A stretch of 64,000 nt of DNA from a virus. Below are positions 1 through 64,000 of this stretch, piece after piece (within the stretch, counting starts at the first letter, position 1; each line of letters starts with the position of its first letter). Made by a program: the position numbers and the translations under genes. Under the pieces are notes generated by a model. It worked only from the letters and a program-made list of their open reading frames with translations. It did no database searches and was not told where the DNA came from. Where the stretch lies: positions 1 to 64,000 of IMG/VR virus record IMGVR_UViG_3300045131_001195. One strand, given 5' to 3'.

Positions 1-181
1 TAACATACAGTCCTTCTGGCAATGATTCTACGTCTGAATATTCCATATTTATATCACCATTAACAATTAAATCATCTTGTTCAATAGGCTCATTATTCAC
101 TATCTTCCAGACAATTGGTGTCTTTCTATTCTCCTCATTTTCAAGGAATTTGAATATGTTTCTTATTGTTTCTTTTATCAT
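1..181 (-). CDS. Leucine-rich-repeat protein, 3' part outside window (partial)
   Basis: The reading frame starts at ATG 181 and runs off the left edge, so only about 60 N-terminal residues are seen. They begin MIKETIRNIFKFLENEENRK and closely resemble the N-terminus of the next gene upstream (MEKDTIRSIFKFLENEDNRS), followed by the beginning of a repeat of the form SLPEGLYV. The start overlaps the stop of that gene in an ATGA tetranucleotide, so the two are a tandem duplicated pair in one transcript. The repeats are of the LP-x-GL-x-V-G-x-L-x-L kind seen in short phage leucine-rich-repeat proteins; the biochemical role is unknown. The overlap and the paralogy are seen directly; a binding function is inference. 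Confidence 0.8.
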   Translation of the reverse strand, partial: MIKETIRNIFKFLENEENRKTPIVWKIVNNEPIEQDDLIVNGDINMEYSDVESLPEGLYV

Positions 182-648
182 GTTCTATATATTCCTCCCC
201 CTATAAATCCAGGTTTAATCATATCTCTTATTTCATCATTTGATAAGTTTCTAAAATTAGTTCTGAAAATATATAAATCACCACCAACATGTAATCCTTT
301 TGGTAATGAGGTTATAAGCCAACACCCAATTAACCATAAACTACCCCCAACTTCCAAACCTTCTGGTAATGTTCTTATATCTGAATATGATAAATCCAAA
401 GTAGCCCCAACTTCCAAACCTTCTGGTAAGGAGGTTATTATTGTTCCTAATAAATTCAAATTATCTCCAACTTTCAAACCTTTTGGTAATTGTGTTATTT
501 TTGAATCAGTCAAATTCAAATTGCCTTCAATATTTAATTCATCATCTGTTAATGGTTCATTATTAATTAATTTCCAGACAATTGGTGTGCTTCTATTATC
601 CTCATTTTCAAGGAATTTGAATATGCTTCTTATTGTGTCTTTTTCCAT
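178..648 (-). CDS. Phage leucine-rich-repeat protein
   Basis: A 156-residue protein. Residues 1 to about 45 form a head shared with the neighbouring paralogue. From about residue 45 to 135 there are four repeats of about 22 residues built on LPxGLxVGxxLxL (for example SLPEGLEVGATLDL). The C-terminal 25 residues (NLSNDEIRDMIKPGFIGGG) leave the repeat pattern. Such arrays form a curved solenoid and usually bind proteins or peptides; the partner is unknown. ATG 648 overlaps the stop of the upstream gene by one base (TAATG), and the stop overlaps the next start by four bases, so the three genes are translationally coupled. Confidence 0.85.
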   Translation of the reverse strand: MEKDTIRSIFKFLENEDNRSTPIVWKLINNEPLTDDELNIEGNLNLTDSKITQLPKGLKVGDNLNLLGTIITSLPEGLEVGATLDLSYSDIRTLPEGLEVGGSLWLIGCWLITSLPKGLHVGGDLYIFRTNFRNLSNDEIRDMIKPGFIGGGIYRT

Positions 649-1580
649 TATTTACCCTTTGTTTTCTCACTCTCAATTCTTATTTTTATTTTGGGCGAAT
701 AATCATCTGGCAACTTATTATCTATGCCAACAAATTCCCCCATCTCATTATCCATTCTTATTAAAATTTCTTTTTTGTCCAAATTCATCATTATTTGTCC
801 AACAGTTTGCATGTTATACATATTCTTCATTCGATAAGGATTTAAGAATTTGTTTTTCTTATATTGCTCCTTCATCTTATCAATAACATCAATATCTTCT
901 TCAGCATCTTGTAAATGCTTTTTTGCCAACTCTAACCTAGAGTGGGACGATTTCTTTTTAATTCCGTAAATGTATCCAGTTTTTTTGTGAGCAATACCAT
1001 GATTGGTTCTAACCTCAACTTTCTCATCTCCCATTTTTGTAATAACAGGAGTATCTTTGCTTGTTAATTCAACAATATATATATTCTTTGGACTACCAAC
1101 AATTGTCTGACCTTTAATTCCAACATTTTTTGGATCATCAGCATCATAGGAAATAACAGATTTAATAGCATCCTTTATGTTCTTACATTTTAAAGCATGC
1201 CTAATCTTTTTTCCATCATTTGAATTTTTTACTTTTTTGGATTTGAATACTTTGTTGCTCTCTTTCTCATCTTGTCTAACCAACAGACTTGAATTAACAA
1301 TTCCAATACCGTATTCGTTCATACCTTCAGACCAGTCTGTCTCAACATCCCTCCAATACACCATTTCAACCCCCTCCACAATCTCGTGAACAACCTCCAT
1401 TTTAGCAAGATAGCCTCTGTCTCTATTCTTGGCAATGACATTACCATTGTCTAGTCTAACAGCGGCTATCGTGCATTCTTGTATGGTATCATGTGCAGTA
1501 TCATGTGCAGTATCATGTGCAGTATTATCACTTTTTACTAATAGGCTTAATTGACTTTCTGTGATTAAAATTCGTTTCAC
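648..1580 (-). CDS. Ntn-hydrolase-like (C45/acyltransferase type) protein
   Basis: A 310-residue protein starting at GTG 1580, chosen because it gives the N-terminus MKRILITESQ. The segment from Cys36 (CTIAAVRLDNGNVIAKNRDR) and the later NEYGIGIVNSS fit the N-terminal-nucleophile hydrolases of the acyl-CoA:6-aminopenicillanate acyltransferase / choloylglycine hydrolase group, in which a Cys exposed by autoproteolysis is the nucleophile and an N-R-D follows. Residues 11-35 before Cys36 would then be a propeptide, and they contain three exact TAHD repeats. The lysine-rich C-terminal half is less recognisable. The substrate cannot be predicted. The fold assignment rests on motif resemblance and is moderate. 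Confidence 0.6.
   Translation of the reverse strand: MKRILITESQLSLLVKSDNTAHDTAHDTAHDTIQECTIAAVRLDNGNVIAKNRDRGYLAKMEVVHEIVEGVEMVYWRDVETDWSEGMNEYGIGIVNSSLLVRQDEKESNKVFKSKKVKNSNDGKKIRHALKCKNIKDAIKSVISYDADDPKNVGIKGQTIVGSPKNIYIVELTSKDTPVITKMGDEKVEVRTNHGIAHKKTGYIYGIKKKSSHSRLELAKKHLQDAEEDIDVIDKMKEQYKKNKFLNPYRMKNMYNMQTVGQIMMNLDKKEILIRMDNEMGEFVGIDNKLPDDYSPKIKIRIESEKTKGK
1486..1521. repeat. Three 12-bp tandem repeats encoding TAHD units
   Basis: The 12-mer gtatcatgtgca occurs three times back to back, and a diverged copy (gtattatca) follows. It lies inside the Ntn-hydrolase-like gene just before the predicted catalytic Cys36. Because the unit is 12 bp, gain or loss by slippage keeps the frame. Confidence 0.9.
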
Positions 1581-1602
1581 TTTTATTTTTTAGATAAATA
1601 TC

Positions 1603-2016
1603 TTAAACCAAACTTTTAATCATATTTTTTAGTTTGTCATCAATATTCAATCCATCTAATTCTTCTACTATGAAATACCCACATTCAGTATGTTCATCAC
1701 CATCAATAGCATTTACCAAATCTGGGACTAATCTGTCTGGACTTTCCAATAAATAAACCCAAAATTCACCATTCACCCTGCTGCCATCTCTTGAATATCT
1801 TTCAATAACATTCAGTAATCTTATTTTCTTATTAAGAATACTAACATTTGTTTCTTCATGAAATTCCCTTTTTGCTGCCTCATGGGTTGTTTCCCCAGCC
1901 TCCAATTTGCCAGCAGGTATTGACCACATTCCCGGAAGACTTTTAGTCTTAGGGCTTCTTTTACATAATAGGAATTCTTCTTTATGCTTTACTAAAACGC
2001 CAACATACTTTCTCAT
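1603..2016 (-). CDS. Nudix hydrolase
   Basis: A 137-residue single-domain Nudix protein. The Nudix box runs from G36 to V58 (G-x5-E-x7-REFHEE), with the usual final Gly replaced by Asn57. Upstream the strand FLLCKRSPKTKSLPGMWSIPAG is typical of MutT-like enzymes that accept oxidised or excess nucleoside triphosphates. The family hydrolyses nucleoside diphosphates linked to another moiety using Mg2+ bound by the box glutamates. In T4 a Nudix enzyme (NudE) acts on ADP-ribose and Ap3A; which substrate applies here cannot be told. It sits between the phosphatase gene and the Ntn-hydrolase-like gene, all in the same direction. Confidence 0.9.
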   Translation of the reverse strand: MRKYVGVLVKHKEEFLLCKRSPKTKSLPGMWSIPAGKLEAGETTHEAAKREFHEETNVSILNKKIRLLNVIERYSRDGSRVNGEFWVYLLESPDRLVPDLVNAIDGDEHTECGYFIVEELDGLNIDDKLKNMIKSLV

Positions 2017-2034
2017 ATCTTTTTTTTTATTTAG

Positions 2035-2736
2035 TTACTTAATTAAATGATAAGCATTTTCATTACCTGTGTCAATAAAGGTTAAGGTAATATCATCATA
2101 ATTTTTGATTGTTTTTTCAGCCAAATGCGTATGACCAATAACTTGGTTATATCCGACCAAATAATCCTCACATAATTCTTTCATACCAGCCCAGAAAATC
2201 CCAGAGAAAGGATCCAAACCACCCCTCTCATCACCAATATAGAAAAGGTATTTACTGCTAATGTTAAACAAGAAATTAAACTTATCAGCAATAGTATTAT
2301 GCTCATTCCCATCACCCCAACCCAAATCAAGCGCATCTTTATAATCAGACTCAACAGATTGGTATAATCTATTTGTAATTCCAGCATGGGAAACAATTGT
2401 ATTATTATACATAAAGGCAACTTGGAATAAATGTTTTTTATTCTTGAAGATTGTATTGAACTCAAACATCATATCAAAGTTGAACCCACTACCCCTATAT
2501 GAACTATTTAGAAAATAATAATGAATATCATGATTTCCTAACAATAATTTTACCTTATCTGGGTATTTCTCTTTGAACTTAATAATATCCAATAAGTTCT
2601 TTAACATTTTAGTATTACTCATAGCATTATGTGTATCAACATAATCCCCAACAAAGACAATATAATCTTCATCAAGATGTTGATTTACAATATTTTTCCA
2701 GAATTTACTTCCATGTATATCTCCAATCACTAGCAT
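2035..2736 (-). CDS. Calcineurin-like metallophosphoesterase
   Basis: A 233-residue metallophosphoesterase of the PPP / diadenosine-tetraphosphatase kind. Metal-binding motifs appear in order: GDIHG (5-9), GDYVD (30-34), GNHD (67-70), and a C-terminal GHTHL near residue 200. These are the ligands of the two-metal centre used to cleave phosphoesters. Phage members such as the lambda phosphatase remove phosphate from proteins or nucleotides; the target here is not known. The start ATG 2736 has AAGGAAA nearby, one of few purine-rich ribosome-site-like sequences in the window. It is divergent from the DUF192 gene across 73 bases. Confidence 0.9.
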   Translation of the reverse strand: MLVIGDIHGSKFWKNIVNQHLDEDYIVFVGDYVDTHNAMSNTKMLKNLLDIIKFKEKYPDKVKLLLGNHDIHYYFLNSSYRGSGFNFDMMFEFNTIFKNKKHLFQVAFMYNNTIVSHAGITNRLYQSVESDYKDALDLGWGDGNEHNTIADKFNFLFNISSKYLFYIGDERGGLDPFSGIFWAGMKELCEDYLVGYNQVIGHTHLAEKTIKNYDDITLTFIDTGNENAYHLIK

Positions 2737-2784
2737 AGTTTCCTTTTTTGTTTCTGTAAATATACAAAAAAAATAATTAAAACC

Positions 2785-2792
2785 TATTTATT
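2785..2792 (+). promoter_or_regulatory. TATTTATA-like box before DUF192 gene
   Basis: TATTTATT lies 17 bases before ATG 2810. It is a one-mismatch member of the recurrent box described under the other promoter entries. The assignment is by spacing and similarity only. Confidence 0.4.
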
Positions 2793-2809
2793 ATTAAATA
2801 AATAATTCT

Positions 2810-3157
2810 ATGAAAATTAATATAAATGATTTAACATTAAATGCTAAATTAGCAATATCCAGAGAAGAGAAAGAAAAGGGGATGATGAATAAAAGATTTG
2901 ATGACACATTTGATGCAATGCTATTCATAATGGACACACCCAGGTCATGTTTCTGGATGAAAAATTGCATTATCTCACTTGATATTATAATGATTCAAGA
3001 TAATGTTATAACAAAAATTCACCACAATTGCCCCCCTTGCTCAACAGAAAAATGTAAAAGATATTGTGGTGATGGTAATTTGGTTCTGGAGGTAGTTGGG
3101 GGCACTTGTGATAAACATAATATTAACGAAGGTGATGTTATAAATCTTAATAACTAG
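2810..3157 (+). CDS. DUF192 family protein
   Basis: A 115-residue protein that spans the DUF192 fold: EKGMMNKR near the N-terminus, then FWMKNCIISLDIIMI, and LEVVGGTCDKHNINEGD at the end. Chromosomal DUF192 proteins are usually exported, but no signal peptide is present here, so it is expected in the cytoplasm. The stretch CPPCSTEKCKRYC, in place of the usual PC...Y region, holds four cysteines, which suggests metal binding or a disulfide (inference). The function of the family is not established. The 3' end overlaps the convergent DHH gene by 11 bases. Confidence 0.85.
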   Translation: MKININDLTLNAKLAISREEKEKGMMNKRFDDTFDAMLFIMDTPRSCFWMKNCIISLDIIMIQDNVITKIHHNCPPCSTEKCKRYCGDGNLVLEVVGGTCDKHNINEGDVINLNN

Positions 3158-4625
3158 AAATCTCCTTCTCTAATTTGGTTTTTATTTTACTTGCAATATC
3201 TTTCATTAATGTCAGATATTGAGTTTCAGTTCTTGGCTCTGATTTGTAGGTGCTTGTTTTTGGTGCATATGTTCTTGGTTCAGTTGATTTTGGTGCATAC
3301 GTTCTTGGTTCTTTTGATGGTGGTCTGCTACCCCTACCAATAAAGTTAAGTCCAGAAATATTTGTAATACTTGGATGACCCCCACTATTTGCTTGAATTA
3401 AATCCCAAGCATTTAGTGCAATACTATCTAATTTCTTTTTCTCCTCTTCAGTTAATTCACCAAACAACTTATCCATAATTCCCTTTAATTCCTCATTTGT
3501 TTTTGGAGCACCTTCTTTTGTATAATATTTATCACCATAAGTGGCATAAAAATCATTAAAGGTAAAACCAACACTTTCTTCTGTTGCTTTTGATTCACTA
3601 ACCCATTTAATTGTTGATAATAAAATTAATTTATCTTCTAACATAGGTTTAAATTGCCCCATAACTTTTTGTGCCAATTCACCTAAATGTAATTTGCTAT
3701 ACTTGGGGTTTGGTTTAAATGGATTTTTTGAAACTTGAATTAATCCTAGTGGCCAGTATATAATTAAGAAATCAGCATCAGGTTGGTTTTTAAATGATGT
3801 ATATCTATCGTATGAACCTGTTCCCTTTAAAGAACCCATACCATATTGGTAAATAATACCATCTTTAAATTCAACATTCTTATGACCCTTCATACTTTCA
3901 ATATACTTTTCAGCATTTGCTTGTAAATCTTCTGGGAGTTCAGTAGTATTTTCTTTCATCCATTTCTTTATATTATTCAATATTGATAAAATGGAAGGTT
4001 TTGAATTCATAACCAAATTTTCAAGAAATCCTTTCTTGTTTTTAAAAGCCAATAGTAATTTATTTGCAACTAAACCCATTAATAATTTATTCTCTCTAAC
4101 ACTTTTTGATTTGTCAAATTTGAATAAATAATTAATAACATCATCTGTAGTTAAACCTTGTCTAACAAAGTCAGCAGAGTCAACTGTATTTATAATTAAA
4201 ATATCAGTATCACTAAACAAATCATTTTTTGAAATAACTTGTGAAATTGTTTCTGCATTCGATCTGGCTTTTTTAAATTGCCCAGATGTTTTCTTGGTAT
4301 CAACCCCAATCTGACTATCATGGTGGTCTGTGTGTATTTTAAACATAGGTTTTCCATGAGCAAAATCCACTAGAACAGGCATAGTGTCTCCTAAGGCATC
4401 ATTCTTCTTTACAGCAAATTCTGTATCTCCGTATTGGATAATATGTGCATCAACAACTTTGATGCCATTATCTTCCAAGTATTTCTTCATGGCCAAAGCC
4501 GAGGCAACTCCATCAAGCCCTTAGAGGTCCTGGTGAAAGTAGATCTCCGCTTTATTATAACGGTTCGCAAGAGCATCAATATCTCTAATTCCACTTTCTA
4601 CCAGGACCTGATTGTTTTTTCTCAT
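3147..4625 (-). CDS. DHH-family phosphoesterase with in-frame stop (recoded or broken)
   Basis: Conceptual gene starting at ATG 4625. Codons 1-34 end in YFHQDL, followed by TAA at 4521-4523, GGG, then CTT GAT GGA and an open frame to 3147. If nine bases are skipped, the product is about 489 residues and shows all DHH motifs: HQDLDGVASA (motif I), VDFAHG (II), TDHHDS (III, the DHH signature), VDSADF (IV) and a C-terminal SGGHPSITNISG like the DHHA1 subdomain. DHH enzymes are Mn-dependent phosphoesterases (RecJ, nanoRNase, cyclic-dinucleotide hydrolases). Starts after the stop (TTG 4496, ATG 4490) would lack motif I and so the metal site. A TATTTATA box lies 17 bases before the ATG. Either recoding or a pseudogene; the downstream frame is long and intact. 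Confidence 0.75.
4515..4610 (-). promoter_or_regulatory. Candidate ribosome-bypass element: hairpin, CTC-TAA-GGG-CTT
   Basis: In sense order: AGGTCCTGGT (4609-4600), a one-base bulge, GAAAGT (4598-4593), a 52-base loop, ACTTTC (4540-4535), ACCAGGACCT (4534-4525), then stop TAA (4523-4521), GGG and CTT (4517-4515). The stem has 10 + 6 perfect pairs and its last pair lies inside the CTC codon (4526-4524). CTC and CTT can be read by one tRNA-Leu with GAG anticodon, so a hop from CTC to CTT would skip the stop and restore DHH motif I. TAAGGG before the landing codon is Shine-Dalgarno-like. By hand count 50 of 110 bases in 4501-4610 are G or C, against 12 of 60 at 3961-4020. Confidence 0.55.
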
Positions 4626-4642
4626 AGTCGTTTATTTTTTAT

Positions 4643-4650
4643 TATAAATA
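4643..4650 (-). promoter_or_regulatory. TATTTATA box before DHH gene
   Basis: The plus strand reads tataaata, so the sense strand of the DHH gene reads TATTTATA, 17 bases before ATG 4625 and just upstream of the end of the HNH gene. This would let the DHH gene be transcribed independently of the endonuclease gene. Candidate only. Confidence 0.5.
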
Positions 4651-4652
4651 GA

Positions 4653-5567
4653 TTAGTTATGCGTTTTTAACACATTTATATACTTTGTTTTTTCAATTAA
4701 TTCATCTAAAGTAATTGAACATTTATCTTGTTTTGATAAATTGTTATGTTGTGTTAGTATTTGTAAGTTTTCCTTGGCACTCAAAATTTCAGGTGGTAAA
4801 TTATTTCTAAACCCTTCTGCTACACTAAATTTATGGTCAATATGATAAGTATTGAAACTTATTTTAAGATTATTAGGATTAATTATATTTTTATATTGTT
4901 TATAGGTTTTTTTAGTCATAGACCTAACTATCCTATAATAATTTTTAATAATTAACATATCTTCCTTTGATAAATTAAGTGCAATTGAATTATAAAAACA
5001 TTTACTGCATATAAATTTTTTATGTTTAGCAACAAAATTAACATATCTTTTATTAGAAATATGCCCATTTTTACACTCAACAACTAATTTACTATTTTTA
5101 CCATCTAATTCTACTAATGATAACAATTTAAAGCCATTTTTATTTACTATTTTTTTTAAAAAAACTTCATTTATTATACTTTGATTCTTTTTTATTTTGA
5201 CATCATCAATTAAAGAGGGGTTTTTAATACCTTTCCATTTTTCAGAATAGATTAATTTTAATTCTTTAACTCTTTCTTCACTATGAAAATCACTCCATTT
5301 TCTATTATCACCAAATCTACCATTACCTTCACCAGAACACTGGCAAGGTCTGCATATTTGTATATTAAAATTATTTTTTACTTTAGTTAAATGATGAGCA
5401 CTTATTGAATGAATTTTACTTGGGGTTTTACATTTTGGATTATCGCAAACCCAGATTACTTTATAAGCAGTAGTCCCTTTTTTATTTGTTAAGTCTTCAA
5501 CTTCAACCATATCATAATAAATTATTTTAGATTTAAAATAAACTGGCTTCCAAATAGATTTAATCAT
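4653..5567 (-). CDS. HNH endonuclease, probable free-standing homing enzyme
   Basis: A 304-residue basic protein. The C-terminal part (about residues 240-290) has YHIDHKFSVAEGF, then NLQILTQHNNLSKQ, the HNH nuclease pattern with a DH pair and the closing N..L...N..K. The middle holds CxxC pairs (CDNPKC, CRPC, CSKC) that could bind zinc and help DNA recognition. The length and build fit phage homing endonucleases that sit between genes. It ends 27 bases before the DHH gene start, next to that gene's interrupted motif. In T4, mobA and the gene 60 bypass sequence form such a mobile pair; the parallel here is inference. The gene is even more AT-rich than its neighbours. Confidence 0.85.
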   Translation of the reverse strand: MIKSIWKPVYFKSKIIYYDMVEVEDLTNKKGTTAYKVIWVCDNPKCKTPSKIHSISAHHLTKVKNNFNIQICRPCQCSGEGNGRFGDNRKWSDFHSEERVKELKLIYSEKWKGIKNPSLIDDVKIKKNQSIINEVFLKKIVNKNGFKLLSLVELDGKNSKLVVECKNGHISNKRYVNFVAKHKKFICSKCFYNSIALNLSKEDMLIIKNYYRIVRSMTKKTYKQYKNIINPNNLKISFNTYHIDHKFSVAEGFRNNLPPEILSAKENLQILTQHNNLSKQDKCSITLDELIEKTKYINVLKTHN

Positions 5568-5603
5568 TTTTCAATAGCCCCTCATTAATTAAATTTCTTC
5601 TCA

Positions 5604-5972
5604 TTATTCTAATGTTAATAAATATTTCATTTTATTTACTTCTGCCAAAATCTCATCTCTGATATTTAACAAATCAGTATCTTCTCCTTGTGTTAATTTT
5701 TCTGACAAACCCATTAAGAACTCTGTGAAATCATCCAGATATTCTTGCATTGAGAAACCCTTTATATCTTCAAACTCCATTGTAAAACCCCCATCATATT
5801 CAGGACGTCCATGTTTACCCATACAAACCTCAACATACTTATCAATCAAATCATCTAAATTATCATAAAATTTACCATATGCTTTATGTTTTGCATATGA
5901 TTTTGTTTGCCAATGCAAGAATCTAAATTGTACTTGTGTATTGACTAACTCTAATATAATCTCATCATTCAT
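5604..5972 (-). CDS. Dps/ferritin-like phage protein (DUF5856-like)
   Basis: A 122-residue, mostly helical protein. LVNTQVQFRFLHWQTKSYAKH followed by FYDNLDDLIDKYVEV resembles the helix-A/helix-B region of Dps-like ferritin-fold proteins, where a His-Trp-x-T and an Asp-x-x-x-Asp/Glu set bind metal. Only about two thirds of the length of a full Dps protein is present. Short versions of this kind are common in large T4-like phages. A role in iron or DNA protection would be inference; no catalytic activity is proven for the phage versions. Confidence 0.7.
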   Translation of the reverse strand: MNDEIILELVNTQVQFRFLHWQTKSYAKHKAYGKFYDNLDDLIDKYVEVCMGKHGRPEYDGGFTMEFEDIKGFSMQEYLDDFTEFLMGLSEKLTQGEDTDLLNIRDEILAEVNKMKYLLTLE

Positions 5973-5990
5973 ATTATTATTTTTTTTGCA

Positions 5991-6593
5991 TTAAAGTAGT
6001 TTTATCAACCGTTTTTTTCCACGACCGTTTCTTTCTCTATAATTATCATTAAATGTTTTACTATCCAATTCATATAGAAAACTTTCTTCCATATTAAATA
6101 AAAACTTTTGGTCTCTATGACTGCCACGTGCTAATTTAGAGAAAAATTCCTCTGTTGTATCACTATCTATTTGCATATTTTTATCCCAGCCACTTTTTTT
6201 GAAATTGTTTAAAACTTCACCCATATCTGACATATCATTTGTGCCAATTTCAATAAACTCGTTTTTACTTTTATAGATGACAGAATACTGGTCATAATAT
6301 TCTCCCAAAAAAATTAAATCTTCTTTTCTTATGTTTGGAATAAAAAGTGATTTTTCATTTACCCAATCACCCTCTTCTTTGAAGCCACCATCCATTTCAA
6401 TGTAGCCAATTTTAAGTTTATCTTTGATGAAAGATTTTAACTCTTTATACCTTTCCAAATTTTCATCCATAGATAAATATTTTCTAAATGGCGAAATAAC
6501 TCCAAAAGACGATGAGTCATTCTCAATGTGTTTCCATATTCTTGATAATCTAGTTTCATAGATTATTGCATTTTTTTCTATAATTTCTATCAT
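5991..6593 (-). CDS. Phage protein resembling DUF3293
   Basis: A 200-residue protein with the pattern FGVISPFRKY, then a run of charged helix (ERYKELKSFIKDKLK), GYIEMDGGF, a strand SLFIPNIRKEDL and LGEYYDQYSVIYK. This order (a strand beginning with a conserved fold start, helix, Gly-rich turn, and a Q-x-SVIY strand) resembles small phage and bacterial proteins of the DUF3293 type, whose function is unknown. The C-terminus RERNGRGKKRLIKLL is strongly basic. It lies in an unbroken minus-strand run with the DUF3310 and Dps-like genes. Confidence 0.55.
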   Translation of the reverse strand: MIEIIEKNAIIYETRLSRIWKHIENDSSSFGVISPFRKYLSMDENLERYKELKSFIKDKLKIGYIEMDGGFKEEGDWVNEKSLFIPNIRKEDLIFLGEYYDQYSVIYKSKNEFIEIGTNDMSDMGEVLNNFKKSGWDKNMQIDSDTTEEFFSKLARGSHRDQKFLFNMEESFLYELDSKTFNDNYRERNGRGKKRLIKLL

Positions 6594-6612
6594 AATAATT
6601 ATATTTTTAATA

Positions 6613-6858
6613 TTAAATATCTAATGAACTCAATTTATTTATCTTAAATTCAAGATACTCTATTGCTTTTTTTAAGTCTTCAATCTCTTTTTCTGGATTT
6701 TTTCTGCCAGACCTTGCAACATATTTAACAACATTAAATAAATATGCATCTTTGTCTAAACCCCAAGCCTCACATACTTTATAAACTTCATAAGTGTTAT
6801 CACTTCCAAATTGATAGTGATCTGGGTGAGAAACCATTTCTTTTTGCTCGTTTTTCAT
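6613..6858 (-). CDS. DUF3310 protein
   Basis: An 81-residue protein matching the DUF3310 family of small phage proteins: SHPDHYQFG, EVYKVCEAWGL, NVVKYVARSGRKN and KEIEDLKKAIEYLEFKI are in the expected order. The family is widespread in phages, is often next to nucleotide metabolism genes, and has no proven activity. Its start overlaps the stop of the gene at 6855-7598 in an ATGA, so the two are likely co-translated. Confidence 0.9.
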   Translation of the reverse strand: MKNEQKEMVSHPDHYQFGSDNTYEVYKVCEAWGLDKDAYLFNVVKYVARSGRKNPEKEIEDLKKAIEYLEFKINKLSSLDI

Positions 6859-7598
6859 AAGTTTTTTGTTTGAATATTTTTTAAAATTAATTTACGTTTT
6901 GCCATAGGTAATAGTGTTTCCCTTACTGGAAAATATTGTTTTGTTGTTATCTCAAATATAGGTTTATTAATATCACAATTATTTTCTTTTAATTTATCCA
7001 TTATTGTACTAATTGAAACCTTCCCCCCATAATCACCAATATAAATTTCTTTAAATGAACTGCTTGATTCATATTTCTCATTTTTCAAAATAATATCAAA
7101 CGAATAAATATACACAATATTATCAACTTTGTCAAAATAATAAAAGTATCCACTATTGGTTGGGGCTTTGGCATTTTTTTTAAGTTTAACATCAATATTC
7201 TCAAAAGCTAATGTCCATATTGATTTTGCAAAATTAAATAAATCAAGAAGTTTTGGATATGTGAAATTAATTGTTTTATTAACCTCAATCTTATCCTTGC
7301 TAATCAATTCAGGTATTTCATTGTAATTGAAATCACCAATCTCAATATCATCGTCAAATTCATTTAATATTCTACTCAAAGATATGGTCTTACTCTCCTT
7401 ACCAATTGATGCTATATTAATTAAATTAATTGTAATTTCATGCAAATCTGGGTATATCTTCAAATCATTTAATCTGTTTTCAGAATTTTTTATATAATTT
7501 AAAGCAATGTATTTATTATATTCAAAATCAATAGGGGATCTAAATAACCAATCCGAATTAAGTTTTTCCTTCATCATCATCTTCTTTTTTTTATTCAA
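6855..7598 (-). CDS. Hypothetical phage protein
   Basis: A 247-residue protein that I do not recognise. The N-terminus is Lys/Met-rich (MNKKKKMMMKEK), with possible alternative starts at the later Met codons. The remainder alternates predicted strands and helices, with aromatic-rich stretches such as SGYFYYFDKVDNIVYIYSFD, and ends in KRKLILKNIQTKNL. No signal peptide or membrane segment is visible. It is first in a minus-strand run leading to DUF3310 by an ATGA overlap. Confidence 0.75.
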   Translation of the reverse strand: MNKKKKMMMKEKLNSDWLFRSPIDFEYNKYIALNYIKNSENRLNDLKIYPDLHEITINLINIASIGKESKTISLSRILNEFDDDIEIGDFNYNEIPELISKDKIEVNKTINFTYPKLLDLFNFAKSIWTLAFENIDVKLKKNAKAPTNSGYFYYFDKVDNIVYIYSFDIILKNEKYESSSSFKEIYIGDYGGKVSISTIMDKLKENNCDINKPIFEITTKQYFPVRETLLPMAKRKLILKNIQTKNL

Positions 7599-7656
7599 TA
7601 TAATTTTAAAAAATCAAAAATCAAAATAAGATTTATTTTTTTTATAAATATCAATA

Positions 7657-7664
7657 TATTTATA
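7657..7664 (+). promoter_or_regulatory. TATTTATA box before small Cys peptide gene
   Basis: An exact TATTTATA, 16 bases before ATG 7681, within a very AT-rich 82-base divergent gap. Spacing matches the other boxes. Confidence 0.5.
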
Positions 7665-7680
7665 TATAAATAATAAAACT

Positions 7681-7818
7681 ATGGGATGTGGATGTAAATC
7701 TAATTCAAACCAAAATGTTCAATCTGCCGAATCTACTTCAAAAATACAAGAAAACTTGAAGGACAAAATTAAAAAAACTGTTGAAAAATACTACACCACG
7801 CAGAAAACAAAAGGTTAA
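7681..7818 (+). CDS. Small MGCGCK-type protein (45 aa)
   Basis: A 45-codon gene: MGCGCKSNSNQN, a Ser/Gln-rich linker, then a lysine-rich helix ending TTQKTKG. It has its own TATTTATA box and a strong terminator seven bases after the stop, so it is a complete one-gene transcription unit. The two cysteines at positions 3 and 5 could bind metal or be lipid-modified; Gly2-Cys3 is reminiscent of acylation sites but there is no signal peptide. Function unknown. Support comes from the intact frame and its promoter-terminator bracketing, not from homology. Confidence 0.7.
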   Translation: MGCGCKSNSNQNVQSAESTSKIQENLKDKIKKTVEKYYTTQKTKG

Positions 7819-7824
7819 GAAATC

Positions 7825-7853
7825 AAAGGGGTTTAATTTAAACCCCTTTTTTT
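7825..7853 (+). terminator. Intrinsic terminator after small Cys peptide gene
   Basis: The inverted repeat aaaggggttta / taaacccctt is followed by an unbroken T run. It ends the transcript of the 45-residue gene before the next plus-strand gene. Confidence 0.9.
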
Positions 7854-7871
7854 ATTTATAATGTAAAATAA

Positions 7872-7879
7872 TATTTATA
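7872..7879 (+). promoter_or_regulatory. TATTTATA box before 7899 gene
   Basis: An exact TATTTATA 19 bases before ATG 7899 and directly after a terminator, so the downstream gene needs a promoter here. Confidence 0.55.
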
Positions 7880-7898
7880 TGTTTAACAAAAAAATAAT

Positions 7899-8582
7899 AT
7901 GAACATTAATAAGAAAACTATAATCTGTAATCTCTTCTCTGATTTTATCTTATCAAAAATTGGTCTGGATTCAAATACCAAAATACAAGTAACAGATTGC
8001 AATAACTTTTATGTAATCAATGGAGAAACAAATTCAAGCATAATCTTAAATATGAATGATTTGATTGATGAATTTAATATCCAATTTGCTAATGTTGTTG
8101 GGGATGATAGAATTTTAAGAACAATTGATTTAATTAATTACTCCACAAAATTAATCCCAGTATCTAAATTAAAATATAAATTATACAATTCAGAGAATTG
8201 TTTGTACCCAAAAGAAGATATTGAACCCCCAATAGAATCTTATATTTACACCTCCACGTTCCCCCACGGACACTCTTTTACTATGGGTAGGAGTTTGATA
8301 TATAAAATGAAAAACATTGCTTATAATGTCTTTAATCTGGGGTATATCAAATGGATTGAAATGGAGATAAATTTGAATACTTCAGAAGATGATATGGTTA
8401 GCATAAAACATAATTTATCTCCAATAAAATATGATTTTATTCAATCAGCAATATTGGATGTGTTTGATGTTAAAAACAATAATGTGTATATCAATAAGTA
8501 TGACATATTTAAGGAATCAATAAGATACCAGAAAGAAAGGCCAAAAATATATAAAATAGATAAAGATTTTATTGTAATATAA
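7899..8582 (+). CDS. Hypothetical phage protein
   Basis: A 227-residue protein of unknown function on the plus strand. It begins MNINKKTIICNLFSDFILSK; mid-protein there is a motif-like TSTFPHGHSFTMGRSL with two His residues and a Gly-rich turn, which may be a nucleotide or metal site (inference). No membrane segment is visible. It is bracketed by its own upstream box and a downstream bidirectional terminator, making a single-gene unit embedded among minus-strand genes. Confidence 0.8.
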   Translation: MNINKKTIICNLFSDFILSKIGLDSNTKIQVTDCNNFYVINGETNSSIILNMNDLIDEFNIQFANVVGDDRILRTIDLINYSTKLIPVSKLKYKLYNSENCLYPKEDIEPPIESYIYTSTFPHGHSFTMGRSLIYKMKNIAYNVFNLGYIKWIEMEINLNTSEDDMVSIKHNLSPIKYDFIQSAILDVFDVKNNNVYINKYDIFKESIRYQKERPKIYKIDKDFIVI

Positions 8583-8584
8583 TT

Positions 8585-8616
8585 AAAATGGGGGACTAAT
8601 TTAGTCCCCCATTTTT
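8585..8616. terminator. Bidirectional intrinsic terminator
   Basis: The perfect inverted repeat aaaatgggggacta / tagtcccccatttt (loop att) has A-runs on one side and T-runs on the other. It lies between the convergent genes 7899-8582 and 8615-8899 and can stop transcription both ways. Confidence 0.9.
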
Positions 8617-8899
8617 ATAGAACAATACCCTTAATTAGCTCACACGCTTCTTCTACTGTATTATATTCTTTGGTGGGGGATAAGAATACTGTTTCCTCAT
8701 TTGCATCGCCAGGATTCTTTATAAGCATAACAGAAGGGACAAACTCTGTTTTGGTTATCTTTGTATACATATCAAATTCTTTTTCAAATTCATAGATGTC
8801 TCTATCATGAAAAGGAATATTGGCTTCTTCCAATAATTTTTTAAAGTCTGTACAATACCCACAAGAGTCCATTGTATAAACAACTAATTCATATTTCAT
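8615..8899 (-). CDS. Glutaredoxin
   Basis: A 94-residue thioredoxin-fold protein. The active site CGYC is at residues 13-16 after the first strand (YELVVYTMDS), and the cis-proline is Pro55 in TEFVPSV. Length and order fit phage glutaredoxins such as T4 NrdC, which use glutathione or thioredoxin reductase to reduce ribonucleotide reductase and other disulfides in the cytoplasm. No reductase gene is in the window. Its start overlaps the stop of the 95-residue gene upstream by four bases. Confidence 0.9.
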   Translation of the reverse strand: MKYELVVYTMDSCGYCTDFKKLLEEANIPFHDRDIYEFEKEFDMYTKITKTEFVPSVMLIKNPGDANEETVFLSPTKEYNTVEEACELIKGIVL

Positions 8900-9183
8900 A
8901 TTTTTCTTTTATTTAAATTATTTATGTAGAACTTAATCTCATCTAAATTAACTGGGTTAAAATAAATTGTAACAATATACCCATCAATAACTGACGGACC
9001 TTCTTTTAAATGGATAAAAAACCCTGCTTTTGATAAATATACTATTTCTCTTATTTTATCATTATCATACATATCAATATAAACTATTTCTCCTGTAAAT
9101 AAATCCAATTTAAATCTATGGAAAAGAGTTATTTTACTTAAATCATAACTTAATTTATTTTTTATTTTTGTTAAAAATTCCAT
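8896..9183 (-). CDS. Hypothetical protein
   Basis: A 95-residue protein, unrecognised. It is rich in aromatic and aliphatic strands (IVTIYFNPVNLDEIKFYI), consistent with a small beta-rich fold. It is translationally coupled to the glutaredoxin by an ATGA overlap and separated from the DUF932 gene by a terminator, so the two genes form a unit. Confidence 0.7.
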   Translation of the reverse strand: MEFLTKIKNKLSYDLSKITLFHRFKLDLFTGEIVYIDMYDNDKIREIVYLSKAGFFIHLKEGPSVIDGYIVTIYFNPVNLDEIKFYINNLNKRKI

Positions 9184-9200
9184 ATGTATTTTTTTTTAAT

Positions 9201-9232
9201 TAAAAATACCCCCACCTTATCCAGATGGGGGT
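9201..9232 (-). terminator. Intrinsic terminator after DUF932 gene
   Basis: On the minus strand, ACCCCCAT / GTGGGGGT form a stem with a loop of about eight bases, followed by ATTTTTA and, after AATTA, more T residues. It ends the DUF932 transcript. Confidence 0.85.
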
Positions 9233-9238
9233 TTATAG

Positions 9239-9991
9239 TTATACCACTAAATACTCTTCAGCAATCTCCCAAAGTTGGGTGTTTAACTTGTTGTCATTAA
9301 TGAAATTGACAATTGGTTTTGACCTTCTATTTGTGTTCTTGAATTTAACCCCGCCTTTGATGACCTTCTCTTGCACAAGATTAAATACTGTCCAGAGGTC
9401 ATTTGATTGATCCTCCTCTCTGTAAGGTCTTAGAACTTGCTCAAAATCCACATTTTTGGCTGACTTGTCAAAACGAATGTCAATTGCTCTCTGTGCAAAC
9501 TCCTCAATTTCTCTTTGCCCCAACATTCTTTCTTGCATTTCTCCCATTCTATTGAATATTGTTGGGATTTTTGAAAAGAAGTCATTTGTCATCACTTCTG
9601 TAAAGTCTGTGCTTAAATCCACATGTTTAACAGAAATGCTATTAGCAACTGATGCTGGAACTACCAACCCATTCGAACACACCAATCTATAAATTCCCAT
9701 TGAGATGTCCATTTTTGATGTCCCATTGTGGGAATTATTGAACATAATCTGTGGAAGAACATCACCAACATTATGAAAATCATTATGTCTTAAAATAACT
9801 TGGTGAGCAGAATAATCTGAATCTCCAACTTGTTTTGCAGAATTTATCTGCCAGCCGCTATCTACCAATTTTTCCAAGATTACTCTTGAGTTGGCAAAAT
9901 TATATCTGTTAGACATTCTTGGGTCTGGTCTTTCAGCAAAGATTGCAGGAACTGATGTCTTTAGTACTTCAAGGTTTAGTGATGTGTTCAT
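9239..9991 (-). CDS. DUF932 (phage/plasmid-like) protein
   Basis: About 250 residues from ATG 9991. An upstream TTG frame exists, but the promoter (10028-10059) lies in it, so the transcript supports the ATG start. NSHNGTSKMDISMGIYRLVCSNGLVV is the diagnostic centre of DUF932 proteins, which are found in phages and plasmids and have no settled function; a link to nucleic-acid or anti-defence functions has been suggested for relatives but is not established. The strong host-like promoter and private terminator make it a well-expressed single-gene unit, probably early. Confidence 0.85.
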   Translation of the reverse strand: MNTSLNLEVLKTSVPAIFAERPDPRMSNRYNFANSRVILEKLVDSGWQINSAKQVGDSDYSAHQVILRHNDFHNVGDVLPQIMFNNSHNGTSKMDISMGIYRLVCSNGLVVPASVANSISVKHVDLSTDFTEVMTNDFFSKIPTIFNRMGEMQERMLGQREIEEFAQRAIDIRFDKSAKNVDFEQVLRPYREEDQSNDLWTVFNLVQEKVIKGGVKFKNTNRRSKPIVNFINDNKLNTQLWEIAEEYLVV

Positions 9992-10027
9992 ATTTTTGTT
10001 TTTTTGTTTTTGATTAATTTGATGTTG

Positions 10028-10059
10028 CAAAGATATATTATCCAAATCAATTTTCCAAA
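10028..10059 (-). promoter_or_regulatory. Bacteroidota-type promoter for DUF932 gene
   Basis: Sense strand: TTTG (10059-10056), a 20-base spacer, then TATCTTTG (10035-10028), about 36 bases before ATG 9991. It matches the Bacteroidota primary-sigma consensus TTTG-N19/20-TAnnTTTG. Confidence 0.8.
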
Positions 10060-10060
10060 T

Positions 10061-10336
10061 CTAATTCAAATTTATTTTTCCAAAAGGTCCATCAAAATAT
10101 CTTACATTACTATAAGGGTCTTTACCCCTATTTACCAGAACACATATATCCACAATTTGTTGTTTTGTTAATACAAAATCTTCCCCCAGACCAAAATTAA
10201 AATAACTTGCTTTGCGTATTCTTTCAAAGAATAAAGATTTTTGTTCAAGTTTAACCAATTTTATTAATTCATTGGTATTCTTTTCAAAGAAAGAAAAGAA
10301 TTCAGTTAAATAAATTTCAACATTAACATTACTCAT
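10061..10336 (-). CDS. Hypothetical protein
   Basis: A 91-residue protein, unrecognised. The N-terminal half is a predicted helix pair rich in Phe, Leu and Glu (YLTEFFSFFEKNTNELIKLV); the C-terminal half is more polar and ends VRYFDGPFGKINLN. The sequence upstream of ATG 10336 contains TAACTTTG, which resembles the -7 element of host promoters but has no clear -33 partner. The end abuts the promoter of the DUF932 gene. Confidence 0.7.
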   Translation of the reverse strand: MSNVNVEIYLTEFFSFFEKNTNELIKLVKLEQKSLFFERIRKASYFNFGLGEDFVLTKQQIVDICVLVNRGKDPYSNVRYFDGPFGKINLN

Positions 10337-10395
10337 ATAATAATTTTTAATTCACAAAGTTATAATAATACATATTTTTATATAAAAAATATATT

Positions 10396-10539
10396 ATGAT
10401 AGATTTAAAAAAATGTGACAATTGTAAATCAAAAAAATTTGGATATGAATTGCCAATAACATTGGTTAGTATATATCTATTGATATCTGGAATATATGTT
10501 GGTGTTAAATTAATAAAATACATCATTAACCTCTTGTAA
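10396..10539 (+). CDS. Small CxxC membrane peptide (47 aa)
   Basis: A 47-codon plus-strand frame: MIDLKKCDNCKSKKFGYELP, then one hydrophobic segment (residues 21-40, ITLVSIYLLISGIYVGVKLI) long enough to span a membrane. The CDNC pair could bind zinc on the cytoplasmic side. It overlaps the end of the convergent dnaJ-like gene by 14 bases. Function unknown. It is supported by a clean start after an AT-rich leader and a sensible protein layout, not by homology. Confidence 0.55.
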   Translation: MIDLKKCDNCKSKKFGYELPITLVSIYLLISGIYVGVKLIKYIINLL

Positions 10540-11437
10540 ATTTAACTTCTCTCTTTATATAAAAATCACCCCCATTATACCCCTTGCCTGGAACTCTTAA
10601 AGGCACACTAGTATCAAAAACATTTGGTGCAGTTATTGATAATGATCCTGATGGATGGGGTATAATATATTTTCCCAAATCAACCTCATTAAAATCCAAA
10701 AATAATGTGTAAATTAAATCATTACCCATTTTACTAAACCCATCAGTATTAATAACTTCAATCTTTATGACCAAATCACCAAAATCAACTTTATCATAAT
10801 CACCCAATTTACTTAATTTCAAGAATTGGCCATTATCAATATTATTTGGCAACTCTATGGTAACTGTTTTTACCTCACCTTTAATCCCACTTCCAGAACA
10901 TTTAAAACATTTTTGTTCAATAATTTCACCAAGACCACTACAAGATGGACAATTTGTTACCATCTGTTGCACAAAAAAACCAGAACCAAACCTTCTAACC
11001 ACTTGCCCACTACCATTACACTCACCACAACGCCTCTTACTACCTCTAGTACCATTACATTCATCACAAGGGATGTTTCGGTTATATACAATTTCTTTAA
11101 CCTTTCCCAAATATATTTCAATTGGGGTTAATTTTAATGTTATTATCTTCTCTAATGGAACATGAACATTTCTTCTTTGCCCTTGATTAAAAAATTGGGA
11201 AAATAAATCATCTTGACCAGAAAATCTCCCACCCCCCTTTCTTTCAAAATCATATGATTGCCTCTTCTGTGGATCAGATAATACATCATATGCCTCACTA
11301 ATTTCTTTAAATTTATCAGCGCCAGATGGGTTAATATCTGGATGATATTTCTTGGAAAGGTCTCTATATTTTTTTTTTAATAAATCTTCTGTGAAATTCT
11401 CTTCAATTTCTAAAATTTTATAATAATCTTTTATCAT
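10526..11437 (-). CDS. DnaJ-like co-chaperone
   Basis: A 303-residue type-I DnaJ. The J domain is at residues 1-64 with HPD at 32-34, needed to stimulate Hsp70 ATPase. A short Gly/Phe-type linker (GGGRFSGQ) follows, then a cysteine-rich zinc domain at about 125-190 with four CxxCxGxG units (CDECNGTRG, CGECNGSG, CPSCSGLG, CFKCSGSG), then the substrate-binding C-terminal domain. It is shorter than the bacterial 370-380 residues, mainly in the linker and C-terminal dimerisation part. No DnaK is in the window, so it presumably redirects the host Hsp70 to phage proteins (inference). Its start codon is one base from that of the divergent 11439 gene. Confidence 0.92.
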   Translation of the reverse strand: MIKDYYKILEIEENFTEDLLKKKYRDLSKKYHPDINPSGADKFKEISEAYDVLSDPQKRQSYDFERKGGGRFSGQDDLFSQFFNQGQRRNVHVPLEKIITLKLTPIEIYLGKVKEIVYNRNIPCDECNGTRGSKRRCGECNGSGQVVRRFGSGFFVQQMVTNCPSCSGLGEIIEQKCFKCSGSGIKGEVKTVTIELPNNIDNGQFLKLSKLGDYDKVDFGDLVIKIEVINTDGFSKMGNDLIYTLFLDFNEVDLGKYIIPHPSGSLSITAPNVFDTSVPLRVPGKGYNGGDFYIKREVKFTRG

Positions 11438-11438
11438 T

Positions 11439-12068
11439 ATGAATTATTTTATTGTTTTATTTAAGGATAAGAAGAAAAAGAGAATTATCAACAAATTCAT
11501 CACCAAGAAAAAAGCAGTAATTGCTTATAATAAATTGATGAAACAGTCTGATGAAGTTTTCTTTGAAAAGAGAATTCAAAATACAGAAGAATGTACTTTT
11601 GAACTGGGGCTAATTTCCAGCATAAGAGAATTAGATAGCCCAACCTATCTAAAAGATGAATTAGGTAGAAACCAAAGAGTTTATATTGATAATGAAACAA
11701 ATATGTTTTTTGTTGATATAAAACCTTACCGGGTTGAAGAAAAATTATTTGATATTGCAAAAAACAAAAAAATAACTATAAAGGAATTTGATAAGAAATA
11801 TTTGTCAGTAACTGGATTAAAAATAATATGCATTCTAAATCATAAAATTGTTCTCCAAAATGATACTAAATTTTATTTGTTTTCCCTAAAAGATGAAGAT
11901 GAAGCATTACGATTTTTAGATAGTTTGACAATTTATTTGAATAATACAAACAATTCATCTTGTATGATATTGAAGAGTAGAAGCAATACCCAAAAAAAAT
12001 ATCTATATGATTTGTTAATTAAAAATGGGTTTGAAGCATCTGTACTATATAGACAAGTTACAGGTTAG
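11439..12068 (+). CDS. Hypothetical phage protein
   Basis: A 209-residue protein with no family I recognise. The N-terminus MNYFIVLFKDKKKKRIINKF is a strand followed by a basic helix. A central part (DELGRNQRVYIDNETNMFFVDIKPYRV) looks beta-rich, and the end (YLYDLLIKNGFEASVLYRQV) is like the final helix-strand of a small alpha/beta domain. The start is one base from the divergent dnaJ-like start, so its promoter must lie inside that gene's coding sequence. It overlaps the convergent gene at 12058 by 11 bases. Confidence 0.75.
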   Translation: MNYFIVLFKDKKKKRIINKFITKKKAVIAYNKLMKQSDEVFFEKRIQNTEECTFELGLISSIRELDSPTYLKDELGRNQRVYIDNETNMFFVDIKPYRVEEKLFDIAKNKKITIKEFDKKYLSVTGLKIICILNHKIVLQNDTKFYLFSLKDEDEALRFLDSLTIYLNNTNNSSCMILKSRSNTQKKYLYDLLIKNGFEASVLYRQVTG

Positions 12069-12270
12069 CCTCATCAGAAACAAAATAAAAAGTAATATCT
12101 GATATATCTATTTTGAATTTCTTATCATCAACCCCACCCTTTGTATTTAATTTCTTATTAATAGAATCAAAAACTTCTTTATTAAATTCAAAGATAATTG
12201 TTGCCTTTGCTTGTGGTAAAACTTGTTGCAACGCATCAGAAATCATAGCCAACTTTTCTAATTCCCCCAT
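12058..12270 (-). CDS. Hypothetical protein
   Basis: A 70-residue protein: an N-terminal helix (MGELEKLAMISDALQQVLPQ) and two to three strands (ATIIFEFN, FKIDISDITFYFV). Unrecognised. The 5' end overlaps the stop of the coiled-coil gene upstream by 13 bases, and the 3' end overlaps a convergent gene. It sits at the end of a chain of three overlapping small genes (12397-12825, 12258-12443 and this one). Confidence 0.65.
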   Translation of the reverse strand: MGELEKLAMISDALQQVLPQAKATIIFEFNKEVFDSINKKLNTKGGVDDKKFKIDISDITFYFVSDEANL

Positions 12271-12443
12271 AATAATATCTTTAATTTTTTCAAGAAACTT
12301 AATTTATTGTTTTTAGGCTTAACAATATCCTCTTTTTTATATTTTTTTAATTCATTAATTAATTTAATCTTTTCCCTTTCTAAATCAGCTTTATCCTTAT
12401 TTCTTTCTGCTTCTAGGGTTTTCCACATTTTCTGTTTGTCCAT
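12258..12443 (-). CDS. Small charged helical protein
   Basis: A 61-residue protein, almost entirely Lys/Glu/Asp-rich helix (ERNKDKADLEREKIKLINEL), with a hydrophobic C-terminus (LSFLKKLKILLWGN) that could be amphipathic and touch the membrane. It overlaps the upstream gene by 47 bases in a different frame and the downstream gene by 13, an unusually tight nesting. Function unknown. Confidence 0.6.
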   Translation of the reverse strand: MDKQKMWKTLEAERNKDKADLEREKIKLINELKKYKKEDIVKPKNNKLSFLKKLKILLWGN

Positions 12444-12825
12444 CTTTTAATTCATTTTTAGGGATAATAAATTCTAATTTACTTAAATCATCAAGTTTAT
12501 TCTTATTAAATAATGCTTTTAATATATCAATATTCTTATTTAATAAAAGACTTTTTTGTTCAATCTCTTGGTTATCCTTAATTATCTTAAATATCTTTTC
12601 CAGACTAGCATTAAATTTTTCCTCAATATTCTCAATAACAAAAGTTATCCCAGTCTTCCCTGCATCACTCATAATACCAAATGTTACAACAAATTTATCT
12701 ACCATATATGATTGGGGGATTAACCAGGTTTTGGGTAAAACTAAATCAATAAATATAAAATTATCCGCCACTCTTATAGATGATAGATAACCTTCAAAAT
12801 CTTTTAAATTACTATATAAATTCAT
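12397..12825 (-). CDS. Hypothetical protein
   Basis: A 142-residue protein. The N-terminal half is beta-rich (NFIFIDLVLPKTWLIPQ, KFVVTFGIM, GITFVIENIE) and the C-terminal half is helical and Lys/Asn-rich, ending in a basic tail ENPRSRKK. I do not recognise a family. The last 47 bases are shared with the 61-residue helical gene in another frame. Two bases separate its start from the upstream membrane-protein stop. Confidence 0.7.
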   Translation of the reverse strand: MNLYSNLKDFEGYLSSIRVADNFIFIDLVLPKTWLIPQSYMVDKFVVTFGIMSDAGKTGITFVIENIEEKFNASLEKIFKIIKDNQEIEQKSLLLNKNIDILKALFNKNKLDDLSKLEFIIPKNELKDGQTENVENPRSRKK

Positions 12826-12827
12826 TC

Positions 12828-13022
12828 TTATGAAAATTTAATAAATGTTATTATAAAACTAAATGCCAACCCAAAATATAATTTATCTTGTTTTGTTATT
12901 TTATTTCTTTCAATATAATCTGAGTCACCAAAAAGAGAAAATACTATTCTAGTAGTAATATTACTCACCACCAGAATAGAAAATATAAACAAAAAGTAAA
13001 ATATTGGCAAGTAATTATTCAC
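12828..13022 (-). CDS. Small two-segment membrane protein
   Basis: A 64-residue protein with two hydrophobic stretches: residues 4-30 (PIFYFLFIFSILVVSNI) and 48-62 (LYFGLAFSFIITFIKF), joined by a polar loop with DSDYIERNKITKQD. It is predicted to sit in the inner membrane as a hairpin. Size and layout would also suit a holin-like or superinfection-type protein, but nothing specific supports this and it is not beside the lysis genes. It overlaps the end of the histone-H1-like gene by eight bases. Confidence 0.6.
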   Translation of the reverse strand: MNNYLPIFYFLFIFSILVVSNITTRIVFSLFGDSDYIERNKITKQDKLYFGLAFSFIITFIKFS

Positions 13023-13203
13023 CTTCAGTTGTTGTTTTTCTTTGTTTAACTATATCAAGTCTGCTTTCTTGTAAAAGCGCCTTTATTTCTTGTGCTGTCT
13101 TTCTCGCCCTTGTCCCCGCACTTTTATTCCCCTTGCGATAGAATCTATCTGCATCAGAATAAAATAATTCTAATAGTTGTTTGATTTGTTGAATCGTTTC
13201 CAT
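13015..13203 (-). CDS. Histone H1-like (Hc1-type) DNA-binding protein
   Basis: A 62-residue protein. KGNKSAGTRARKTAQEIKAL is the hallmark of the Hc1-like histone H1 family common in Bacteroidota, preceded by a helix (METIQQIKQLLELFYSDADR) and followed by a short basic tail. The bacterial proteins bind and compact DNA without sequence preference. A phage copy could condense phage DNA or interfere with the host nucleoid (inference). Its presence also points to a Bacteroidota host lineage. Confidence 0.75.
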   Translation of the reverse strand: METIQQIKQLLELFYSDADRFYRKGNKSAGTRARKTAQEIKALLQESRLDIVKQRKTTTEGE

Positions 13204-13215
13204 TTTATTTAAATT

Positions 13216-13683
13216 TTATTTTTTTACTAAATTTTTATCAAGTAATTTATATATTTCAGTTAATATTTGCAAATCAGCTTTACTATATAACCCCTCAATA
13301 TTGAATAATTCCTCTATGAATATTTTTATTGCATTTTGATTAACACCATCAATCTTATTATAAAAAATATCAAAATAGAAAATCTTCAAATACTTGTAAT
13401 GATCACCATCTTTACTTAAAATGATATTTTCTTTTTTGAAAGAATCAATAGTTTTTACCCAACACCAATTAAAATGTTTTTCTTTATCATCATCAGTATA
13501 GTCAACAGAAATTATCTGGTCATTAGTATCACCAAGATAAGTTTTACTTATTGTATTATTTAATGACATTAAAATATCAAAAAACAAATCAACCTTTTCC
13601 CTATTAATATTATTCATATTAAAATAAGTTTCAAGTTCATCTTTTGGTATTGGCACAGATAGCCACTTAAAAAAATTCTCCAT
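13216..13683 (-). CDS. Hypothetical protein with start codon inside a hairpin
   Basis: A 155-residue protein, unrecognised. It opens MENFFKWLSVPIPKDELETYF and is alternately helical and aromatic (WCWVKTIDSF, YKYLKIFYFDIFYNK). The striking point is the 5' end: ATG 13683 is inside the 3' arm of a perfect 14-bp inverted repeat, so the start would be hidden if the RNA folds. The next in-frame Met is at codon 23. Regulation at transcription end or translation start is therefore likely. Confidence 0.65.
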   Translation of the reverse strand: MENFFKWLSVPIPKDELETYFNMNNINREKVDLFFDILMSLNNTISKTYLGDTNDQIISVDYTDDDKEKHFNWCWVKTIDSFKKENIILSKDGDHYKYLKIFYFDIFYNKIDGVNQNAIKIFIEELFNIEGLYSKADLQILTEIYKLLDKNLVKK

Positions 13684-13707
13684 AGTGCATTGTCTATGGA
13701 GAATTTT
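13672..13707 (-). terminator. Perfect 14-bp hairpin at a start codon: terminator or attenuator
   Basis: Plus-strand arms aaaattctccatag and ctatggagaatttt are exactly complementary, with an 8-base loop tgcattgt. Read on the minus strand, the stem is followed by TTT and then AAG, so it can end transcripts coming from the EF-hand gene. The ATG of the next gene is in the 3' arm. Confidence 0.7.
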
Positions 13708-13746
13708 AATATAAAAAAAATATAATTGTAGATATTATGTTATAAA

Positions 13747-14721
13747 TTATTGAGTTATTTTATTATAATTTATTAATTTCTTCATTTTAGTGAATTCTTC
13801 ACTTAAAAATTCATTGTTCTCTACTGATTCGCCTTGCATTTTTTTAATAAAATCTGGTCTCCCATTATTGTCTTTAACTACATGGACATCTAATGATTTT
13901 TCATAAGCTCTTTTTTTCTCTGCACCATAGTAATTATTCTTTCTTCTTTTATTAACTTTAGCATTAACATCAGTTTCAACCGAATTTGCCCATTTTGGGT
14001 TATTCCCAGTTTTTGAACTACCTTCAATATATTCTTTCATTTTATCCTCATCTGGATCTATTTCATCATAAACCAAATTTTCCATACCTGGTCCCCTGCC
14101 CAATTCTTCAATGTATTCTTCTTCATTACTATCCATGCGATATCCCATAATATCTGACTTCTTTAATTGGCCATTTGTCTTTGGAAAAGAATCTGGATTC
14201 TCAATATACTTTCCATTCGATCCATATTTAAGATATTCTTTCATTTTTTTACCAACATTAGCCAAATTTGATTCATTTTCTTTTTTTGACTTTTTTAACA
14301 ATGCTTCAACATTATTTAATGTCTTTGGTTTTTTATAATCAAAATCATTATCTGCCTCAGATATAATACTTTCAATAAATGAAATCAAACCTTCTTCGGT
14401 CATTTTAACACTCTTCTTACCTTTCTTTAATAACTTAAAATCTTCAGAGTCAATTTTACCATTCTTGTTCTTATCAATTTTAGATTGTTTTCCAACTAAT
14501 TTCTCTTTAACTTCTTCTTTACCTTTTTTACCCTTATTTAATAGCTTGAAATCTTCAGCATCAATTTTGCCGTTCTTATTCTTGTCAATTTTGGATTGTT
14601 TTCCAACTAATTTTTCATCAACATTCTTCTTAACTTTCTTCTCAAACAATAAATTAGACCTCTTGTTAAATTCTTCATTTAACACACTATTAATTATTGA
14701 GTCAATATCATTTCTTTTCAT
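13747..14721 (-). CDS. Protein with duplicated EF-hand-like calcium motifs
   Basis: A 324-residue, very charged protein. Residues 36-64 and 73-101 are a near-exact duplication, each with an EF-hand/dockerin-type loop DKNKNGKIDAED (46-57) or DKNKNGKIDSED (83-94): acidic or amide ligands at 1, 3, 5 and 12, Gly at 6 and Ile at 8. The rest is Lys/Glu/Asn-rich, with helices (LISFIESIISEADNDF) and a segment GRGPGMENLVYDEIDPDEDK, and ends SEEFTKMKKLINYNKITQ. No membrane segment is seen. Calcium-dependent assembly or a scaffold/internal virion role is possible (inference). A TATTTATA box precedes it, grouping it with late genes. Confidence 0.75.
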   Translation of the reverse strand: MKRNDIDSIINSVLNEEFNKRSNLLFEKKVKKNVDEKLVGKQSKIDKNKNGKIDAEDFKLLNKGKKGKEEVKEKLVGKQSKIDKNKNGKIDSEDFKLLKKGKKSVKMTEEGLISFIESIISEADNDFDYKKPKTLNNVEALLKKSKKENESNLANVGKKMKEYLKYGSNGKYIENPDSFPKTNGQLKKSDIMGYRMDSNEEEYIEELGRGPGMENLVYDEIDPDEDKMKEYIEGSSKTGNNPKWANSVETDVNAKVNKRRKNNYYGAEKKRAYEKSLDVHVVKDNNGRPDFIKKMQGESVENNEFLSEEFTKMKKLINYNKITQ

Positions 14722-14738
14722 AACATTTTTTATTTATA

Positions 14739-14746
14739 TATAAATA
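14739..14746 (-). promoter_or_regulatory. TATTTATA box before EF-hand gene
   Basis: Sense TATTTATA 17 bases before ATG 14721, at the head of the unit after the HD-domain gene. Confidence 0.5.
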
Positions 14747-14775
14747 TATTTAATTATTACTTTATTCAAAGTTAA

Positions 14776-16128
14776 TTATTTTTTATTTGATATTATTTCC
14801 CTAACTTTATTTTCGCTGATATTCCACTTGTTAGCAACTTTTTTAATAATCATATGATATCTTGGAGTGTTTATTAAAGCCTCACTAATCCCCCCAATAT
14901 CAATTGTTTCAAAATCTTGCAAACTTTTAAATGCTGGATTCTGCTCTATGGGGTCTTTCTTGGCTTGTTTCATCACACTCCAAGTTGATGGCTTCATCTT
15001 CATATGATTGACAACCAAATATTCAATAACATCAATATTTGTTCCCTCAAATGATAAAATCCAATCAGCATATTGCTTTACATAATCACCAGATTTTGCA
15101 TCATGTCCATATGCAGTTGGTTCACCTGTTTTTGGGTTAATAGCATAAGTATCCATTTTACCTAAATCGTGGAATAATGCTGCCATAATCATATTAGGAT
15201 CATCCCCATATTTGTTATATGCCCTCCTTAATACCAAAATGATATGCTTTAATGAATTACCCTCTGGATGCCATTTGGTTGATTGTTTTGCACCCCATTG
15301 GTCAAAAAATAATTTCTTTAAATCAGTAGGCATCAACCTAATTAATTCTTGGGCTGTGTTTGGAATTTCTCTCTTGTTCATATTTTGTTCTGTTAATTTT
15401 AATGCCTTTATATCGCCTTGGTTACAGTAAGGGAATTTTAAACATTTCTTTCTTACTTGCACAAATTTACCCCCAGGTATTTGCGTTTTTGATTTACCTC
15501 TCCAATCTTTCTTTTTTGTAGATTTAGCCCATGCTCCAGGAACCTCATATGACCCTGTAGATGCAGTTGATGTTGCTTCCTTGGCTTCCACCTTGCTTTC
15601 ATTAAATATAGGCTTAAAATTAACTTCTGTCCATATACTCTCCTTTATTGGAACGCAATTTGGAACCATCTTTCCATTTTTCATTTTACCCCCTACTCTC
15701 CTATATCCTTTCCAGCAAGCCTCACTCATACTCTCAAGATTGGGAAACAATGGCTCAACATACCCACCAGCAGATCCTGAACCAGTGGCCTCTTTTGTTT
15801 CCATCTTTTTTAATTTATTGTAATAGTGGGGATCTTCCCATAGGTGGTCTTTGGCTATTTTTCTTGCCATTTTGACACTATCTGTATGTTCTTTCTCAAC
15901 AGCAGCGCCTTTACGCAATTCTTTTTTCAAGAAATTAATATATTCTGTAGAGTCTTTTGTTTTATTGTGTTTACGTTCAATATCTACTAAGTTTATAATT
16001 GTTCTATCCTTTGAACTATTCTCATTATTTACCATCCTAATATAATCATATTGTGATGAATAAGCGCTAGGATTCTTTGCAAACTCACTAGCAATTGCAC
16101 TTGAAAATACTTTATTTGGTTCTTCCAT
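14776..16128 (-). CDS. HD-domain phosphohydrolase with long N-terminal extension
   Basis: About 450 residues from ATG 16128 (ATG 16137 is also possible). The C-terminal half carries an HD domain: SLKHIILVL (first His), AALFHDLGKMD (the HD pair), YGHDAKS, and VVNHMKMKPS, the metal ligands of HD phosphohydrolases that act on nucleotides or phosphodiesters. The N-terminal half has short segments repeated in phage proteins, ACWKGYRRVGGKMKNGK with VPNCVPI, and GSYEVPGAWAKSTKKKDW with a CLKFPYC pair. Such extensions occur in virion-associated proteins of large phages. The substrate is unknown. A signalling-nucleotide hydrolase or a dNTPase would both fit. Confidence 0.8.
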   Translation of the reverse strand: MEEPNKVFSSAIASEFAKNPSAYSSQYDYIRMVNNENSSKDRTIINLVDIERKHNKTKDSTEYINFLKKELRKGAAVEKEHTDSVKMARKIAKDHLWEDPHYYNKLKKMETKEATGSGSAGGYVEPLFPNLESMSEACWKGYRRVGGKMKNGKMVPNCVPIKESIWTEVNFKPIFNESKVEAKEATSTASTGSYEVPGAWAKSTKKKDWRGKSKTQIPGGKFVQVRKKCLKFPYCNQGDIKALKLTEQNMNKREIPNTAQELIRLMPTDLKKLFFDQWGAKQSTKWHPEGNSLKHIILVLRRAYNKYGDDPNMIMAALFHDLGKMDTYAINPKTGEPTAYGHDAKSGDYVKQYADWILSFEGTNIDVIEYLVVNHMKMKPSTWSVMKQAKKDPIEQNPAFKSLQDFETIDIGGISEALINTPRYHMIIKKVANKWNISENKVREIISNKK

Positions 16129-16129
16129 A

Positions 16130-16375
16130 TTATGCATTTTTTAATTTAGGCTCCCAATAACTTCTGTTCATCCACATAAATTGGTAAAACTCTCTAAACA
16201 TTTTTACAGTAATGTCTTTAACTTCACCTTCAAATTTGCCCCTTCTGAATTCTTTTTGTAATTTATCAATTAACTTATTTTCATATTGGGATAAAGTGCT
16301 ACTTTCAAAGAAATCTTTAATCTCTTTTCTAACAACAACTTCAATTTCTTTTTTTTCAGATTGTGTTAATGCCAT
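16130..16375 (-). CDS. Small helical phage protein
   Basis: An 81-residue, mostly helical protein: KKEIEVVVRKEIKDFFESS, then KLIDKLQKEFRRG, then MFREFYQFMWMNRSYWEPKL. This is a common small neighbour in large phages, usually of unknown function. It is tightly packed, sharing its first base with the next gene's last (16375) and ending one base before the HD-protein ATG, so all are co-transcribed. Confidence 0.7.
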   Translation of the reverse strand: MALTQSEKKEIEVVVRKEIKDFFESSTLSQYENKLIDKLQKEFRRGKFEGEVKDITVKMFREFYQFMWMNRSYWEPKLKNA

Positions 16376-16788
16376 TATTTAAAAATTATAGAATATGTGA
16401 ATCCAAATATGGATAAACCTATTAGGATTTGATTTATTGTGTTTTTCATTTTTTCTTTCTTTAATAAATTTTGATTACTCACAAAATTACTTTCAAGTAC
16501 TTGATACTTTTCATTATTTATTTTTATAATATCTTTATACTTTTGTTCTTTTTCAATATATGAGAATAATAAAGAATCTTTTAAATATATTTTCTTTTCT
16601 GTTTCCAGAATTAGGTTGTTAACATGTAATAATTCATTCTTAACTGAATCATATCTAATCAAATCTTTTGCTATTTCCTTAACAATTGTTATTGGGAATG
16701 ATTTAGTTTGAATAGAAACTGTATCTGTTTGTGAAAAAACTATCCAAGGCAACCATATTGAAAGTGTCAATAGATATAACTTTCTCAT
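16375..16788 (-). CDS. Exported coiled-coil protein, candidate spanin partner
   Basis: A 137-residue protein with an N-terminal signal-like segment (RKLYLLTLSIWLPWIVFSQ), a long helical and coiled-coil-prone middle (VNNLILETEKKIYLKDSLLF and onward) and a C-terminal hydrophobic helix (NQILIGLSIFGFTYSIIF). It would be anchored in the inner membrane with the coil in the periplasm. Its first 86 bases overlap the end of the next membrane gene in another frame, like the Rz/Rz1 overlap of spanin pairs, but no lipobox Cys is visible. A role in outer-membrane disruption at lysis is a plausible inference because the amidase is close by. Confidence 0.6.
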   Translation of the reverse strand: MRKLYLLTLSIWLPWIVFSQTDTVSIQTKSFPITIVKEIAKDLIRYDSVKNELLHVNNLILETEKKIYLKDSLLFSYIEKEQKYKDIIKINNEKYQVLESNFVSNQNLLKKEKMKNTINQILIGLSIFGFTYSIIFK

Positions 16789-17113
16789 AATAAAATCTTC
16801 TAACTATTTCTTTTTTATTGTTTATGTCTTTGATATTTCTATCAATTTCATTTATCTCTAAAATGTACTTGTCAATCTTTTCTTCCAGAATTTTTTGATT
16901 ATTCTCAATTCTTTTATTTGATTGATCCAATTCAACAATTTTTTGATTTGTTTTATCGTCTAACTTAACTTTGGGTTCTGTCTTCCTATACATCCAAATA
17001 CCAAAAAATATCAAACCTAATATTAAAATTAATTTCAATACCCCATCCAGAATACTATTGAAATTACCTGTTAATTGGGTGTTTTCTTCCTTATTGCTAA
17101 CATTTTTGACCAT
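16703..17113 (-). CDS. Membrane-anchored coiled-coil protein, i-spanin-like
   Basis: A 136-residue protein: a short cytoplasmic N-terminus, one transmembrane helix at about residues 26-43 (LKLILILGLIFFGIWMY), then a long coiled coil (QKIVELDQSNKRIENNQKIL and onward). This type-II topology is that of inner-membrane spanins such as Rz. Its 3' end is nested with the exported protein gene at 16375-16788, and its 5' end overlaps the gene at 17071 by 43 bases. Together with the amidase these form a lysis-like cluster. The name is by architecture only. Confidence 0.6.
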   Translation of the reverse strand: MVKNVSNKEENTQLTGNFNSILDGVLKLILILGLIFFGIWMYRKTEPKVKLDDKTNQKIVELDQSNKRIENNQKILEEKIDKYILEINEIDRNIKDINNKKEIVRRFYYEKVISIDTFNMVALDSFFTNRYSFYSN

Positions 17114-17667
17114 TTTGATTTAAATTTTTGATAATACTGCTCTAATTTTGTTATGATACTTAAAAAATCCTCATCTATTTTTACAATATCTGCGCTTATA
17201 TAAACACCACCATTCTCACCAATTGTATATAGGAAAGTAATATTATCATCTATCAATTTACCACCCCACTCTACACTATTTTTATACAAATGCAATTCAT
17301 CAAAATCAACCAAATCAGAAACCTCTTCAACAAACTCATCCATTGTTTCTTGGAATGATGATTTGTCATCAGTTGTTATATTATCAACCTCTGCTTTTGA
17401 ATCTCCATGTAAAACAAATATACCCCCAGATATTTTATATTTTTGTTGACGATCTGAACTCTTTTGAGTTTCTTCTTCACCATTATTCATACCCCCCATA
17501 GTTCTATTATCTTGATTCCCATCATCAGAACTCATAGCCACACTACTACGTATTTTATTTGATATACTATCTGCTGTATTAAGTCTTCCGGAATCTGAGA
17601 ATTGCTCAAACAACATTTTAGATTTCTTTAAAAGAGATTTCATCTCATCATAACTATTTTCTACCAT
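17071..17667 (-). CDS. Hypothetical phage protein in lysis cluster
   Basis: A 198-residue acidic protein. The N-terminus is helical (NSYDEMKSLLKKSKMLFEQF), then a Gly/Ser/Asn-rich low-complexity linker (about 50-75), then a folded region with GGIFVLHGDSKAEVDNI and the strand pair LHLYKNSVEWGGKLIDD / ITFLYTIGENGGVYISADIV. No family is recognised. Genes overlap on both sides (14 bases with the amidase, 43 with the spanin-like gene), so its expression is coupled to lysis genes although it has no lysis motif. Confidence 0.65.
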   Translation of the reverse strand: MVENSYDEMKSLLKKSKMLFEQFSDSGRLNTADSISNKIRSSVAMSSDDGNQDNRTMGGMNNGEEETQKSSDRQQKYKISGGIFVLHGDSKAEVDNITTDDKSSFQETMDEFVEEVSDLVDFDELHLYKNSVEWGGKLIDDNITFLYTIGENGGVYISADIVKIDEDFLSIITKLEQYYQKFKSKWSKMLAIRKKTPN

Positions 17668-18256
17668 TTTCTAAAATTTTTTCAAAAAGTTTTATATCAA
17701 AAGATGGTGATATATCTGTATAAGTTTTATATATATTACTCCTACTCAATATTCCATTAAATTTTACCCCAATTTCAGTTTTAGTGTTGTGACCTATAAA
17801 TTTTTTATTAATCCCCATTTTATCACAAAGTTCAGAACACAACATAGCCAAACTATTAATTTGAGCATTTGTATAATTATCCCAAAAATCATAATCCCTC
17901 CACTTTTTATAATAGGGTTGACCATTATAAATATCACCAATCCAATTATTATTTAATCCTGTGGTTTGATTTTTTTCCAACCAACCCAAATTCTCAATAG
18001 CAATAACAACTGAATTAAAATTAATTAACTTATCATCAAATAAATTAGAATACCCCCCATCATCCATTAATTTAATAACCTCACCTTTTTTAGATATAAT
18101 ATAATTAGGAATTTTATCATACTCACCATTATGCCTATATTTTAGGGACACCAAGTAGTTCTTGGCATCCCTAAATGTATTAATTAATATTATCTTATTT
18201 TTATTCTTTTGCTTACCTATTGGTTTAAATTCACCATATTTAATTATCTCCAGCAT
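17654..18256 (-). CDS. N-acetylmuramoyl-L-alanine amidase-like endolysin
   Basis: A 200-residue protein resembling type-2 amidases. The fold pattern runs IPNYIISKKGEVIKLMDDG, then VVIAIENLGWL, then YTNAQINSLAMLCSELCDKMGI, then GHNTKTEIGVKFNG and a final RSNIYKTYTDISPSFD. In the T7-lysozyme/AmiD family, zinc is held by two His and a Cys or Asp; here the second His lies in GHNTK, but the first His at the start of the fold is not obvious (VSLKYRHNG could supply it). Catalytic competence is therefore uncertain. No signal peptide is present, so release would need a holin. Confidence 0.75.
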   Translation of the reverse strand: MLEIIKYGEFKPIGKQKNKNKIILINTFRDAKNYLVSLKYRHNGEYDKIPNYIISKKGEVIKLMDDGGYSNLFDDKLINFNSVVIAIENLGWLEKNQTTGLNNNWIGDIYNGQPYYKKWRDYDFWDNYTNAQINSLAMLCSELCDKMGINKKFIGHNTKTEIGVKFNGILSRSNIYKTYTDISPSFDIKLFEKILENGRK

Positions 18257-19073
18257 TTCTTTTTCTATATGTTAATCTACTTATATCTTCAGAATTATTA
18301 TTTAATTCTAATTTCTTCTTTCTACTTGTATCAGGTTTAGGCACTTCTATTTCAGAATCATCACTCAATAATGTATCTTCCAATAAAGTTGGGGTGACCC
18401 CCGGCTTATTGCCTTTCTTTCTTGGTTTGGGTTGTATTGGGTCTGACTTATCCTTTGTTAGATTATCCAGATATACTTCTAGCAAACCTAATTCTTCCTT
18501 GGTTGGGGTATATTTTTCTTCAACCTCTTTTGCCTCTATTTTACCTGCCTCTCTACTTAACGCTTCTAACTCAATATCATTTAATATTGGTGTAGTAGCT
18601 TCATCTTGAAGTTTTTCCTTATCTCTTAACTTAACCAACATATGTAAGAAAGAAAGGGATATAACTGGTAATAGTCCACCAGAGAAAATAGCAAGAAGTC
18701 TTTTATGCCCAACAATATCATTTTCATCAATAATATATTGAAAGAAAACAGTTGACAACTCAACCCAATCTTTAAATTCTTCTGATGACTCATCAATGTA
18801 TTGGTAGGAATAAAATACGTTTCCAACCAATTGAATTAATGTAACTATACCAAAAGGTATATATACAGTCTTTCCCATATGAACAGAGATTGCTGCCAAG
18901 GCTGACAAAGCAGCAATCTCCACACCAACAGATAAATAAATTGCCCAAGTAGAATTATTAGTTAAACCATACCAACTAGTAACGTGTGATATTGAAACAA
19001 CCGCTACAGTTATAATCGGCACTAGAAATGCAAAATATACTATTTTTTCTAAATTCTTACTAACAATATTCAT
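18240..19073 (-). CDS. Polytopic membrane protein
   Basis: A 277-residue protein with four hydrophobic helices at roughly residues 10-30 (VYFAFLVPIITVAVVSI), 42-62 (WAIYLSVGVEIAALSALAAI), 70-88 (VYIPFGIVTLIQLVGNVFY) and 128-148 (LLAIFSGGLLPVISLSFLH), followed by a charged cytoplasmic tail with Lys-rich PKPRKKGNKPG. It overlaps the amidase gene by 17 bases. By position it could be the holin or a host-membrane factor, although four helices and a long tail are not a usual holin. Function unknown. Confidence 0.7.
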   Translation of the reverse strand: MNIVSKNLEKIVYFAFLVPIITVAVVSISHVTSWYGLTNNSTWAIYLSVGVEIAALSALAAISVHMGKTVYIPFGIVTLIQLVGNVFYSYQYIDESSEEFKDWVELSTVFFQYIIDENDIVGHKRLLAIFSGGLLPVISLSFLHMLVKLRDKEKLQDEATTPILNDIELEALSREAGKIEAKEVEEKYTPTKEELGLLEVYLDNLTKDKSDPIQPKPRKKGNKPGVTPTLLEDTLLSDDSEIEVPKPDTSRKKKLELNNNSEDISRLTYRKRNAGDN

Positions 19074-19358
19074 TTATTTAAGTTTTTCTAATTCTAAATC
19101 TATTTGTGCTTGCCTGTTTACATCAAGTATTTTTCTATCAGTAGATTGAATAAACCTTTTTTCAGTTTCAAGACTCATGATTTTTAATTGTTTATCCAAT
19201 TCCATTTTGGTGTAAGTTGAATCTTTAATTGCTTTAATTTCATCGTTAATTTTACCAATTTCTTTTGTGTCACCACATCCTTTAAACCAGCCAATAACCA
19301 AAAAAATAAATACAATTAATGTAAAATTCTTTGCTAAAAATTTTCTAAAATTTTCCAT
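19074..19358 (-). CDS. Small single-pass membrane protein with coiled coil
   Basis: A 94-residue protein. One membrane helix at residues 11-24 (FTLIVFIFLVIGWF) is followed by KGCGDTKEIGKIND and a long charged helix (IKAIKDSTYTKMELDKQLKI) to the end. The layout is spanin-like; a Cys (KGCGD) right after the membrane helix could be lipidated or form a disulfide. It directly abuts the polytopic membrane gene, with no bases between. A lysis role is inferred from context only. Confidence 0.6.
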   Translation of the reverse strand: MENFRKFLAKNFTLIVFIFLVIGWFKGCGDTKEIGKINDEIKAIKDSTYTKMELDKQLKIMSLETEKRFIQSTDRKILDVNRQAQIDLELEKLK

Positions 19359-19378
19359 GTTGTTGTTTTTTATTATTA

Positions 19379-20176
19379 TTAAATATATTCAAATAACACT
19401 TTTGACTCATTTCTGAGTTTTTTTAGTGCTTTTTCTTTTATTTGGCGAACTCTTTCTTTTGTTAGGTTAAACTCGCCACCAATTTCTTCTAATGTCCTAA
19501 CTGAGCCATTTAATCCAAAGTAATCCTCAATGATAACCTTTTCTCTACAATCGAGCAAGCATAAAATATTCAAAAGTTTTTCCCTTAAAATTTGCTTGGT
19601 GCTAAATACATCCTCTGGGTTGTCAGCATTCTCATTCTTAATCACATTAAGTAATGTATCCCCATCTTCATTTAAAGTTGAATCTAAGTCAATTGTGTGT
19701 GCCAGATTTGTCAATTTACTTGGTGTACTATTATCAAATTCATTTAAGAACTTTTTAATCTTATGATATTCTTGAACAATATTAACAGGCAGTCTTATTG
19801 TTCTAGCATTATCATTTAAGGATTCAATAATAGCTTGCTTAATCCACCACACACCATAAGAAATAAATCTTAAATTCTTGGTCCAATCAAACTTATCAAT
19901 TGCTTTCAATAACCCATAATTACCTTCTGCAATCAAATCAGACAAATCCAACCCCTGGTTTTGATACTGCTTACACACACTAATAACAAACCTTAAATTG
20001 CCTTCAACTAATTCCTTCTTAACTAATGACTTCTGTGCATCAGTTGTGTTGGGATTTAACATAATTTTAGCCAATTCACGCTCTCTTTCAGCGTTCATAA
20101 CTTTGTGTTTTCTAACATCTTTTAAGTAAGATGATATTTCAGACTGGTTAATCATTAGAAACTTTTTTTCTTTCAT
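19379..20176 (-). CDS. Phage RNA polymerase sigma factor (sigma-70 family)
   Basis: A 265-residue protein with region 1.2-like YLKDVRKHKVMNAERERELA, region 2 (EGNLRFVISVCKQYQNQGLD, DLIAEGNYGLLKAIDKFDWT, FISYGVWWIKQAII, the last being the -10-recognition helix), a shortened region 3, and region 4 with the helix-turn-helix RTLEEIGGEFNLTKERVRQI. It lacks the large N-terminal region 1.1 and the non-conserved region of RpoD. It directs host core polymerase to chosen promoters. The recurrent TATTTATA box may be its target (inference). T4 gp55 is much more divergent, so this factor may have come from the host lineage. Confidence 0.92.
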   Translation of the reverse strand: MKEKKFLMINQSEISSYLKDVRKHKVMNAERERELAKIMLNPNTTDAQKSLVKKELVEGNLRFVISVCKQYQNQGLDLSDLIAEGNYGLLKAIDKFDWTKNLRFISYGVWWIKQAIIESLNDNARTIRLPVNIVQEYHKIKKFLNEFDNSTPSKLTNLAHTIDLDSTLNEDGDTLLNVIKNENADNPEDVFSTKQILREKLLNILCLLDCREKVIIEDYFGLNGSVRTLEEIGGEFNLTKERVRQIKEKALKKLRNESKVLFEYI

Positions 20177-20179
20177 TTT

Positions 20180-20665
20180 TTAATTTTGTTTAGAGAAATT
20201 CTGTAATAATTCTTTTTCAATTGATGTCAATGAACTAATACCCTTGCTGGAAATCTTTTCAAGGATTAAATCCAAATCTGTTTCTGATTCACCTTCATTA
20301 ATAACTGAGTAGACTTTGGTTAAATTATCACTTTTTAAAATACCAAGGAATGGTTTATTCCCTTTGCTAAATTCATTTGGTGCATCATTTAGTCCCAGAC
20401 TTACAAAGTTTTCCATTGGAAAGAATGCAGCATAATCATTCACTATCTCAACTAATGTATAACCATAACAAGTATCAAATAAAATACTTGATAGTACTGT
20501 GGCTAAATCAACCAAGTCAACATCTGAACCAAAAATCATAATGATAGAATCACCAACCTCTGTCATTAATGGTTCTGTGTCAGATATATTAGAAAACTCA
20601 TCAATAAAAGAATCTAATACAAAATTTTTCTTTGGTTTGTAAATTGTCAAGTTGTAATTCTTCAT
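20180..20665 (-). CDS. Hypothetical protein with DUF6576-like C-terminal motif
   Basis: About 161 residues from ATG 20665. A longer TTG start (20689) would begin within the promoter -7 element, so it is rejected. The body includes SIIMIFGSDVDLVDLATVLS and a Cys/Tyr-rich turn. The C-terminus DLILEKISSKGISSLTSIEK followed by ELLQNFS resembles the ILDKIsxxGxxSLtxeEKxfL motif found at the ends of Bacteroidota proteins (DUF6576), whose role is not known. It precedes the sigma factor gene by three bases and probably shares its transcript. Confidence 0.65.
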   Translation of the reverse strand: MKNYNLTIYKPKKNFVLDSFIDEFSNISDTEPLMTEVGDSIIMIFGSDVDLVDLATVLSSILFDTCYGYTLVEIVNDYAAFFPMENFVSLGLNDAPNEFSKGNKPFLGILKSDNLTKVYSVINEGESETDLDLILEKISSKGISSLTSIEKELLQNFSKQN

Positions 20666-20677
20666 TTTATTTTTTTG

Positions 20678-20707
20678 CAAAGTTAACAATTATTTTTCTA
20701 AATCAAA
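20678..20707 (-). promoter_or_regulatory. Host-type promoter before 20180 gene and sigma factor
   Basis: Sense TTTG (20707-20704), an 18-base spacer and TAACTTTG (20685-20678), lying at the end of the SbcC-like gene and 12 bases before ATG 20665. It fits the TAnnTTTG consensus with a slightly short spacer. It would drive the 161-residue gene and the sigma factor. Confidence 0.65.
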
Positions 20708-23019
20708 ACTTTTGAAACATTATTTTTCTTTTCAACAACTATTTTTGATTCCCCCCAGTTGCTGATTAAAGGGTTATGCGAAATTAACAATATTTTTTCA
20801 AAATAACTCTTTAATCGAATAAAAAATTCACCCATCATATCTAAATTTTCATTTGACACCTTACCAAATACTTCATCTGCAACCCAGATATTTGGTTTTG
20901 GTAATGAACAAACTTTGCTTAATACTGCTCTTAATGCCAATGATGCTATTGTTTTCTCATATCCAGATCCTGTTGTCATTAATTTCTCAACACCAGTGTT
21001 ATTATCAATCATAACAAATTCAACCTCATTCTTGTCATTAACTTTGACATCTAATGTGAAATAACAAACATCTAATAATAATCTTTGCAATTCTGAATTA
21101 ATAACTGGCAACATAGTTTTCATTATCATTTTAGAAATTCCATTCTTGCCAAACAAATCCAAATAAATCTTATATTGTTTTTCCTCTTCTTGTTCTTTGT
21201 ATATTTTTTCAATAATTGTTAAATTCTTTTCAGTCTTTTCTTTATAATTTGATATTTTTATCTCAATACCACTAATATCTTTTGTTATTTTATTTTTTTC
21301 AAAAGTTAATTCATCTATCTTACTATTTGCTTTAATTATTAATGTATCTATTTGATTATTCTTTTTAATCTTCTCTTGAACTTCCAAATATCTTTTAATG
21401 GTTCTCTCTAAATTTTCTATTTTGATAACATTTGCCTCCAAAGATAAGTTATGTTTTTTAATTATTAACTTATTTTTTTCATAAGCATCAAAATCTTTTT
21501 TTAATTTATTGAGTTGTTCATGTTTTGCTTCCAATTCAATAACCAAATTTGAAATAACTTCATATTCATTCTTGTGAATATCCAAGGAATCCACTTTTGC
21601 CTTTGTAAATTCTGCATCAATAAGATTTAATCCGCAATGTTCACATTGAATACCATTACCATAAGTTTTAATTAATTTTGTTATTTCATCAATCTTTGCT
21701 TTCAATAATTGTTTATTCAATTTGGTGTCCATAATATTTTCCTTCAAGATATCATGTTCATCTTCATCATAGAAATTTTCTGGCTTATCAGAATTAATTG
21801 CTTTAATCATATCATTTATTCTGAAATTATTTGCATTGATTGTTGCTATTTCAGTTTCCAATGATTGCACATTTACAATTAATAATTCCTTATCAATATC
21901 AGAATACTTTGAAGTATATAATTCATTTTTATACTGATTACCTTTTTCCAGTCTTTCTTCATAATCTTTTAAATCTTTACTTAATTTTTCCAAATTTATT
22001 TCCAACTCCTTAACTTCTTCAACCAAATCCAGATTCTCTGTCTTTAATTTCTCCACATTGTAAACGTTTGAGAACATTCGTTTTGAAAATTCTTGATAAA
22101 CTTCTTTGCCAAAATCCTCCTTTTTCTTTAAATGTTCCAACCCCAAAAATCTCCCCAACAATTGACCCCTGGCTGTGGGTTTTGATTCCAATAAATCTTC
22201 AAGATTGTTCCCAGTTGTTAATATGGTGGCCAAGAAATCATCCATATTGCCAATTGTGTTCTTAATAAATAATTCGGTTTCCCTTCTTTGCTCCCCCTTC
22301 AAATTCTGAATTTCACCATTTTTTAATTTCTTATCAAATGATAATTCACTTTTTACTTTCCATTCTTCTGTCTTATTCTTTTTCCTATCCATTCTTCTGG
22401 ATATCATATATTCCTCACCATCAATAACAATATCCCCAACAACCTGAACTGTATCTTTGTTTGTGAATTTATTAAAAATATCTTCTGCCTTGCTGCTCTT
22501 TGTTGTGGTATTAAAAAATAAAAATAATAATAAGTCAATGGTCAAAGTGGTTTTACCACCTGTGTTCTGGGGGGTTGATTCAACAATGGTTATCCCATTT
22601 AATTTATCAAAATCAAGTTCTTGGTTTTCACCAAAAGATAAGAAATTGCTAAATCTAATTCTCTTAATATACCATTTATTGAATTGTGTTGGCTCTTGAT
22701 TTTCCAGCACCAATTTGTTTTCAACAATATTATTGATTTCCATAATTTTATCATAATAATCCAAATTGCTATTTGTTTCAAGCAAATTCCTAATCAAATT
22801 ATTTTGATAATTAATATCCAAGATATTTGATGATACATCAATTGATTGCAACACCTTATCTTCATATTTTACTTTGGTAATAACATTAACATTTGTTGTC
22901 CCATATTTTCTTGCAAAATATTGCCTAACATCTTTAATCTTATCTTGGGTAATATTCTCTGGATGATCCTCCCAGATAACCCTAATATTGGGGTTAACCC
23001 ATGTTTTGTTTTCTTCCAT
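20698..23019 (-). CDS. SbcC/Rad50-like recombination ATPase (gp46 class)
   Basis: About 773 residues from ATG 23019 (ATG 23040 also possible). Order: N-terminal region of about 110 residues unlike T4 gp46; an ATPase head with IRFSNFLSFGENQELDF and the P-loop region STPQNTGGKTT; a long coiled coil; a zinc hook CEHCG; second coil; signature-like MTTGSGYEKTIASLALR; and Walker B PNIWVADEVFGK. With the SbcD-like partner it resects DNA ends for recombination-dependent replication. The P-loop is odd: Pro replaces the first Gly of the usual GxNGxGKS/T. It is separated from the nuclease gene by two small genes. Confidence 0.9.
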   Translation of the reverse strand: MEENKTWVNPNIRVIWEDHPENITQDKIKDVRQYFARKYGTTNVNVITKVKYEDKVLQSIDVSSNILDINYQNNLIRNLLETNSNLDYYDKIMEINNIVENKLVLENQEPTQFNKWYIKRIRFSNFLSFGENQELDFDKLNGITIVESTPQNTGGKTTLTIDLLLFLFFNTTTKSSKAEDIFNKFTNKDTVQVVGDIVIDGEEYMISRRMDRKKNKTEEWKVKSELSFDKKLKNGEIQNLKGEQRRETELFIKNTIGNMDDFLATILTTGNNLEDLLESKPTARGQLLGRFLGLEHLKKKEDFGKEVYQEFSKRMFSNVYNVEKLKTENLDLVEEVKELEINLEKLSKDLKDYEERLEKGNQYKNELYTSKYSDIDKELLIVNVQSLETEIATINANNFRINDMIKAINSDKPENFYDEDEHDILKENIMDTKLNKQLLKAKIDEITKLIKTYGNGIQCEHCGLNLIDAEFTKAKVDSLDIHKNEYEVISNLVIELEAKHEQLNKLKKDFDAYEKNKLIIKKHNLSLEANVIKIENLERTIKRYLEVQEKIKKNNQIDTLIIKANSKIDELTFEKNKITKDISGIEIKISNYKEKTEKNLTIIEKIYKEQEEEKQYKIYLDLFGKNGISKMIMKTMLPVINSELQRLLLDVCYFTLDVKVNDKNEVEFVMIDNNTGVEKLMTTGSGYEKTIASLALRAVLSKVCSLPKPNIWVADEVFGKVSNENLDMMGEFFIRLKSYFEKILLISHNPLISNWGESKIVVEKKNNVSKVLI

Positions 23020-23020
23020 A

Positions 23021-23359
23021 TTAGTTTGATTTATTTTCATACCATTCAATAATTGAATTTAATGCCCAAACAACTCCTGATGAAAATATCCCATCAAAAA
23101 ACCAAGACATCTCATAACAACTTCCAAGATATTGCATTGTTGGGGAATAAATGAATGCCCCCAAGAAAAATCCACCCCAAGTGCTGAAACACATTGGACA
23201 AGATATAATCCCATAAATAAATCTAAAAATGGGGGATATAATTAAAATATCCCTCTTTCCTGTATTGTTAAAAAAATCTCTTAACCCTGAAAATATTGAT
23301 CCATAAACCATTATGTTCATAAGACCGTAGCTTGTGAAAACCCAAATTAAAATGTCCAT
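23021..23359 (-). CDS. Small membrane protein with CPMC motif (DUF1360-like)
   Basis: A 112-residue protein with hydrophobic segments at about 2-22, 43-70 and 86-103, and the motif SCPMCFSTWGGFFLG in the second, as in small membrane proteins of the DUF1360 kind found in phages and bacteria. The CPMC pair may bind metal or form a disulfide. It sits between the two recombination-nuclease subunit genes, one base from the SbcC-like start. Function unknown. Confidence 0.65.
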   Translation of the reverse strand: MDILIWVFTSYGLMNIMVYGSIFSGLRDFFNNTGKRDILIISPIFRFIYGIISCPMCFSTWGGFFLGAFIYSPTMQYLGSCYEMSWFFDGIFSSGVVWALNSIIEWYENKSN

Positions 23360-23360
23360 A

Positions 23361-23951
23361 TTATCTAATTTTTATGTTTGATGATTTATGATATCTTGCT
23401 GACTGATTTGTCATATCAGAAAATAATCTTCTATAATCTTCTATAATTCTATTCTTATTTATTAATTCTTCAGTCATTGAATTAACTTTCATCTTGAAAT
23501 CACTTAATTCATTTTCACATTCTGTATTCTCCATCTGAACCTCCTTGATAACAAAAACTTCTTGGATAACTGGAACTTCCTTAATTACCTCAATCTCTTT
23601 GATTTCAACCCTAACACCCCCAGTCTGCACTTCCTTAATTATTTCTTTATATATGGGGACTTCTTTTGTTATCTCAACAATCCTATCAACTGGGACTTCA
23701 ACAATCCTATCAACCTCCACAATCTTTTCAACAATTCTATCAACTGTGACTTCAACAATCTTTTCAACCTCTCTGATAATTTCTTTGGGTTGGCTTTCAA
23801 CATTATGACCTAATACCCCATACTTCTCAATATAAAATCCTGACTTCAAACATTGTGATACGAAATCATCAATATCTGGAATATTATTTACCTCACAATA
23901 TCTGATGATATCAATAAAGAAAGCATCATTTGTTATAATCTGTGTTTTCAT
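23361..23951 (-). CDS. Protein with KEIVEV-type tandem repeat
   Basis: A 196-residue protein. Residues 1-45 are a small helical domain (NDAFFIDIIRYCEVNNIPDI). From about 55 to 140 there is a degenerate repeat of IVEVPVDR / IVEKIVEVDR / IKEVPVIQEVF units, alternating hydrophobic and charged residues. Such runs appear as linkers in many phage and surface proteins and probably form extended beta or coiled stalks. The C-terminus is helical (ENELSDFKMKVNSMTEELIN). It lies between SbcC-like and SbcD-like genes; any link to recombination is unproven. Confidence 0.65.
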   Translation of the reverse strand: MKTQIITNDAFFIDIIRYCEVNNIPDIDDFVSQCLKSGFYIEKYGVLGHNVESQPKEIIREVEKIVEVTVDRIVEKIVEVDRIVEVPVDRIVEITKEVPIYKEIIKEVQTGGVRVEIKEIEVIKEVPVIQEVFVIKEVQMENTECENELSDFKMKVNSMTEELINKNRIIEDYRRLFSDMTNQSARYHKSSNIKIR

Positions 23952-23952
23952 A

Positions 23953-24732
23953 TTATTTGTTTGTTAAAATTTCATTATTATTTTTTATATCATCATATGA
24001 AGTTATCTTAAAACTTAAATATGGCTGGGGGTTATCCAAATCAACAAATTCATATTTATCATCATCAATTGTATATATTCCATATCCATGATTTGATATG
24101 GTTTCCCCCATATTATGTTGAATTGTGCTACCAACCATTATTGCTTTTTTACCCCCAGGAATATCAAATATTGCACGTTTGTGAATATCACCACAAAAAA
24201 CAATATCACAACCCTTAAATATATCAGTTTCATAACCATCTTCAATACTAAAACCTAAATCAGTTTTCAATCCATTAACTGGACCATGAAATAAGCCAAT
24301 ATTAAATGATTCGGAACTTGGGATGTCTGGGGGGATATTATGTTGCATTAACGAATATACACACCAGTTAATGTTCTCATCAACATAAACCCCCCGATCT
24401 TTAAGATAACTAATTTTTGGATTTTTTATTGAATCTACAATTGGAGTAATAGCATCTAATCTATCCATATTTGTTTCTAGGAAATCATGATTGCCAATTA
24501 TGATAATGGTCTTACTAATCTTTGCACACTCCTCAAGAACCCAGACAATAAACTCTACAAGTTCAGGAGTCATCTGGTTCTTGCTATGTACCAAATCTCC
24601 TGTAAAAACAATTCTGTCTGGTTTTAGTTCTACCCATTGGCTAAATGCTTCAGATAATATTTCCCTAAACAAATTATGATCCTTATATAACCTAATATGT
24701 AGGTCAGAAAAATGAATGATTTTATTTATCAT
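23953..24732 (-). CDS. SbcD/Mre11-like nuclease (gp47 class)
   Basis: A 259-residue metallophosphoesterase nuclease. Motifs in order: HFSDLHIR (D10, H12), FTGDLVHSK, IIGNHDFLE, GLFHGPVNG and FCGDIHKR, the ligands of the two-manganese site. It lacks the extra capping domain of bacterial SbcD and matches the phage gp47 length class. With the SbcC-like ATPase encoded at 20698-23019 it would process double-strand ends. A TATTTATC box lies 20 bases upstream. Confidence 0.9.
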   Translation of the reverse strand: MINKIIHFSDLHIRLYKDHNLFREILSEAFSQWVELKPDRIVFTGDLVHSKNQMTPELVEFIVWVLEECAKISKTIIIIGNHDFLETNMDRLDAITPIVDSIKNPKISYLKDRGVYVDENINWCVYSLMQHNIPPDIPSSESFNIGLFHGPVNGLKTDLGFSIEDGYETDIFKGCDIVFCGDIHKRAIFDIPGGKKAIMVGSTIQHNMGETISNHGYGIYTIDDDKYEFVDLDNPQPYLSFKITSYDDIKNNNEILTNK

Positions 24733-24752
24733 ATTGTTTTTTTGTAAACATA

Positions 24753-24760
24753 GATAAATA
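24753..24760 (-). promoter_or_regulatory. TATTTATC box before SbcD-like gene
   Basis: Sense TATTTATC, one mismatch from the recurrent octamer, 20 bases before ATG 24732. Weaker than the exact matches. Confidence 0.35.
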
Positions 24761-24788
24761 AAATCATTCTATCAATATATTGCCAATA

Positions 24789-25019
24789 TTATTTTTCCAC
24801 TAATTGGAAACCTTCATTTATAAGTAATTTTTTTACTTTATTTTCAGAAATTGTATTAATTGCAGGTCTTTTTGCTATTTCTCCTGGTTTTGCAAAAATT
24901 ACTTGAATTTTTTTTGTATTTTTTACATAAAAAGTGCTAACTGTACAATATTCACCTATTGCATTTGCAAACAAACCAAATGATTTTGATTTTAAAAGCA
25001 CGCCTAATGTAAAGTCCAT
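24789..25019 (-). CDS. Hypothetical protein
   Basis: A 76-residue protein with an N-terminal beta-rich part (MDFTLGVLLKSKSFGLFANA, STFYVKNTKKIQVIFAK) and a C-terminal helix (ENKVKKLLINEGFQLVEK) that resembles a small DNA- or peptide-binding end. Unrecognised. It stands alone between the zinc-protein gene and the SbcD-like gene, with about 55 bases free on each side. Confidence 0.6.
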   Translation of the reverse strand: MDFTLGVLLKSKSFGLFANAIGEYCTVSTFYVKNTKKIQVIFAKPGEIAKRPAINTISENKVKKLLINEGFQLVEK

Positions 25020-25077
25020 ATTATTTTATATTTTAATTTGTTAATGAAATGTATATAATAAATAATAAGGGGTGAAT

Positions 25078-25872
25078 CTACCAAACTTTAATTCTGCTGA
25101 AATAACCAAATAATGGGTCATTATCTGATTTTTTGAATGTTGCAGTAGCAGTAATTTCCTCACCAAGCCCAATAAGGCTACCTACATTACCATAGGCCTT
25201 CCATTTACCTTCAATATTCTCAATCAACAACTTGTATTTAACTGAACCAGTGTAGGAGTCAACAATACCTTTGCAGGAAATAACTCTGAATAAACTTTTA
25301 TACCTTCCCACAACAACCTCATTTGCAACTAATTCCAACTGCCTTCTTCTCTCTGCTAAAACTTTAATAAATTCTATTTGTTTCTCTGAAATCTTGCCTG
25401 AACTGAAGAACTTGCTTGCAATCTCTCTAATTTTAACATCATTAACAGATAATGTTTCCTCCAAACCTTCATTAGATGTTAATATCTTGGCTATTTCAAT
25501 CTGCTTCAACCTTCTCTTGCGTTGAGCCATAGTTTGCTTGGTAATACCTTCAACATCAAAGGTATATTTCATAATGTTGTTGGTACAATCAAACCCAACA
25601 TAAATTAAATCAGAGGTTTCTTGATTCAAGAAGAATGACCCCCTCTTTATGGCATGGTTGCAACAAGAACATTTGTTGCCCTTTGGGTCAAAATTACCCA
25701 TCCAACCTTTTGGGTCATCCACGCCAATCTTATCAAAATCAACCTCAAACTCGGTCTCGGTGTCATACCCATCCTCACCATTTGGTACTGTAAATGAGGT
25801 GTAATAGCCAACATATATAAAGTTTTCTGGCTTAATTCCTTGTCCCACATACTTGAATTGGTTGGTTGTCAT
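25078..25872 (-). CDS. Zinc-ribbon-containing phage protein
   Basis: A 264-residue protein. A putative zinc site is formed by CSCCNHAIKRGSFF near residue 68 and YVGFDCTNN about 20 residues later. The C-terminal third (YKSLFRVISCKGIVD, VKYKLLIENIEGKWKAYGNV, GEEITATATFKKSD) is beta-rich and could be an OB-like nucleic-acid domain (inference). Proteins with this arrangement are found in large phages without a defined role. Its strong host-type promoter suggests early, high expression and perhaps a DNA-binding role. Confidence 0.65.
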   Translation of the reverse strand: MTTNQFKYVGQGIKPENFIYVGYYTSFTVPNGEDGYDTETEFEVDFDKIGVDDPKGWMGNFDPKGNKCSCCNHAIKRGSFFLNQETSDLIYVGFDCTNNIMKYTFDVEGITKQTMAQRKRRLKQIEIAKILTSNEGLEETLSVNDVKIREIASKFFSSGKISEKQIEFIKVLAERRRQLELVANEVVVGRYKSLFRVISCKGIVDSYTGSVKYKLLIENIEGKWKAYGNVGSLIGLGEEITATATFKKSDNDPLFGYFSRIKVW

Positions 25873-25895
25873 GTTGTTTTGTTTTGATTAGGTTG

Positions 25896-25927
25896 CAAAG
25901 ATAAGAACAATATTCAAACAAACCAAA
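25896..25927 (-). promoter_or_regulatory. Bacteroidota-type promoter for zinc-protein gene
   Basis: Sense TTTG (25927-25924), a 20-base spacer and TATCTTTG (25903-25896), 23 bases before ATG 25872. The -7 box and the following GCAAC match the DUF932 promoter exactly. Confidence 0.8.
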
Positions 25928-25948
25928 CTTCTGTGAAAATATTTCTAA

Positions 25949-26773
25949 CTATATTTTTAGATTAAAAACAATCTCATTCACCTCTTTTGGAACTTTATAT
26001 TCTGCATAACCCCCCTCTGATTTTAGATGACAAATAACTGAACCATAAAAGTTAATTCCCTCATATTTTGATTGTGAGAGCATTTTAAGTAGCAGCCTAC
26101 CATAGAGTGGTAATTGTATATAATAATGCGCTAGGGCTGTGCTGGAATACTTCTCAAAGGGTTTAAACATATTCTCTGTGAAGGTGGAAACCTGGAAACT
26201 TTTCTCCTTGTTTGTCTTCCAGTCTGTAATAACAATTCCATAATCTGTCTTTTCCTTATTTGGGATTAACCATACCTTATCTGGCTGGCCAACATACCCA
26301 AGGTCGGGATCCCCCAATACCATTTCTGTGTCAATAAGAACAGCACCTCTATCATGCATAAGATTAAGATAAGCAAAACCAGCTGATATCATTCTATCAG
26401 ACATAATCTCTTGTGTTAAATCACACTCAAAAACAGGTTGCCTAATTTTCTTATAATCACCATACATATGAATTAGTCTTTGCTCCAAAAAGAAATGGAC
26501 ACTAGAACCAAGGTTTGCTGCATAGTTTGCACTTTCTGCCCATTCAGTCAAATACTTTTGTGCTTTAACCTCATCCCCCTTTGCTTTTCTGTGAGCAATT
26601 TCTTCTCCTGGAAATTCCTTGTAATATTTTTTAATTATTTTTGATACAGAAGGATAATCACTTTTACCATTCATATGATATATGTGATCCTCCTCAATAA
26701 ATGTCAAATTTAATTCTTCTTGTCTTTTAGCAATAATATCTCTAATATCTTTTGCAACCTCATGTAAATTCAT
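25949..26773 (-). CDS. PD-(D/E)XK nuclease (RecB/Cas4-like)
   Basis: About 274 residues from ATG 26773; a longer TTG frame overlaps the primase and is unlikely. The core motifs are GSSVHFFLEQR (helix with the conserved His), IDTEMVLGDPDLGYVGQPDKV (first metal ligand Asp) and IVITDWKTNKEK (the D-x-K pair), the hallmark of the RecB-type nuclease fold. A cysteine cluster for an iron-sulfur site, as in Cas4, is not present. It probably trims DNA ends or helps packaging or recombination. It follows the primase by one base. Confidence 0.85.
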   Translation of the reverse strand: MNLHEVAKDIRDIIAKRQEELNLTFIEEDHIYHMNGKSDYPSVSKIIKKYYKEFPGEEIAHRKAKGDEVKAQKYLTEWAESANYAANLGSSVHFFLEQRLIHMYGDYKKIRQPVFECDLTQEIMSDRMISAGFAYLNLMHDRGAVLIDTEMVLGDPDLGYVGQPDKVWLIPNKEKTDYGIVITDWKTNKEKSFQVSTFTENMFKPFEKYSSTALAHYYIQLPLYGRLLLKMLSQSKYEGINFYGSVICHLKSEGGYAEYKVPKEVNEIVFNLKI

Positions 26774-26774
26774 T

Positions 26775-27683
26775 TTACTTAATTTTAATATAATATTTAT
26801 CAATATCCCCCCTTAACTCACAAACATCTTTGTCATAAGGTAATTTAACCATCTTTATTCTATCATATAAATTTCCCCCATTTAACTCATTATATAATCT
26901 TAATGAATCCTTATAAGCATCCCCATCCAGACAAAGAATAATATCCTTCTCTGCCTTTTCATACAATAAAGTAAATAACTTATTACTAAGATGCTTGCCC
27001 AATAATGGAATTGGATTGGGTAGAAATATACTATCAAAAACCCCTTCAGTCAAATATATATCTTCTGACCAATTAATTAAATGTTCATTAAATATAATCT
27101 CATCTTTTGGGGCATTGGCATTCTTATATTTAATCTTTCTCTTAACCCATGATCTCCCCAAGAAATAATTTAATACCCCACCCTTATCATACGATGGAAT
27201 TATTATTCTATAAGCAAAATCCCCTTTTACAGTATAACCAATGTTATATTTTTTTATCATATCATCTGTTATTCCCCTATCAAGCAAATAATTGTATGCT
27301 TCTTTCCTAGGGATATGCAATGGATGAGAATCTTCAAAGGTAACAAACCCCTCTGGTAATCTTAATTTTGGATAAAAAATATCATTAACCTTTAAGTTCT
27401 CAGGTTTAACCAAATCATATAATCTCTTTTGCTTCTTTGTGCCAAATACATCAAATAACTTGCCAAGTGGACCATGTGTCTTTTCAGAATCATCACCACA
27501 GCTCCAACAATGATATAAATGTTTTAATAGTGATACTTCAAGATTGCCTTTATTCTCCCCTTCATCGCAAAGGGGGCAATTATATGTGTATTGGTGTTTT
27601 GTGGTAAATGATTTGACTGGTTCACCAATCACATCACTTATCAAACCCAATATAACTTCTATTTCTTTATCTTGATTCTCCAT
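26775..27683 (-). CDS. DNA primase with zinc finger and Toprim domain
   Basis: A 302-residue primase-like protein. The N-terminal zinc ribbon has CPLC (36-39) and HCWSC (58-62). The Toprim motif follows: YLTEGVFDSIF (the Glu) and ILCLDGDAYKD (DxD-type). Between them lies a short RNA-polymerase-like core (KYNIGYTVKGDFAYRIIIPS). This matches phage primases of the T4 gp61/DnaG type that make RNA primers at the fork with a helicase; the helicase is not in the window. The ATG is only four bases after the host promoter -7 box, so the mRNA is likely leaderless. Confidence 0.9.
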   Translation of the reverse strand: MENQDKEIEVILGLISDVIGEPVKSFTTKHQYTYNCPLCDEGENKGNLEVSLLKHLYHCWSCGDDSEKTHGPLGKLFDVFGTKKQKRLYDLVKPENLKVNDIFYPKLRLPEGFVTFEDSHPLHIPRKEAYNYLLDRGITDDMIKKYNIGYTVKGDFAYRIIIPSYDKGGVLNYFLGRSWVKRKIKYKNANAPKDEIIFNEHLINWSEDIYLTEGVFDSIFLPNPIPLLGKHLSNKLFTLLYEKAEKDIILCLDGDAYKDSLRLYNELNGGNLYDRIKMVKLPYDKDVCELRGDIDKYYIKIK

Positions 27684-27687
27684 TTCG

Positions 27688-27719
27688 CAAATATATGTAA
27701 GAATTTGCGAATTACCAAA
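27688..27719 (-). promoter_or_regulatory. Bacteroidota-type promoter directly at primase start
   Basis: Sense TTTG (27719-27716), a 20-base spacer and TATATTTG (27695-27688). The ATG begins at 27683, only four bases after the -7 box, so transcription should start at or next to the ATG. The -33 element lies in the end of the upstream RuvC-like gene. Confidence 0.75.
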
Positions 27720-28314
27720 TGTTTTTCATCTTCATATATCCAAGGACTGCTGTATAAGCATCAGTTTGGTCAAAATTTTCTTTTTTCAAATTTCCCTTCT
27801 TGTCGTAATGCCAAGTGATTTGGGGTTCTTTCACTGCAACCAAATCCAATATTAATTTTTTCTTATCCATTGATTTGTCCAACCCCCCAAACAAAACTTC
27901 TTTACCGTTTTTATTCTTTTGAGTTAATTCTGGATAAGCAAACTTTCTTGCATTGTATGTTGAAATAAATTCTGGCATAATATTCAATACATCAAAAACT
28001 TCTTTACAAACTAATGTATTAAACCTCATTAATATACCAACAGTATTTACATTGTTTGAAGTTAATAATGGTTCTTCTATAATTACTTTTGTTATTCCAA
28101 GATTTTTATAATCTTCCAATTTTAATTTGAATAAAGTTGACTTAACAATAAGTTCTTCTATCTTTGAATTCATTTCTGATTTTGGAATTGGCGACAAATG
28201 TGTTAATTCCAATAATTTTTCAGAATTAGTATCAAACAAAGCAATTCCAATTGTCTTTGTTGACACATCAAGTCCCAATACTTTGGGCGAATTAATATCT
28301 ATTTTATTTACCAT
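27712..28314 (-). CDS. RuvC-like Holliday-junction nuclease
   Basis: A 200-residue RNase H-fold protein: VLGLDVSTKTIGIALF (first Asp, D16, on strand 1), VIIEEPLLTSNNVNT (Glu on strand 4) and a C-terminal helix DQTDAYTAVLGYM with two further Asp, the four acidic ligands of RuvC-type resolvases. Phages use such enzymes to resolve recombination intermediates before packaging. The gene end overlaps the primase promoter -33 box. The start shares one base with the end of the virion gene upstream (TAATG). Confidence 0.85.
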   Translation of the reverse strand: MVNKIDINSPKVLGLDVSTKTIGIALFDTNSEKLLELTHLSPIPKSEMNSKIEELIVKSTLFKLKLEDYKNLGITKVIIEEPLLTSNNVNTVGILMRFNTLVCKEVFDVLNIMPEFISTYNARKFAYPELTQKNKNGKEVLFGGLDKSMDKKKLILDLVAVKEPQITWHYDKKGNLKKENFDQTDAYTAVLGYMKMKNIW

Positions 28315-30503
28315 TAAAAATCTAAACTTATGTTAAATTGTTGATCCCCCAAAACTCTCTCAATAGGTGAACTTAATTTTGATATAACCATAAGTTCTTT
28401 GTTGGAATTGTAAAGTCCAATTTCAGTAATATACTTATTCTTACCAGTTACATAAGTTGGATTTGTTGTTGTTGAAAATTGTGTTATAACAAGATTAACA
28501 GCATATTTCATTTCATATATTGTTGCCACAATTCCAGTTTGAATGTTTCCATAAAAATAATATTCATCCCCAAAATTTAACTTTGTTGGTTGACTATTTA
28601 AAGGAACATCAATGAATTTTGCCAAATCATATATTGTTGCAGCTGTGTAATTTGATTCTGTAATAACAAATGTTGTTTTAGTTAAACCTGATTCTGGGAT
28701 ATATCCATTTATTTTTGTTGAAGCAATCTGGCTTGTAAAATCAATTATTCTCCATTGGTTTGGTTCTGGCAAACTATTTGTATTTGTTCTTTGTGCCAAA
28801 ATTTTAATTTCATTTGCTGAAAAACCTGACAAACTATTATTTGTATATAAAAATGGAAATTCTTCCCCAAATTTAACCGCAACATTCTGAGCTGTTATTG
28901 TACAACCAGTATCAGGACCAACAATATTTTGATAATAATTGCAATGTAATGAATTTGTAAACCCTGTTGAATCCAAACGATATGTAACCCATAAAGTTTT
29001 TCCATCCCCAGTCAAAACACCAATATCATTTGATGTATCTGTATCAAATAAATTTGGTGTTATTAAACTAACTTCTGGTGCAGGTAATGTCCAATTCCTA
29101 TTTGATTTATATGACAATGCCGCAACCAATTCATCATCATCAATAACCACAATTTTACTATCAGGAAAAACCCTTCCTACTCTATTTAACTCATTTTTTG
29201 AATTTTCATTTGTATCCCATAAATTAAAGAAACGAATGCCCGGCTGATTCATATCAGAATTCTTTGTTGATTTGATATAATATGGAATAGATTTACCTGG
29301 TTCATTTGGGGGATCAATATAAAAACTTTGCCCAATACTTGAACCATCAGACTTATGCCACATCAATGTTGGAATTGTTAATTTAAATTTTCTTGCCAAA
29401 TCATTAGTATCCTTTGGGTCAGCAACATCAAATGGCATTGTTGCAAATTTTTCCCCATAAACATTATCAATAGATTGATTTGTATAATGAATTACTGCAA
29501 CTGCTTTTTGATTTTTTGATTCAACAATAATTTTATTCAATCTTGAATCATAATAATAAACTGCACCATTATCACTTGATAATGTTTGCCCAGAATTTGA
29601 ATACAAATATTCTTTTGTTCCCAAATATGATTGTGATCCATATTTTGTATAATCCTCATAAGTATCCCCTGTTATTCCTGCCACAGTTTGCGACCAAGGA
29701 ATATTCATATTCCAAACTCTTGTATCTACTGTTGCTGATGTATCACAAATCGTTTCATAATTAAAAACATCATTTGACCAATTTGGCATTGGTGTAACAC
29801 TATCATATAACGCAGTCATCCCTGATGGATAAATTAAACATCTTGCTATCTCACCTCCACTTGTCTTTGCTGAATATATTGGTAGGTTTCTATCCAATCC
29901 AACAATATAATTACTACCACTTATTGTTGATGCACTAATCTTATAAGTCAATATTGGAAAAGAATTTCTTATGCTACCACAATCCCCAACACCATCTAAA
30001 ATAATGGTAAGAAAATCACCAACTTTTGGAACACCAGTTGTTGCTGAACATGTATTTGCTGATAACAATAAACTTGTTTGACCAGTTATTGTTGGCATAC
30101 TTGCAATATAATTTGATGAAACCGTATATGCTGATGTTGTCTGGGCTGAATATGTTGTAACTCCACTAACAAAAAATCCCTTATCTGTTGCCAAATTATA
30201 AAATTCCTTTATTGTTGACTCATTAAATGGAATTCCATATGTTGTACCAATTGCACCATTTAGAAAGTAGGGATATTTTACATTTTGTTTGTTAACATTA
30301 TACCCACCAGCATTATCATTATGCTCGCAAAAAGCTGGCATTAATACATTATTATTTGTAATATTATCTCCAATATAATCAATCTCACTATCTCCAACTT
30401 GGAAATAAGAAATATTGAACAACCCCTTTGATATTGCCTTCCTACCAACATCAGTTATTCTTGTAATTATTTTTCCAGATGTATTTTTTAAAATATAACT
30501 CAT
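28314..30503 (-). CDS. Large virion-associated protein
   Basis: A 729-residue, beta-rich, Thr/Ser/Asn-rich protein. The first 40 residues (MSYILKNTSGKIITRITDVG) look like an assembly head; the remainder has strand-turn repeats (for example GVTTYSAQTTSAYTVS) and no catalytic motif I recognise. Composition and position at the end of the structural run suggest a tail or baseplate part. Family not recognised, so this is an assignment by context. The end overlaps the RuvC-like start. Confidence 0.65.
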   Translation of the reverse strand: MSYILKNTSGKIITRITDVGRKAISKGLFNISYFQVGDSEIDYIGDNITNNNVLMPAFCEHNDNAGGYNVNKQNVKYPYFLNGAIGTTYGIPFNESTIKEFYNLATDKGFFVSGVTTYSAQTTSAYTVSSNYIASMPTITGQTSLLLSANTCSATTGVPKVGDFLTIILDGVGDCGSIRNSFPILTYKISASTISGSNYIVGLDRNLPIYSAKTSGGEIARCLIYPSGMTALYDSVTPMPNWSNDVFNYETICDTSATVDTRVWNMNIPWSQTVAGITGDTYEDYTKYGSQSYLGTKEYLYSNSGQTLSSDNGAVYYYDSRLNKIIVESKNQKAVAVIHYTNQSIDNVYGEKFATMPFDVADPKDTNDLARKFKLTIPTLMWHKSDGSSIGQSFYIDPPNEPGKSIPYYIKSTKNSDMNQPGIRFFNLWDTNENSKNELNRVGRVFPDSKIVVIDDDELVAALSYKSNRNWTLPAPEVSLITPNLFDTDTSNDIGVLTGDGKTLWVTYRLDSTGFTNSLHCNYYQNIVGPDTGCTITAQNVAVKFGEEFPFLYTNNSLSGFSANEIKILAQRTNTNSLPEPNQWRIIDFTSQIASTKINGYIPESGLTKTTFVITESNYTAATIYDLAKFIDVPLNSQPTKLNFGDEYYFYGNIQTGIVATIYEMKYAVNLVITQFSTTTNPTYVTGKNKYITEIGLYNSNKELMVISKLSSPIERVLGDQQFNISLDF

Positions 30504-30519
30504 TATCTTTTATATATAA

Positions 30520-31575
30520 TTATTTAATATGTGAATTTATTCCAACATAATTTTGAGAATTAAATATTATCTCACAACATCTGCAAGTATTTATCTTGGC
30601 TGAATCAATTCTTATTGTATTTTTTTGTTCCACCTTTGTTGAGCAACCATTTGAATCCACTTGATAACCATTATTATTTATAATGGATGTTGTTGTCCCT
30701 GTTAATGTATCTCCACTAATTATTGTTGTTGAATAAGTTAATGCTGAATATGTGGTATTAATCAAATTTGGCGAACAATATGGTCTGTTTGTTGCCAATG
30801 AATTTGATATTATGTTTGGAGTTAACAAAGAATTATTTTTATAAACTGAAATAATATTGTTTGTACTTGCTGAACCTGGTTGGTATAATGAAGTTTCAAG
30901 ATTTGCATTCATTGTTAATGTTAATACATGTCCAGCCTTTAACTCTGGATTAATATTTAATTTCCATGTTGTTTGAATTGTATCATCTGATATAAATTGC
31001 TCTGAAATATTTGATAAATTAATTTCATATCTTGATAATTCATTTTCTGAAGAAACATTTGAAACAATTGAAGCTACACCACCTGTTTGACCTGAAACAT
31101 ATAAATTATATTGGCCTTCACAAATACCCTTAAAAATTGGTGAACTTGAATATGTTTGACCATTATTTATTGAATATACATAAGGCTTAATGCCCCCTAA
31201 AGATGATGCCACAATAACACCATCACAATTTCCAACACAACTATTGTTTGTTATTTTTGACCTTAATAAAATGGGTGAATATCCATCACATTCACCATAT
31301 GTAACCAAAACATCATTCTTTGGTGCAACACCCCTTATTTTCCAATCACTTGTTGGTATATCACTTGAATTTACACTTCTTAATGCTGTATTTGTAACTC
31401 CTGTCCAATTTAAAACTTCCCAATATTTATTACTTAAATTCCAAATTATTGTCATTGAACTTCCTGTTGAATGCCAATAATTTTTGCCATTTGTTATTCC
31501 ACTATATTGAAAATTATATGGACCTATAATATCATTCTCAAAATAAACATTCAAACACAAATCATTAATTGCCAT
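30520..31575 (-). CDS. Virion protein with SprB-like repeat
   Basis: A 351-residue protein. Residues 108-165 show the SprB-type repeat SCVGNCDGVIVASSLGGIKP followed by YVYSINNGQTYSSSPIFKGI, which is seen in Bacteroidota gliding-motility adhesins. The remaining strands are Thr/Asn-rich, and a C-terminal pair CRCC may bind metal or form disulfides. Likely part of an adhesive tail structure (inference). It runs in one direction with several other surface-type genes. Confidence 0.7.
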   Translation of the reverse strand: MAINDLCLNVYFENDIIGPYNFQYSGITNGKNYWHSTGSSMTIIWNLSNKYWEVLNWTGVTNTALRSVNSSDIPTSDWKIRGVAPKNDVLVTYGECDGYSPILLRSKITNNSCVGNCDGVIVASSLGGIKPYVYSINNGQTYSSSPIFKGICEGQYNLYVSGQTGGVASIVSNVSSENELSRYEINLSNISEQFISDDTIQTTWKLNINPELKAGHVLTLTMNANLETSLYQPGSASTNNIISVYKNNSLLTPNIISNSLATNRPYCSPNLINTTYSALTYSTTIISGDTLTGTTTSIINNNGYQVDSNGCSTKVEQKNTIRIDSAKINTCRCCEIIFNSQNYVGINSHIK

Positions 31576-31578
31576 ATA

Positions 31579-32709
31579 TTAATCTTTTTTTAATCTAACA
31601 GAATAAAATGAATTCAACCCAACATTTTCAATATAACTCATTGATAATTCATTATATGAAAACAATCCAATATAATTTTTATTTGCAAAACCAGTATTGG
31701 TAGTTGTCCAATAATATCCATTAATTTTATTATTTATGAAATTATTATTTATCAAACCACCACCACCAACCAATGAGAAATTATATAAGTCTTCTGCACC
31801 CAAATTTGGTTCAAACCATAAATTGCGTTCTTTTAATTTACCACCACCACTCACACCATTAATTTCTGATGCCAAAAATATATTATCCCACTCAGTTTTT
31901 GTTGGTATATGGTATCCATTTGGTGCCAAATTTCTTGCATCTGTAATAGCAGCATAATTATATAGATAACCATAAATATCCCCAAGCCCTGAATTGAAAT
32001 TATAATAGGTATATGCTGGTCCTGAAATATTATTTAAGTCTGTTGTTGATGCAACAAATGGTATATCTGTCCCATCTCTAAATGTTGTTACTTTCAAATT
32101 TTCTATTGCCCAAGTACCACCAGATGCTGTAACAATATCTAAACATTTTGTTCTCCCTGTAACAACACCTAAATCACTAATTGAATGGCAAAAATTATTA
32201 TATTTTAATTTCCTATAACTTGTATCCCCTGATGGCCAAATATTAATTCCAGCCTCACATTTTGATTTTGAATCTGCACTACTTGACCCCCTATATAATG
32301 TACTATTTAATTCACCAAATGTATTACCTCTTGCATATACAAAAAAGGTAAGACTTAATGTGCTTGATGAACATATATAATCACAAGTTGTGTTACCAGT
32401 ATCATTTAAAAAATTACGAAACGGGAAAAATCTTGTACAATAAGTTGGTTCAACTGGATCCTCAATAATTTTTGTTAAACTAATGCTCTGACCAGAATCT
32501 GGATTATTAACCAATATAATATAATCTCCAGATGCCAGACCTGTTAATATATTTCCTGTATTTAATTTACCATTAACATTTATAATATACCCACCTAACC
32601 CACCTGATACTAATATTTCAAGCGACCCATCCTTTCTACCAATACCAGATGTTTTTTTAACATTCACATCAACGCTTAATGGGTATATTGTAATAATATC
32701 TTCTGCCAT
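31579..32709 (-). CDS. Virion protein with SprB-like and FISUMP domains
   Basis: A 376-residue protein. The N-terminus (about 20-70) has the SprB-like pattern DGSLEILVSGGLGGYIINVN. The C-terminal 180 residues follow the Fibrobacter succinogenes major paralogous (FISUMP) domain, which is also widespread in Bacteroidota: WAIENLKVTTFRDGTDIP, YGYLYNYAAI, NGYHIPTKTEWDNIF and YYWTTTN...SVRLKKD. These C-type-lectin-like folds are common on Bacteroidota surface proteins, so a phage copy may bind host glycans (inference). A second phage copy is at 61293-62198. Confidence 0.8.
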   Translation of the reverse strand: MAEDIITIYPLSVDVNVKKTSGIGRKDGSLEILVSGGLGGYIINVNGKLNTGNILTGLASGDYIILVNNPDSGQSISLTKIIEDPVEPTYCTRFFPFRNFLNDTGNTTCDYICSSSTLSLTFFVYARGNTFGELNSTLYRGSSSADSKSKCEAGINIWPSGDTSYRKLKYNNFCHSISDLGVVTGRTKCLDIVTASGGTWAIENLKVTTFRDGTDIPFVASTTDLNNISGPAYTYYNFNSGLGDIYGYLYNYAAITDARNLAPNGYHIPTKTEWDNIFLASEINGVSGGGKLKERNLWFEPNLGAEDLYNFSLVGGGGLINNNFINNKINGYYWTTTNTGFANKNYIGLFSYNELSMSYIENVGLNSFYSVRLKKD

Positions 32710-32720
32710 ATATAATATAT

Positions 32721-34367
32721 TTAACTCAAATTATTTAAACAATTCACACAATCAATGAATGTTCCCCCATTTGTATCAAAATAATTTCCCGTATATGTGA
32801 AATAATTTATATTACCAACTGGAGTATATGATTTATCAAATGCACCCAAATATGTCCAACAATTATTATCAGAATCCTTAATAACAAAACCAATAGGAAT
32901 ACCAATTCCAATATTCTGAATTAATTGTGAATTAATTGTATTTCCATCCAAAGGAATGCAACTCTCAAATACATGTAAAAGATTTGATGTTGGAGATGGT
33001 GTTAATGTAATACTTGGTGTAATTGTTACGCTTGGGGTCATTGTCATAGTTGGTGTTGGTGTTGGTGTTATTGCACAACTTGAACACGTTGTTCCAGTAT
33101 AAACATTCAATATTGTTTGAATGCTAATATTTGAACTACCAGTAGATTCATTCCTATCATATGTGAAGCACCTCTGGACACCATTGTTTGATGTTCTGAT
33201 AATGTCCCCCACTTTAATTGGAACCCCACTTAAAATCAAATCTTGTGTTGTATACACTTCCTCATTTGTATTACAATCAACCAATACCCTAACACCTTTA
33301 AAACTAAACACTCTACTCATCATCTCATAATTCAAACTTCCACCAATCAATCTATCATTTGTTGCTGTTACAGAAGGGGTCATTGATGGGGTAGAACTTG
33401 GATATGCATAAGTATATGCTGACATCCCCACATTAACTGCCAATCCCCCAGTTGAAGATGGTGTTATTGTCATTGTTGGGGTTATAGTTGGAGTTGGGGT
33501 AATAGTTGGGGTTGGAGTTGTTGAAGCAGATAACTCACAATTAAAATATGCAGAAAAATCAACAATATCACAAGATGCTGGGCTTGGGGTTGGTGTTGGA
33601 CAATTTCCACTAAACACAATACCCTCATATAAATCAGGATTAAGTTCCCCATAACAAGGTGATTTACCAGTTAATAAACAAGAACCACCCAAAGAACCAC
33701 TTAAACACCATTGTTCCAAATCTGTATTAAAATAAATGACACCACTTGTTTCACCAGTATAATAAACATAATCATCATATAAAACATCAGCAACAGAAAA
33801 ATTACCAACATTTGTACCCAAAATAGAATAAGTTGGCGATACACAAAAATCTTGTATGGCATCACCTGGGGATACACCGGGGTTAAAAGGCACTTGGAAT
33901 ACCTCAACCACTTCTGGCTCAACAACCTCTTCAACTTCCTCAATTATTTCATGCACAAAAACCTCTTGAATTTCCTCAATTACTTCAGGTTCAACAATCT
34001 CTTCAACTTCCTCAATTATTTTATACACAAAAATCTCTTGAACTTCCTCAATCACTTCTGGCTCAACAACCTCTTGAACTTCCTCAACCACTTCTGGTTC
34101 AATAATCTCTTCAACCTCCTCAATTATTTTATGCACAAAAACCTCTTGAATTTCCTCAATCACTTCTGGACACTGCCTCTGTTGAACAAATAATGTACCA
34201 TCTGAATCAAACAAATCACCAATTTCAGCATATTCAATAACACTTGCAAATCCACTAAAATAAATGCCATCTATACTAAAAACATCCCCTACATTTGGAT
34301 TTACAGCCTTCAAATTAAATCTAAACTTATAATCCCCCGCACAATCTTTGAATAAAGTTACCCCCAT
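32721..34367 (-). CDS. Fibre protein with charged repeat and Pro-Thr stalks
   Basis: A 548-residue protein. An N-terminal head (MGVTLFKDCAGDYKFRFNLK) precedes a repeat at about 75-160 built from EEIQEVFVHKIIEEVEE and EPEVVEEVQE units, then globular parts with conserved Cys, separated by Pro/Thr stalks ([28 protein letters not shown]). Stalks of this kind are mucin-like and could carry O-glycans, and glycosyltransferase genes lie directly beside (34741, 37453). Likely a tail-fibre or adhesin part. No known enzymatic motif is present. Confidence 0.7.
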   Translation of the reverse strand: MGVTLFKDCAGDYKFRFNLKAVNPNVGDVFSIDGIYFSGFASVIEYAEIGDLFDSDGTLFVQQRQCPEVIEEIQEVFVHKIIEEVEEIIEPEVVEEVQEVVEPEVIEEVQEIFVYKIIEEVEEIVEPEVIEEIQEVFVHEIIEEVEEVVEPEVVEVFQVPFNPGVSPGDAIQDFCVSPTYSILGTNVGNFSVADVLYDDYVYYTGETSGVIYFNTDLEQWCLSGSLGGSCLLTGKSPCYGELNPDLYEGIVFSGNCPTPTPSPASCDIVDFSAYFNCELSASTTPTPTITPTPTITPTMTITPSSTGGLAVNVGMSAYTYAYPSSTPSMTPSVTATNDRLIGGSLNYEMMSRVFSFKGVRVLVDCNTNEEVYTTQDLILSGVPIKVGDIIRTSNNGVQRCFTYDRNESTGSSNISIQTILNVYTGTTCSSCAITPTPTPTMTMTPSVTITPSITLTPSPTSNLLHVFESCIPLDGNTINSQLIQNIGIGIPIGFVIKDSDNNCWTYLGAFDKSYTPVGNINYFTYTGNYFDTNGGTFIDCVNCLNNLS

Positions 34368-34373
34368 ATTAAA

Positions 34374-34601
34374 TTAGTTGTTTGAAACATTTACCACACT
34401 TGTTATTAATCTATTATTATTATCAATAATCTTAACAAGGTATTGGATATTATTATCTATTGGTTTTGGTAAATCAAAAGAATATGTGGTTCCAGAAATG
34501 GTATTTATATAAATACAATCATTTATAGATGGTTGACAAATATAAATATCATAAGGGCTTTGCCCAGTTATACCAAAAATGTTAACACTTATATTTGTCA
34601 T
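34374..34601 (-). CDS. Small virion protein related to 53038-53589
   Basis: A 75-residue protein, MTNISVNIFGITGQSPYDIY followed by a C-x7-C pair. It resembles the N-terminus of the 183-residue gene at 53038 (MTNIIISSISGATPLNIYVS), so the two are diverged copies of one small beta-sandwich domain. A TATTTATA box stands 18 bases upstream, and it heads the minus-strand run that leads down to the SprB-like genes. Confidence 0.65.
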   Translation of the reverse strand: MTNISVNIFGITGQSPYDIYICQPSINDCIYINTISGTTYSFDLPKPIDNNIQYLVKIIDNNNRLITSVVNVSNN

Positions 34602-34619
34602 GTAAAATAGTATTTAAGA

Positions 34620-34627
34620 TATAAATA
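34620..34627 (-). promoter_or_regulatory. TATTTATA box before 34374 gene
   Basis: Exact sense TATTTATA 18 bases before ATG 34601, at the head of a multi-gene virion unit and divergent from the glycosyltransferase gene. The rest of the 139-base gap is A/T-rich with no clear second feature. Confidence 0.55.
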
Positions 34628-34740
34628 TTAAGTAATGTATAATATCCATATAAAAATATAAATTAAAATTAATAATTTTACATATTAAAATATTGATTTG
34701 TATGAAAATTATATTATTTTAAAAATAAAAAAATAAAAAA

Positions 34741-37464
34741 ATGAAAGAAAAATTATTATTTGTAACACCGCATTTATCAACTGGGGGTTTACCGCAATAT
34801 CTTCTCAAACAAATTGAAGAATTTCTTCCTGTATATAATATTTATGTCATTGAAATAGCAAATGTAAGCGGTGATTATGTTGTACAAAAGAATAAGATTA
34901 AAGAACTTGTAAATGTTATTACACTTGGGGATGATAAATCTGAAATATTAACACACATAAATAACATTAGTCCTGACATTATTCATTTTCAAGAAGTACC
35001 TGAATTCAATTTGTCAGATGATATCCTTTTCAAGATATTTCAACGTGACCAAGGTTATAAGATATTTGTCACCACACATGGATCATGGACAAATCCAAAT
35101 GATATAAAATTTCATCCAGATAAATATATCTTAGTATCAGAATGGAGCAAGAAGCAATTTGTAAAAACAGGAGTTCCATTAACCATATGGGAATACCACA
35201 TTCCAAAGAAAATACCAAAGAAAAAGCAAAAACAAGAACTCCTTGGATTTGACCCCTCTTATAAACATGTCCTACATGTTGGATTATTTACACAAGGTAA
35301 AAACCAAAAGGAAATAATTGAAGTCGCTAGATTGTGCCAAGATGAGAAAATAATATTTCATTTTGTTGGAAATATGGCTGGAAACTTCTATGAATATTGG
35401 AAACCAATATTGGATGATTTACCAAAGAATTGCGTTATACACGGGGAACAAGAAAACCCATTGAATTATTATGAAGCGTCTGATTTATTCTATTTCCCAT
35501 CAATATATGAATTGAATCCCTTATCATTAAAAGAAGCATCATCCTTTGGTCTTAAAATTATAACAAAAAACTTACATACATATGAAAATTATTATGATAA
35601 TAAGGCAGTATATTCCACAGATAACCCAGAAGAGAATAAGAAATTATTAATCAATCTATTGAATGAAGATAAAAAAAGAAATGAAGATGAAGTAACCATT
35701 GTATTGGCTCACACAAATAACTTATTTAGAAAAAATATGCTAAAAAGATGTTTGTCAACCATCAATACAGAAATCATATTATCATGCAATAAACCAGTTG
35801 ATGAAGAAACCCAATCATTATGTGATTATGTATTATATTCAAAAGATAATCAATTATTGGATAAAGATGAATATGAAGAACATAATGTTATATTTGAATA
35901 TTGGAAGATAAATGCAAAAGGGGAAAAAACAAGTACTTCAATGCCTTTTGAACATAGTTTTGGAGTTTATAACTTAATAAAGCAGGGTGTCAACTTTGCA
36001 GATAAATTAAACAAAAAGAAAATACATATTGTAAATTATGATACATTAATATATTCTGACACATTAAATGATAATTATAAACAGCTTAATTCAAAGGATT
36101 TAATTTTATATTACAATAATAACATAGATAAAAATGATGGATATAAAACCAATTTCTTTTCTGGCAACATAACCCCATTATTGGAGTTATTTAACTATTA
36201 CAAAACAAAATTAATATTTTATATCAACTTCAAGAAGTTTGAGGAAAAAATGTATGATTTAATCAAAGATTATAAGTTTAATGTTGTTGAAAAATGCTTA
36301 ACTGATAAAGTAACAACAGACTTGGAAGGTGTTCATAACCAATTTTCAAGTTTTGACATATATGAATTAAAAACAACTGATATTGAACCAAATATTAATA
36401 TTAATTTTATTGATGGTCCATTTGTTGAAATAACTGGTGGTCCAAACATAAGATATGATATTACATTCAAAAATAAAAAAACAAACAAAATTGAATACAA
36501 ATCAAATATTGGGAGAAACAATTGGACAAAATCATCCATAAAATATTTTGTTGATTGGGAAATCACTGTTAGCAACCAAAAAGGGAAACATGTCTTTAAT
36601 ATGGATTTAACCAATAAAAGGGTTTATATTGCCATTGATTCAAAATCTCTTGGTGATTCCGTTGCATGGATGCCTTACATTGATGAATTCTCAAAAAAAC
36701 ATAATTGCAAGGTTGTTGCATCAACCTTCTGGAATAACTTCTTTGAAAAAACATATCCAAACATTGAGTTCATTATACCTGGTCAAGTTGCCCAAAATAT
36801 ACATGCAAAATATACCCTTGGTTGGTTCTATAATAATCAAATGGAACCAATATTACCAAATATAATACCATTACAAATGACAGCAACAAATATCCTTGGC
36901 CTAGATTATACCGAAATAAAACCAACCATTGATTTCATACCAAAGAAAAGACCCATAAAAGAAAAATACATAACAATTGCAACCCACTCCACATCAGCCT
37001 TAAAATTCTGGCTATACCCAAATGGATGGGATGAACTAACAGAATTTTTAAATAGCAAAGGATATACCGTTATAAACATTTCAAAAGAAGGAAATAATAT
37101 CAAAAATGCCATAACTCCAAACAATTATGACATAAATAACATTATGAATTATATTCACCATTCTGAAATATTCATTGGTCTGGGAAGTGGCTTGAGTTGG
37201 TTAAGTTGGGCAATTAATAAACATGTGGTTATGATTAACAATTTCACTGATTTAAATCATGAATTCACAACAAATACAACAAGAATATATAATCATAATG
37301 TATGCAACTCTTGTTGGACAAACCCAAACTTCAAATTTGATAAAGGAGATTGGAACTGGTGCCCAATACATAAAGGAACATCCAGACAACACGAATGCCA
37401 AAAAAGTATAACACCCGAAGATGTTATACTTAATTTGAAACAGCATACAAATTTAAATATTTGA
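34741..37464 (+). CDS. Multi-domain glycosyltransferase: GT4 plus TibC-like heptosyltransferase
   Basis: A 907-residue protein with three parts. Residues 1-315 are GT4-like (VTPHLSTGGLPQYL, HVGLFTQGKNQKE, DLFYFPSIYELNPLSLKEAS). Residues about 320-510 form a smaller alpha/beta domain (VTIVLAHTNNLFRKNMLKRC). Residues 520-907 look like the autotransporter O-heptosyltransferase family (TibC/BAHT): KRVYIAIDSKSLGDSVAWM, GLGSGLSWLSWAI, and a C-terminal Cys cluster VCNSC...WCPIH...HECQ that binds iron in that family. TibC-type enzymes glycosylate Ser residues on repetitive adhesins. The nearest candidates here are the Ser/Thr-rich fibres. It is the only long plus-strand gene in the structural region. 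Confidence 0.85.
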   Translation: MKEKLLFVTPHLSTGGLPQYLLKQIEEFLPVYNIYVIEIANVSGDYVVQKNKIKELVNVITLGDDKSEILTHINNISPDIIHFQEVPEFNLSDDILFKIFQRDQGYKIFVTTHGSWTNPNDIKFHPDKYILVSEWSKKQFVKTGVPLTIWEYHIPKKIPKKKQKQELLGFDPSYKHVLHVGLFTQGKNQKEIIEVARLCQDEKIIFHFVGNMAGNFYEYWKPILDDLPKNCVIHGEQENPLNYYEASDLFYFPSIYELNPLSLKEASSFGLKIITKNLHTYENYYDNKAVYSTDNPEENKKLLINLLNEDKKRNEDEVTIVLAHTNNLFRKNMLKRCLSTINTEIILSCNKPVDEETQSLCDYVLYSKDNQLLDKDEYEEHNVIFEYWKINAKGEKTSTSMPFEHSFGVYNLIKQGVNFADKLNKKKIHIVNYDTLIYSDTLNDNYKQLNSKDLILYYNNNIDKNDGYKTNFFSGNITPLLELFNYYKTKLIFYINFKKFEEKMYDLIKDYKFNVVEKCLTDKVTTDLEGVHNQFSSFDIYELKTTDIEPNININFIDGPFVEITGGPNIRYDITFKNKKTNKIEYKSNIGRNNWTKSSIKYFVDWEITVSNQKGKHVFNMDLTNKRVYIAIDSKSLGDSVAWMPYIDEFSKKHNCKVVASTFWNNFFEKTYPNIEFIIPGQVAQNIHAKYTLGWFYNNQMEPILPNIIPLQMTATNILGLDYTEIKPTIDFIPKKRPIKEKYITIATHSTSALKFWLYPNGWDELTEFLNSKGYTVINISKEGNNIKNAITPNNYDINNIMNYIHHSEIFIGLGSGLSWLSWAINKHVVMINNFTDLNHEFTTNTTRIYNHNVCNSCWTNPNFKFDKGDWNWCPIHKGTSRQHECQKSITPEDVILNLKQHTNLNI

Positions 37465-38340
37465 TATAACAAAATCCATATCAAACATTTCATCCAATGT
37501 GCTATACGGACACTCATGTACATTAAAATCAAACTGATAGTCAAACAAGTATGAACCAATTAATTGGTTCTTGTTTTTGGGCTGATTTGCAACAATATTA
37601 TTGTGCAAGTCATACCCAAAAACCTTGGGTGATGTTCCAATCCAAAACACAGTTGACCGCAAATTAATAGCAACTGCCGCATGTTGCAAAGAAGAATCTA
37701 TTAAAAATCTCTTGGACGAAACTGTCAATATACTAAACAACTCCATATTAGATAACTTAACATCAAGCCTCTCTGTATCATTCAAAACATAACCACCTTT
37801 CCTTGTTATATGGAATATATGGTGGCTGTCCTTGTACTTGTCAACAATCAATTGTGCAATATCTTGTGGCATATCCCTACACCAAGAATATATATTCTTT
37901 GATTCTAAATCACCACCAGATGTTTGTAATACCACCACTGGTTTATCCCTAAACCATTTCTTTGCATTAACCTTCTCTGCGTAATTTGGGAAAAGTTGGG
38001 GTATCTGATTGCTATACTCTATATTAAGCAAATCACACCAGTTACTTACCAGATGCTTCTCCTTATGTATATGACCCGTTTGATGATACGGCTCATGTCT
38101 AAAAACAAGAGTATCCTTGTTCTCTACAAAATCCTGGTAAAAGTAGGGGCAATTACCTAATGGATACACCCTATCAACATAAGGATTATTTAGAAAAACT
38201 TCAGGATATGATACAACCATTATAAGTTGTCTATCTGGATAAATTTCTTTTATTGTCTTTGGTAATGATGTAGCTGCAACATTCTTTCCTAATCCACCTT
38301 GAATGTGCCATACTAAAATTTTTTCTGTTGTTAAATCCAT
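37453..38340 (-). CDS. Glycosyltransferase family 9-like protein
   Basis: About 295 residues from ATG 38340 (a longer upstream frame is unlikely). Pattern: ILVWHIQGGLGKNVAATSL at the N-terminus (nucleotide-sugar-transferase start), VVVLQTSGGD mid-protein, and RFLIDSSLQHAAVAINLRST plus FWIGTSPKVFG near the C-terminus, as in heptosyltransferases of GT9. It is related in kind to the C-terminal domain of the 34741 protein but lacks the Cys cluster. It overlaps that gene's 3' end by 12 bases, the two being convergent. A tail-fibre or host-surface modifying role is inferred. Confidence 0.8.
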   Translation of the reverse strand: MDLTTEKILVWHIQGGLGKNVAATSLPKTIKEIYPDRQLIMVVSYPEVFLNNPYVDRVYPLGNCPYFYQDFVENKDTLVFRHEPYHQTGHIHKEKHLVSNWCDLLNIEYSNQIPQLFPNYAEKVNAKKWFRDKPVVVLQTSGGDLESKNIYSWCRDMPQDIAQLIVDKYKDSHHIFHITRKGGYVLNDTERLDVKLSNMELFSILTVSSKRFLIDSSLQHAAVAINLRSTVFWIGTSPKVFGYDLHNNIVANQPKNKNQLIGSYLFDYQFDFNVHECPYSTLDEMFDMDFVISNI

Positions 38341-38411
38341 TAATTTTTTATTTATAGGTTTTATAATTATAAGACGCAATCTACTATTGTGTATGATGAT
38401 TTTTAAAACAT

Positions 38412-39356
38412 TTATAAAATAATGTCTCTTATTATTAAAATATCTCCATCATATTCTTCTGTACAAGATCCTGATGGAGTTCCTCCAAAAGCAAGCCCTA
38501 CGCTTTGTGTTCCTGCTCCTGCTAAAGAACACCTTGCTATTAATAATGCTCCGCGTGATGACCAAGATGTGCCATTATATTCTTCTGTACAAGATTTTGG
38601 AGAATAACTAGCAGCACCACCAAAAGCAAGTCCTGCATTCTGTGAGCCTGCTCCTGCTAAAGAACCCCTTCCTTCTATCAATGCACCTCCTGTTGTCCAA
38701 GTTGTGCCATTGTATTCTTCTGTATAAGATGTTGGTCCATAACCACCACCTCCTAATGCAAGTCCTGCATTTTGTGTTCCTACTCCTGCTAAAGAACTCC
38801 TTGCTTCTATCAATGCACCGCCTGATGACCACGATATACCATCATATTCTTCTGTACAAGATATTGGAGAATAACCACCGCCCCCCATAGCAAGTCCTGC
38901 ATTCTGTGTTCCTACTCCTGCTAAAGAACTCCTTGCTTCTATCAATGCACCCCCTGCTGACCAAGCCGTACCATTATATTCTTCGGTACATGAACCTGAA
39001 TAACTACCACCAAAAGCAAGTCCTGCGTTTTCTGTTCCTGCTCCTGCTAAAAAATGTCTTGCTGTTATTAATGCACCCCCTGCTGACCAACTTGTGCCAT
39101 TATATTCTTCTGTACATGATAAACCTTCATTACAATATCCTCCAAAAGCAAGTCCTTCATTCTGTGTTCCTGCTCCTGCTAAACCAAGTCTTGCTGTTAT
39201 CAATGCACCTCCTGCAGACCAGGATCCTAAAAAAGTGCAATATGATGCCATTGATTTCAAATTTGTTGTATCAAACCATAAACATACAGTATCAGTGCAT
39301 ATTACTGCTGGTCTATTTGCAACTCCTATTATTTCTGTACTTTGTAATTTTGCCAT
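38412..39356 (-). CDS. Kelch-like repeat fibre protein, copy 1
   Basis: A 314-residue protein: an N-terminal head MAKLQSTEIIGVANRPAV and then about six repeats of about 45-50 residues, each with SAGGALI-x-AR-xx-LAGAGTQN-x-GLAFGG and SCTEEYNGTSW. The size and repeat number suggest a six-bladed beta-propeller tip. Variable positions cluster after AR and in the GG-to-CTEEY loop, where neighbouring copies differ most. The gene is the last of three tandem paralogues, with one base between coding regions. A receptor-binding role is inferred from position and architecture. Confidence 0.8.
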   Translation of the reverse strand: MAKLQSTEIIGVANRPAVICTDTVCLWFDTTNLKSMASYCTFLGSWSAGGALITARLGLAGAGTQNEGLAFGGYCNEGLSCTEEYNGTSWSAGGALITARHFLAGAGTENAGLAFGGSYSGSCTEEYNGTAWSAGGALIEARSSLAGVGTQNAGLAMGGGGYSPISCTEEYDGISWSSGGALIEARSSLAGVGTQNAGLALGGGGYGPTSYTEEYNGTTWTTGGALIEGRGSLAGAGSQNAGLAFGGAASYSPKSCTEEYNGTSWSSRGALLIARCSLAGAGTQSVGLAFGGTPSGSCTEEYDGDILIIRDIIL

Positions 39357-39357
39357 A

Positions 39358-40305
39358 TTATCGTATTGAATCTACTATTGTTATTGTTTTAGTGTACTCT
39401 TCTGTACAAGAAACTCCATTATTCATATACCCACCTATAGCAAGTCCTGCGCTTTGTGTTCCTGCACCTGCTAGTGTGTGCCTTGCTACTATCATTGCCC
39501 CACCTACTGACCAAGATGCGCCATCATATTCTTCTGTACAAGAAACACCAGTATTTGTTACTATGCCTCCTATAAAAAGTCCTTCATTCTGTGTTCCTGT
39601 CCCTGTACCTTCTCTTCCTATTATCAATGCACCACCTGTTAACCAAGTTGTGCCGTTGTATTCTTCAGTGCAATCACCATTTGGAAATGTTCCCCCAAAA
39701 GCAAGTCCTGCATTCTGTGTTCCTGCTCCTGCTAAATTATGTCTTGAACTAATCAATGCGCCACCTGTTGACCAAGATGTACCATTGTACTCTTCAGTGC
39801 AGGTACTACTATTATTTACAAAACCTCCAAATGCAAGTCCTGCGTCCTGTGTACCTGCACTTGCTGGTCCAAACCTCGCTATTATCAATGCTCCGCCTGC
39901 TAACCAAGATGTCCCATCGTATTCTTCTGTACAAGAAAGAGCGCCCGGATTACGGCCTCCAAACACAAGTCCTACACTCTGTGTCCCTGCTCCTCCTAAC
40001 CGATATCTTGCTATTGATAATGCTCCGCCTGCTGACCATGATGTACCATCGTATTCTTCCGTGCAAGAAAGAATACTACCATTATACCCGCCTATAGCAA
40101 GTCCTGCATTCTGCGTCCCTGCTCCTGCTAAATAACCTCTTGCTGTTATCAATGCATTCCCTGCCGACCAGGATCCTGAAAAACCGGAATATGAGAAAAC
40201 TAACTGTTTAATTGTTGTATTAAACCATAAACATACAGTATCAGCGCATATTACTGCTGGTCTATTTGCAACTCCTATTATTTCTGTACTTTGTAATTTT
40301 GCCAT
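39358..40305 (-). CDS. Kelch-like repeat fibre protein, copy 2
   Basis: A 315-residue paralogue of its neighbours with the same head and six blades, but with more diverged loops (for example ARYRLGGAGTQSVGLVFGG, GREGTGTGTQNEGLFIGG). The C-terminus IVDSIR is shared in form with copy 3. The DNA around the start (ttttgccatattatcgtattgaat) is the same as at copy 1, so duplication is recent at the ends while the blades have diversified. Confidence 0.8.
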   Translation of the reverse strand: MAKLQSTEIIGVANRPAVICADTVCLWFNTTIKQLVFSYSGFSGSWSAGNALITARGYLAGAGTQNAGLAIGGYNGSILSCTEEYDGTSWSAGGALSIARYRLGGAGTQSVGLVFGGRNPGALSCTEEYDGTSWLAGGALIIARFGPASAGTQDAGLAFGGFVNNSSTCTEEYNGTSWSTGGALISSRHNLAGAGTQNAGLAFGGTFPNGDCTEEYNGTTWLTGGALIIGREGTGTGTQNEGLFIGGIVTNTGVSCTEEYDGASWSVGGAMIVARHTLAGAGTQSAGLAIGGYMNNGVSCTEEYTKTITIVDSIR

Positions 40306-40306
40306 A

Positions 40307-41257
40307 TTATCGTATTGAATCTATTATTGCGATTGTTTTAATGTATTCTTCTGTACAAGAAACACATGAACCATTATACCCACCCATAGCAAGTCCTGCA
40401 CTTTGCGTCCCTGCTCCTGCTAAAGAACATCTCACTGATAATAATTTGCCGCCTGCCACCCAAGAACTGCCGTTATATTCTTGTGTATCAGGCACAGCAA
40501 AAGAGTTACCACCAAAAGCAAGTCCTGCATTCTGTGTTCCTGCTCCTGCTAAGCCACATTTTGCTGTTATCAACGCACCTCCTGCTGACCAAGATGTACC
40601 ATTGTATTCTTCTGTGCAAGATCCTGATGGAGTTCCTCCAAAAGCAAGTCCTGCATTCTGTGTTCCTGCTCCTGCTAAAGAACTCCTTGCTTCTATCAAT
40701 GCACCTCCTGTTGCCCAAGTTGTACCATCATATTCTTCTGTGCAAGATGATGGAGAATAACTAGCATAACCTCCTAATGCAAGTCCTGCATTTTGTGTTC
40801 CTACTCCTGCTAAAGAACTCCTTGCTTCTATCAATGCACCGCCTGATGACCACGATGTGCCATTATATTCTTCTGTACAAGATATTGGAGAATAACTAGC
40901 GCCTCCCCCAAAAGCAAGTCCTTCATTCTGTGTTCCTGCTCCTGCTAAACCAAGTCTTGCTATTGATAATGCACCACCTGCTGACCAAGATGCACCATCG
41001 TATTCTTCTGTACAAGATTTTGGAGAAAAACTAGCAAAGCCTCCAAACACAAGACCTGCATCTTGCGTTCCTGCTCCTGCTAAACCACATCTTGCTGTTA
41101 TCATTGCGCCACCTACTGACCAAGGAGGACTATATCCACAATATGAAATGACTGGTTTTAAATTAACTGTATCAAACCAAATGCACATCGTATTTGAACA
41201 TATTGTTGCAGGTCTATTTGCAACTCCTATTATTTCTGTACTTTGTAATTTTGCCAT
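40307..41257 (-). CDS. Kelch-like repeat fibre protein, copy 3
   Basis: A 316-residue paralogue and the first gene of the tandem trio, preceded by a TATTTATA box. Blades of the form ARSSLAGVGTQNAGLALGG are shared almost exactly with copy 1, while others are shared with the large fibre at 44899, which shows blade exchange between genes. Likely displayed at fibre tips; no enzymatic motif is seen. Confidence 0.8.
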   Translation of the reverse strand: MAKLQSTEIIGVANRPATICSNTMCIWFDTVNLKPVISYCGYSPPWSVGGAMITARCGLAGAGTQDAGLVFGGFASFSPKSCTEEYDGASWSAGGALSIARLGLAGAGTQNEGLAFGGGASYSPISCTEEYNGTSWSSGGALIEARSSLAGVGTQNAGLALGGYASYSPSSCTEEYDGTTWATGGALIEARSSLAGAGTQNAGLAFGGTPSGSCTEEYNGTSWSAGGALITAKCGLAGAGTQNAGLAFGGNSFAVPDTQEYNGSSWVAGGKLLSVRCSLAGAGTQSAGLAMGGYNGSCVSCTEEYIKTIAIIDSIR

Positions 41258-41270
41258 ATTCTTTTTTTAT

Positions 41271-41278
41271 TATAAATA
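41271..41278 (-). promoter_or_regulatory. TATTTATA box before kelch trio
   Basis: Exact sense TATTTATA 13 bases before ATG 41257, the shortest spacing among the boxes. It would drive the three kelch-type genes as one unit. Confidence 0.5.
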
Positions 41279-41291
41279 TCATCTCCTAACT

Positions 41292-42110
41292 TTATTTATA
41301 CCCAAAGAAATCATTGTACCACTTATAGGATGTCTTTATGGAATCAACTGTATATTGACCTAGCACATTTTTTGAATCATTTGGTAACATATTCAAACTA
41401 TTCCTTATAATATGATCACCATATATCCCATGTATTGCATCATTTTCTACTGTGACTTGACTTATATGTTGAAAATTATGTTTGAAATCATCTACTTCTA
41501 AATATTTATAAATGTTTCTCATCACCATTTCTGGATTACTGCATAGGTCTTCATATTTAATGAATAGAAAGTTCTTTGCTGTACCATCCAATAATGTTTG
41601 TTGTAATTTTTCCAATGAATAACCTACAGGAACTGTTTGCGCCCATAGTTCAACTCTCTTATGTGTTGTTGTCCCTTTCATTTTGATATTATCCATTGTG
41701 CCATCATCTTTATCAGGATTCATTCTAAACTTCTTCTCCATTGATGCAAATATGGATGGTAAATCCCTAACCATATATATTACTTTTGGATTTTCTACCA
41801 CATTTGATAATAGGTTATAATAAAACGCCCATACCCTATTCTTATCCAAATAATATGGTTTTGATGTTTGTGATGAAACATATGCTTTTATACCTTCTTT
41901 ACAGAAATTATAGAAACCCTCTTTCCACATTTCTGTATCACCAGCCTTTGATTCATGGTTTTGATTGTATCCTATTCTTGCTCCTAACATCAAATCAATT
42001 AGACCTGATGTTGGTGTTACATGAAATTCAGGATTTTGTCCCATTATGTTTTGTAATAAAGTGCTACCACTCCTTGGTAACGTTGAATTAAAAAATATCT
42101 TTTGTTTCAT
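41292..42110 (-). CDS. Sulfotransferase-family protein
   Basis: A 272-residue P-loop protein. IFFNSTLPRSGSTLLQNIMG at residues 4-23 is the PAPS 5'-phosphosulfate loop, and IYMVRDLPSIFASM near 107-120 is the 3'-phosphate region with the usual Arg. Such enzymes move sulfate from PAPS to sugars, lipids or Tyr. It is preceded by three oxygenase genes in the same run (ATGA overlap with the nearest) and sits between fibre genes, so modification of a virion protein or of host surface sugar is the likeliest context (inference). Confidence 0.85.
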   Translation of the reverse strand: MKQKIFFNSTLPRSGSTLLQNIMGQNPEFHVTPTSGLIDLMLGARIGYNQNHESKAGDTEMWKEGFYNFCKEGIKAYVSSQTSKPYYLDKNRVWAFYYNLLSNVVENPKVIYMVRDLPSIFASMEKKFRMNPDKDDGTMDNIKMKGTTTHKRVELWAQTVPVGYSLEKLQQTLLDGTAKNFLFIKYEDLCSNPEMVMRNIYKYLEVDDFKHNFQHISQVTVENDAIHGIYGDHIIRNSLNMLPNDSKNVLGQYTVDSIKTSYKWYNDFFGYK

Positions 42111-42745
42111 TTGTATCTTCCAAATATAATTTCTGAAATGGTTTCTTTATCACCTAATGTGCCTTTTGTTAAAGCATTGACACCTAATGCTTTTCTCACC
42201 CTATTTGTATTGTTTGGTGGAACACCATGTGTTAACCAAGAGGGGAATATTAAAAAATCATTTTTCTTTGGTTTATAATATATCTCCTCTTGTGAGAATG
42301 AATGATTTTGATAATCATCTAGTAATGATGGCTCAAAGTATGATCTATTAAATGATTTAACATCTTTTGAAAAACAAATGGCAGCATCATCCTCTTGTGC
42401 ATCATAATAAAAAACACCAGCCAATAAGGTGTTTGGATGGGTATGTGCTTTATGGAATTGTTTTGGTGCTTTATATGTCAACCAGGATTGTGCAAATTGC
42501 AAATCCTCATATCTATATCTCATTACATTTGTTGCAAAATCTTTAAAGGATTCCATAAAAAACTTATTCACCTCATCACATATTGGATTATCCAATATAT
42601 AACTATTGTTTGAAATCATACCATACCCTGCTTTGGTGTCTTGCATTTCATTCCTATCAAAATATTCAATAACCTCTTTTAAATCACCCTCATAATTTGC
42701 CACATATAAAGGTGTTGGGAATATTGCAAATACTTGTGCTTTCAT
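42107..42745 (-). CDS. 2-oxoglutarate/Fe(II) oxygenase (2OG-FeII_Oxy_5 type)
   Basis: A 212-residue double-stranded beta-helix enzyme. The iron site is indicated by HTHPNTLLAGVFYYDAQED, a second His in FPSWLTHGV, and NRVRKALG for the 2-oxoglutarate carboxylate. This is the TIGR02466 group, common in cyanophages and marine phages. It hydroxylates an unknown substrate. It is linked by ATGA overlaps to the sulfotransferase gene below and a second oxygenase above. Confidence 0.85.
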   Translation of the reverse strand: MKAQVFAIFPTPLYVANYEGDLKEVIEYFDRNEMQDTKAGYGMISNNSYILDNPICDEVNKFFMESFKDFATNVMRYRYEDLQFAQSWLTYKAPKQFHKAHTHPNTLLAGVFYYDAQEDDAAICFSKDVKSFNRSYFEPSLLDDYQNHSFSQEEIYYKPKKNDFLIFPSWLTHGVPPNNTNRVRKALGVNALTKGTLGDKETISEIIFGRYK

Positions 42746-43344
42746 ATTTTCTTCTTGTCTTGTATAAAATTAAATGCAATTGATATTCTCTCACCATCTG
42801 AATAGTTTGATTCAACATGATGTCTAACCCAACTAGGAAAAATGTAAAATAAAGATTCAATGGGCTTCTTTACTGCAACAAAAGAATTTGTCTTTGTGCT
42901 AACCCTCTCAACATCTGACTTCAAAAAATATTCTGCTGTATCACCTCTATGTAATACCAAGTCTCCCATATTATCATATGGAACAGAAACATAATATACA
43001 CCAGATAATATACTATTTTGATGGTCATGCAAAAGATTGTATGACCCATTGGTGTTTATGTTAACCCAAAAATTACCCAATTTTAAGTTTCCCACACCTA
43101 GATGTTTGTAGCATTGTTCATTAGCAAATAATTCAAGATTATTAAATAATGACATTAATTCATTTGGTAATGGTAAAACAATCTCACTACTATGCCAACC
43201 ACCTCTATTTGAGATGAATGCACCTTTTGTGTTATCCCTTAACCACAAACAATAATCCTTTATTTCATTATTATCAATGTTCTTAACTTCTGCCTCCCAT
43301 ATAGGTGTGGAAAACCATGTCTCCTCATGTATAGAAAAATCCAT
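42742..43344 (-). CDS. 2-oxoglutarate/Fe(II) oxygenase, second copy
   Basis: A 200-residue relative of the neighbouring enzyme: LLHDHQNSILSGVYYVSVP, then LFYIFPSWVRHHVESN and RISIAFNF give the expected His, distal His and Arg. The two are paralogues, though diverged, and both lie in a three-gene oxygenase run. The start overlaps nothing; the stop overlaps the next start by four bases. Confidence 0.82.
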   Translation of the reverse strand: MDFSIHEETWFSTPIWEAEVKNIDNNEIKDYCLWLRDNTKGAFISNRGGWHSSEIVLPLPNELMSLFNNLELFANEQCYKHLGVGNLKLGNFWVNINTNGSYNLLHDHQNSILSGVYYVSVPYDNMGDLVLHRGDTAEYFLKSDVERVSTKTNSFVAVKKPIESLFYIFPSWVRHHVESNYSDGERISIAFNFIQDKKKI

Positions 43345-43347
43345 AAA

Positions 43348-43932
43348 TTAATTCTTTATATGTGTGAACCACCCAGTTAGGATGTATTTAGTTTCAGTAG
43401 GTGATGGAACACCTCTATGCAAATGAGACCAATCTGATGGCCAAATGACAAGTTTCCCTCTCTCTGGTCTTTCAAAGTGTTGCTGATAAAAAAATTCAGT
43501 TTCACCTCTATCTGTCAAAGTATTTAAATAAACCATCCAAACCAATAATCTGTCAGAATGCTTTATACCAGCTCTCTCACAATGCCAACCAAAAAACCCT
43601 TCATTTGGTTCATATTTTTGCATATTAAAATATGTATATAAATCAATAGGATCCATTTTTGACATTGCAGTTGAATGCCTATTTAAATAATCTAACACAC
43701 CAGTTTTAACTGAAACAATAACATCCTCCAATAATAAAGACCAAGGTTCTTTATTCATAAAAGAGGGATCAAATGTGATGTCGGTTGATTTCTTATCACT
43801 ATCAGATGAAATACCCTCTGGGCCATAAAGAACACCTGGTTGTTTTAAATCAGATTCTTCAAAAGCCTTTATTAAATTAAGGCAAACATTTCCTGATAGT
43901 GCATTGTTTTTTGTGTAAATAAAATTAGTCAT
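43348..43932 (-). CDS. Prolyl-4-hydroxylase-like 2OG/Fe(II) oxygenase
   Basis: A 194-residue enzyme of a different 2OG subgroup: FGWHCERAG (His-x-Glu), GETEFFYQQ, LVIWPSDWSHLHRGV (distal His) and TKYILTGWF (Lys for 2-oxoglutarate). The arrangement is closest to prolyl-4-hydroxylase-type enzymes. Third of three consecutive oxygenase genes, three bases from the next. A target among virion repeat proteins is possible but unproven. Confidence 0.82.
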   Translation of the reverse strand: MTNFIYTKNNALSGNVCLNLIKAFEESDLKQPGVLYGPEGISSDSDKKSTDITFDPSFMNKEPWSLLLEDVIVSVKTGVLDYLNRHSTAMSKMDPIDLYTYFNMQKYEPNEGFFGWHCERAGIKHSDRLLVWMVYLNTLTDRGETEFFYQQHFERPERGKLVIWPSDWSHLHRGVPSPTETKYILTGWFTHIKN

Positions 43933-43935
43933 AAA

Positions 43936-44616
43936 TTAATTTAATTTCTTCTTGTCTTCTGGAACTTCTCCTAAAAAATTTAATAATGTACCTTCCTCAT
44001 TCTTCATTCTATTGAATGATAAATATGGACCCATAGCATTCATTATTTCTCCTGGAGCTGATGCATCATTTAATGATTTAACCCTATTCTCAAAATACCT
44101 GTGAAGCGATTCTGCTTGATGAGTATTAACATTTTTAGTGTCAAAAGTTTCGTTGTCTAATTCAGATTTAATCTTACTCCACGTACTTAACTCTCTAACT
44201 CTATCCTTGGAAACTTGCAACATACAATTTCTATCATAGATGTTGCGGTCCAAATCAATGTTTGCTTCCATAATATCAAATCTATTAAGTTCTTCATCCT
44301 CTAACAAATCTTGAACCTTCTTATCAAGTCTTAATTTATCAACTGTGTTTTTTCTTAAATCAAAACTTAAATTCATTAAGGCATCAAAATGTGCTGACAT
44401 TTCCCTAACTGATTGCCAATACTTTGAAGCATTTGTTGGATGTTTGGCATCATTTAGAACCGAAACTCTCATTTCGGTTTCAGTTCTAAATATTTGTTTT
44501 TTTTGCCAATTATCCATTAATTCATCTTTTAATGATAAAATGGTTTGTGCGTCCTCATCATTTAAAACACTAATAATTTCTCTTAAATCTTCTGTGATTT
44601 GCAATTCTTTATTCAT
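43936..44616 (-). CDS. Hypothetical helical phage protein
   Basis: A 226-residue, almost wholly helical protein (DLREIISVLNDEDAQTILSL, MEANIDLDRNIYDRNCML). No membrane segment or catalytic motif is seen. Similar helical proteins occur beside oxygenases in marine T4-like phages. A structural or chaperone role for tail-fibre assembly is an inference from position. Confidence 0.65.
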   Translation of the reverse strand: MNKELQITEDLREIISVLNDEDAQTILSLKDELMDNWQKKQIFRTETEMRVSVLNDAKHPTNASKYWQSVREMSAHFDALMNLSFDLRKNTVDKLRLDKKVQDLLEDEELNRFDIMEANIDLDRNIYDRNCMLQVSKDRVRELSTWSKIKSELDNETFDTKNVNTHQAESLHRYFENRVKSLNDASAPGEIMNAMGPYLSFNRMKNEEGTLLNFLGEVPEDKKKLN

Positions 44617-44627
44617 GTACTTTTTTT

Positions 44628-44870
44628 TTAAGGTAAAATTATTGGTGGTGGAGTTGTGCTATTAGGTGGTGTATATGAAGATGCAACAGCAGCATCAACA
44701 ATTACTTGAGCCTGCTCTTTTGTCTTTTCAACAGCACTCACTCTTTGTGCCCATGTTGTGTTTTCTGTAACCCAAATGTTGCCAGGATAACCAGCAATAT
44801 GTGCAGTTTCATTTTCTTGGTGGGTAATAAACCCATGTCCATAATTTTCTACTTGATAATACTTTTTCAT
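44628..44870 (-). CDS. Small phage protein
   Basis: An 80-residue protein: MKKYYQVENYGHGFITHQEN, then GYPGNIWVTENTTWAQRVSA and a Pro/Thr-rich tail SYTPPNSTTPPPIILP. Small proteins of this type sit beside fibre genes in T4-like marine phages; their role is not known. It is preceded by a TATTTATA box and heads the run toward the oxygenases. Confidence 0.65.
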   Translation of the reverse strand: MKKYYQVENYGHGFITHQENETAHIAGYPGNIWVTENTTWAQRVSAVEKTKEQAQVIVDAAVASSYTPPNSTTPPPIILP

Positions 44871-44885
44871 GTTTTTTTGATTTAA

Positions 44886-44893
44886 TATAAATA
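44886..44893 (-). promoter_or_regulatory. TATTTATA box before 44628 gene
   Basis: Exact sense TATTTATA 15 bases before ATG 44870, lying in the 28-base gap after the giant fibre gene. Confidence 0.55.
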
Positions 44894-44898
44894 TAGTA

Positions 44899-47800
44899 TT
44901 ATTTTTCTAATACTTCAATCCTTTTTGTTAAATTTTCAATTTGTTTATTCTGTATTTTTATTGCTTCAATTAATATTGCTGTTATTCTTGAATATGAGAC
45001 AGATGCTGGTTTACCTTCATAATCTTTTATTACCACTTGTGGTAGCACTTTATCTACTTCCTCTGCAATTAAACCAATTTCTTTTATAGAATTACCTATT
45101 TTGTTATATTCTACTCCTCTTAATTTTTTCACAATCTCTAAAGGATTACTAATTTCTTCTATATTTTCTTTTACTTTTTCTGTTGATGTTTCTGTTATAG
45201 TTCCTGTAACAGTTAAAACACTACCATCAAAAGTTAAGTTGGCTTCAGCATTTATTGACGTTGATGATACTGAGGTTAATACCCTATTATCAACTGGGTT
45301 TGTATATGATGTTATTCCAGCATTAGAACCACTTGTTCCAGACGAACCACTTGTTCCAGATGCACCTGATGTGCCACTACTTCCTGCTGCACCACTTGTT
45401 CCTGAACTTCCACTTGCACCTGGTGTTCCTGTACCTGAACTATCAATCAAAACTATTGGTGCTGAGTATTCTTCGGTGCAAGTTAATGATCCATAACCAC
45501 CTCCTGCTGCAAGCGCTGCATTCTGTATTCCTGCTCCAGCCAAATTTTGTCTTCCTGTTATCAGTGCACCTCCTGCTGACCATAATGTGCCATTGTATTC
45601 TTCTGTGCAAGATCCTGATGGAGTTCCTCCAAATGCAAGTCCTGCGTTTTGTGTTCCTGCTCCTGCTAATAATCTTCTTGCAACTATTAATACACCACCT
45701 GCTGACCAAGATGTACCATTATATTCTTCTGTGCAAGATAAAGGACCATTACCTCCAAATGCAAGTCCTGCATTCTGTGATCCTGCTCCTGCTAAACCAC
45801 ATCTTGCTGTTGCTAATGCACCTCCTTCTGACCAAGATGTACCATTGTATTCTTCTGTGCAAGACGTTATTGGATAAGTACCTCCTGCTGCAAGCGCTGC
45901 ATTCTGTGTTCCTGCTCCTGCTAAAAATCGTCTTGCTGTTGCTAATGCACCTCCTGCTGACCAAGATGTACCATTATATTCTTCTGTGCAAGAACCATAT
46001 GAACTATGTCCACCAAAAGCAAGTCCTACATTTTGTGTTCCTGCTCCTGCTAAACCACATCTTGCTGTTGCTAATGCACCACCTGTTGACCAAGATGTGC
46101 CATTATATTCTTCAGTGCAAGATACAGGACCAGTACCTCCAAATACAAGTCCTTCATTCTGTGTTCCTGCTCCTGCAAATTGCTGGTTTCCTGTTATCAA
46201 TGCACCCCCTGCTGACCATGAAGCTGCTCCACTATACCCACAATAAGAAACCATTGGCTCTAAATTTACTGTGTCAAACCAAAAACACATTGAATTTGCA
46301 TCTATTGGTGATGGTGTTGATGCTGATGAGGTAATAAAGGCTGATGTTCCACTTGTTCCATTGATACCAAAAAGAATACCACCGCCAAATAATTTTAATA
46401 TGTATGTTGATGTTGGTGCTGGGTTTTCTGAGTCAATTGTTAATTGATTTCCAGCAATGGTATAATCATCACCATATTGTTGTAATTGACCATTAACAAA
46501 GAATAAACTAGCCTCTTGGTCAATTTCTTGAGAAATGGTAAATGTTCTATTTGACCCATTTGTTGCACCTGAAATAGATAATTCTACTATTGATGGACTT
46601 GTTCCACTTGTTCCTGCTGTTCCACTTGTACCTGAACTTCCGCTTGTTCCAGATGAACCACTTGTTCCTGAACTTCCACTTGTTCCTGAACTTCCGCTTG
46701 TTCCAGATGAGCCACTTGTTCCTGAACTTCCACTTGTTCCAGATGAGCCACTTGTTCCATCAGTACCACTTGTTCCAGATGAACCACTTGTTCCTGAACT
46801 TCCGCTTGTTCCAGATGAACCACTTGTACCTGATGAACCGCTTGTTCCAGATGAGCCACTTGTTCCAGATGAGCCACTTGTTCCTGAACTTCCACTTGTT
46901 CCAGATGAGCCACTTGTTCCATCAGTACCACTTGTTCCAGATGAACCACTTGTTCCTGAACTTCCGCTTGTACCTGATGAACCGCTTGTTCCAGATGAGC
47001 CACTTGTTCCAGATGAGCCACTTGTTCCAGATGAGCCACTTGTTCCATCAGTACCACTTGTTCCAGATGAACCACTTGTTCCTGAACTTCCGCTTGTTCC
47101 AGATGAACCACTTGTTCCTGAACTTCCGCTTGTTCCAGATGAACCACTTGTTCCTGAACTTCCGCTTGTTCCAGATGAACCACTTGTACCTGATGAACCG
47201 CTTGTTCCAGATGAGCCACTTGTTCCAGATGAGCCACTTGTTCCTGAACTTCCACTTGTACCTGAACTTCCGCTTGTTCCTGAACTTCCGCTTGTTCCAG
47301 ATGAGCCACTTGTTCCTGATGAGCCACTTGTTCCTGAACTTCCGCTTGTACCTGATGAACCGCTTGTACCTGATGAGCCACTTGTTCCTGAACTTCCACT
47401 TGTTCCTGAACTTCCACTTGTACCTGAACTTCCGCTTGTTCCAGATGAGCCACTTGTACCTGATGAGCCACTTGTTCCTGAACTTCCACTTGTTCCTGAA
47501 CTTCCACTTGTTCCTGAACTTCCACTTGTTCCTGAACTTCCGCTTGTTCCAGATGAGCCACTTGTACCTGATGAGCCACTTGTACCTGATGAGCCACTTG
47601 TTCCTGAACTTCCACTTGTTCCTGAACTTCCACTTGTTCCTGAACTTCCACTTGTTCCTGAACTTCCACTTGTTCCTGAACTTCCGCTTGTTCCAGATGA
47701 ACCACTTGTACCTGATGAACCGCTTGTTCCAGATGAGCCACTTGTACCTGATGAACCACTTGTTCCTGAACTTCCACTTGTTCCAGAACTTCCACTTGTA

Positions 47801-48849
47801 CCTGAACTTCCGCTTGTTCCAGATGAACCGCTTGTTCCAGATGAACCACTTGTTCCTGAACTTCCGCTTGTACCTGAACTTCCACTTGTTCCAGAACTTC
47901 CACTTGTACCTGAACTTCCGCTTGTTCCAGATGAACCGCTTGTTCCAGATGAACCACTTGTTCCTGAACTTCCGCTTGTACCTGATGAACCACTTGTTCC
48001 TGAACTTCCACTTGTTCCAGATGAACCACTTGTTCCTGAACTTCCACTTGTTCCTGAACTTCCACTTGTTCCTGAACTTCCACTTGTTCCTGATGAACCA
48101 CTTGTTCCTGAACTTCCGCTTGTACCTGAACTTCCACTTGTTCCTGAACTTCCACTTGTTCCTGAACTTCCACTTGTTCCTGATGAGCCACTTGTTCCTG
48201 AACTTCCGCTTGTACCTGATGAACCACTTGTACCTGAACTTCCACTTGTTCCTGAACTTCCACTTGTTCCTGATGAGCCACTTGTTCCAGATGAACCACT
48301 TGTTCCTGAACTTCCACTTGTTCCTGAACTTCCACTTGTTCCTGATGAGCCACTTGTTCCTGAACTTCCACTTGTTCCAGATGAGCCACTTGTTCCTGAA
48401 CTTCCGCTTGTTCCAGATGAGCCACTTGTTCCTGATGAACCACTTGTTCCTGAACTTCCGCTTGTTCCATTTTGACCAGCAAGAATATCAAATGTTAATA
48501 AACTACTTCCAATTGTTATCTCATCTGTTGTTGTTAAATAAAATGTTTTACCAGAATATGTTAATCCTGATAATACCAAAACCTCAACACCAGTATAAAC
48601 ATCGTCACTGATATTAAAATCATAATCACGGCTTAATAATTCTGATGTTTCTAATTTGTATATTCCATTATTTTGTGGCGAATTTTGTTGCCACACCAGT
48701 ATTCTATCATTAACATCAATATTAATCCCATCAATTGATGTTGGTGTTGTTGCTCCAGATAGTACTATATGACCTGTTGTTGCAACAATACACGGCCTTT
48801 TCTTCGTTGTTGAAATGGCCTGACCATAAATATTTAATCTAGTTGGCAT
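44899..48849 (-). CDS. Giant repeat-rich tail fibre with endosialidase-type chaperone
   Basis: A 1316-residue protein. Residues 1-130 are a head (MPTRLNIYGQAISTTKKRPC and onward). Residues about 130-750 are a near-perfect GTSGSS repeat with a few GTDGTSGSSG variants. Next is a beta domain shared with the 48991 fibre (SGATNGSNRTFTISQEID), then about six kelch-like blades as in the 38412-41257 genes, a short GSSGTSG spacer, and a C-terminal intramolecular chaperone of the Peptidase_S74 kind (EKVKENIEEI, GLIAEEVDKVLPQVV, YSRITAILIEAI). The chaperone trimerises and then cleaves itself from the fibre in the known family. The long Ser/Thr repeat is an obvious glycosylation candidate. Confidence 0.9.
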   Translation of the reverse strand: MPTRLNIYGQAISTTKKRPCIVATTGHIVLSGATTPTSIDGINIDVNDRILVWQQNSPQNNGIYKLETSELLSRDYDFNISDDVYTGVEVLVLSGLTYSGKTFYLTTTDEITIGSSLLTFDILAGQNGTSGSSGTSGSSGTSGSSGTSGSSGTSGSSGTSGSSGTSGSSGTSGSSGTSGSSGTSGSSGTSGSSGTSGSSGTSGSSGTSGSSGTSGSSGTSGSSGTSGSSGTSGSSGTSGSSGTSGSSGTSGSSGTSGSSGTSGSSGTSGSSGTSGSSGTSGSSGTSGSSGTSGSSGTSGSSGTSGSSGTSGSSGTSGSSGTSGSSGTSGSSGTSGSSGTSGSSGTSGSSGTSGSSGTSGSSGTSGSSGTSGSSGTSGSSGTSGSSGTSGSSGTSGSSGTSGSSGTSGSSGTSGSSGTSGSSGTSGSSGTSGSSGTSGSSGTSGSSGTSGSSGTSGSSGTSGSSGTSGSSGTSGSSGTSGSSGTSGSSGTSGSSGTSGSSGTSGSSGTSGSSGTSGSSGTSGSSGTSGSSGTSGSSGTSGSSGTSGSSGTSGSSGTSGSSGTSGSSGTSGSSGTSGSSGTSGSSGTSGSSGTSGSSGTSGTDGTSGSSGTSGSSGTSGSSGTSGSSGTSGSSGTSGSSGTSGTDGTSGSSGTSGSSGTSGSSGTSGSSGTSGSSGTSGSSGTSGSSGTSGSSGTSGTDGTSGSSGTSGSSGTSGSSGTSGSSGTSGSSGTSGSSGTSGSSGTSGTAGTSGTSPSIVELSISGATNGSNRTFTISQEIDQEASLFFVNGQLQQYGDDYTIAGNQLTIDSENPAPTSTYILKLFGGGILFGINGTSGTSAFITSSASTPSPIDANSMCFWFDTVNLEPMVSYCGYSGAASWSAGGALITGNQQFAGAGTQNEGLVFGGTGPVSCTEEYNGTSWSTGGALATARCGLAGAGTQNVGLAFGGHSSYGSCTEEYNGTSWSAGGALATARRFLAGAGTQNAALAAGGTYPITSCTEEYNGTSWSEGGALATARCGLAGAGSQNAGLAFGGNGPLSCTEEYNGTSWSAGGVLIVARRLLAGAGTQNAGLAFGGTPSGSCTEEYNGTLWSAGGALITGRQNLAGAGIQNAALAAGGGYGSLTCTEEYSAPIVLIDSSGTGTPGASGSSGTSGAAGSSGTSGASGTSGSSGTSGSNAGITSYTNPVDNRVLTSVSSTSINAEANLTFDGSVLTVTGTITETSTEKVKENIEEISNPLEIVKKLRGVEYNKIGNSIKEIGLIAEEVDKVLPQVVIKDYEGKPASVSYSRITAILIEAIKIQNKQIENLTKRIEVLEK
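46601..48472. repeat. About 1.9 kb GTSGSS-coding tandem repeat
   Basis: An 18-bp-unit repeat coding Gly-Thr-Ser-Gly-Ser-Ser, roughly 100 units with small base variants (cttgttcctgaacttcca, cttgttccagatgagcca). Several units code Thr-Asp in place of Ser-Ser. The absence of stop codons in other frames makes long spurious frames on both strands. It is a likely site of slippage and recombination. Confidence 0.95.
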
Positions 48850-48870
48850 ATTATTATTTTTTTACTTATA

Positions 48871-48878
48871 CATAAATA
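48871..48878 (-). promoter_or_regulatory. TATTTATG box before giant fibre gene
   Basis: Sense TATTTATG, one mismatch, 21 bases before ATG 48849. The rest of the 141-base gap holds a weak AGGTTTT/AAAACCT hairpin (48884-48901) and two copies of tactttataaaaaa; no gene is seen. Confidence 0.4.
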
Positions 48879-48990
48879 CTTTAAGGTTTTAAAAAAAACC
48901 TAAAATATAAAATTATTATATACTTTATAAAAAAAACATATATACTAAAACACTTACTTTATAAAAAATAGTATTCTATATCTTTAAATA

Positions 48991-51498
48991 TTATTCTCCT
49001 AACCATATTGCTTGAAACCAAGACCTAGTTACTTCTTGTGTTCTTGCATTTGCATTAGAACCATTATTAATAATATTTACATAGTCAGTTGAGCCATTTA
49101 GATATAAAATTTTTCTTACTTGTTGTATTATTGAAGATATTGAACCCGCTATTCCTATAGTACTGCCATTTTTTTGTATTCCCATATTAGCTTCTCCATT
49201 TCTATAGACATCATAACTAGCCGCAATTTCCCAATAACCTGCTTTTAGTGGTGTAAAGGTATAAGTTGAAGTATTAAACCATGCACTTGATACATTTACA
49301 CTATTATTCACAATACTATATCTACAAGTATCATTAGTAAAACTACCTGGTAAAGTATAAACAACGTCTGCATATGCTTCAAGTAAATAAAGTGCTACAC
49401 TTGTTCCAGATGAACCACTTGTTCCAGATGTACCGCTACTCCCAGATGAACCACTTGTCCCTGATGAGCCACTAGAACCTGAAATACCACTTGTTCCTCC
49501 TATTGCACCAGTAGATGTTAAAACAAATGAATAATTACTATTCCCTTCTGTATAATATGTAACATTTTTTGATGAACCTTGTTGATTATTAAGATATATT
49601 CTAACAATCATCCTATTAGTTGGATTGATTGTTGTTGTTGGTAAAGTTATATCAACATTTGCCTCAACTGGTGTTGACCCATCTAACCAATTTATAAGAC
49701 TAACATTTGATGTTATTATTGGTCCAATTGTTTGTCCACTAAAATTAGCCAATTGTATCTCAACATAAACATCCATCAAATCATTTTGATTTGTTTTTAA
49801 GAAATGTAAATGAAATTTTTGTGTCCCACCTGGTATTACAGAAAAACCTAATTCAGGCGTTATATAATCTGAAACTAATGTCCCTGTTGAATTACCTGGA
49901 ACTAATATAACAACACTTTGTTGTGGTGTGTCAAGTGGAGTAATTGATAGGGCTTTATACCCATTAACATCTGAATTTTGGCTTTCATTGAAATAATAAA
50001 CTTGACCTGCACTTATACCTTGTAACCCACTACTACCTGACGTACCACTTGTTCCTGACGTGCCTGATGTTCCATCTATACCTGATGTTCCGCTGCTTCC
50101 AGATGAACCACTTGTCCCATCTATACCTGATGTTCCGCTGCTTCCAGATGAACCACTTGTTCCCTCTGTGCCTGATGTTCCTGAACTGCCAGATGAACCA
50201 CTTGTTCCAGATGTTCCATTACTCCCACTTGTACCTGATGTACCATTAACACCAATAACAACACCACCATATATCTTTAATATACAATTTGGTGTTGGTG
50301 GTGGATTAGCATTATTGATTACTAAAGTTGTACCTGACAATATGGTATAATCTACATCATATTGTTGCAATTGCCCATTATAAAAAAATAAATGATTACC
50401 TATATCAACAGATTCAGATATTGTAAATGTTCTATTAGAATTATTCTGAACTCCTGTTATTTCTAATTCAGTTAATGGATTACCAGATGAACCACTTGTT
50501 CCAGATGAACCACTTGAACCACTTGTTCCAGATGTTCCAGATGTTCCATTAAAACCAATAACAACACTACCATATATCTTTAATATACAATTTGGTGTTG
50601 GTGGCGGATTAGCATTATCAATTACTAAAGTTGTGCCTGATAATATGGTATAATCTACACCATATTGTTGCAATTGCCCATTATAAAAAAATAAATGATT
50701 ACTTATATCAACAGATTCAGATATTGTAAATGTTCTATTAGAATTATTCTGAACTCCTGTTATTTCTAATTCAGTTAATGGATCACCAGATGAGCCACTT
50801 GTTCCAGATGTTCCTGCTAAACCACCAGATGTACCACTTGTTCCAGATGTCCCCGTTGTTCCCCCACTAATACTAATGCTAAACCCTGATATTGGTATTG
50901 TATTCCCTGAACTATCATATAAATATAATGTGGTATCTCCTGAACTATATGTTCCACCTGTGATATAAATCTCTGGATTGAACTCAACCCATCTTGCATC
51001 CCCTCTTGTTACTCCACTTATGCCTTCAATGGTTGACCCTGTCCAAGCATTTAACAATAATTTACCTTCATCTGTATTATCATATATCTGATAACCAAAA
51101 TCAATATTTACAACAGAACCAACATTTATAGCATTATTAAATAATGTTTCATAGTTTGGTATTTGGTATTGATATGTCTTATTATTCTCATAAACATAAG
51201 CAATCATACCAAGTTTTCTCCTTCCAGAAGAAATCCCATCTGAATATAAATTGACTACATTTGGAAAATTGTTTGGTGCATTATAACTAAAATCAATGGG
51301 AATGGTATTTCCTGAATATAATATTGTCCCTGTTGCACCACTTGGTATGTTAAAATTTAAATCACTTAATTTAAAAACCTCGTAAAAACCACCAACTTGG
51401 AATGAACTAAAATTGCTTCCGGTATTTGAATCTGTCCTAACTGAATTTGGCCCAGATAGTACAACTGATGATTTAGGATTTTTATAATTAAAACTCAT
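48991..51498 (-). CDS. Tail fibre with duplicated domain and C1q-like tip
   Basis: An 835-residue protein. A head domain (about 1-225) is followed by GTSGTSG spacers, two almost identical beta domains of about 80 residues (LTELEITGVQNNSNRTFTIS and onward), more Gly/Ser/Thr spacers, a further beta domain and a C-terminal jelly-roll resembling C1q/TNF-like tips (TFTPLKAGYWEIAASYDVYR). The duplicated domain is also related to that in the giant fibre. No enzymatic motif. A TATTTATA box precedes it. Likely a receptor-contact fibre. Confidence 0.8.
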   Translation of the reverse strand: MSFNYKNPKSSVVLSGPNSVRTDSNTGSNFSSFQVGGFYEVFKLSDLNFNIPSGATGTILYSGNTIPIDFSYNAPNNFPNVVNLYSDGISSGRRKLGMIAYVYENNKTYQYQIPNYETLFNNAINVGSVVNIDFGYQIYDNTDEGKLLLNAWTGSTIEGISGVTRGDARWVEFNPEIYITGGTYSSGDTTLYLYDSSGNTIPISGFSISISGGTTGTSGTSGTSGGLAGTSGTSGSSGDPLTELEITGVQNNSNRTFTISESVDISNHLFFYNGQLQQYGVDYTILSGTTLVIDNANPPPTPNCILKIYGSVVIGFNGTSGTSGTSGSSGSSGTSGSSGNPLTELEITGVQNNSNRTFTISESVDIGNHLFFYNGQLQQYDVDYTILSGTTLVINNANPPPTPNCILKIYGGVVIGVNGTSGTSGSNGTSGTSGSSGSSGTSGTEGTSGSSGSSGTSGIDGTSGSSGSSGTSGIDGTSGTSGTSGTSGSSGLQGISAGQVYYFNESQNSDVNGYKALSITPLDTPQQSVVILVPGNSTGTLVSDYITPELGFSVIPGGTQKFHLHFLKTNQNDLMDVYVEIQLANFSGQTIGPIITSNVSLINWLDGSTPVEANVDITLPTTTINPTNRMIVRIYLNNQQGSSKNVTYYTEGNSNYSFVLTSTGAIGGTSGISGSSGSSGTSGSSGSSGTSGTSGSSGTSVALYLLEAYADVVYTLPGSFTNDTCRYSIVNNSVNVSSAWFNTSTYTFTPLKAGYWEIAASYDVYRNGEANMGIQKNGSTIGIAGSISSIIQQVRKILYLNGSTDYVNIINNGSNANARTQEVTRSWFQAIWLGE

Positions 51499-51517
51499 TA
51501 ACTAATTTATTATTTTT

Positions 51518-51525
51518 TATAAATA
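51518..51525 (-). promoter_or_regulatory. TATTTATA box before 48991 fibre gene
   Basis: Exact sense TATTTATA 19 bases before ATG 51498. Confidence 0.55.
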
Positions 51526-51591
51526 TATAAAATTACATTTTAACCATAACTTAAATGGTTGTAAATGTTATTCTATTTGTTGGTGTTGAAA

Positions 51592-53037
51592 TTAAATTGG
51601 TGTAGGAGTTGGTGTTGGAGTTAATGTGTTTGTTGGTGTAGGAGTTGCTGTATTTGTTGGCGTCTTTGTGTTAGTAGGAGTAATTGTCCTTGTTGGGGTA
51701 GGGGTTTTAGTTTGAGTCATAGTTATAGTTGGTGTTGGTGTTAATGTATTTGTTGGTGTTGGAGTTGGTGATGGGCATATTGTTGAACCAGTAATAACCC
51801 CAACTGAATCAGTTGAATAGCAATATCCGTTTATGCTAAAATTCTTTGCCCCATTCCAACTGCTATCGTCATTGTTTATACATGATTGAAAATCAATATA
51901 ATATTTCTGACCATTTGCACCATTAAATGTTGTTGTTTTTCCACATATTCTGGTATTTGCAACCTCCCTACAAACATCATAACAAGATAATACTGATGGG
52001 GTTGACGGATCCAAATAAACATCAAAACAATTGCAACCATTTAAATCTGGTATTAAGGAATTTCCCTTAAAATATATTTTGTTATCATTATTTAATCTGA
52101 AATTTGTATTGCTAAATGTTGTATATATATGATAATAATTTTGTGGAATTGTGAAGCCACTATATATTACCGTTAATTCTGCATATAATAAATTTGTATT
52201 AACCGGGACTAATGATGTTGAATCCCCATATTCATTAACCCCAATGTTGCTAACAAGATTTCTATTTGTGTCCATATTTGGTATAACCCAAGTATACCAA
52301 GAATAACCTGTTGTCAAATATGCTGGAACTTCATGCGTCTTGAATAAATAAGCTTGAATTAAATTACCATATTCATCAAATCCACCACTATTTTGGCGTA
52401 TCTTTGTTGTTCTTACTTGTGGTGCATTTGCTCCCCAACCTGAAAAGGATATATACCTATTAATCTGGTCATTAAATGTTGCTGCACTTATTGATGGAGC
52501 AATACCATTTGAAAATCCCCTAAATAAACTACCACCAGATGACATCCAAGAATTGAACTCCACATTCATACTAACTGGCTCAATAAATAAATAAGCCTCA
52601 TACTCTTCCGGTGTTGTTGGGGTAACTGTTGGAGTTATGGTTGGTGTTGGAGTATTTGTCTTTGTTGGGGTATTTGTTGGTGTTGGAGTGTTTGTTGATG
52701 TTACAGATGGTGTTGGCGTCTGTGTTGGCGTCTTTGTTGGCGTCTGTGTTATAGATGGTGTTATACTTGGGGTTGGTGTTATAGATGGTGTTGGAGTTGG
52801 GGTTGTGCATAAAATCTCAAGAGTTATTCCAGCCAAAAATTGCTCTCTTGTTATATTGCTATATATTGGCTCACTATCAATTGTATCAATATAAAAATTA
52901 AATGGACCTTTTGAGTGAGATGAGGGATTTAATTGTAAGAAATACCTTGAACAAGCAGTAACCCCTGTTATCTCATTCTCTATGCTATTCTCACATATTG
53001 GATCAATATTTACTACAATTAATTTATATGTTGCCAT
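51592..53037 (-). CDS. Virion protein with Pro-Thr stalks
   Basis: A 481-residue protein. An N-terminal domain of about 80 residues is followed by a stalk of [18 protein letters not shown] type, a globular centre (about 150-420) with several cysteines (NGCNCFDVY, CYDVCREVANTRICGK), and a second Pro/Thr stalk at the extreme C-terminus (TPTPTNTLTPTPTI). No catalytic motif. It is similar in layout to 32721-34367 and probably another adhesin or fibre part. Confidence 0.7.
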   Translation of the reverse strand: MATYKLIVVNIDPICENSIENEITGVTACSRYFLQLNPSSHSKGPFNFYIDTIDSEPIYSNITREQFLAGITLEILCTTPTPTPSITPTPSITPSITQTPTKTPTQTPTPSVTSTNTPTPTNTPTKTNTPTPTITPTVTPTTPEEYEAYLFIEPVSMNVEFNSWMSSGGSLFRGFSNGIAPSISAATFNDQINRYISFSGWGANAPQVRTTKIRQNSGGFDEYGNLIQAYLFKTHEVPAYLTTGYSWYTWVIPNMDTNRNLVSNIGVNEYGDSTSLVPVNTNLLYAELTVIYSGFTIPQNYYHIYTTFSNTNFRLNNDNKIYFKGNSLIPDLNGCNCFDVYLDPSTPSVLSCYDVCREVANTRICGKTTTFNGANGQKYYIDFQSCINNDDSSWNGAKNFSINGYCYSTDSVGVITGSTICPSPTPTPTNTLTPTPTITMTQTKTPTPTRTITPTNTKTPTNTATPTPTNTLTPTPTPTPI

Positions 53038-53589
53038 TTAACAATCTATTATTTTAAAATAACTACAAGAATTTATATCTTTTATGGTAACAATAACTTG
53101 ATTTGACCCAGAAAATCTATTGGGGACATCAATGGTAAGTGGTAATATTCCAGTATTTGTTATTGTTGTAATATAAGTTTCATAATTCCTATTTATGTCT
53201 GATATATAAATACCAAATGGTGGAGTTCCTATTATAGATGTTAATGTTATTTTATTATTTGATGAGGCAATTGGAATATACCCTGGAGTTGAAGATGGGG
53301 TTGGAGTTGGAGTTGGAGTAATTGATGTAATATCAGTTATACTATAAACAATATCACAATTAATATAACAATTTAATTTCTTTGTTGTTCTGCATCCTTC
53401 ACTATCCTCAATAATAATGGTAACTTGGGGAGCTGAATTAAATATAATAGGTAATTCATATGTTATATCAACCACCAAAGGTAATGTTGTTACTTGACCC
53501 AGATAGTTTTCATTCCCCCCAAATGCATCAGATACATATATATTTAAAGGAGTTGCCCCACTTATACTTGAAATAATAATGTTTGTCAT
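53038..53589 (-). CDS. Virion protein with paired small domains
   Basis: A 183-residue protein made of two copies of a beta domain (MTNIIISSISGATPLNIYVS and KITLTSIIGTPPFGIYISDI), each ending in a Cys-containing strand, joined by a short TPTPTPSSTPG linker. It relates to the 75-residue gene at 34374. The start overlaps the next upstream gene by four bases (ATGA), and the stop abuts the following ATG. Confidence 0.7.
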   Translation of the reverse strand: MTNIIISSISGATPLNIYVSDAFGGNENYLGQVTTLPLVVDITYELPIIFNSAPQVTIIIEDSEGCRTTKKLNCYINCDIVYSITDITSITPTPTPTPSSTPGYIPIASSNNKITLTSIIGTPPFGIYISDINRNYETYITTITNTGILPLTIDVPNRFSGSNQVIVTIKDINSCSYFKIIDC

Positions 53590-55775
53590 AATTTACAAGA
53601 TATATCATAATCTATTTTCAATTTTATGGTTAATACTTGTGAGGTTATACTATCTCCTGGTTCTGCTATGATGTTTATTGTATTTGTTATTAAGTCATAA
53701 GACACACTCTGTATTCCTGGGATTCCAAGTAATCCTTTTAGGGTATTACCAGCCAACAAATCAACTATGGATTCTGCATAAACCGAATCTGTTGGAACAT
53801 CTGTTCTTGTATATCCTGTGTAGAATGTATTTCCACTTGTGATACCACTTGGTTCTAACGTATATTCTGTTGTGAAGATTGCTGAGTTTAAATTACATTT
53901 TGGATCGATTATAGTGGTTGATCCACTAAACTCCATATTCACCAAATCACTAAAGCCCTCATTCAAGAAATCTAATAATCCAAATTTATTTATTGAATTT
54001 ATCCCAAATACTTTTGAATCAACAATGTATGTTTGATACGACTTTACTGTACTAAAACAACTTATACTTACATCTCTGGTTAATGAACAACCATTATTAT
54101 CCACAATTGTTAATGAATAATCACCACTAGTTAACCCAGTTGCTGATATTGATTGTGGATTACCAGATACATTACTTGACCAAGTGTATGTAAAAGGTGG
54201 CAACCCATCAGTTATCAAAGCTGTTATTGTACCATCATTACCATTCACACATGATGTTGGATATAATGAAAAATCCAAATAATTACTTGTGGGTATTGTT
54301 AATACTTTTATCTGCTCACAACCAGTTGAATCAATAACTCTTAAAGTCTTATTCCCATCTCTTAAATTTGTAAAAGTATATCCTGTTAAATTTGTATCTA
54401 AAATGCTATTTACATCATCCAAATAAAAATCGTATGGGGGTGTGCCCCCTGTTGTAATATATGCAAAAAGAGTACCATTGTTTGAATTACAAGTTGTCCC
54501 AGTTAATGAATAATTTAATTCAAATTTATCTTCAGCAATAATTGTCACTTCTTCATCATAGTAACAACCTGAAGAATCTTGCATATAAACTGTATATGTA
54601 CCAGTTCCTAAATTGGTAAATAAATAATTTGTTGAAGTTGTGGTATTTGTTATTGTATCCCCACTTGGTTGAATTAACCCATAAGTATATGGTCCAGTTC
54701 CCCCCAATATATTAATTGATATAATCCCATTAGATGAGCCACATAATGAATTTGTTCCAATAAATTCAACGCTTGAAACAGAATTTTCACTAACTAAACT
54801 TGTTGTAATATCAAGTGAACATAATGCACCATCTATAACCCTTATGTCATAAGTACCAGATGTTAATCCAGTAATCACAATGTTATTACTATATGTTATA
54901 TCATAAAATCCTGTACTTGCTGAAAAATAATATGGCGCAGTACCTCCACTAATGGTAACGTCTAAAGAACCTGTTGCAGTAAAGCATGATGGTTGTGTGG
55001 GAATTATCTGTAATAATCCCATAGATTCTGCCTCTTCAACTATAATTATTTTGGTGTTAACACAGCCTTGACCATCTGTAACACTAACAGAATAAGAATC
55101 TGTGGGTAAATTTGTGATTGTATTCCCAGTTGCTCCATTGTTCCAAAAATAACTATAAGGCCCAGGATTTGTTTGACCTGTTATGTATATTGCACCTGTT
55201 GATCCAGTAAAGCAAGGTGAATTTTTAACAATAAAATAACCATAATCAAATGATGTGGAATTTTTTATTATAAAATTTTCTGTTTTTGCTGTACAACCCC
55301 CAATATCTTCAACATAAATATAATAAGTGTCTGCACTTAAATTTTCAAAAATAATTTCCTCCGAATTAAAAATATTGTTTGATATTAAGGTATTTCCACT
55401 AGTATATAAATAACAATCTGTTGTTGAAAATAGAGATGTTGTTGTTCCAGTTACTGAACCATTTGAATCCCCACATGTTGAATTGATTGTTGACAATATT
55501 GAGGTACAAACTCCACTAGATATTGGAATATTTAAATAAAATTCTAAATTATCTGGAGCAGTTGAATCATTCACTCTAACCCCATAAGTTGTTGCTGATA
55601 AACTTGTAATTAATACTGGTTCAGTTATTGTTATATAAGGGGTACTATCAATATATGGATTAATAAATTCAATACTATAAGGTGGCGTTCCTCCACTTAA
55701 TTCAAGAAGTATTGCACCAGAATTTGTATTAGTGCAGTCGCCTGTTAAACTCAAAAAATAATCAAATGCTGCCAT
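53586..55775 (-). CDS. SprB-repeat adhesin-like virion protein
   Basis: About 729 residues from ATG 55775; a TTG frame three codons upstream is rejected because ATG 55775 overlaps the previous stop as TAATG. At least six SprB-like repeats (for example GDCTNTNSGAILLELSGGTP, PSCFTATGSLDVTISGGTAP) of about 90 residues each, with conserved Cys, GG-TPPYS and a terminal YxVxVxD. SprB is the gliding-motility surface adhesin of Flavobacterium. A phage copy of the repeat hints at use of host-like adhesion modules. A last C-terminal domain (about 600-729) differs. Likely tail-associated. Confidence 0.8.
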   Translation of the reverse strand: MAAFDYFLSLTGDCTNTNSGAILLELSGGTPPYSIEFINPYIDSTPYITITEPVLITSLSATTYGVRVNDSTAPDNLEFYLNIPISSGVCTSILSTINSTCGDSNGSVTGTTTSLFSTTDCYLYTSGNTLISNNIFNSEEIIFENLSADTYYIYVEDIGGCTAKTENFIIKNSTSFDYGYFIVKNSPCFTGSTGAIYITGQTNPGPYSYFWNNGATGNTITNLPTDSYSVSVTDGQGCVNTKIIIVEEAESMGLLQIIPTQPSCFTATGSLDVTISGGTAPYYFSASTGFYDITYSNNIVITGLTSGTYDIRVIDGALCSLDITTSLVSENSVSSVEFIGTNSLCGSSNGIISINILGGTGPYTYGLIQPSGDTITNTTTSTNYLFTNLGTGTYTVYMQDSSGCYYDEEVTIIAEDKFELNYSLTGTTCNSNNGTLFAYITTGGTPPYDFYLDDVNSILDTNLTGYTFTNLRDGNKTLRVIDSTGCEQIKVLTIPTSNYLDFSLYPTSCVNGNDGTITALITDGLPPFTYTWSSNVSGNPQSISATGLTSGDYSLTIVDNNGCSLTRDVSISCFSTVKSYQTYIVDSKVFGINSINKFGLLDFLNEGFSDLVNMEFSGSTTIIDPKCNLNSAIFTTEYTLEPSGITSGNTFYTGYTRTDVPTDSVYAESIVDLLAGNTLKGLLGIPGIQSVSYDLITNTINIIAEPGDSITSQVLTIKLKIDYDISCKL

Positions 55776-58741
55776 TATTCGCAAATTAAAGTTATATCAA
55801 TACCAACGTTTATCACCAATGTACTATCATATGTATTTTCATTGTTGCAAGCAAAATCAACAAAAGTAACATTGTTATTGTTTGGTAAAGAATAATTTAT
55901 ATCATATTTGGTCACCCCTTCTAATCCTGTTAAAACTGCTGAATTCCAAGCAGAACTAGTAGGAACATCATCACTACCCAAACCATTATAAAACTCAACT
56001 TTGGATACTATTGTATTATTTAATATTATTTCAACATACCAAGTTGTCAATACATTATCACTAGAACATGTATCACTAAAATCAAGTTTTGCCTCTGAAA
56101 TACTATCACCCAAAATATCATTAAATGATTTTGATGGATAAACTAGAAGATTAATATTATTTTTATCGCATATATCTTTAAATATTGGTGAAGTGATATA
56201 CTCGTCTCCATCTGCAATTGATGTTAAACCAAATACCACAACACCATTGCCTGTTGTTATCACTTGTGGTGATGTTCCTCCAGTTATACTAAATCTTTTA
56301 TATGCATATTTTTGTCTATGAAATGGTGAATTCTCATATTTAACACCCCCCATCCATAATGTTGTTGCTGGAATCATTTGTTCAACAAGATTAATCCAAT
56401 TTGGGTTAATCCCATTCACATATTCAATTAATTTATCATAAGTATATTGATTGGTATCAATATTATTAGTTATCTTTGCTTCAATATATTTCCAAAATAT
56501 GGATTGTAATACTGGATATCCCCCGGTTTTACCATCTGTGATGTATAACCTATTCCTAACATTAATCATATCATTTGCAAAAGTTTGAGCAAATTCAAAA
56601 AATGATTTTGATTTTGGTTGTGGATTAATTATGGTTGAATCTGTTCCCCCAGTTGTAGGATAAGGATATGTTAATCCAGATTGCGGAATTGGGTAATCCT
56701 TTTCTCTTGATTGAACCCATATATCATAAAGCAATCCTTGTGCTGGATTTAAAAATAAACTAACATTTTTTACATTTAACAATAATCTCTCATCTGGTAA
56801 AGTATAATAAGCATTATAATCCCCATCAGATGAATTTCTTAATAATAAATTAGAACTATTCCAAGATTTTTTATTATCAATAACTTTCTCCAAACTAAAC
56901 CCCTCATCAATGTATGGAAATTTCCTTAACCTATCCAAATATTTTTCACCATACGTTAATTTCTCAAATTCAACCCCATAAGTTATTTCAGTCCCAACTT
57001 GCCTTCTGGTATTAACTTGTAAACTTCTATGTTCAGGAGTTAATTGATACCAACCTGCCCCCATCTGAAAGAAAAAATCATCTGTTTCTTTTATCTGTGG
57101 ATAACCTGTTGTCACATCAAGGGGGTAATTAACTTTAGTGGTATTTACAATTCTGGTATTTGCTGTAAATGCACTATATGTTCTACCTGAAAGTGGATAT
57201 GTTGTACTTAATACAATTGGATCATTATCAATATATGACCCAGTATTAATTTTAACTAATTCAGAATTAAATTTATCTAAATTTATTTTTTGGTCAGCCA
57301 AATAAATATGTTCATTAAATTCTATTAATGCATCTGGTATGCCAAATAATTTAAGAATAAACTCAATGGATTTTCTTGTCCCCTTGGATTTGAAAAGGTA
57401 AAATGAATTTATAACCAAATTTCTATAAAAAGAATAGTTTAATTCTAATGGAGTTTGTGAACGATTATATGCTGGAAATTTAAAATCACTATTATTTCCA
57501 AATAAAGATTCAACTAAAGTCTGATCCGTTATAAATTGGAAATTCTCTGCCCAACCTAATGTATTTGCCAAATTTGATAATAATTGTGATGGTATATCAT
57601 TTTTTGGGGTATAATTAACAGAATTCATAAAAGCAAGAGAATCAATAAACTTCTTAACTTCATCAAAACTTCTACCATATATCTGTAAAACACTTTCAAC
57701 CCTTCTGTCAAATGTATCAAATTCTTTCAAAGAGTCTGAAACCAAAAATCTTGAAATTAAATTTGTCCTAACACTATCAAAGTATTCTGCAATTTCTTGT
57801 AATTCATTTATATAATTGGTGAAACTTGAACTTGAAATGTCAATATTCCAAATACCATCTAATGGAAATGTAATATCCCTATTATATACCAAAAATTCCC
57901 CATTGATATTTTCTTCTGGGACTTGTAAAGTCATAGTATATTTTGGTATGGATATGGTATTTAGCATATATTGCTCAATCTCATCAAAATCAGTTTTTAA
58001 TACCAAATTATACAAATAATCATTTGGCTTGATGATATAAGAATCAACTGATTGAGAACCCCCAGAAAATGGATTACCTTCAACAATAATCTTTAACACC
58101 CCAGTATTAAGATTATTTGATTTATCCAAATTTAACAAGGGATAATTTACCCCATTTAATTGCAAATCATAATCCAAATAAAATTTTGATAAATTTCTAT
58201 ATTCTGAAATAGCAATTTCCCTAGATTTTATATTAGTTTCAGCATTTTTAGAAAAATCAATTCCAAATGGGTTATATATTTTTTCAATATTTATATCAAA
58301 TTCAGTTTCATTTAAAACTTGGTCATATAAAATATTTGTTGCTGTATATCCTGTACTAAAATTAATATCATATAAATTTATATCAATTGATGCTGGATAA
58401 TAATTTATTATTTTTGTTATAGATACTGAAAATCTTTTTGCCAATGATCCATATAAGGTAAACCCCATAACTTGGGTCAAATCATAGTTGGGGTAAACAT
58501 TTAATTCCTTTGAAACTAATTCCCTAAAACTACTATTATTATCAATACTTAAAGATTCAAGAGTTATTGGATTACTAAATGAATTAACATATAAAGTAAT
58601 AGGGGCATCATCTGTTATGGATGACCTAAACTCAAAAGTTCCAAGCGTTAACCCCCCTCCTTCAGTAACTTGAAGTCCAACAATATTATCAAAAACTCCA
58701 ACCCCACTACCAGGTGAATCTGTTATAATTATTTTTGGCAT
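55775..58741 (-). CDS. Large baseplate or tail structural protein
   Basis: A 988-residue protein. It contains YLFKSKGTRKSIEFILKLFG near residue 430, a motif repeatedly seen in phage tail and baseplate proteins of this size class. The N-terminus is MPKIIITDSPGSGVGVFDNI, with mixed alpha/beta content throughout and a C-terminal beta region with Cys. No enzymatic motif. Its start and stop overlap neighbours by one base each, so it is in the middle of a co-translated virion operon. Confidence 0.7.
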   Translation of the reverse strand: MPKIIITDSPGSGVGVFDNIVGLQVTEGGGLTLGTFEFRSSITDDAPITLYVNSFSNPITLESLSIDNNSSFRELVSKELNVYPNYDLTQVMGFTLYGSLAKRFSVSITKIINYYPASIDINLYDINFSTGYTATNILYDQVLNETEFDINIEKIYNPFGIDFSKNAETNIKSREIAISEYRNLSKFYLDYDLQLNGVNYPLLNLDKSNNLNTGVLKIIVEGNPFSGGSQSVDSYIIKPNDYLYNLVLKTDFDEIEQYMLNTISIPKYTMTLQVPEENINGEFLVYNRDITFPLDGIWNIDISSSSFTNYINELQEIAEYFDSVRTNLISRFLVSDSLKEFDTFDRRVESVLQIYGRSFDEVKKFIDSLAFMNSVNYTPKNDIPSQLLSNLANTLGWAENFQFITDQTLVESLFGNNSDFKFPAYNRSQTPLELNYSFYRNLVINSFYLFKSKGTRKSIEFILKLFGIPDALIEFNEHIYLADQKINLDKFNSELVKINTGSYIDNDPIVLSTTYPLSGRTYSAFTANTRIVNTTKVNYPLDVTTGYPQIKETDDFFFQMGAGWYQLTPEHRSLQVNTRRQVGTEITYGVEFEKLTYGEKYLDRLRKFPYIDEGFSLEKVIDNKKSWNSSNLLLRNSSDGDYNAYYTLPDERLLLNVKNVSLFLNPAQGLLYDIWVQSREKDYPIPQSGLTYPYPTTGGTDSTIINPQPKSKSFFEFAQTFANDMINVRNRLYITDGKTGGYPVLQSIFWKYIEAKITNNIDTNQYTYDKLIEYVNGINPNWINLVEQMIPATTLWMGGVKYENSPFHRQKYAYKRFSITGGTSPQVITTGNGVVVFGLTSIADGDEYITSPIFKDICDKNNINLLVYPSKSFNDILGDSISEAKLDFSDTCSSDNVLTTWYVEIILNNTIVSKVEFYNGLGSDDVPTSSAWNSAVLTGLEGVTKYDINYSLPNNNNVTFVDFACNNENTYDSTLVINVGIDITLICE

Positions 58742-59634
58742 TATTCTAGTATATTATCTAAATTTTTACTTATGTCAACATCATCCCCCCTATCTTGTCT
58801 AACTTCATATAATAAATTAGTAAATTGGTTTCTAACTTCAAATAAATTATATTGTTTGTAAATATTATTTGCTGTATCATATAAAGTATAGATACCATCT
58901 TCAACTGATTTAGTTTGGTTGCCAAATAAACCAATTGCCAATGTGGATATATCATGTTCAACCATTTCAATTTCAAGCGTTGTGGGGTTGAAATAACTAT
59001 TTGTTATAATAATTTCTTGATTTGGCTGCCCAATAAATGGAACTGCATTGGTTTTGTTTGAAGGTGAACTACTTGGTGATAATGTTAAAAACACCAAATT
59101 AGTGTCATTATCAACATATCTATATCTAATTGATTTTACACTAGTATTTACTTCATTTGTCACTATGGGTTCACAAAAAAAAGATGATGTAACTATTCTA
59201 AAGAAATTTGGAACTTTTTGTTTATTATTTAAATATTCAACACGATACCCAACCAACTCTTGGGGTGATGCAAATTTATTTCTAAAGTCTGCTGGAACAT
59301 TATCCAAATTGATAACAATCCCCTTAACATTAGGAAGAGCACTTAACACCCCACAATCAGTAATTTTTGTTCTAATTTGTGCTGGTCTTAAATAAACAGT
59401 ATAATAACCCAATGCATTAAATTCTGTTGCTGGTAATGTTAACTTATATAAACCCCCCAATAATTCAACATTATTTGCATCCTCAAAATAAGGGGTCAAA
59501 ATATCAGTTGCTGATAATTTTTTTTGCACAATTGTTTCACTCTGATCCCTGGTTGGGGAGTAAACCATTATAATCTCAACATCTTCAGGATTTACATCAC
59601 TAGGTCTAACCGTGCCATATGTACCAATTGCCAT
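58741..59634 (-). CDS. Virion structural protein
   Basis: A 297-residue protein: MAIGTYGTVRPSDVNPEDVE and onward, alternately beta and helical (LLGGLYKLTLPATEFNALGY, ALPNVKGIVINLDNVPADFR). It lies directly before the large tail protein (TAATG overlap) and has a TATTTATA box, so it heads that transcription unit. A baseplate or neck role is inferred from synteny, without a family match. Confidence 0.65.
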   Translation of the reverse strand: MAIGTYGTVRPSDVNPEDVEIIMVYSPTRDQSETIVQKKLSATDILTPYFEDANNVELLGGLYKLTLPATEFNALGYYTVYLRPAQIRTKITDCGVLSALPNVKGIVINLDNVPADFRNKFASPQELVGYRVEYLNNKQKVPNFFRIVTSSFFCEPIVTNEVNTSVKSIRYRYVDNDTNLVFLTLSPSSSPSNKTNAVPFIGQPNQEIIITNSYFNPTTLEIEMVEHDISTLAIGLFGNQTKSVEDGIYTLYDTANNIYKQYNLFEVRNQFTNLLYEVRQDRGDDVDISKNLDNILE

Positions 59635-59652
59635 AATTTTTTTTTATATTAA

Positions 59653-59660
59653 TATAAATA
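59653..59660 (-). promoter_or_regulatory. TATTTATA box before 58741 gene
   Basis: Exact sense TATTTATA 18 bases before ATG 59634, at the head of the 58741-51592 virion run. Confidence 0.55.
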
Positions 59661-59669
59661 GTTTATTCT

Positions 59670-60701
59670 TTATTTATTTGTTAAATTAAAATATCCATAT
59701 CCATATTTTTCCATATCTAACAAAGTTCTCACCTCACCAAGTCTTTGAACTCTTTCATATCCAGAATTTTTCCCCCTCTCAATAAAAACATTTGAAAAAA
59801 TTTGAACATCAGAAACGCTCTTCATTAATAAATCATTTTTAACAATTGGACTTGGGTATATTGGCTCTTTTTTAATATTTGTTTTAAATATTGTTATTCC
59901 ATTTTGATAATCAATATAATCAATATTGCTAATGGTATATGCTGTGAAAATGGTTTCTTTAATTTCTGTTAATTTTCCCTCAAAACCATTTTTATTTACC
60001 AACTTACCAACTTTAAATTCATCTTTACCATAAATAGCCAAATCATTTAATCTTGATTTTGTATAACCAGACACATCAACTGAACTAACATCATTGTATG
60101 AATATTTTTTTAATCCAGTATCCCCTGTGAAGATATAATCATAATTTATATTAGTATTCTTCCAAGGACCAGCATTTGGTATATATGATGTTGTGCCAAA
60201 TGGATTTGATATGGTAGCTAATTTAAATGGTTTTTTTATTGTCTTACTGACAATGTTTGAACCAAAATTATTTCTTTGTGTTAATGTTAAAGTAAATTCC
60301 CCATCTGATTTGGTATAAGTATGGCACAATTTAGGAGATATCATTTGTTCAATTTGCCCATCACCCCAATCTATCAAATAAGTAGAATCCAATGTTGATG
60401 TCTTAACTATTGAGGTATTTGAAACACAAATTCTACTATCATTTTCCCCAGAAAATACAAAGTTTGTTGCAACATCTTTTTGTGTTATTGCACCATCAAA
60501 TTCTGAATAATACCCCATATCAACAATATCTTGCGTTAACAAAATAGGAATTGTTAATCCTGTTAATGTTGATGCCCCATTTGTCCCACCTGATAAAATA
60601 TTTGTCATACCAGTATAAACGCCAATTGTCTTACCACTATAATCAAAGTATTTAATTAATGATGATACCGACTCAGGGGATATTTTAATTTTATATATCA
60701 T
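59670..60701 (-). CDS. Virion protein with PKD-like domain
   Basis: A 343-residue protein. Residues about 125-165 (YLIDWGDGQIEQMISPKLCH, TYTKSDGEFTLTLTQRNNFG) have the WGDG...hTYxxxGxYtvtl form of a PKD/Ig-like domain, common on extracellular and phage surface proteins. Flanks are beta-rich. Its start overlaps the upstream gene's stop by four bases. Likely a tail or decoration component. Confidence 0.7.
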   Translation of the reverse strand: MIYKIKISPESVSSLIKYFDYSGKTIGVYTGMTNILSGGTNGASTLTGLTIPILLTQDIVDMGYYSEFDGAITQKDVATNFVFSGENDSRICVSNTSIVKTSTLDSTYLIDWGDGQIEQMISPKLCHTYTKSDGEFTLTLTQRNNFGSNIVSKTIKKPFKLATISNPFGTTSYIPNAGPWKNTNINYDYIFTGDTGLKKYSYNDVSSVDVSGYTKSRLNDLAIYGKDEFKVGKLVNKNGFEGKLTEIKETIFTAYTISNIDYIDYQNGITIFKTNIKKEPIYPSPIVKNDLLMKSVSDVQIFSNVFIERGKNSGYERVQRLGEVRTLLDMEKYGYGYFNLTNK

Positions 60702-61288
60702 TTTCTGCTTATATATTCATACCATAAAATTGGTGATCCAGAAATACCAATCCTATTATCTTTTTTAATATCAAAATATTCATATGTCTTATTATCATAA
60801 TCCAATTTTAATTTATAATGAAAATCAAAAACTTCATTTAAATTATATCTATCACTCAAATTTGAATCCCCTTGGCAAATATTTGACATTCTTTTAACCA
60901 TTCCAGTTTTACCATTGAAAAATGTTGCACTAACATAAAAAGTATCAAGATTAAATATTGTCTTATCCCTTAACCAATAAATATAAAAACCCTCTGTATT
61001 AATGTCGTGATCCAAATAATACTCTGGAATTATTAAATTATTTGATTGAATTCCATTGCTGGCTTGTAATATAGTTGTAAAATATAATTTTTGCGATTTA
61101 CTAAAAGGGGTGTCATAATAATCTAATTTGAAAAATGAATTATTAAAACTATTTGTATTAAATCTTACATCATTTTCAATATATCCATTATTTGGGGTCA
61201 AATACGTTGTCTTCCAATTTATATTATTGGTAATATCAATTCCTTGTAAAAAATTAAATTTTATATTTAAACTATAATCTGTTGCCAT
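60698..61288 (-). CDS. Virion-associated protein
   Basis: A 196-residue, aromatic and Asn-rich protein (DYYDTPFSKSQKLYFTTILQ type strands), unrecognised. An ATGA overlap to the PKD-like gene and a four-base gap to the FISUMP gene place it in the same operon. No motif for enzymatic work. Confidence 0.65.
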   Translation of the reverse strand: MATDYSLNIKFNFLQGIDITNNINWKTTYLTPNNGYIENDVRFNTNSFNNSFFKLDYYDTPFSKSQKLYFTTILQASNGIQSNNLIIPEYYLDHDINTEGFYIYWLRDKTIFNLDTFYVSATFFNGKTGMVKRMSNICQGDSNLSDRYNLNEVFDFHYKLKLDYDNKTYEYFDIKKDNRIGISGSPILWYEYISRK

Positions 61289-61292
61289 TATA

Positions 61293-62198
61293 TTAATTTT
61301 TTATACATCTAACCGAATACCCATTGTTTTTATCATCACATTGGAAATCCAAATTATTATTATTATATTTTAATTGAATTATTTTGGCAAAATTAACAAT
61401 ACATCCAGTTGTTGTATTAGTCCAAAAAGTACCCGTTTCCCCAAAGAAATTAAAATTACCATTATACACTCTTCTACCTGCTGGATAACCACTAAATCCA
61501 CTAGTATTTGTTGCCCCATCATTTGGGCTATCCCACCATACAACTCCTTCTGTTTTCATCTTCCCACCTGAAATACTATTACCCCCCAGATATGTGGATA
61601 AAGTTGCATAGTCAGCCAATGTGGGAACTCTATACTCGGTTGGACATAGATTAGTTGTTGCATAAAAATTATACAAATACCCAAAACAATTATCAATATT
61701 ATTATTATTATATGCACAATAAGCACCAATTGTTAAATTACTCCAAGTTGTACTATTAGTTACATTTGGAATATCAGCACCATTATTATACCTTGTTGTT
61801 CTTAAATTTTCTGTAAACCAAGTTTGTGTTCCAATGGTAGCTGTACCATAATAATTCCCATCCAAATCTGTAACATAAGTTGTACCAGAACAAGTATTGA
61901 CACTTATCAAAACACCACTTGAATTAATATTGAATACCGTACCCTTTGTACTGCTAACATACCAACCTTCAGGTAATATCTCATAACCAGTATCTGTCCC
62001 AATGTAAATAATATCATTAATCTCTATTCTCTGTGGAGTTCTTTGGTTTGTCACATATAACTTATCACAATCCCCCACACAAGTTGTTGGTATTGTTGTG
62101 CAAAATATTGAATTACAAGCATCACCACTAGTTGCATGATTAAACCAACTTGAACATCCACTACCAGGTGTTGGCGCATATACGTTAAATTCACTCAT
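61293..62198 (-). CDS. Virion protein with FISUMP domain
   Basis: A 301-residue protein. After a Cys-rich N-terminus (SGCSSWFNHATSGDACNSIF), the C-terminal about 180 residues are a FISUMP domain: TWFTENLRTTRYNNGADIP, FGYLYNFYA, TEYRVPTLADYATL and a final SVRCIKN. A second such domain is at 31579. This C-type-lectin-like fold suggests a surface-binding role (inference). One base separates it from the next gene. Confidence 0.8.
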   Translation of the reverse strand: MSEFNVYAPTPGSGCSSWFNHATSGDACNSIFCTTIPTTCVGDCDKLYVTNQRTPQRIEINDIIYIGTDTGYEILPEGWYVSSTKGTVFNINSSGVLISVNTCSGTTYVTDLDGNYYGTATIGTQTWFTENLRTTRYNNGADIPNVTNSTTWSNLTIGAYCAYNNNNIDNCFGYLYNFYATTNLCPTEYRVPTLADYATLSTYLGGNSISGGKMKTEGVVWWDSPNDGATNTSGFSGYPAGRRVYNGNFNFFGETGTFWTNTTTGCIVNFAKIIQLKYNNNNLDFQCDDKNNGYSVRCIKN

Positions 62199-62199
62199 A

Positions 62200-62760
62200 T
62201 TAATTTGAATTACAATTTTGATTGAATACTATTAGATTATTTGATGAATAATATCTTAATTCCGTTGCTGATGGTGTTGGCGTCATTGTTGGAGTTGTTG
62301 TATTTGTTGGTGTTATTGAAGTTGTTGGTGTTATGGTTGGTGTTATTGATGGTGTTATTGAAGTTGTTGGTGTTATAGTTGGTGTTATTGATGGGGTTGG
62401 TGTAAATGTTGGTGTAGCAGATGCTGATGGTTGTATAGTTGGTGTAACTGATGGTGTTGGTGTATATGTTGGTGTTGTCGTATTGGTTGGTGTTACAGTA
62501 GAGGTCATAGTTGGGGTTGGTGTTGGGGTTGGTGTTGGTGTTGGCGATGCTGACACTGGAATTGGAGGAAAATATCCCTTATGTTGAAATCTAACTATCT
62601 CGTAATCTATCTTATCATTTATTGCATTGCTAATTATTGTATCTTCATATTGTTCAATAACATCATCTTGACCTAAATTTTCCACATTAATACTAACAGG
62701 AATGCTTATGGTTAAATCATTAACATTTGGTAATCTTAATTTATATTTATTCACACTCAT
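62200..62760 (-). CDS. Virion protein with Pro-Thr stalk
   Basis: About 186 residues from ATG 62760. A folded N-terminus ([20 protein letters not shown], about 70 residues) is followed by about 80 residues of [20 protein letters not shown]-like stalk, and a short tail [14 protein letters not shown]. It overlaps the end of the upstream gene by 14 bases. The mucin-like stalk is a possible glycosylation target for the window's transferases (inference). Confidence 0.75.
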
Positions 62761-64000
62761 CAATAATAGGTTTTACAACAACACCGCTCCCATCATTTAA
62801 TAATGAATTAAAATCATACCCAGAAGTATCTGGTATTAATTTGAATATTACATCTGAAAATGGATAAAATGTATCATTAACATATGGGTAATTAACCCCA
62901 TTTGAATTCTCATCAAAAAAACCAACACTATAAATATCTCTCCACCTAAATTGGGCATCAAATTTTGAATAGAATGCATAGCTTGGGATGTTATCTTTTG
63001 ATGTTAAACCAACTGATTCAACATAATTTGAAAATACCTTTAATGTCATTCTATTATGTGGCTTATAATAATATCCTGACTTATTATTATCATAACCAGC
63101 AACCCTAAAAACACTTTCATTATGTTTTATTTTATAATAAAAATCTGAAATAACAATCTCCTCTTGATTATATTCATTATATTCACAAAAATCACCATCA
63201 AATTCATTGGGGGGATTGTAATAATAAAAATTTGATTTTGCGTCATCTGAATATGATATTGCCATAATATTGCTATTGGATAATGTGTTGCTATCATCCC
63301 ACCAATCACTAACTGACTCACTTCTATTAAAATCCCAGCCTTGTTTCATTGGTTTATTTTTTGATGCAAAAAACCCAGAATACCCTTTAAATAAAATTGT
63401 TAAATATAATTCAGTTAAAGGTCTGTTTCTATTATCAACAATTCCTTCAATATCAATTTCATCCTGTATGGTAAAATTATATGATTTATTTGAACCTATT
63501 CTTTTTGTTGGGAATTTATTATTATTATCATCATAACTTAATGTTTCTATCCCATCATAAATACCAGATTGAAATCCTGCTTTTGTGGCAACAACTCTAT
63601 CACCCCCTTTTATAACTTTGTGTTTTCTAATATAATATTTTGAAATGGTTTCACCGCTATTGGCACTATTTGTAACACGCCTTAATGTTCCATATACATT
63701 TCCTTTTATTTTATCATTAATGTTAATGATGTTAATTATAGTCTTTTCAGAATTAAAAGAACCATCACCAAATGATAATATATTATGCAAAGATTCATTA
63801 TTACCAATTTTAATCATCACACTCTCCCCTAAATTCAAATTATGATTTAATCCACAAATAATTTTTGTCACATTAAAACCATTAATTGTTATATTTTCAG
63901 AAACAAATGGAATGCCATCACCAGCAACCCATTCAAAATCTTTTCCCTTAAAACCAATATTTAATATCTTTTTATTATCTTCAGAAGATGGATAAGTTAA
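62747..64000 (-). CDS. Virion-associated protein, 5' end outside window (partial)
   Basis: Open from the stop at 62747 to the right edge. The first in-frame possible internal start is GTG 63871, but the frame stays open upstream of it and codes a sensible stretch ([20 protein letters not shown]), so the gene begins outside. More than 415 residues are visible. The seen part is beta-rich with Gly/Asn/Asp and no catalytic motif; [20 protein letters not shown] is notable for aromatic and charged residues. Likely a tail structural protein by operon position. Function not recognised. Confidence 0.7.

Follow-up and report, generated by a model that had tools for sequence, protein, structure and literature searches.

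To our knowledge, gene 60 of phage T4 was for a long time almost the only case of programmed bypassing by the bacterial ribosome that had been studied. Among the T4-like phages the bypass is described as unique to gene 60, at least in the literature excerpts available to us. The gene 60 nascent chain contains a KKYK motif, which begins at residue 14, and the take-off is at residue 46 (PMC11194080, available portion). Its neighbour mobA is apparently defective according to the accessible part of one review, and MobA is reported to nick its target and to be inherited at high frequency (PMC2988022, accessible sections). A second relevant system is synthetic: in the E. coli "stop hops" of Weiss et al. 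(1987), as summarised in the available text of PMC5009743, nine bases with matched codons around a stop give rise to one amino acid. The same excerpt of that 2016 review states that no natural occurrence of in-frame stop hopping is known and names Hau3 and Prevotella as other bypassing candidates. The bypassing systems named in the available part of a 2024 paper are gene 60 and the mitochondria of Magnusiomycetes (PMC11194080). No report on phage elements of the kind described below was found among the matches listed for the open-access literature.

An interrupted DHH gene and its relatives

The window, i.e. the whole stretch of 64,000 nucleotides analysed here, is part of a 75.5-kb virus record. 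Its DHH gene is located at 3147-4625 on the minus strand and motif I of this gene is interrupted by CTC-TAA-GGG-CTT (Table 1). According to the original prediction, the ribosome may bypass this stop between two leucine codons. The underlying reading was correct upon re-translation: the frame opened by ATG 4625 runs for 34 codons to YFHQDL, followed by TAA, GGG and CTT and then by DGVASALAMK..., which stays open until the stop at 3147. Sequencing error is an unlikely cause, since a 3,600-bp stretch of the window recurs without change in an 85.3-kb contig (L002) and three further contigs (L005-L007) have TGA at the position of the window's TAA. The latter three are identical to each other, and their protein is 84-85% identical to that of the window.

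Table 1. Features of the interrupted DHH gene and the adjoining cassette in the window
Feature	Position	Strand	Remark
5' arm of conserved mRNA helix (17 bp, one bulge)	4590..4607	-	
3' arm of conserved mRNA helix; last base is the base before the take-off codon	4527..4543	-	
Take-off codon CTC (Leu34)	4524..4526	-	Frame translation; CTN at take-off in 49/49 records (demanded by the search pattern)
Stop codon TAA, immediately 3' of take-off	4521..4523	-	TGA instead in L082/L083/L085
Putatively bypassed 6-nt gap TAAGGG	4518..4523	-	Gaps of relatives: 3, 5, 6 or 8 nt
Landing codon CTT	4515..4517	-	Decoding proposed to resume at GAT 4512-4514 (motif I DG)
Recoded 5' end of DHH gene, 34 codons, carried by the cassette; N-terminal basic patch RKNN	4524..4625	-	
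DHH-family phosphoesterase body 3' of the hop, under purifying selection	3147..4514	-	
304-aa HNH-like nuclease gene; putative homing endonuclease within the cassette	4653..5567	-	
Orphaned start of resident DHH gene: 9 codons identical to L003, 5 new codons, stop overlapping the nuclease start	5560..5604	-	
Probable extent of inserted cassette, from left junction with L003 to landing Leu codon	4518..5577	-	

Viral contigs were searched with the DHH residues from 38 onward, and the best 80 of 416 relatives were taken. The motif I stop is absent in 76 of them and present in four (L002, L005-L007). Viral contigs were also scanned for the 3' arm of the helix described below, using a DNA pattern which required CTN followed by T but neither a stop nor a landing codon. 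It identified 48 stretches, and a stop codon is found at that place in all 48. Together with the window these are 49 records with 24 distinct elements. A looser pattern added one element, L152, with CTT TAA CTT, which brings the total including the window to 50 records and 25 distinct elements; the 49 records other than the window originate from 45 metagenome ids. Looser patterns also returned L090, L091, L149-L151 and, from bacterial genomes, L158 and L159, which were rejected as chance matches.

All elements have the same arrangement, with the stop immediately 3' of a Leu codon CTN and a landing CTN immediately 5' of the motif I Asp-Gly; CTN, stop and CTN-GAY-GG are present in all 49 records examined, L152 being additional. 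At the landing position CTN is present in 25/25 distinct elements (L152 included) in comparison to 6 of 47 distinct intact relatives (Fisher 5e-14), which mostly have TTG or TTA there. The two leucine codons that flank the stop are CTN/CTN in 49/49 records, so that one tRNA could presumably pair with both, although their third base can differ (CTT/CTG, CTG/CTT, CTC/CTT, CTT/CTA). The gap between both codons comprises 3, 5, 6 or 8 nt, namely TGA or TAG in 36 of the 49 records (3 nt), TGACG in two, TAAGGG or TGAGGG in five and TGAGGGAA or TGACGGGT in six, and all three stop codons are used.

These variants bear on two alternatives. One is readthrough of the stop by a near-cognate tRNA, which would add two or three residues to motif I and would be compatible with the 41/49 records in which both parts are in frame. 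In the other eight records the second part lies in another frame, so that the zero-frame continuation needed for readthrough fails and readthrough cannot join the two parts. The conserved acidic residues of DHH motif I are metal-binding, and the additional residues would be placed between them. As the landing CTN and the use of all three stops are also left unexplained, readthrough is extremely unlikely. The other alternative is a loss of the gap at the RNA level, by removal from the transcript or by skipping of the polymerase. Short direct repeats (CTT...CTT) around the gap in many alleles and the adjoining hairpin would fit such a process. However, it has no need for a stop directly after the first codon, which all 49 records have, nor for a second CTN where the two codons differ at the third base, and we consider it very improbable. 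A move of the peptidyl-tRNA from CTN to CTN restores the intact motif in all variants.

Six records were searched for a second DHH copy, and each gave a single match. Likewise, no second copy of the element was found in its own record and 10 others, where extra matches beyond the element's own antisense had E values of at least 0.29. The element DNA gave no real match to phage and plasmid records (one 28-base match at E 0.07). Two uncultured phage records contain matches to the DHH body, and the one inspected is uninterrupted. The otherwise uninterrupted L065 has a stop codon 5' of motif I in the N-terminal part of its DHH gene, which is due to either a mutation or an assembly error; its sisters L068 and L071 have none. 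No tRNA gene was found in the window. The window further encodes a protein that matches DUF3293 and an S-adenosylmethionine lyase family (5991-6593), possibly a counter-defence gene, and a 1,316-aa ORF (44899-48849) in which a 36-bp repeat forms an array of about 52 units and whose opposite strand also has long open frames.

The mRNA helix and the nascent chain before take-off

In the 23 aligned distinct elements a 17-bp helix is formed by bases 81-64 with bases 17-1 before the take-off codon. Of the helix cells 99.2% are paired, a share that falls to 32-47% after a shift of one to three columns, and GC and AU are exchanged at two helix pairs. The inverted repeat of the original prediction is real: 4525-4534 and 4600-4609 pair at 10/10 positions and 4535-4543 and 4590-4598 at 8/9. 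It was also said to end inside the CTC codon. This is true for the pairing in the window but not for its conservation, since the family helix stops at pair 4527/4607 and the two extra pairs reaching into CTC are not conserved in the family alignment. Two apical helices are weak (67% and 74% of cells paired).

The window mRNA folds more stably than its dinucleotide shuffles (z -3.7 and -4.3; 0 and 1 of 200 as stable) and its synonymous recodings (z -6.5; 0 of 300 as stable). All 23 arm-keeping elements are far more stable than their synonymous recodings, with z values from -4.7 to -9.7 and 0 of 300 as stable in each case. The same test gave a median z of -0.94 for 46 intact relatives (lowest -3.46) and a z of -0.86 for the L117 clade, which is without the 5' arm. 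Covariation is limited, because 11 of the 17 helix pairs are invariant, with two-sided changes in two pairs only, and because two of five shuffle measures were matched by the shuffles (155/500 for two-sided pairs and 500/500 for pair types, as opposed to 0/500 for each of the remaining measures). Synonymous change within the arms was zero in seven of ten sequence pairs and 0.13-0.52 in the rest. Recent homing transfer, to which the mosaic nuclease gene described below points, could partly account for the low divergence of the element.

In an RNA model the hop elements score at least 107 bits, including L152, which is outside the model, and the L117 clade scores 80. Among the intact loci searched L079 reached 66.8 bits and the others 48.5 or less. 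As intact relatives score too, through the shared coding sequence, the model was not used as proof. The hop elements do possess an upstream stem-loop as in bypassing of the T4 gene 60 type. A take-off stem-loop containing the stop is not present: the stop is unpaired in the predicted folds and the gap is 3-8 nt.

If the most upstream in-frame start is used, 34-43 codons lead up to the take-off Leu in the hop alleles (35-36 in 18/24), and the intact relatives mostly have 31 codons to the same Leu (36/47). Among the 25 elements K or R is found at position -32 in 16, at -31 in 19 and at -29 in 18, and Asn at -30 in 15. The mean number of basic residues at -32 to -29 is 2.2 of 4, in comparison to 0.5 at residues 4-7 of 57 ORFs of the window. 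Basic residues are common at N-termini, and in the class with the 8-nt gap (L107, L108, L120) the patch is weak. In most hop elements, the patch lies 29-32 residues before take-off, which is the spacing of KKYK in T4 gene 60. By analogy, a function as nascent-peptide signal may be regarded as a lead.

The DHH body and the proposed nuclease cassette

For the DHH body, dN/dS values of 0.049-0.142 at dS 0.87-1.68 were obtained in 10 chosen hop pairs, some of which share a member, and values of 0.032-0.115 in five chosen intact pairs. For the two out-of-frame pairs, L112/L139 and L108/L120, the values are 0.088 and 0.142. These values indicate purifying selection on the gene 3' of the stop, similar to that on its uninterrupted relatives. 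They do not fit the view that the inserts are disabling homing scars in a DHH gene which is dead or dying, and neither does the length of the bodies, as 43 of 49 are open for at least 360 aa and the short six are five of the L117 clade and L140, which is ended by the contig edge. It is the L117 clade (L117, L126, L138, L146 and L147; 5/49 records) that speaks in favour of such scars. Here the hop is present but the 5' arm of the helix is lost, and an extra in-frame stop follows after 83 body codons in the four records that are long enough. The uncorrected dN/dS against seven hop alleles is 0.41-0.48, somewhat raised over the 0.22-0.38 of the 10 pairs among five of those alleles. As this rise is only mild, the clade is read as an apparent early pseudogene, a natural mutant which would fit a need for the helix without proving it. 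For the family as a whole, disabling scars are highly unlikely.

A fresh disabling insertion was the competing view already named in the original prediction. The bypass interpretation is supported over it by the one geometry of 25 distinct elements in 50 records, by the low dN/dS 3' of the stop together with the out-of-frame versions, and by the landing CTN in 25/25 elements together with a helix apparently under selection. The uninterrupted L079 (1988-2100) has upstream sequence and an arm-like 5' end in common with the hop allele L105 and may represent a recent loss of the hop.

It might also be supposed that translation terminates at the stop and re-initiates downstream, which would result in two polypeptides. 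A Met codon is indeed found nine codons after landing in 20/24 alleles examined, and in six of the 24 codon 7 is TTG or codon 3 is GTG. GTG at codon 3 is present in L120; the other 23 have no start before codon 7, and in L131 and L113 the first possible start is codon 45 and codon 20, respectively. Moreover, a product starting at codon 7 or 9 would be without motif I, yet D-G-V-[TA]-[TS]-A after landing is conserved despite many synonymous changes: at residues 1-6 the amino acids are kept (T/A and T/S at two sites) and the codons vary. Re-initiation therefore has a minimal probability, and bypassing remains by far the preferred reading.

The DHH domain of Pfam was matched by 10/10 intact relatives, albeit weakly (E up to 0.1, best 2.5e-4; one shown was below the gathering score). 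With the protein model of L003 (pLDDT 70), Foldseek found, among others, DhhP, RecJ and a PAP phosphatase at E near 3e-4 to 1e-3 and low TM-scores. The window's own DHH body had no significant Pfam match, and a sequence profile search of the PDB found no DHH protein. Based on the domain matches and the modelled fold we assign the product of the target gene to the DHH-family phosphoesterases as a predicted member. In L118, L127 and L139 the DHH frames after the hop comprise 584-764 residues instead of the usual 435-465, possibly due to C-terminal fusions.

The nuclease gene upstream of DHH, the cassette junction and the signs of mobility are additions to the original prediction. A first search with the nuclease ORF of the window led to relatives in exactly the four contigs named above, L002 and L005-L007. 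A two-row profile then reached 15 loci and a nine-row profile 20. This retrieval is independent of stop and hairpin, and all 19 loci of other records with a visible DHH gene have the hop in that next gene (L104 ends before DHH). Among the 49 hop records the nuclease gene is located just upstream of DHH in 20 and is absent in 29 (up to 4 kb upstream on the same strand; the least sequence available was 1.5 kb), so the bypass can outlive the nuclease.

No model of Pfam or NCBIfam recognises or names the nuclease as HNH, and the name "HNH-like" therefore rests on its motif and on weak phage matches. The C-terminal residues HxDH...N...K, which we take to be the HNH motif, are invariant in 9/9 sequences. 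The C-terminal part weakly matches phage proteins, two of which (H8, H24) are annotated as HNH endonuclease in the 35 rows listed; one of these two had no Pfam HNH match either. No relative was found in the PDB, and the structure prediction is poor (pLDDT 53). In comparison to L005 the nuclease gene of the window (4653-5567) is a mosaic, with a middle part mostly 93-100% identical and ends of about 55-80%. ORFs with LAGLIDADG-like stretches, presumably another kind of homing endonuclease, are located upstream of the hop gene in L118 and L127, and no HNH-like gene is present there.

The window matches L003 across the preceding gene and as far as the ninth DHH codon (position 5578), beyond which it continues as the nuclease gene. 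As the match to L003 ends there, the cassette sits inside the resident DHH start and supplies a new, recoded start. The stop of the orphaned start overlaps the nuclease ATG, which suggests coupled translation. In six loci (L094, L097, L098, L100, L101, L102) a TACTTCCATAACGATTTAGATGG-like stretch, which reads YFHNDLDG, lies immediately before the start of the nuclease and may be left over from the target motif I; its regular-expression form was found there only, in 4 of the loci searched.

The DHH tree, with 23 hop rows and 47 intact ones, places the window and the uninterrupted L003 as sisters (97/86), and likewise L105 and the uninterrupted L079 (98/86). Despite this grouping of its DHH body with L003, the element of the window is 98% identical to the L005/L082 element. 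The hop label needs five changes on the tree, among which gains are not separable from losses because the intact rows were those nearest to the window and because of long branches (a warning concerns L116 and L127).

Proposed mechanism and comparison with known systems

The best explanation, which we hold with high confidence on the grounds of comparative sequence data, is a homing cassette equipped with a programmed ribosomal bypass of its own. The cassette consists of the HNH-like nuclease gene and a recoded DHH 5' end at the start of the DHH gene, and its junction consists of a Leu codon, a stop and a gap of 3-8 nt to the second Leu codon. The ribosome would read about 34-38 codons and reach the take-off CTN with the stop in the A site. 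The peptidyl-tRNA-Leu would then be released and the mRNA would slide, a movement that refolding of the helix behind the ribosome would assist, perhaps together with the basic patch of the N-terminus inside the exit tunnel. After re-pairing of the tRNA at the landing CTN, GAY would be read next, resulting in the exact HQDLDG motif. Following the T4 precedent, insert and recoded arm would remove the target site of the nuclease and thereby make the cassette immune to it, and meanwhile the bypass would keep the DHH enzyme produced.

Short natural stop hops of this kind seem to represent a novel form of the trick known from phage T4. Taken further, these portable phage cassettes are probably the first natural stop hops, in which hairpin and nascent patch would allow jumps of 3-8 nt in and out of frame and by which homing elements would have repeatedly and harmlessly occupied a catalytic motif. 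The family illustrates a way in which an active-site codon could host a homing element while the gene stays functional. Its 25 natural variants, with three stops and four gap lengths, open the minimal requirements for bypassing to direct testing, as do the arm-less natural mutant L117 and the close uninterrupted relative L079.

The nearest known system is T4 gene 60 with mobA, which has in common with the phage hop cassettes the stop after take-off, matched codons, an upstream stem and a nuclease gene as neighbour. In contrast, gene 60 has a 50-nt gap, GGA/GGA and an out-of-frame second part according to the available text, whereas the hop elements have 3-8 nt, Leu CTN and both in-frame and out-of-frame versions. 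Gene 60 also has a take-off hairpin, and the hop elements have no room for one that holds the stop. Furthermore, the 25 distinct elements are located in a DHH gene. The geometry of the synthetic stop hop is found with CTN/CTN in 36 of 49 hop records (3-nt gap) and in L152, while the window itself has 6 nt; the E. coli reporters are artificial and the phage elements natural. As far as the available literature goes, the Hau3 and Prevotella candidates are likewise proposed natural bypassing in a phage or bacterium. However, Hau3 is tied to a UUA codon and not to a stop and hairpin, and neither of them is tied there to a nuclease cassette. The byp elements of Magnusiomyces mitochondria are likewise many short inserts neutralised by bypassing, but in the accessible part of the review they seemingly do not depend on the mRNA context and are linked to the way mitochondria decode (PMC5009743), in contrast to the phage hops with their conserved helix and one target gene. 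The free-standing HNH (mob) and GIY-YIG (seg) nucleases of T4-like phages resemble the hop cassette in that they reside near their target, spread by homing and have altered flanks (PMC2988022, accessible sections). Unlike the mob and seg genes, the hop cassette brings with it a bypass site and a recoded start for its target gene.
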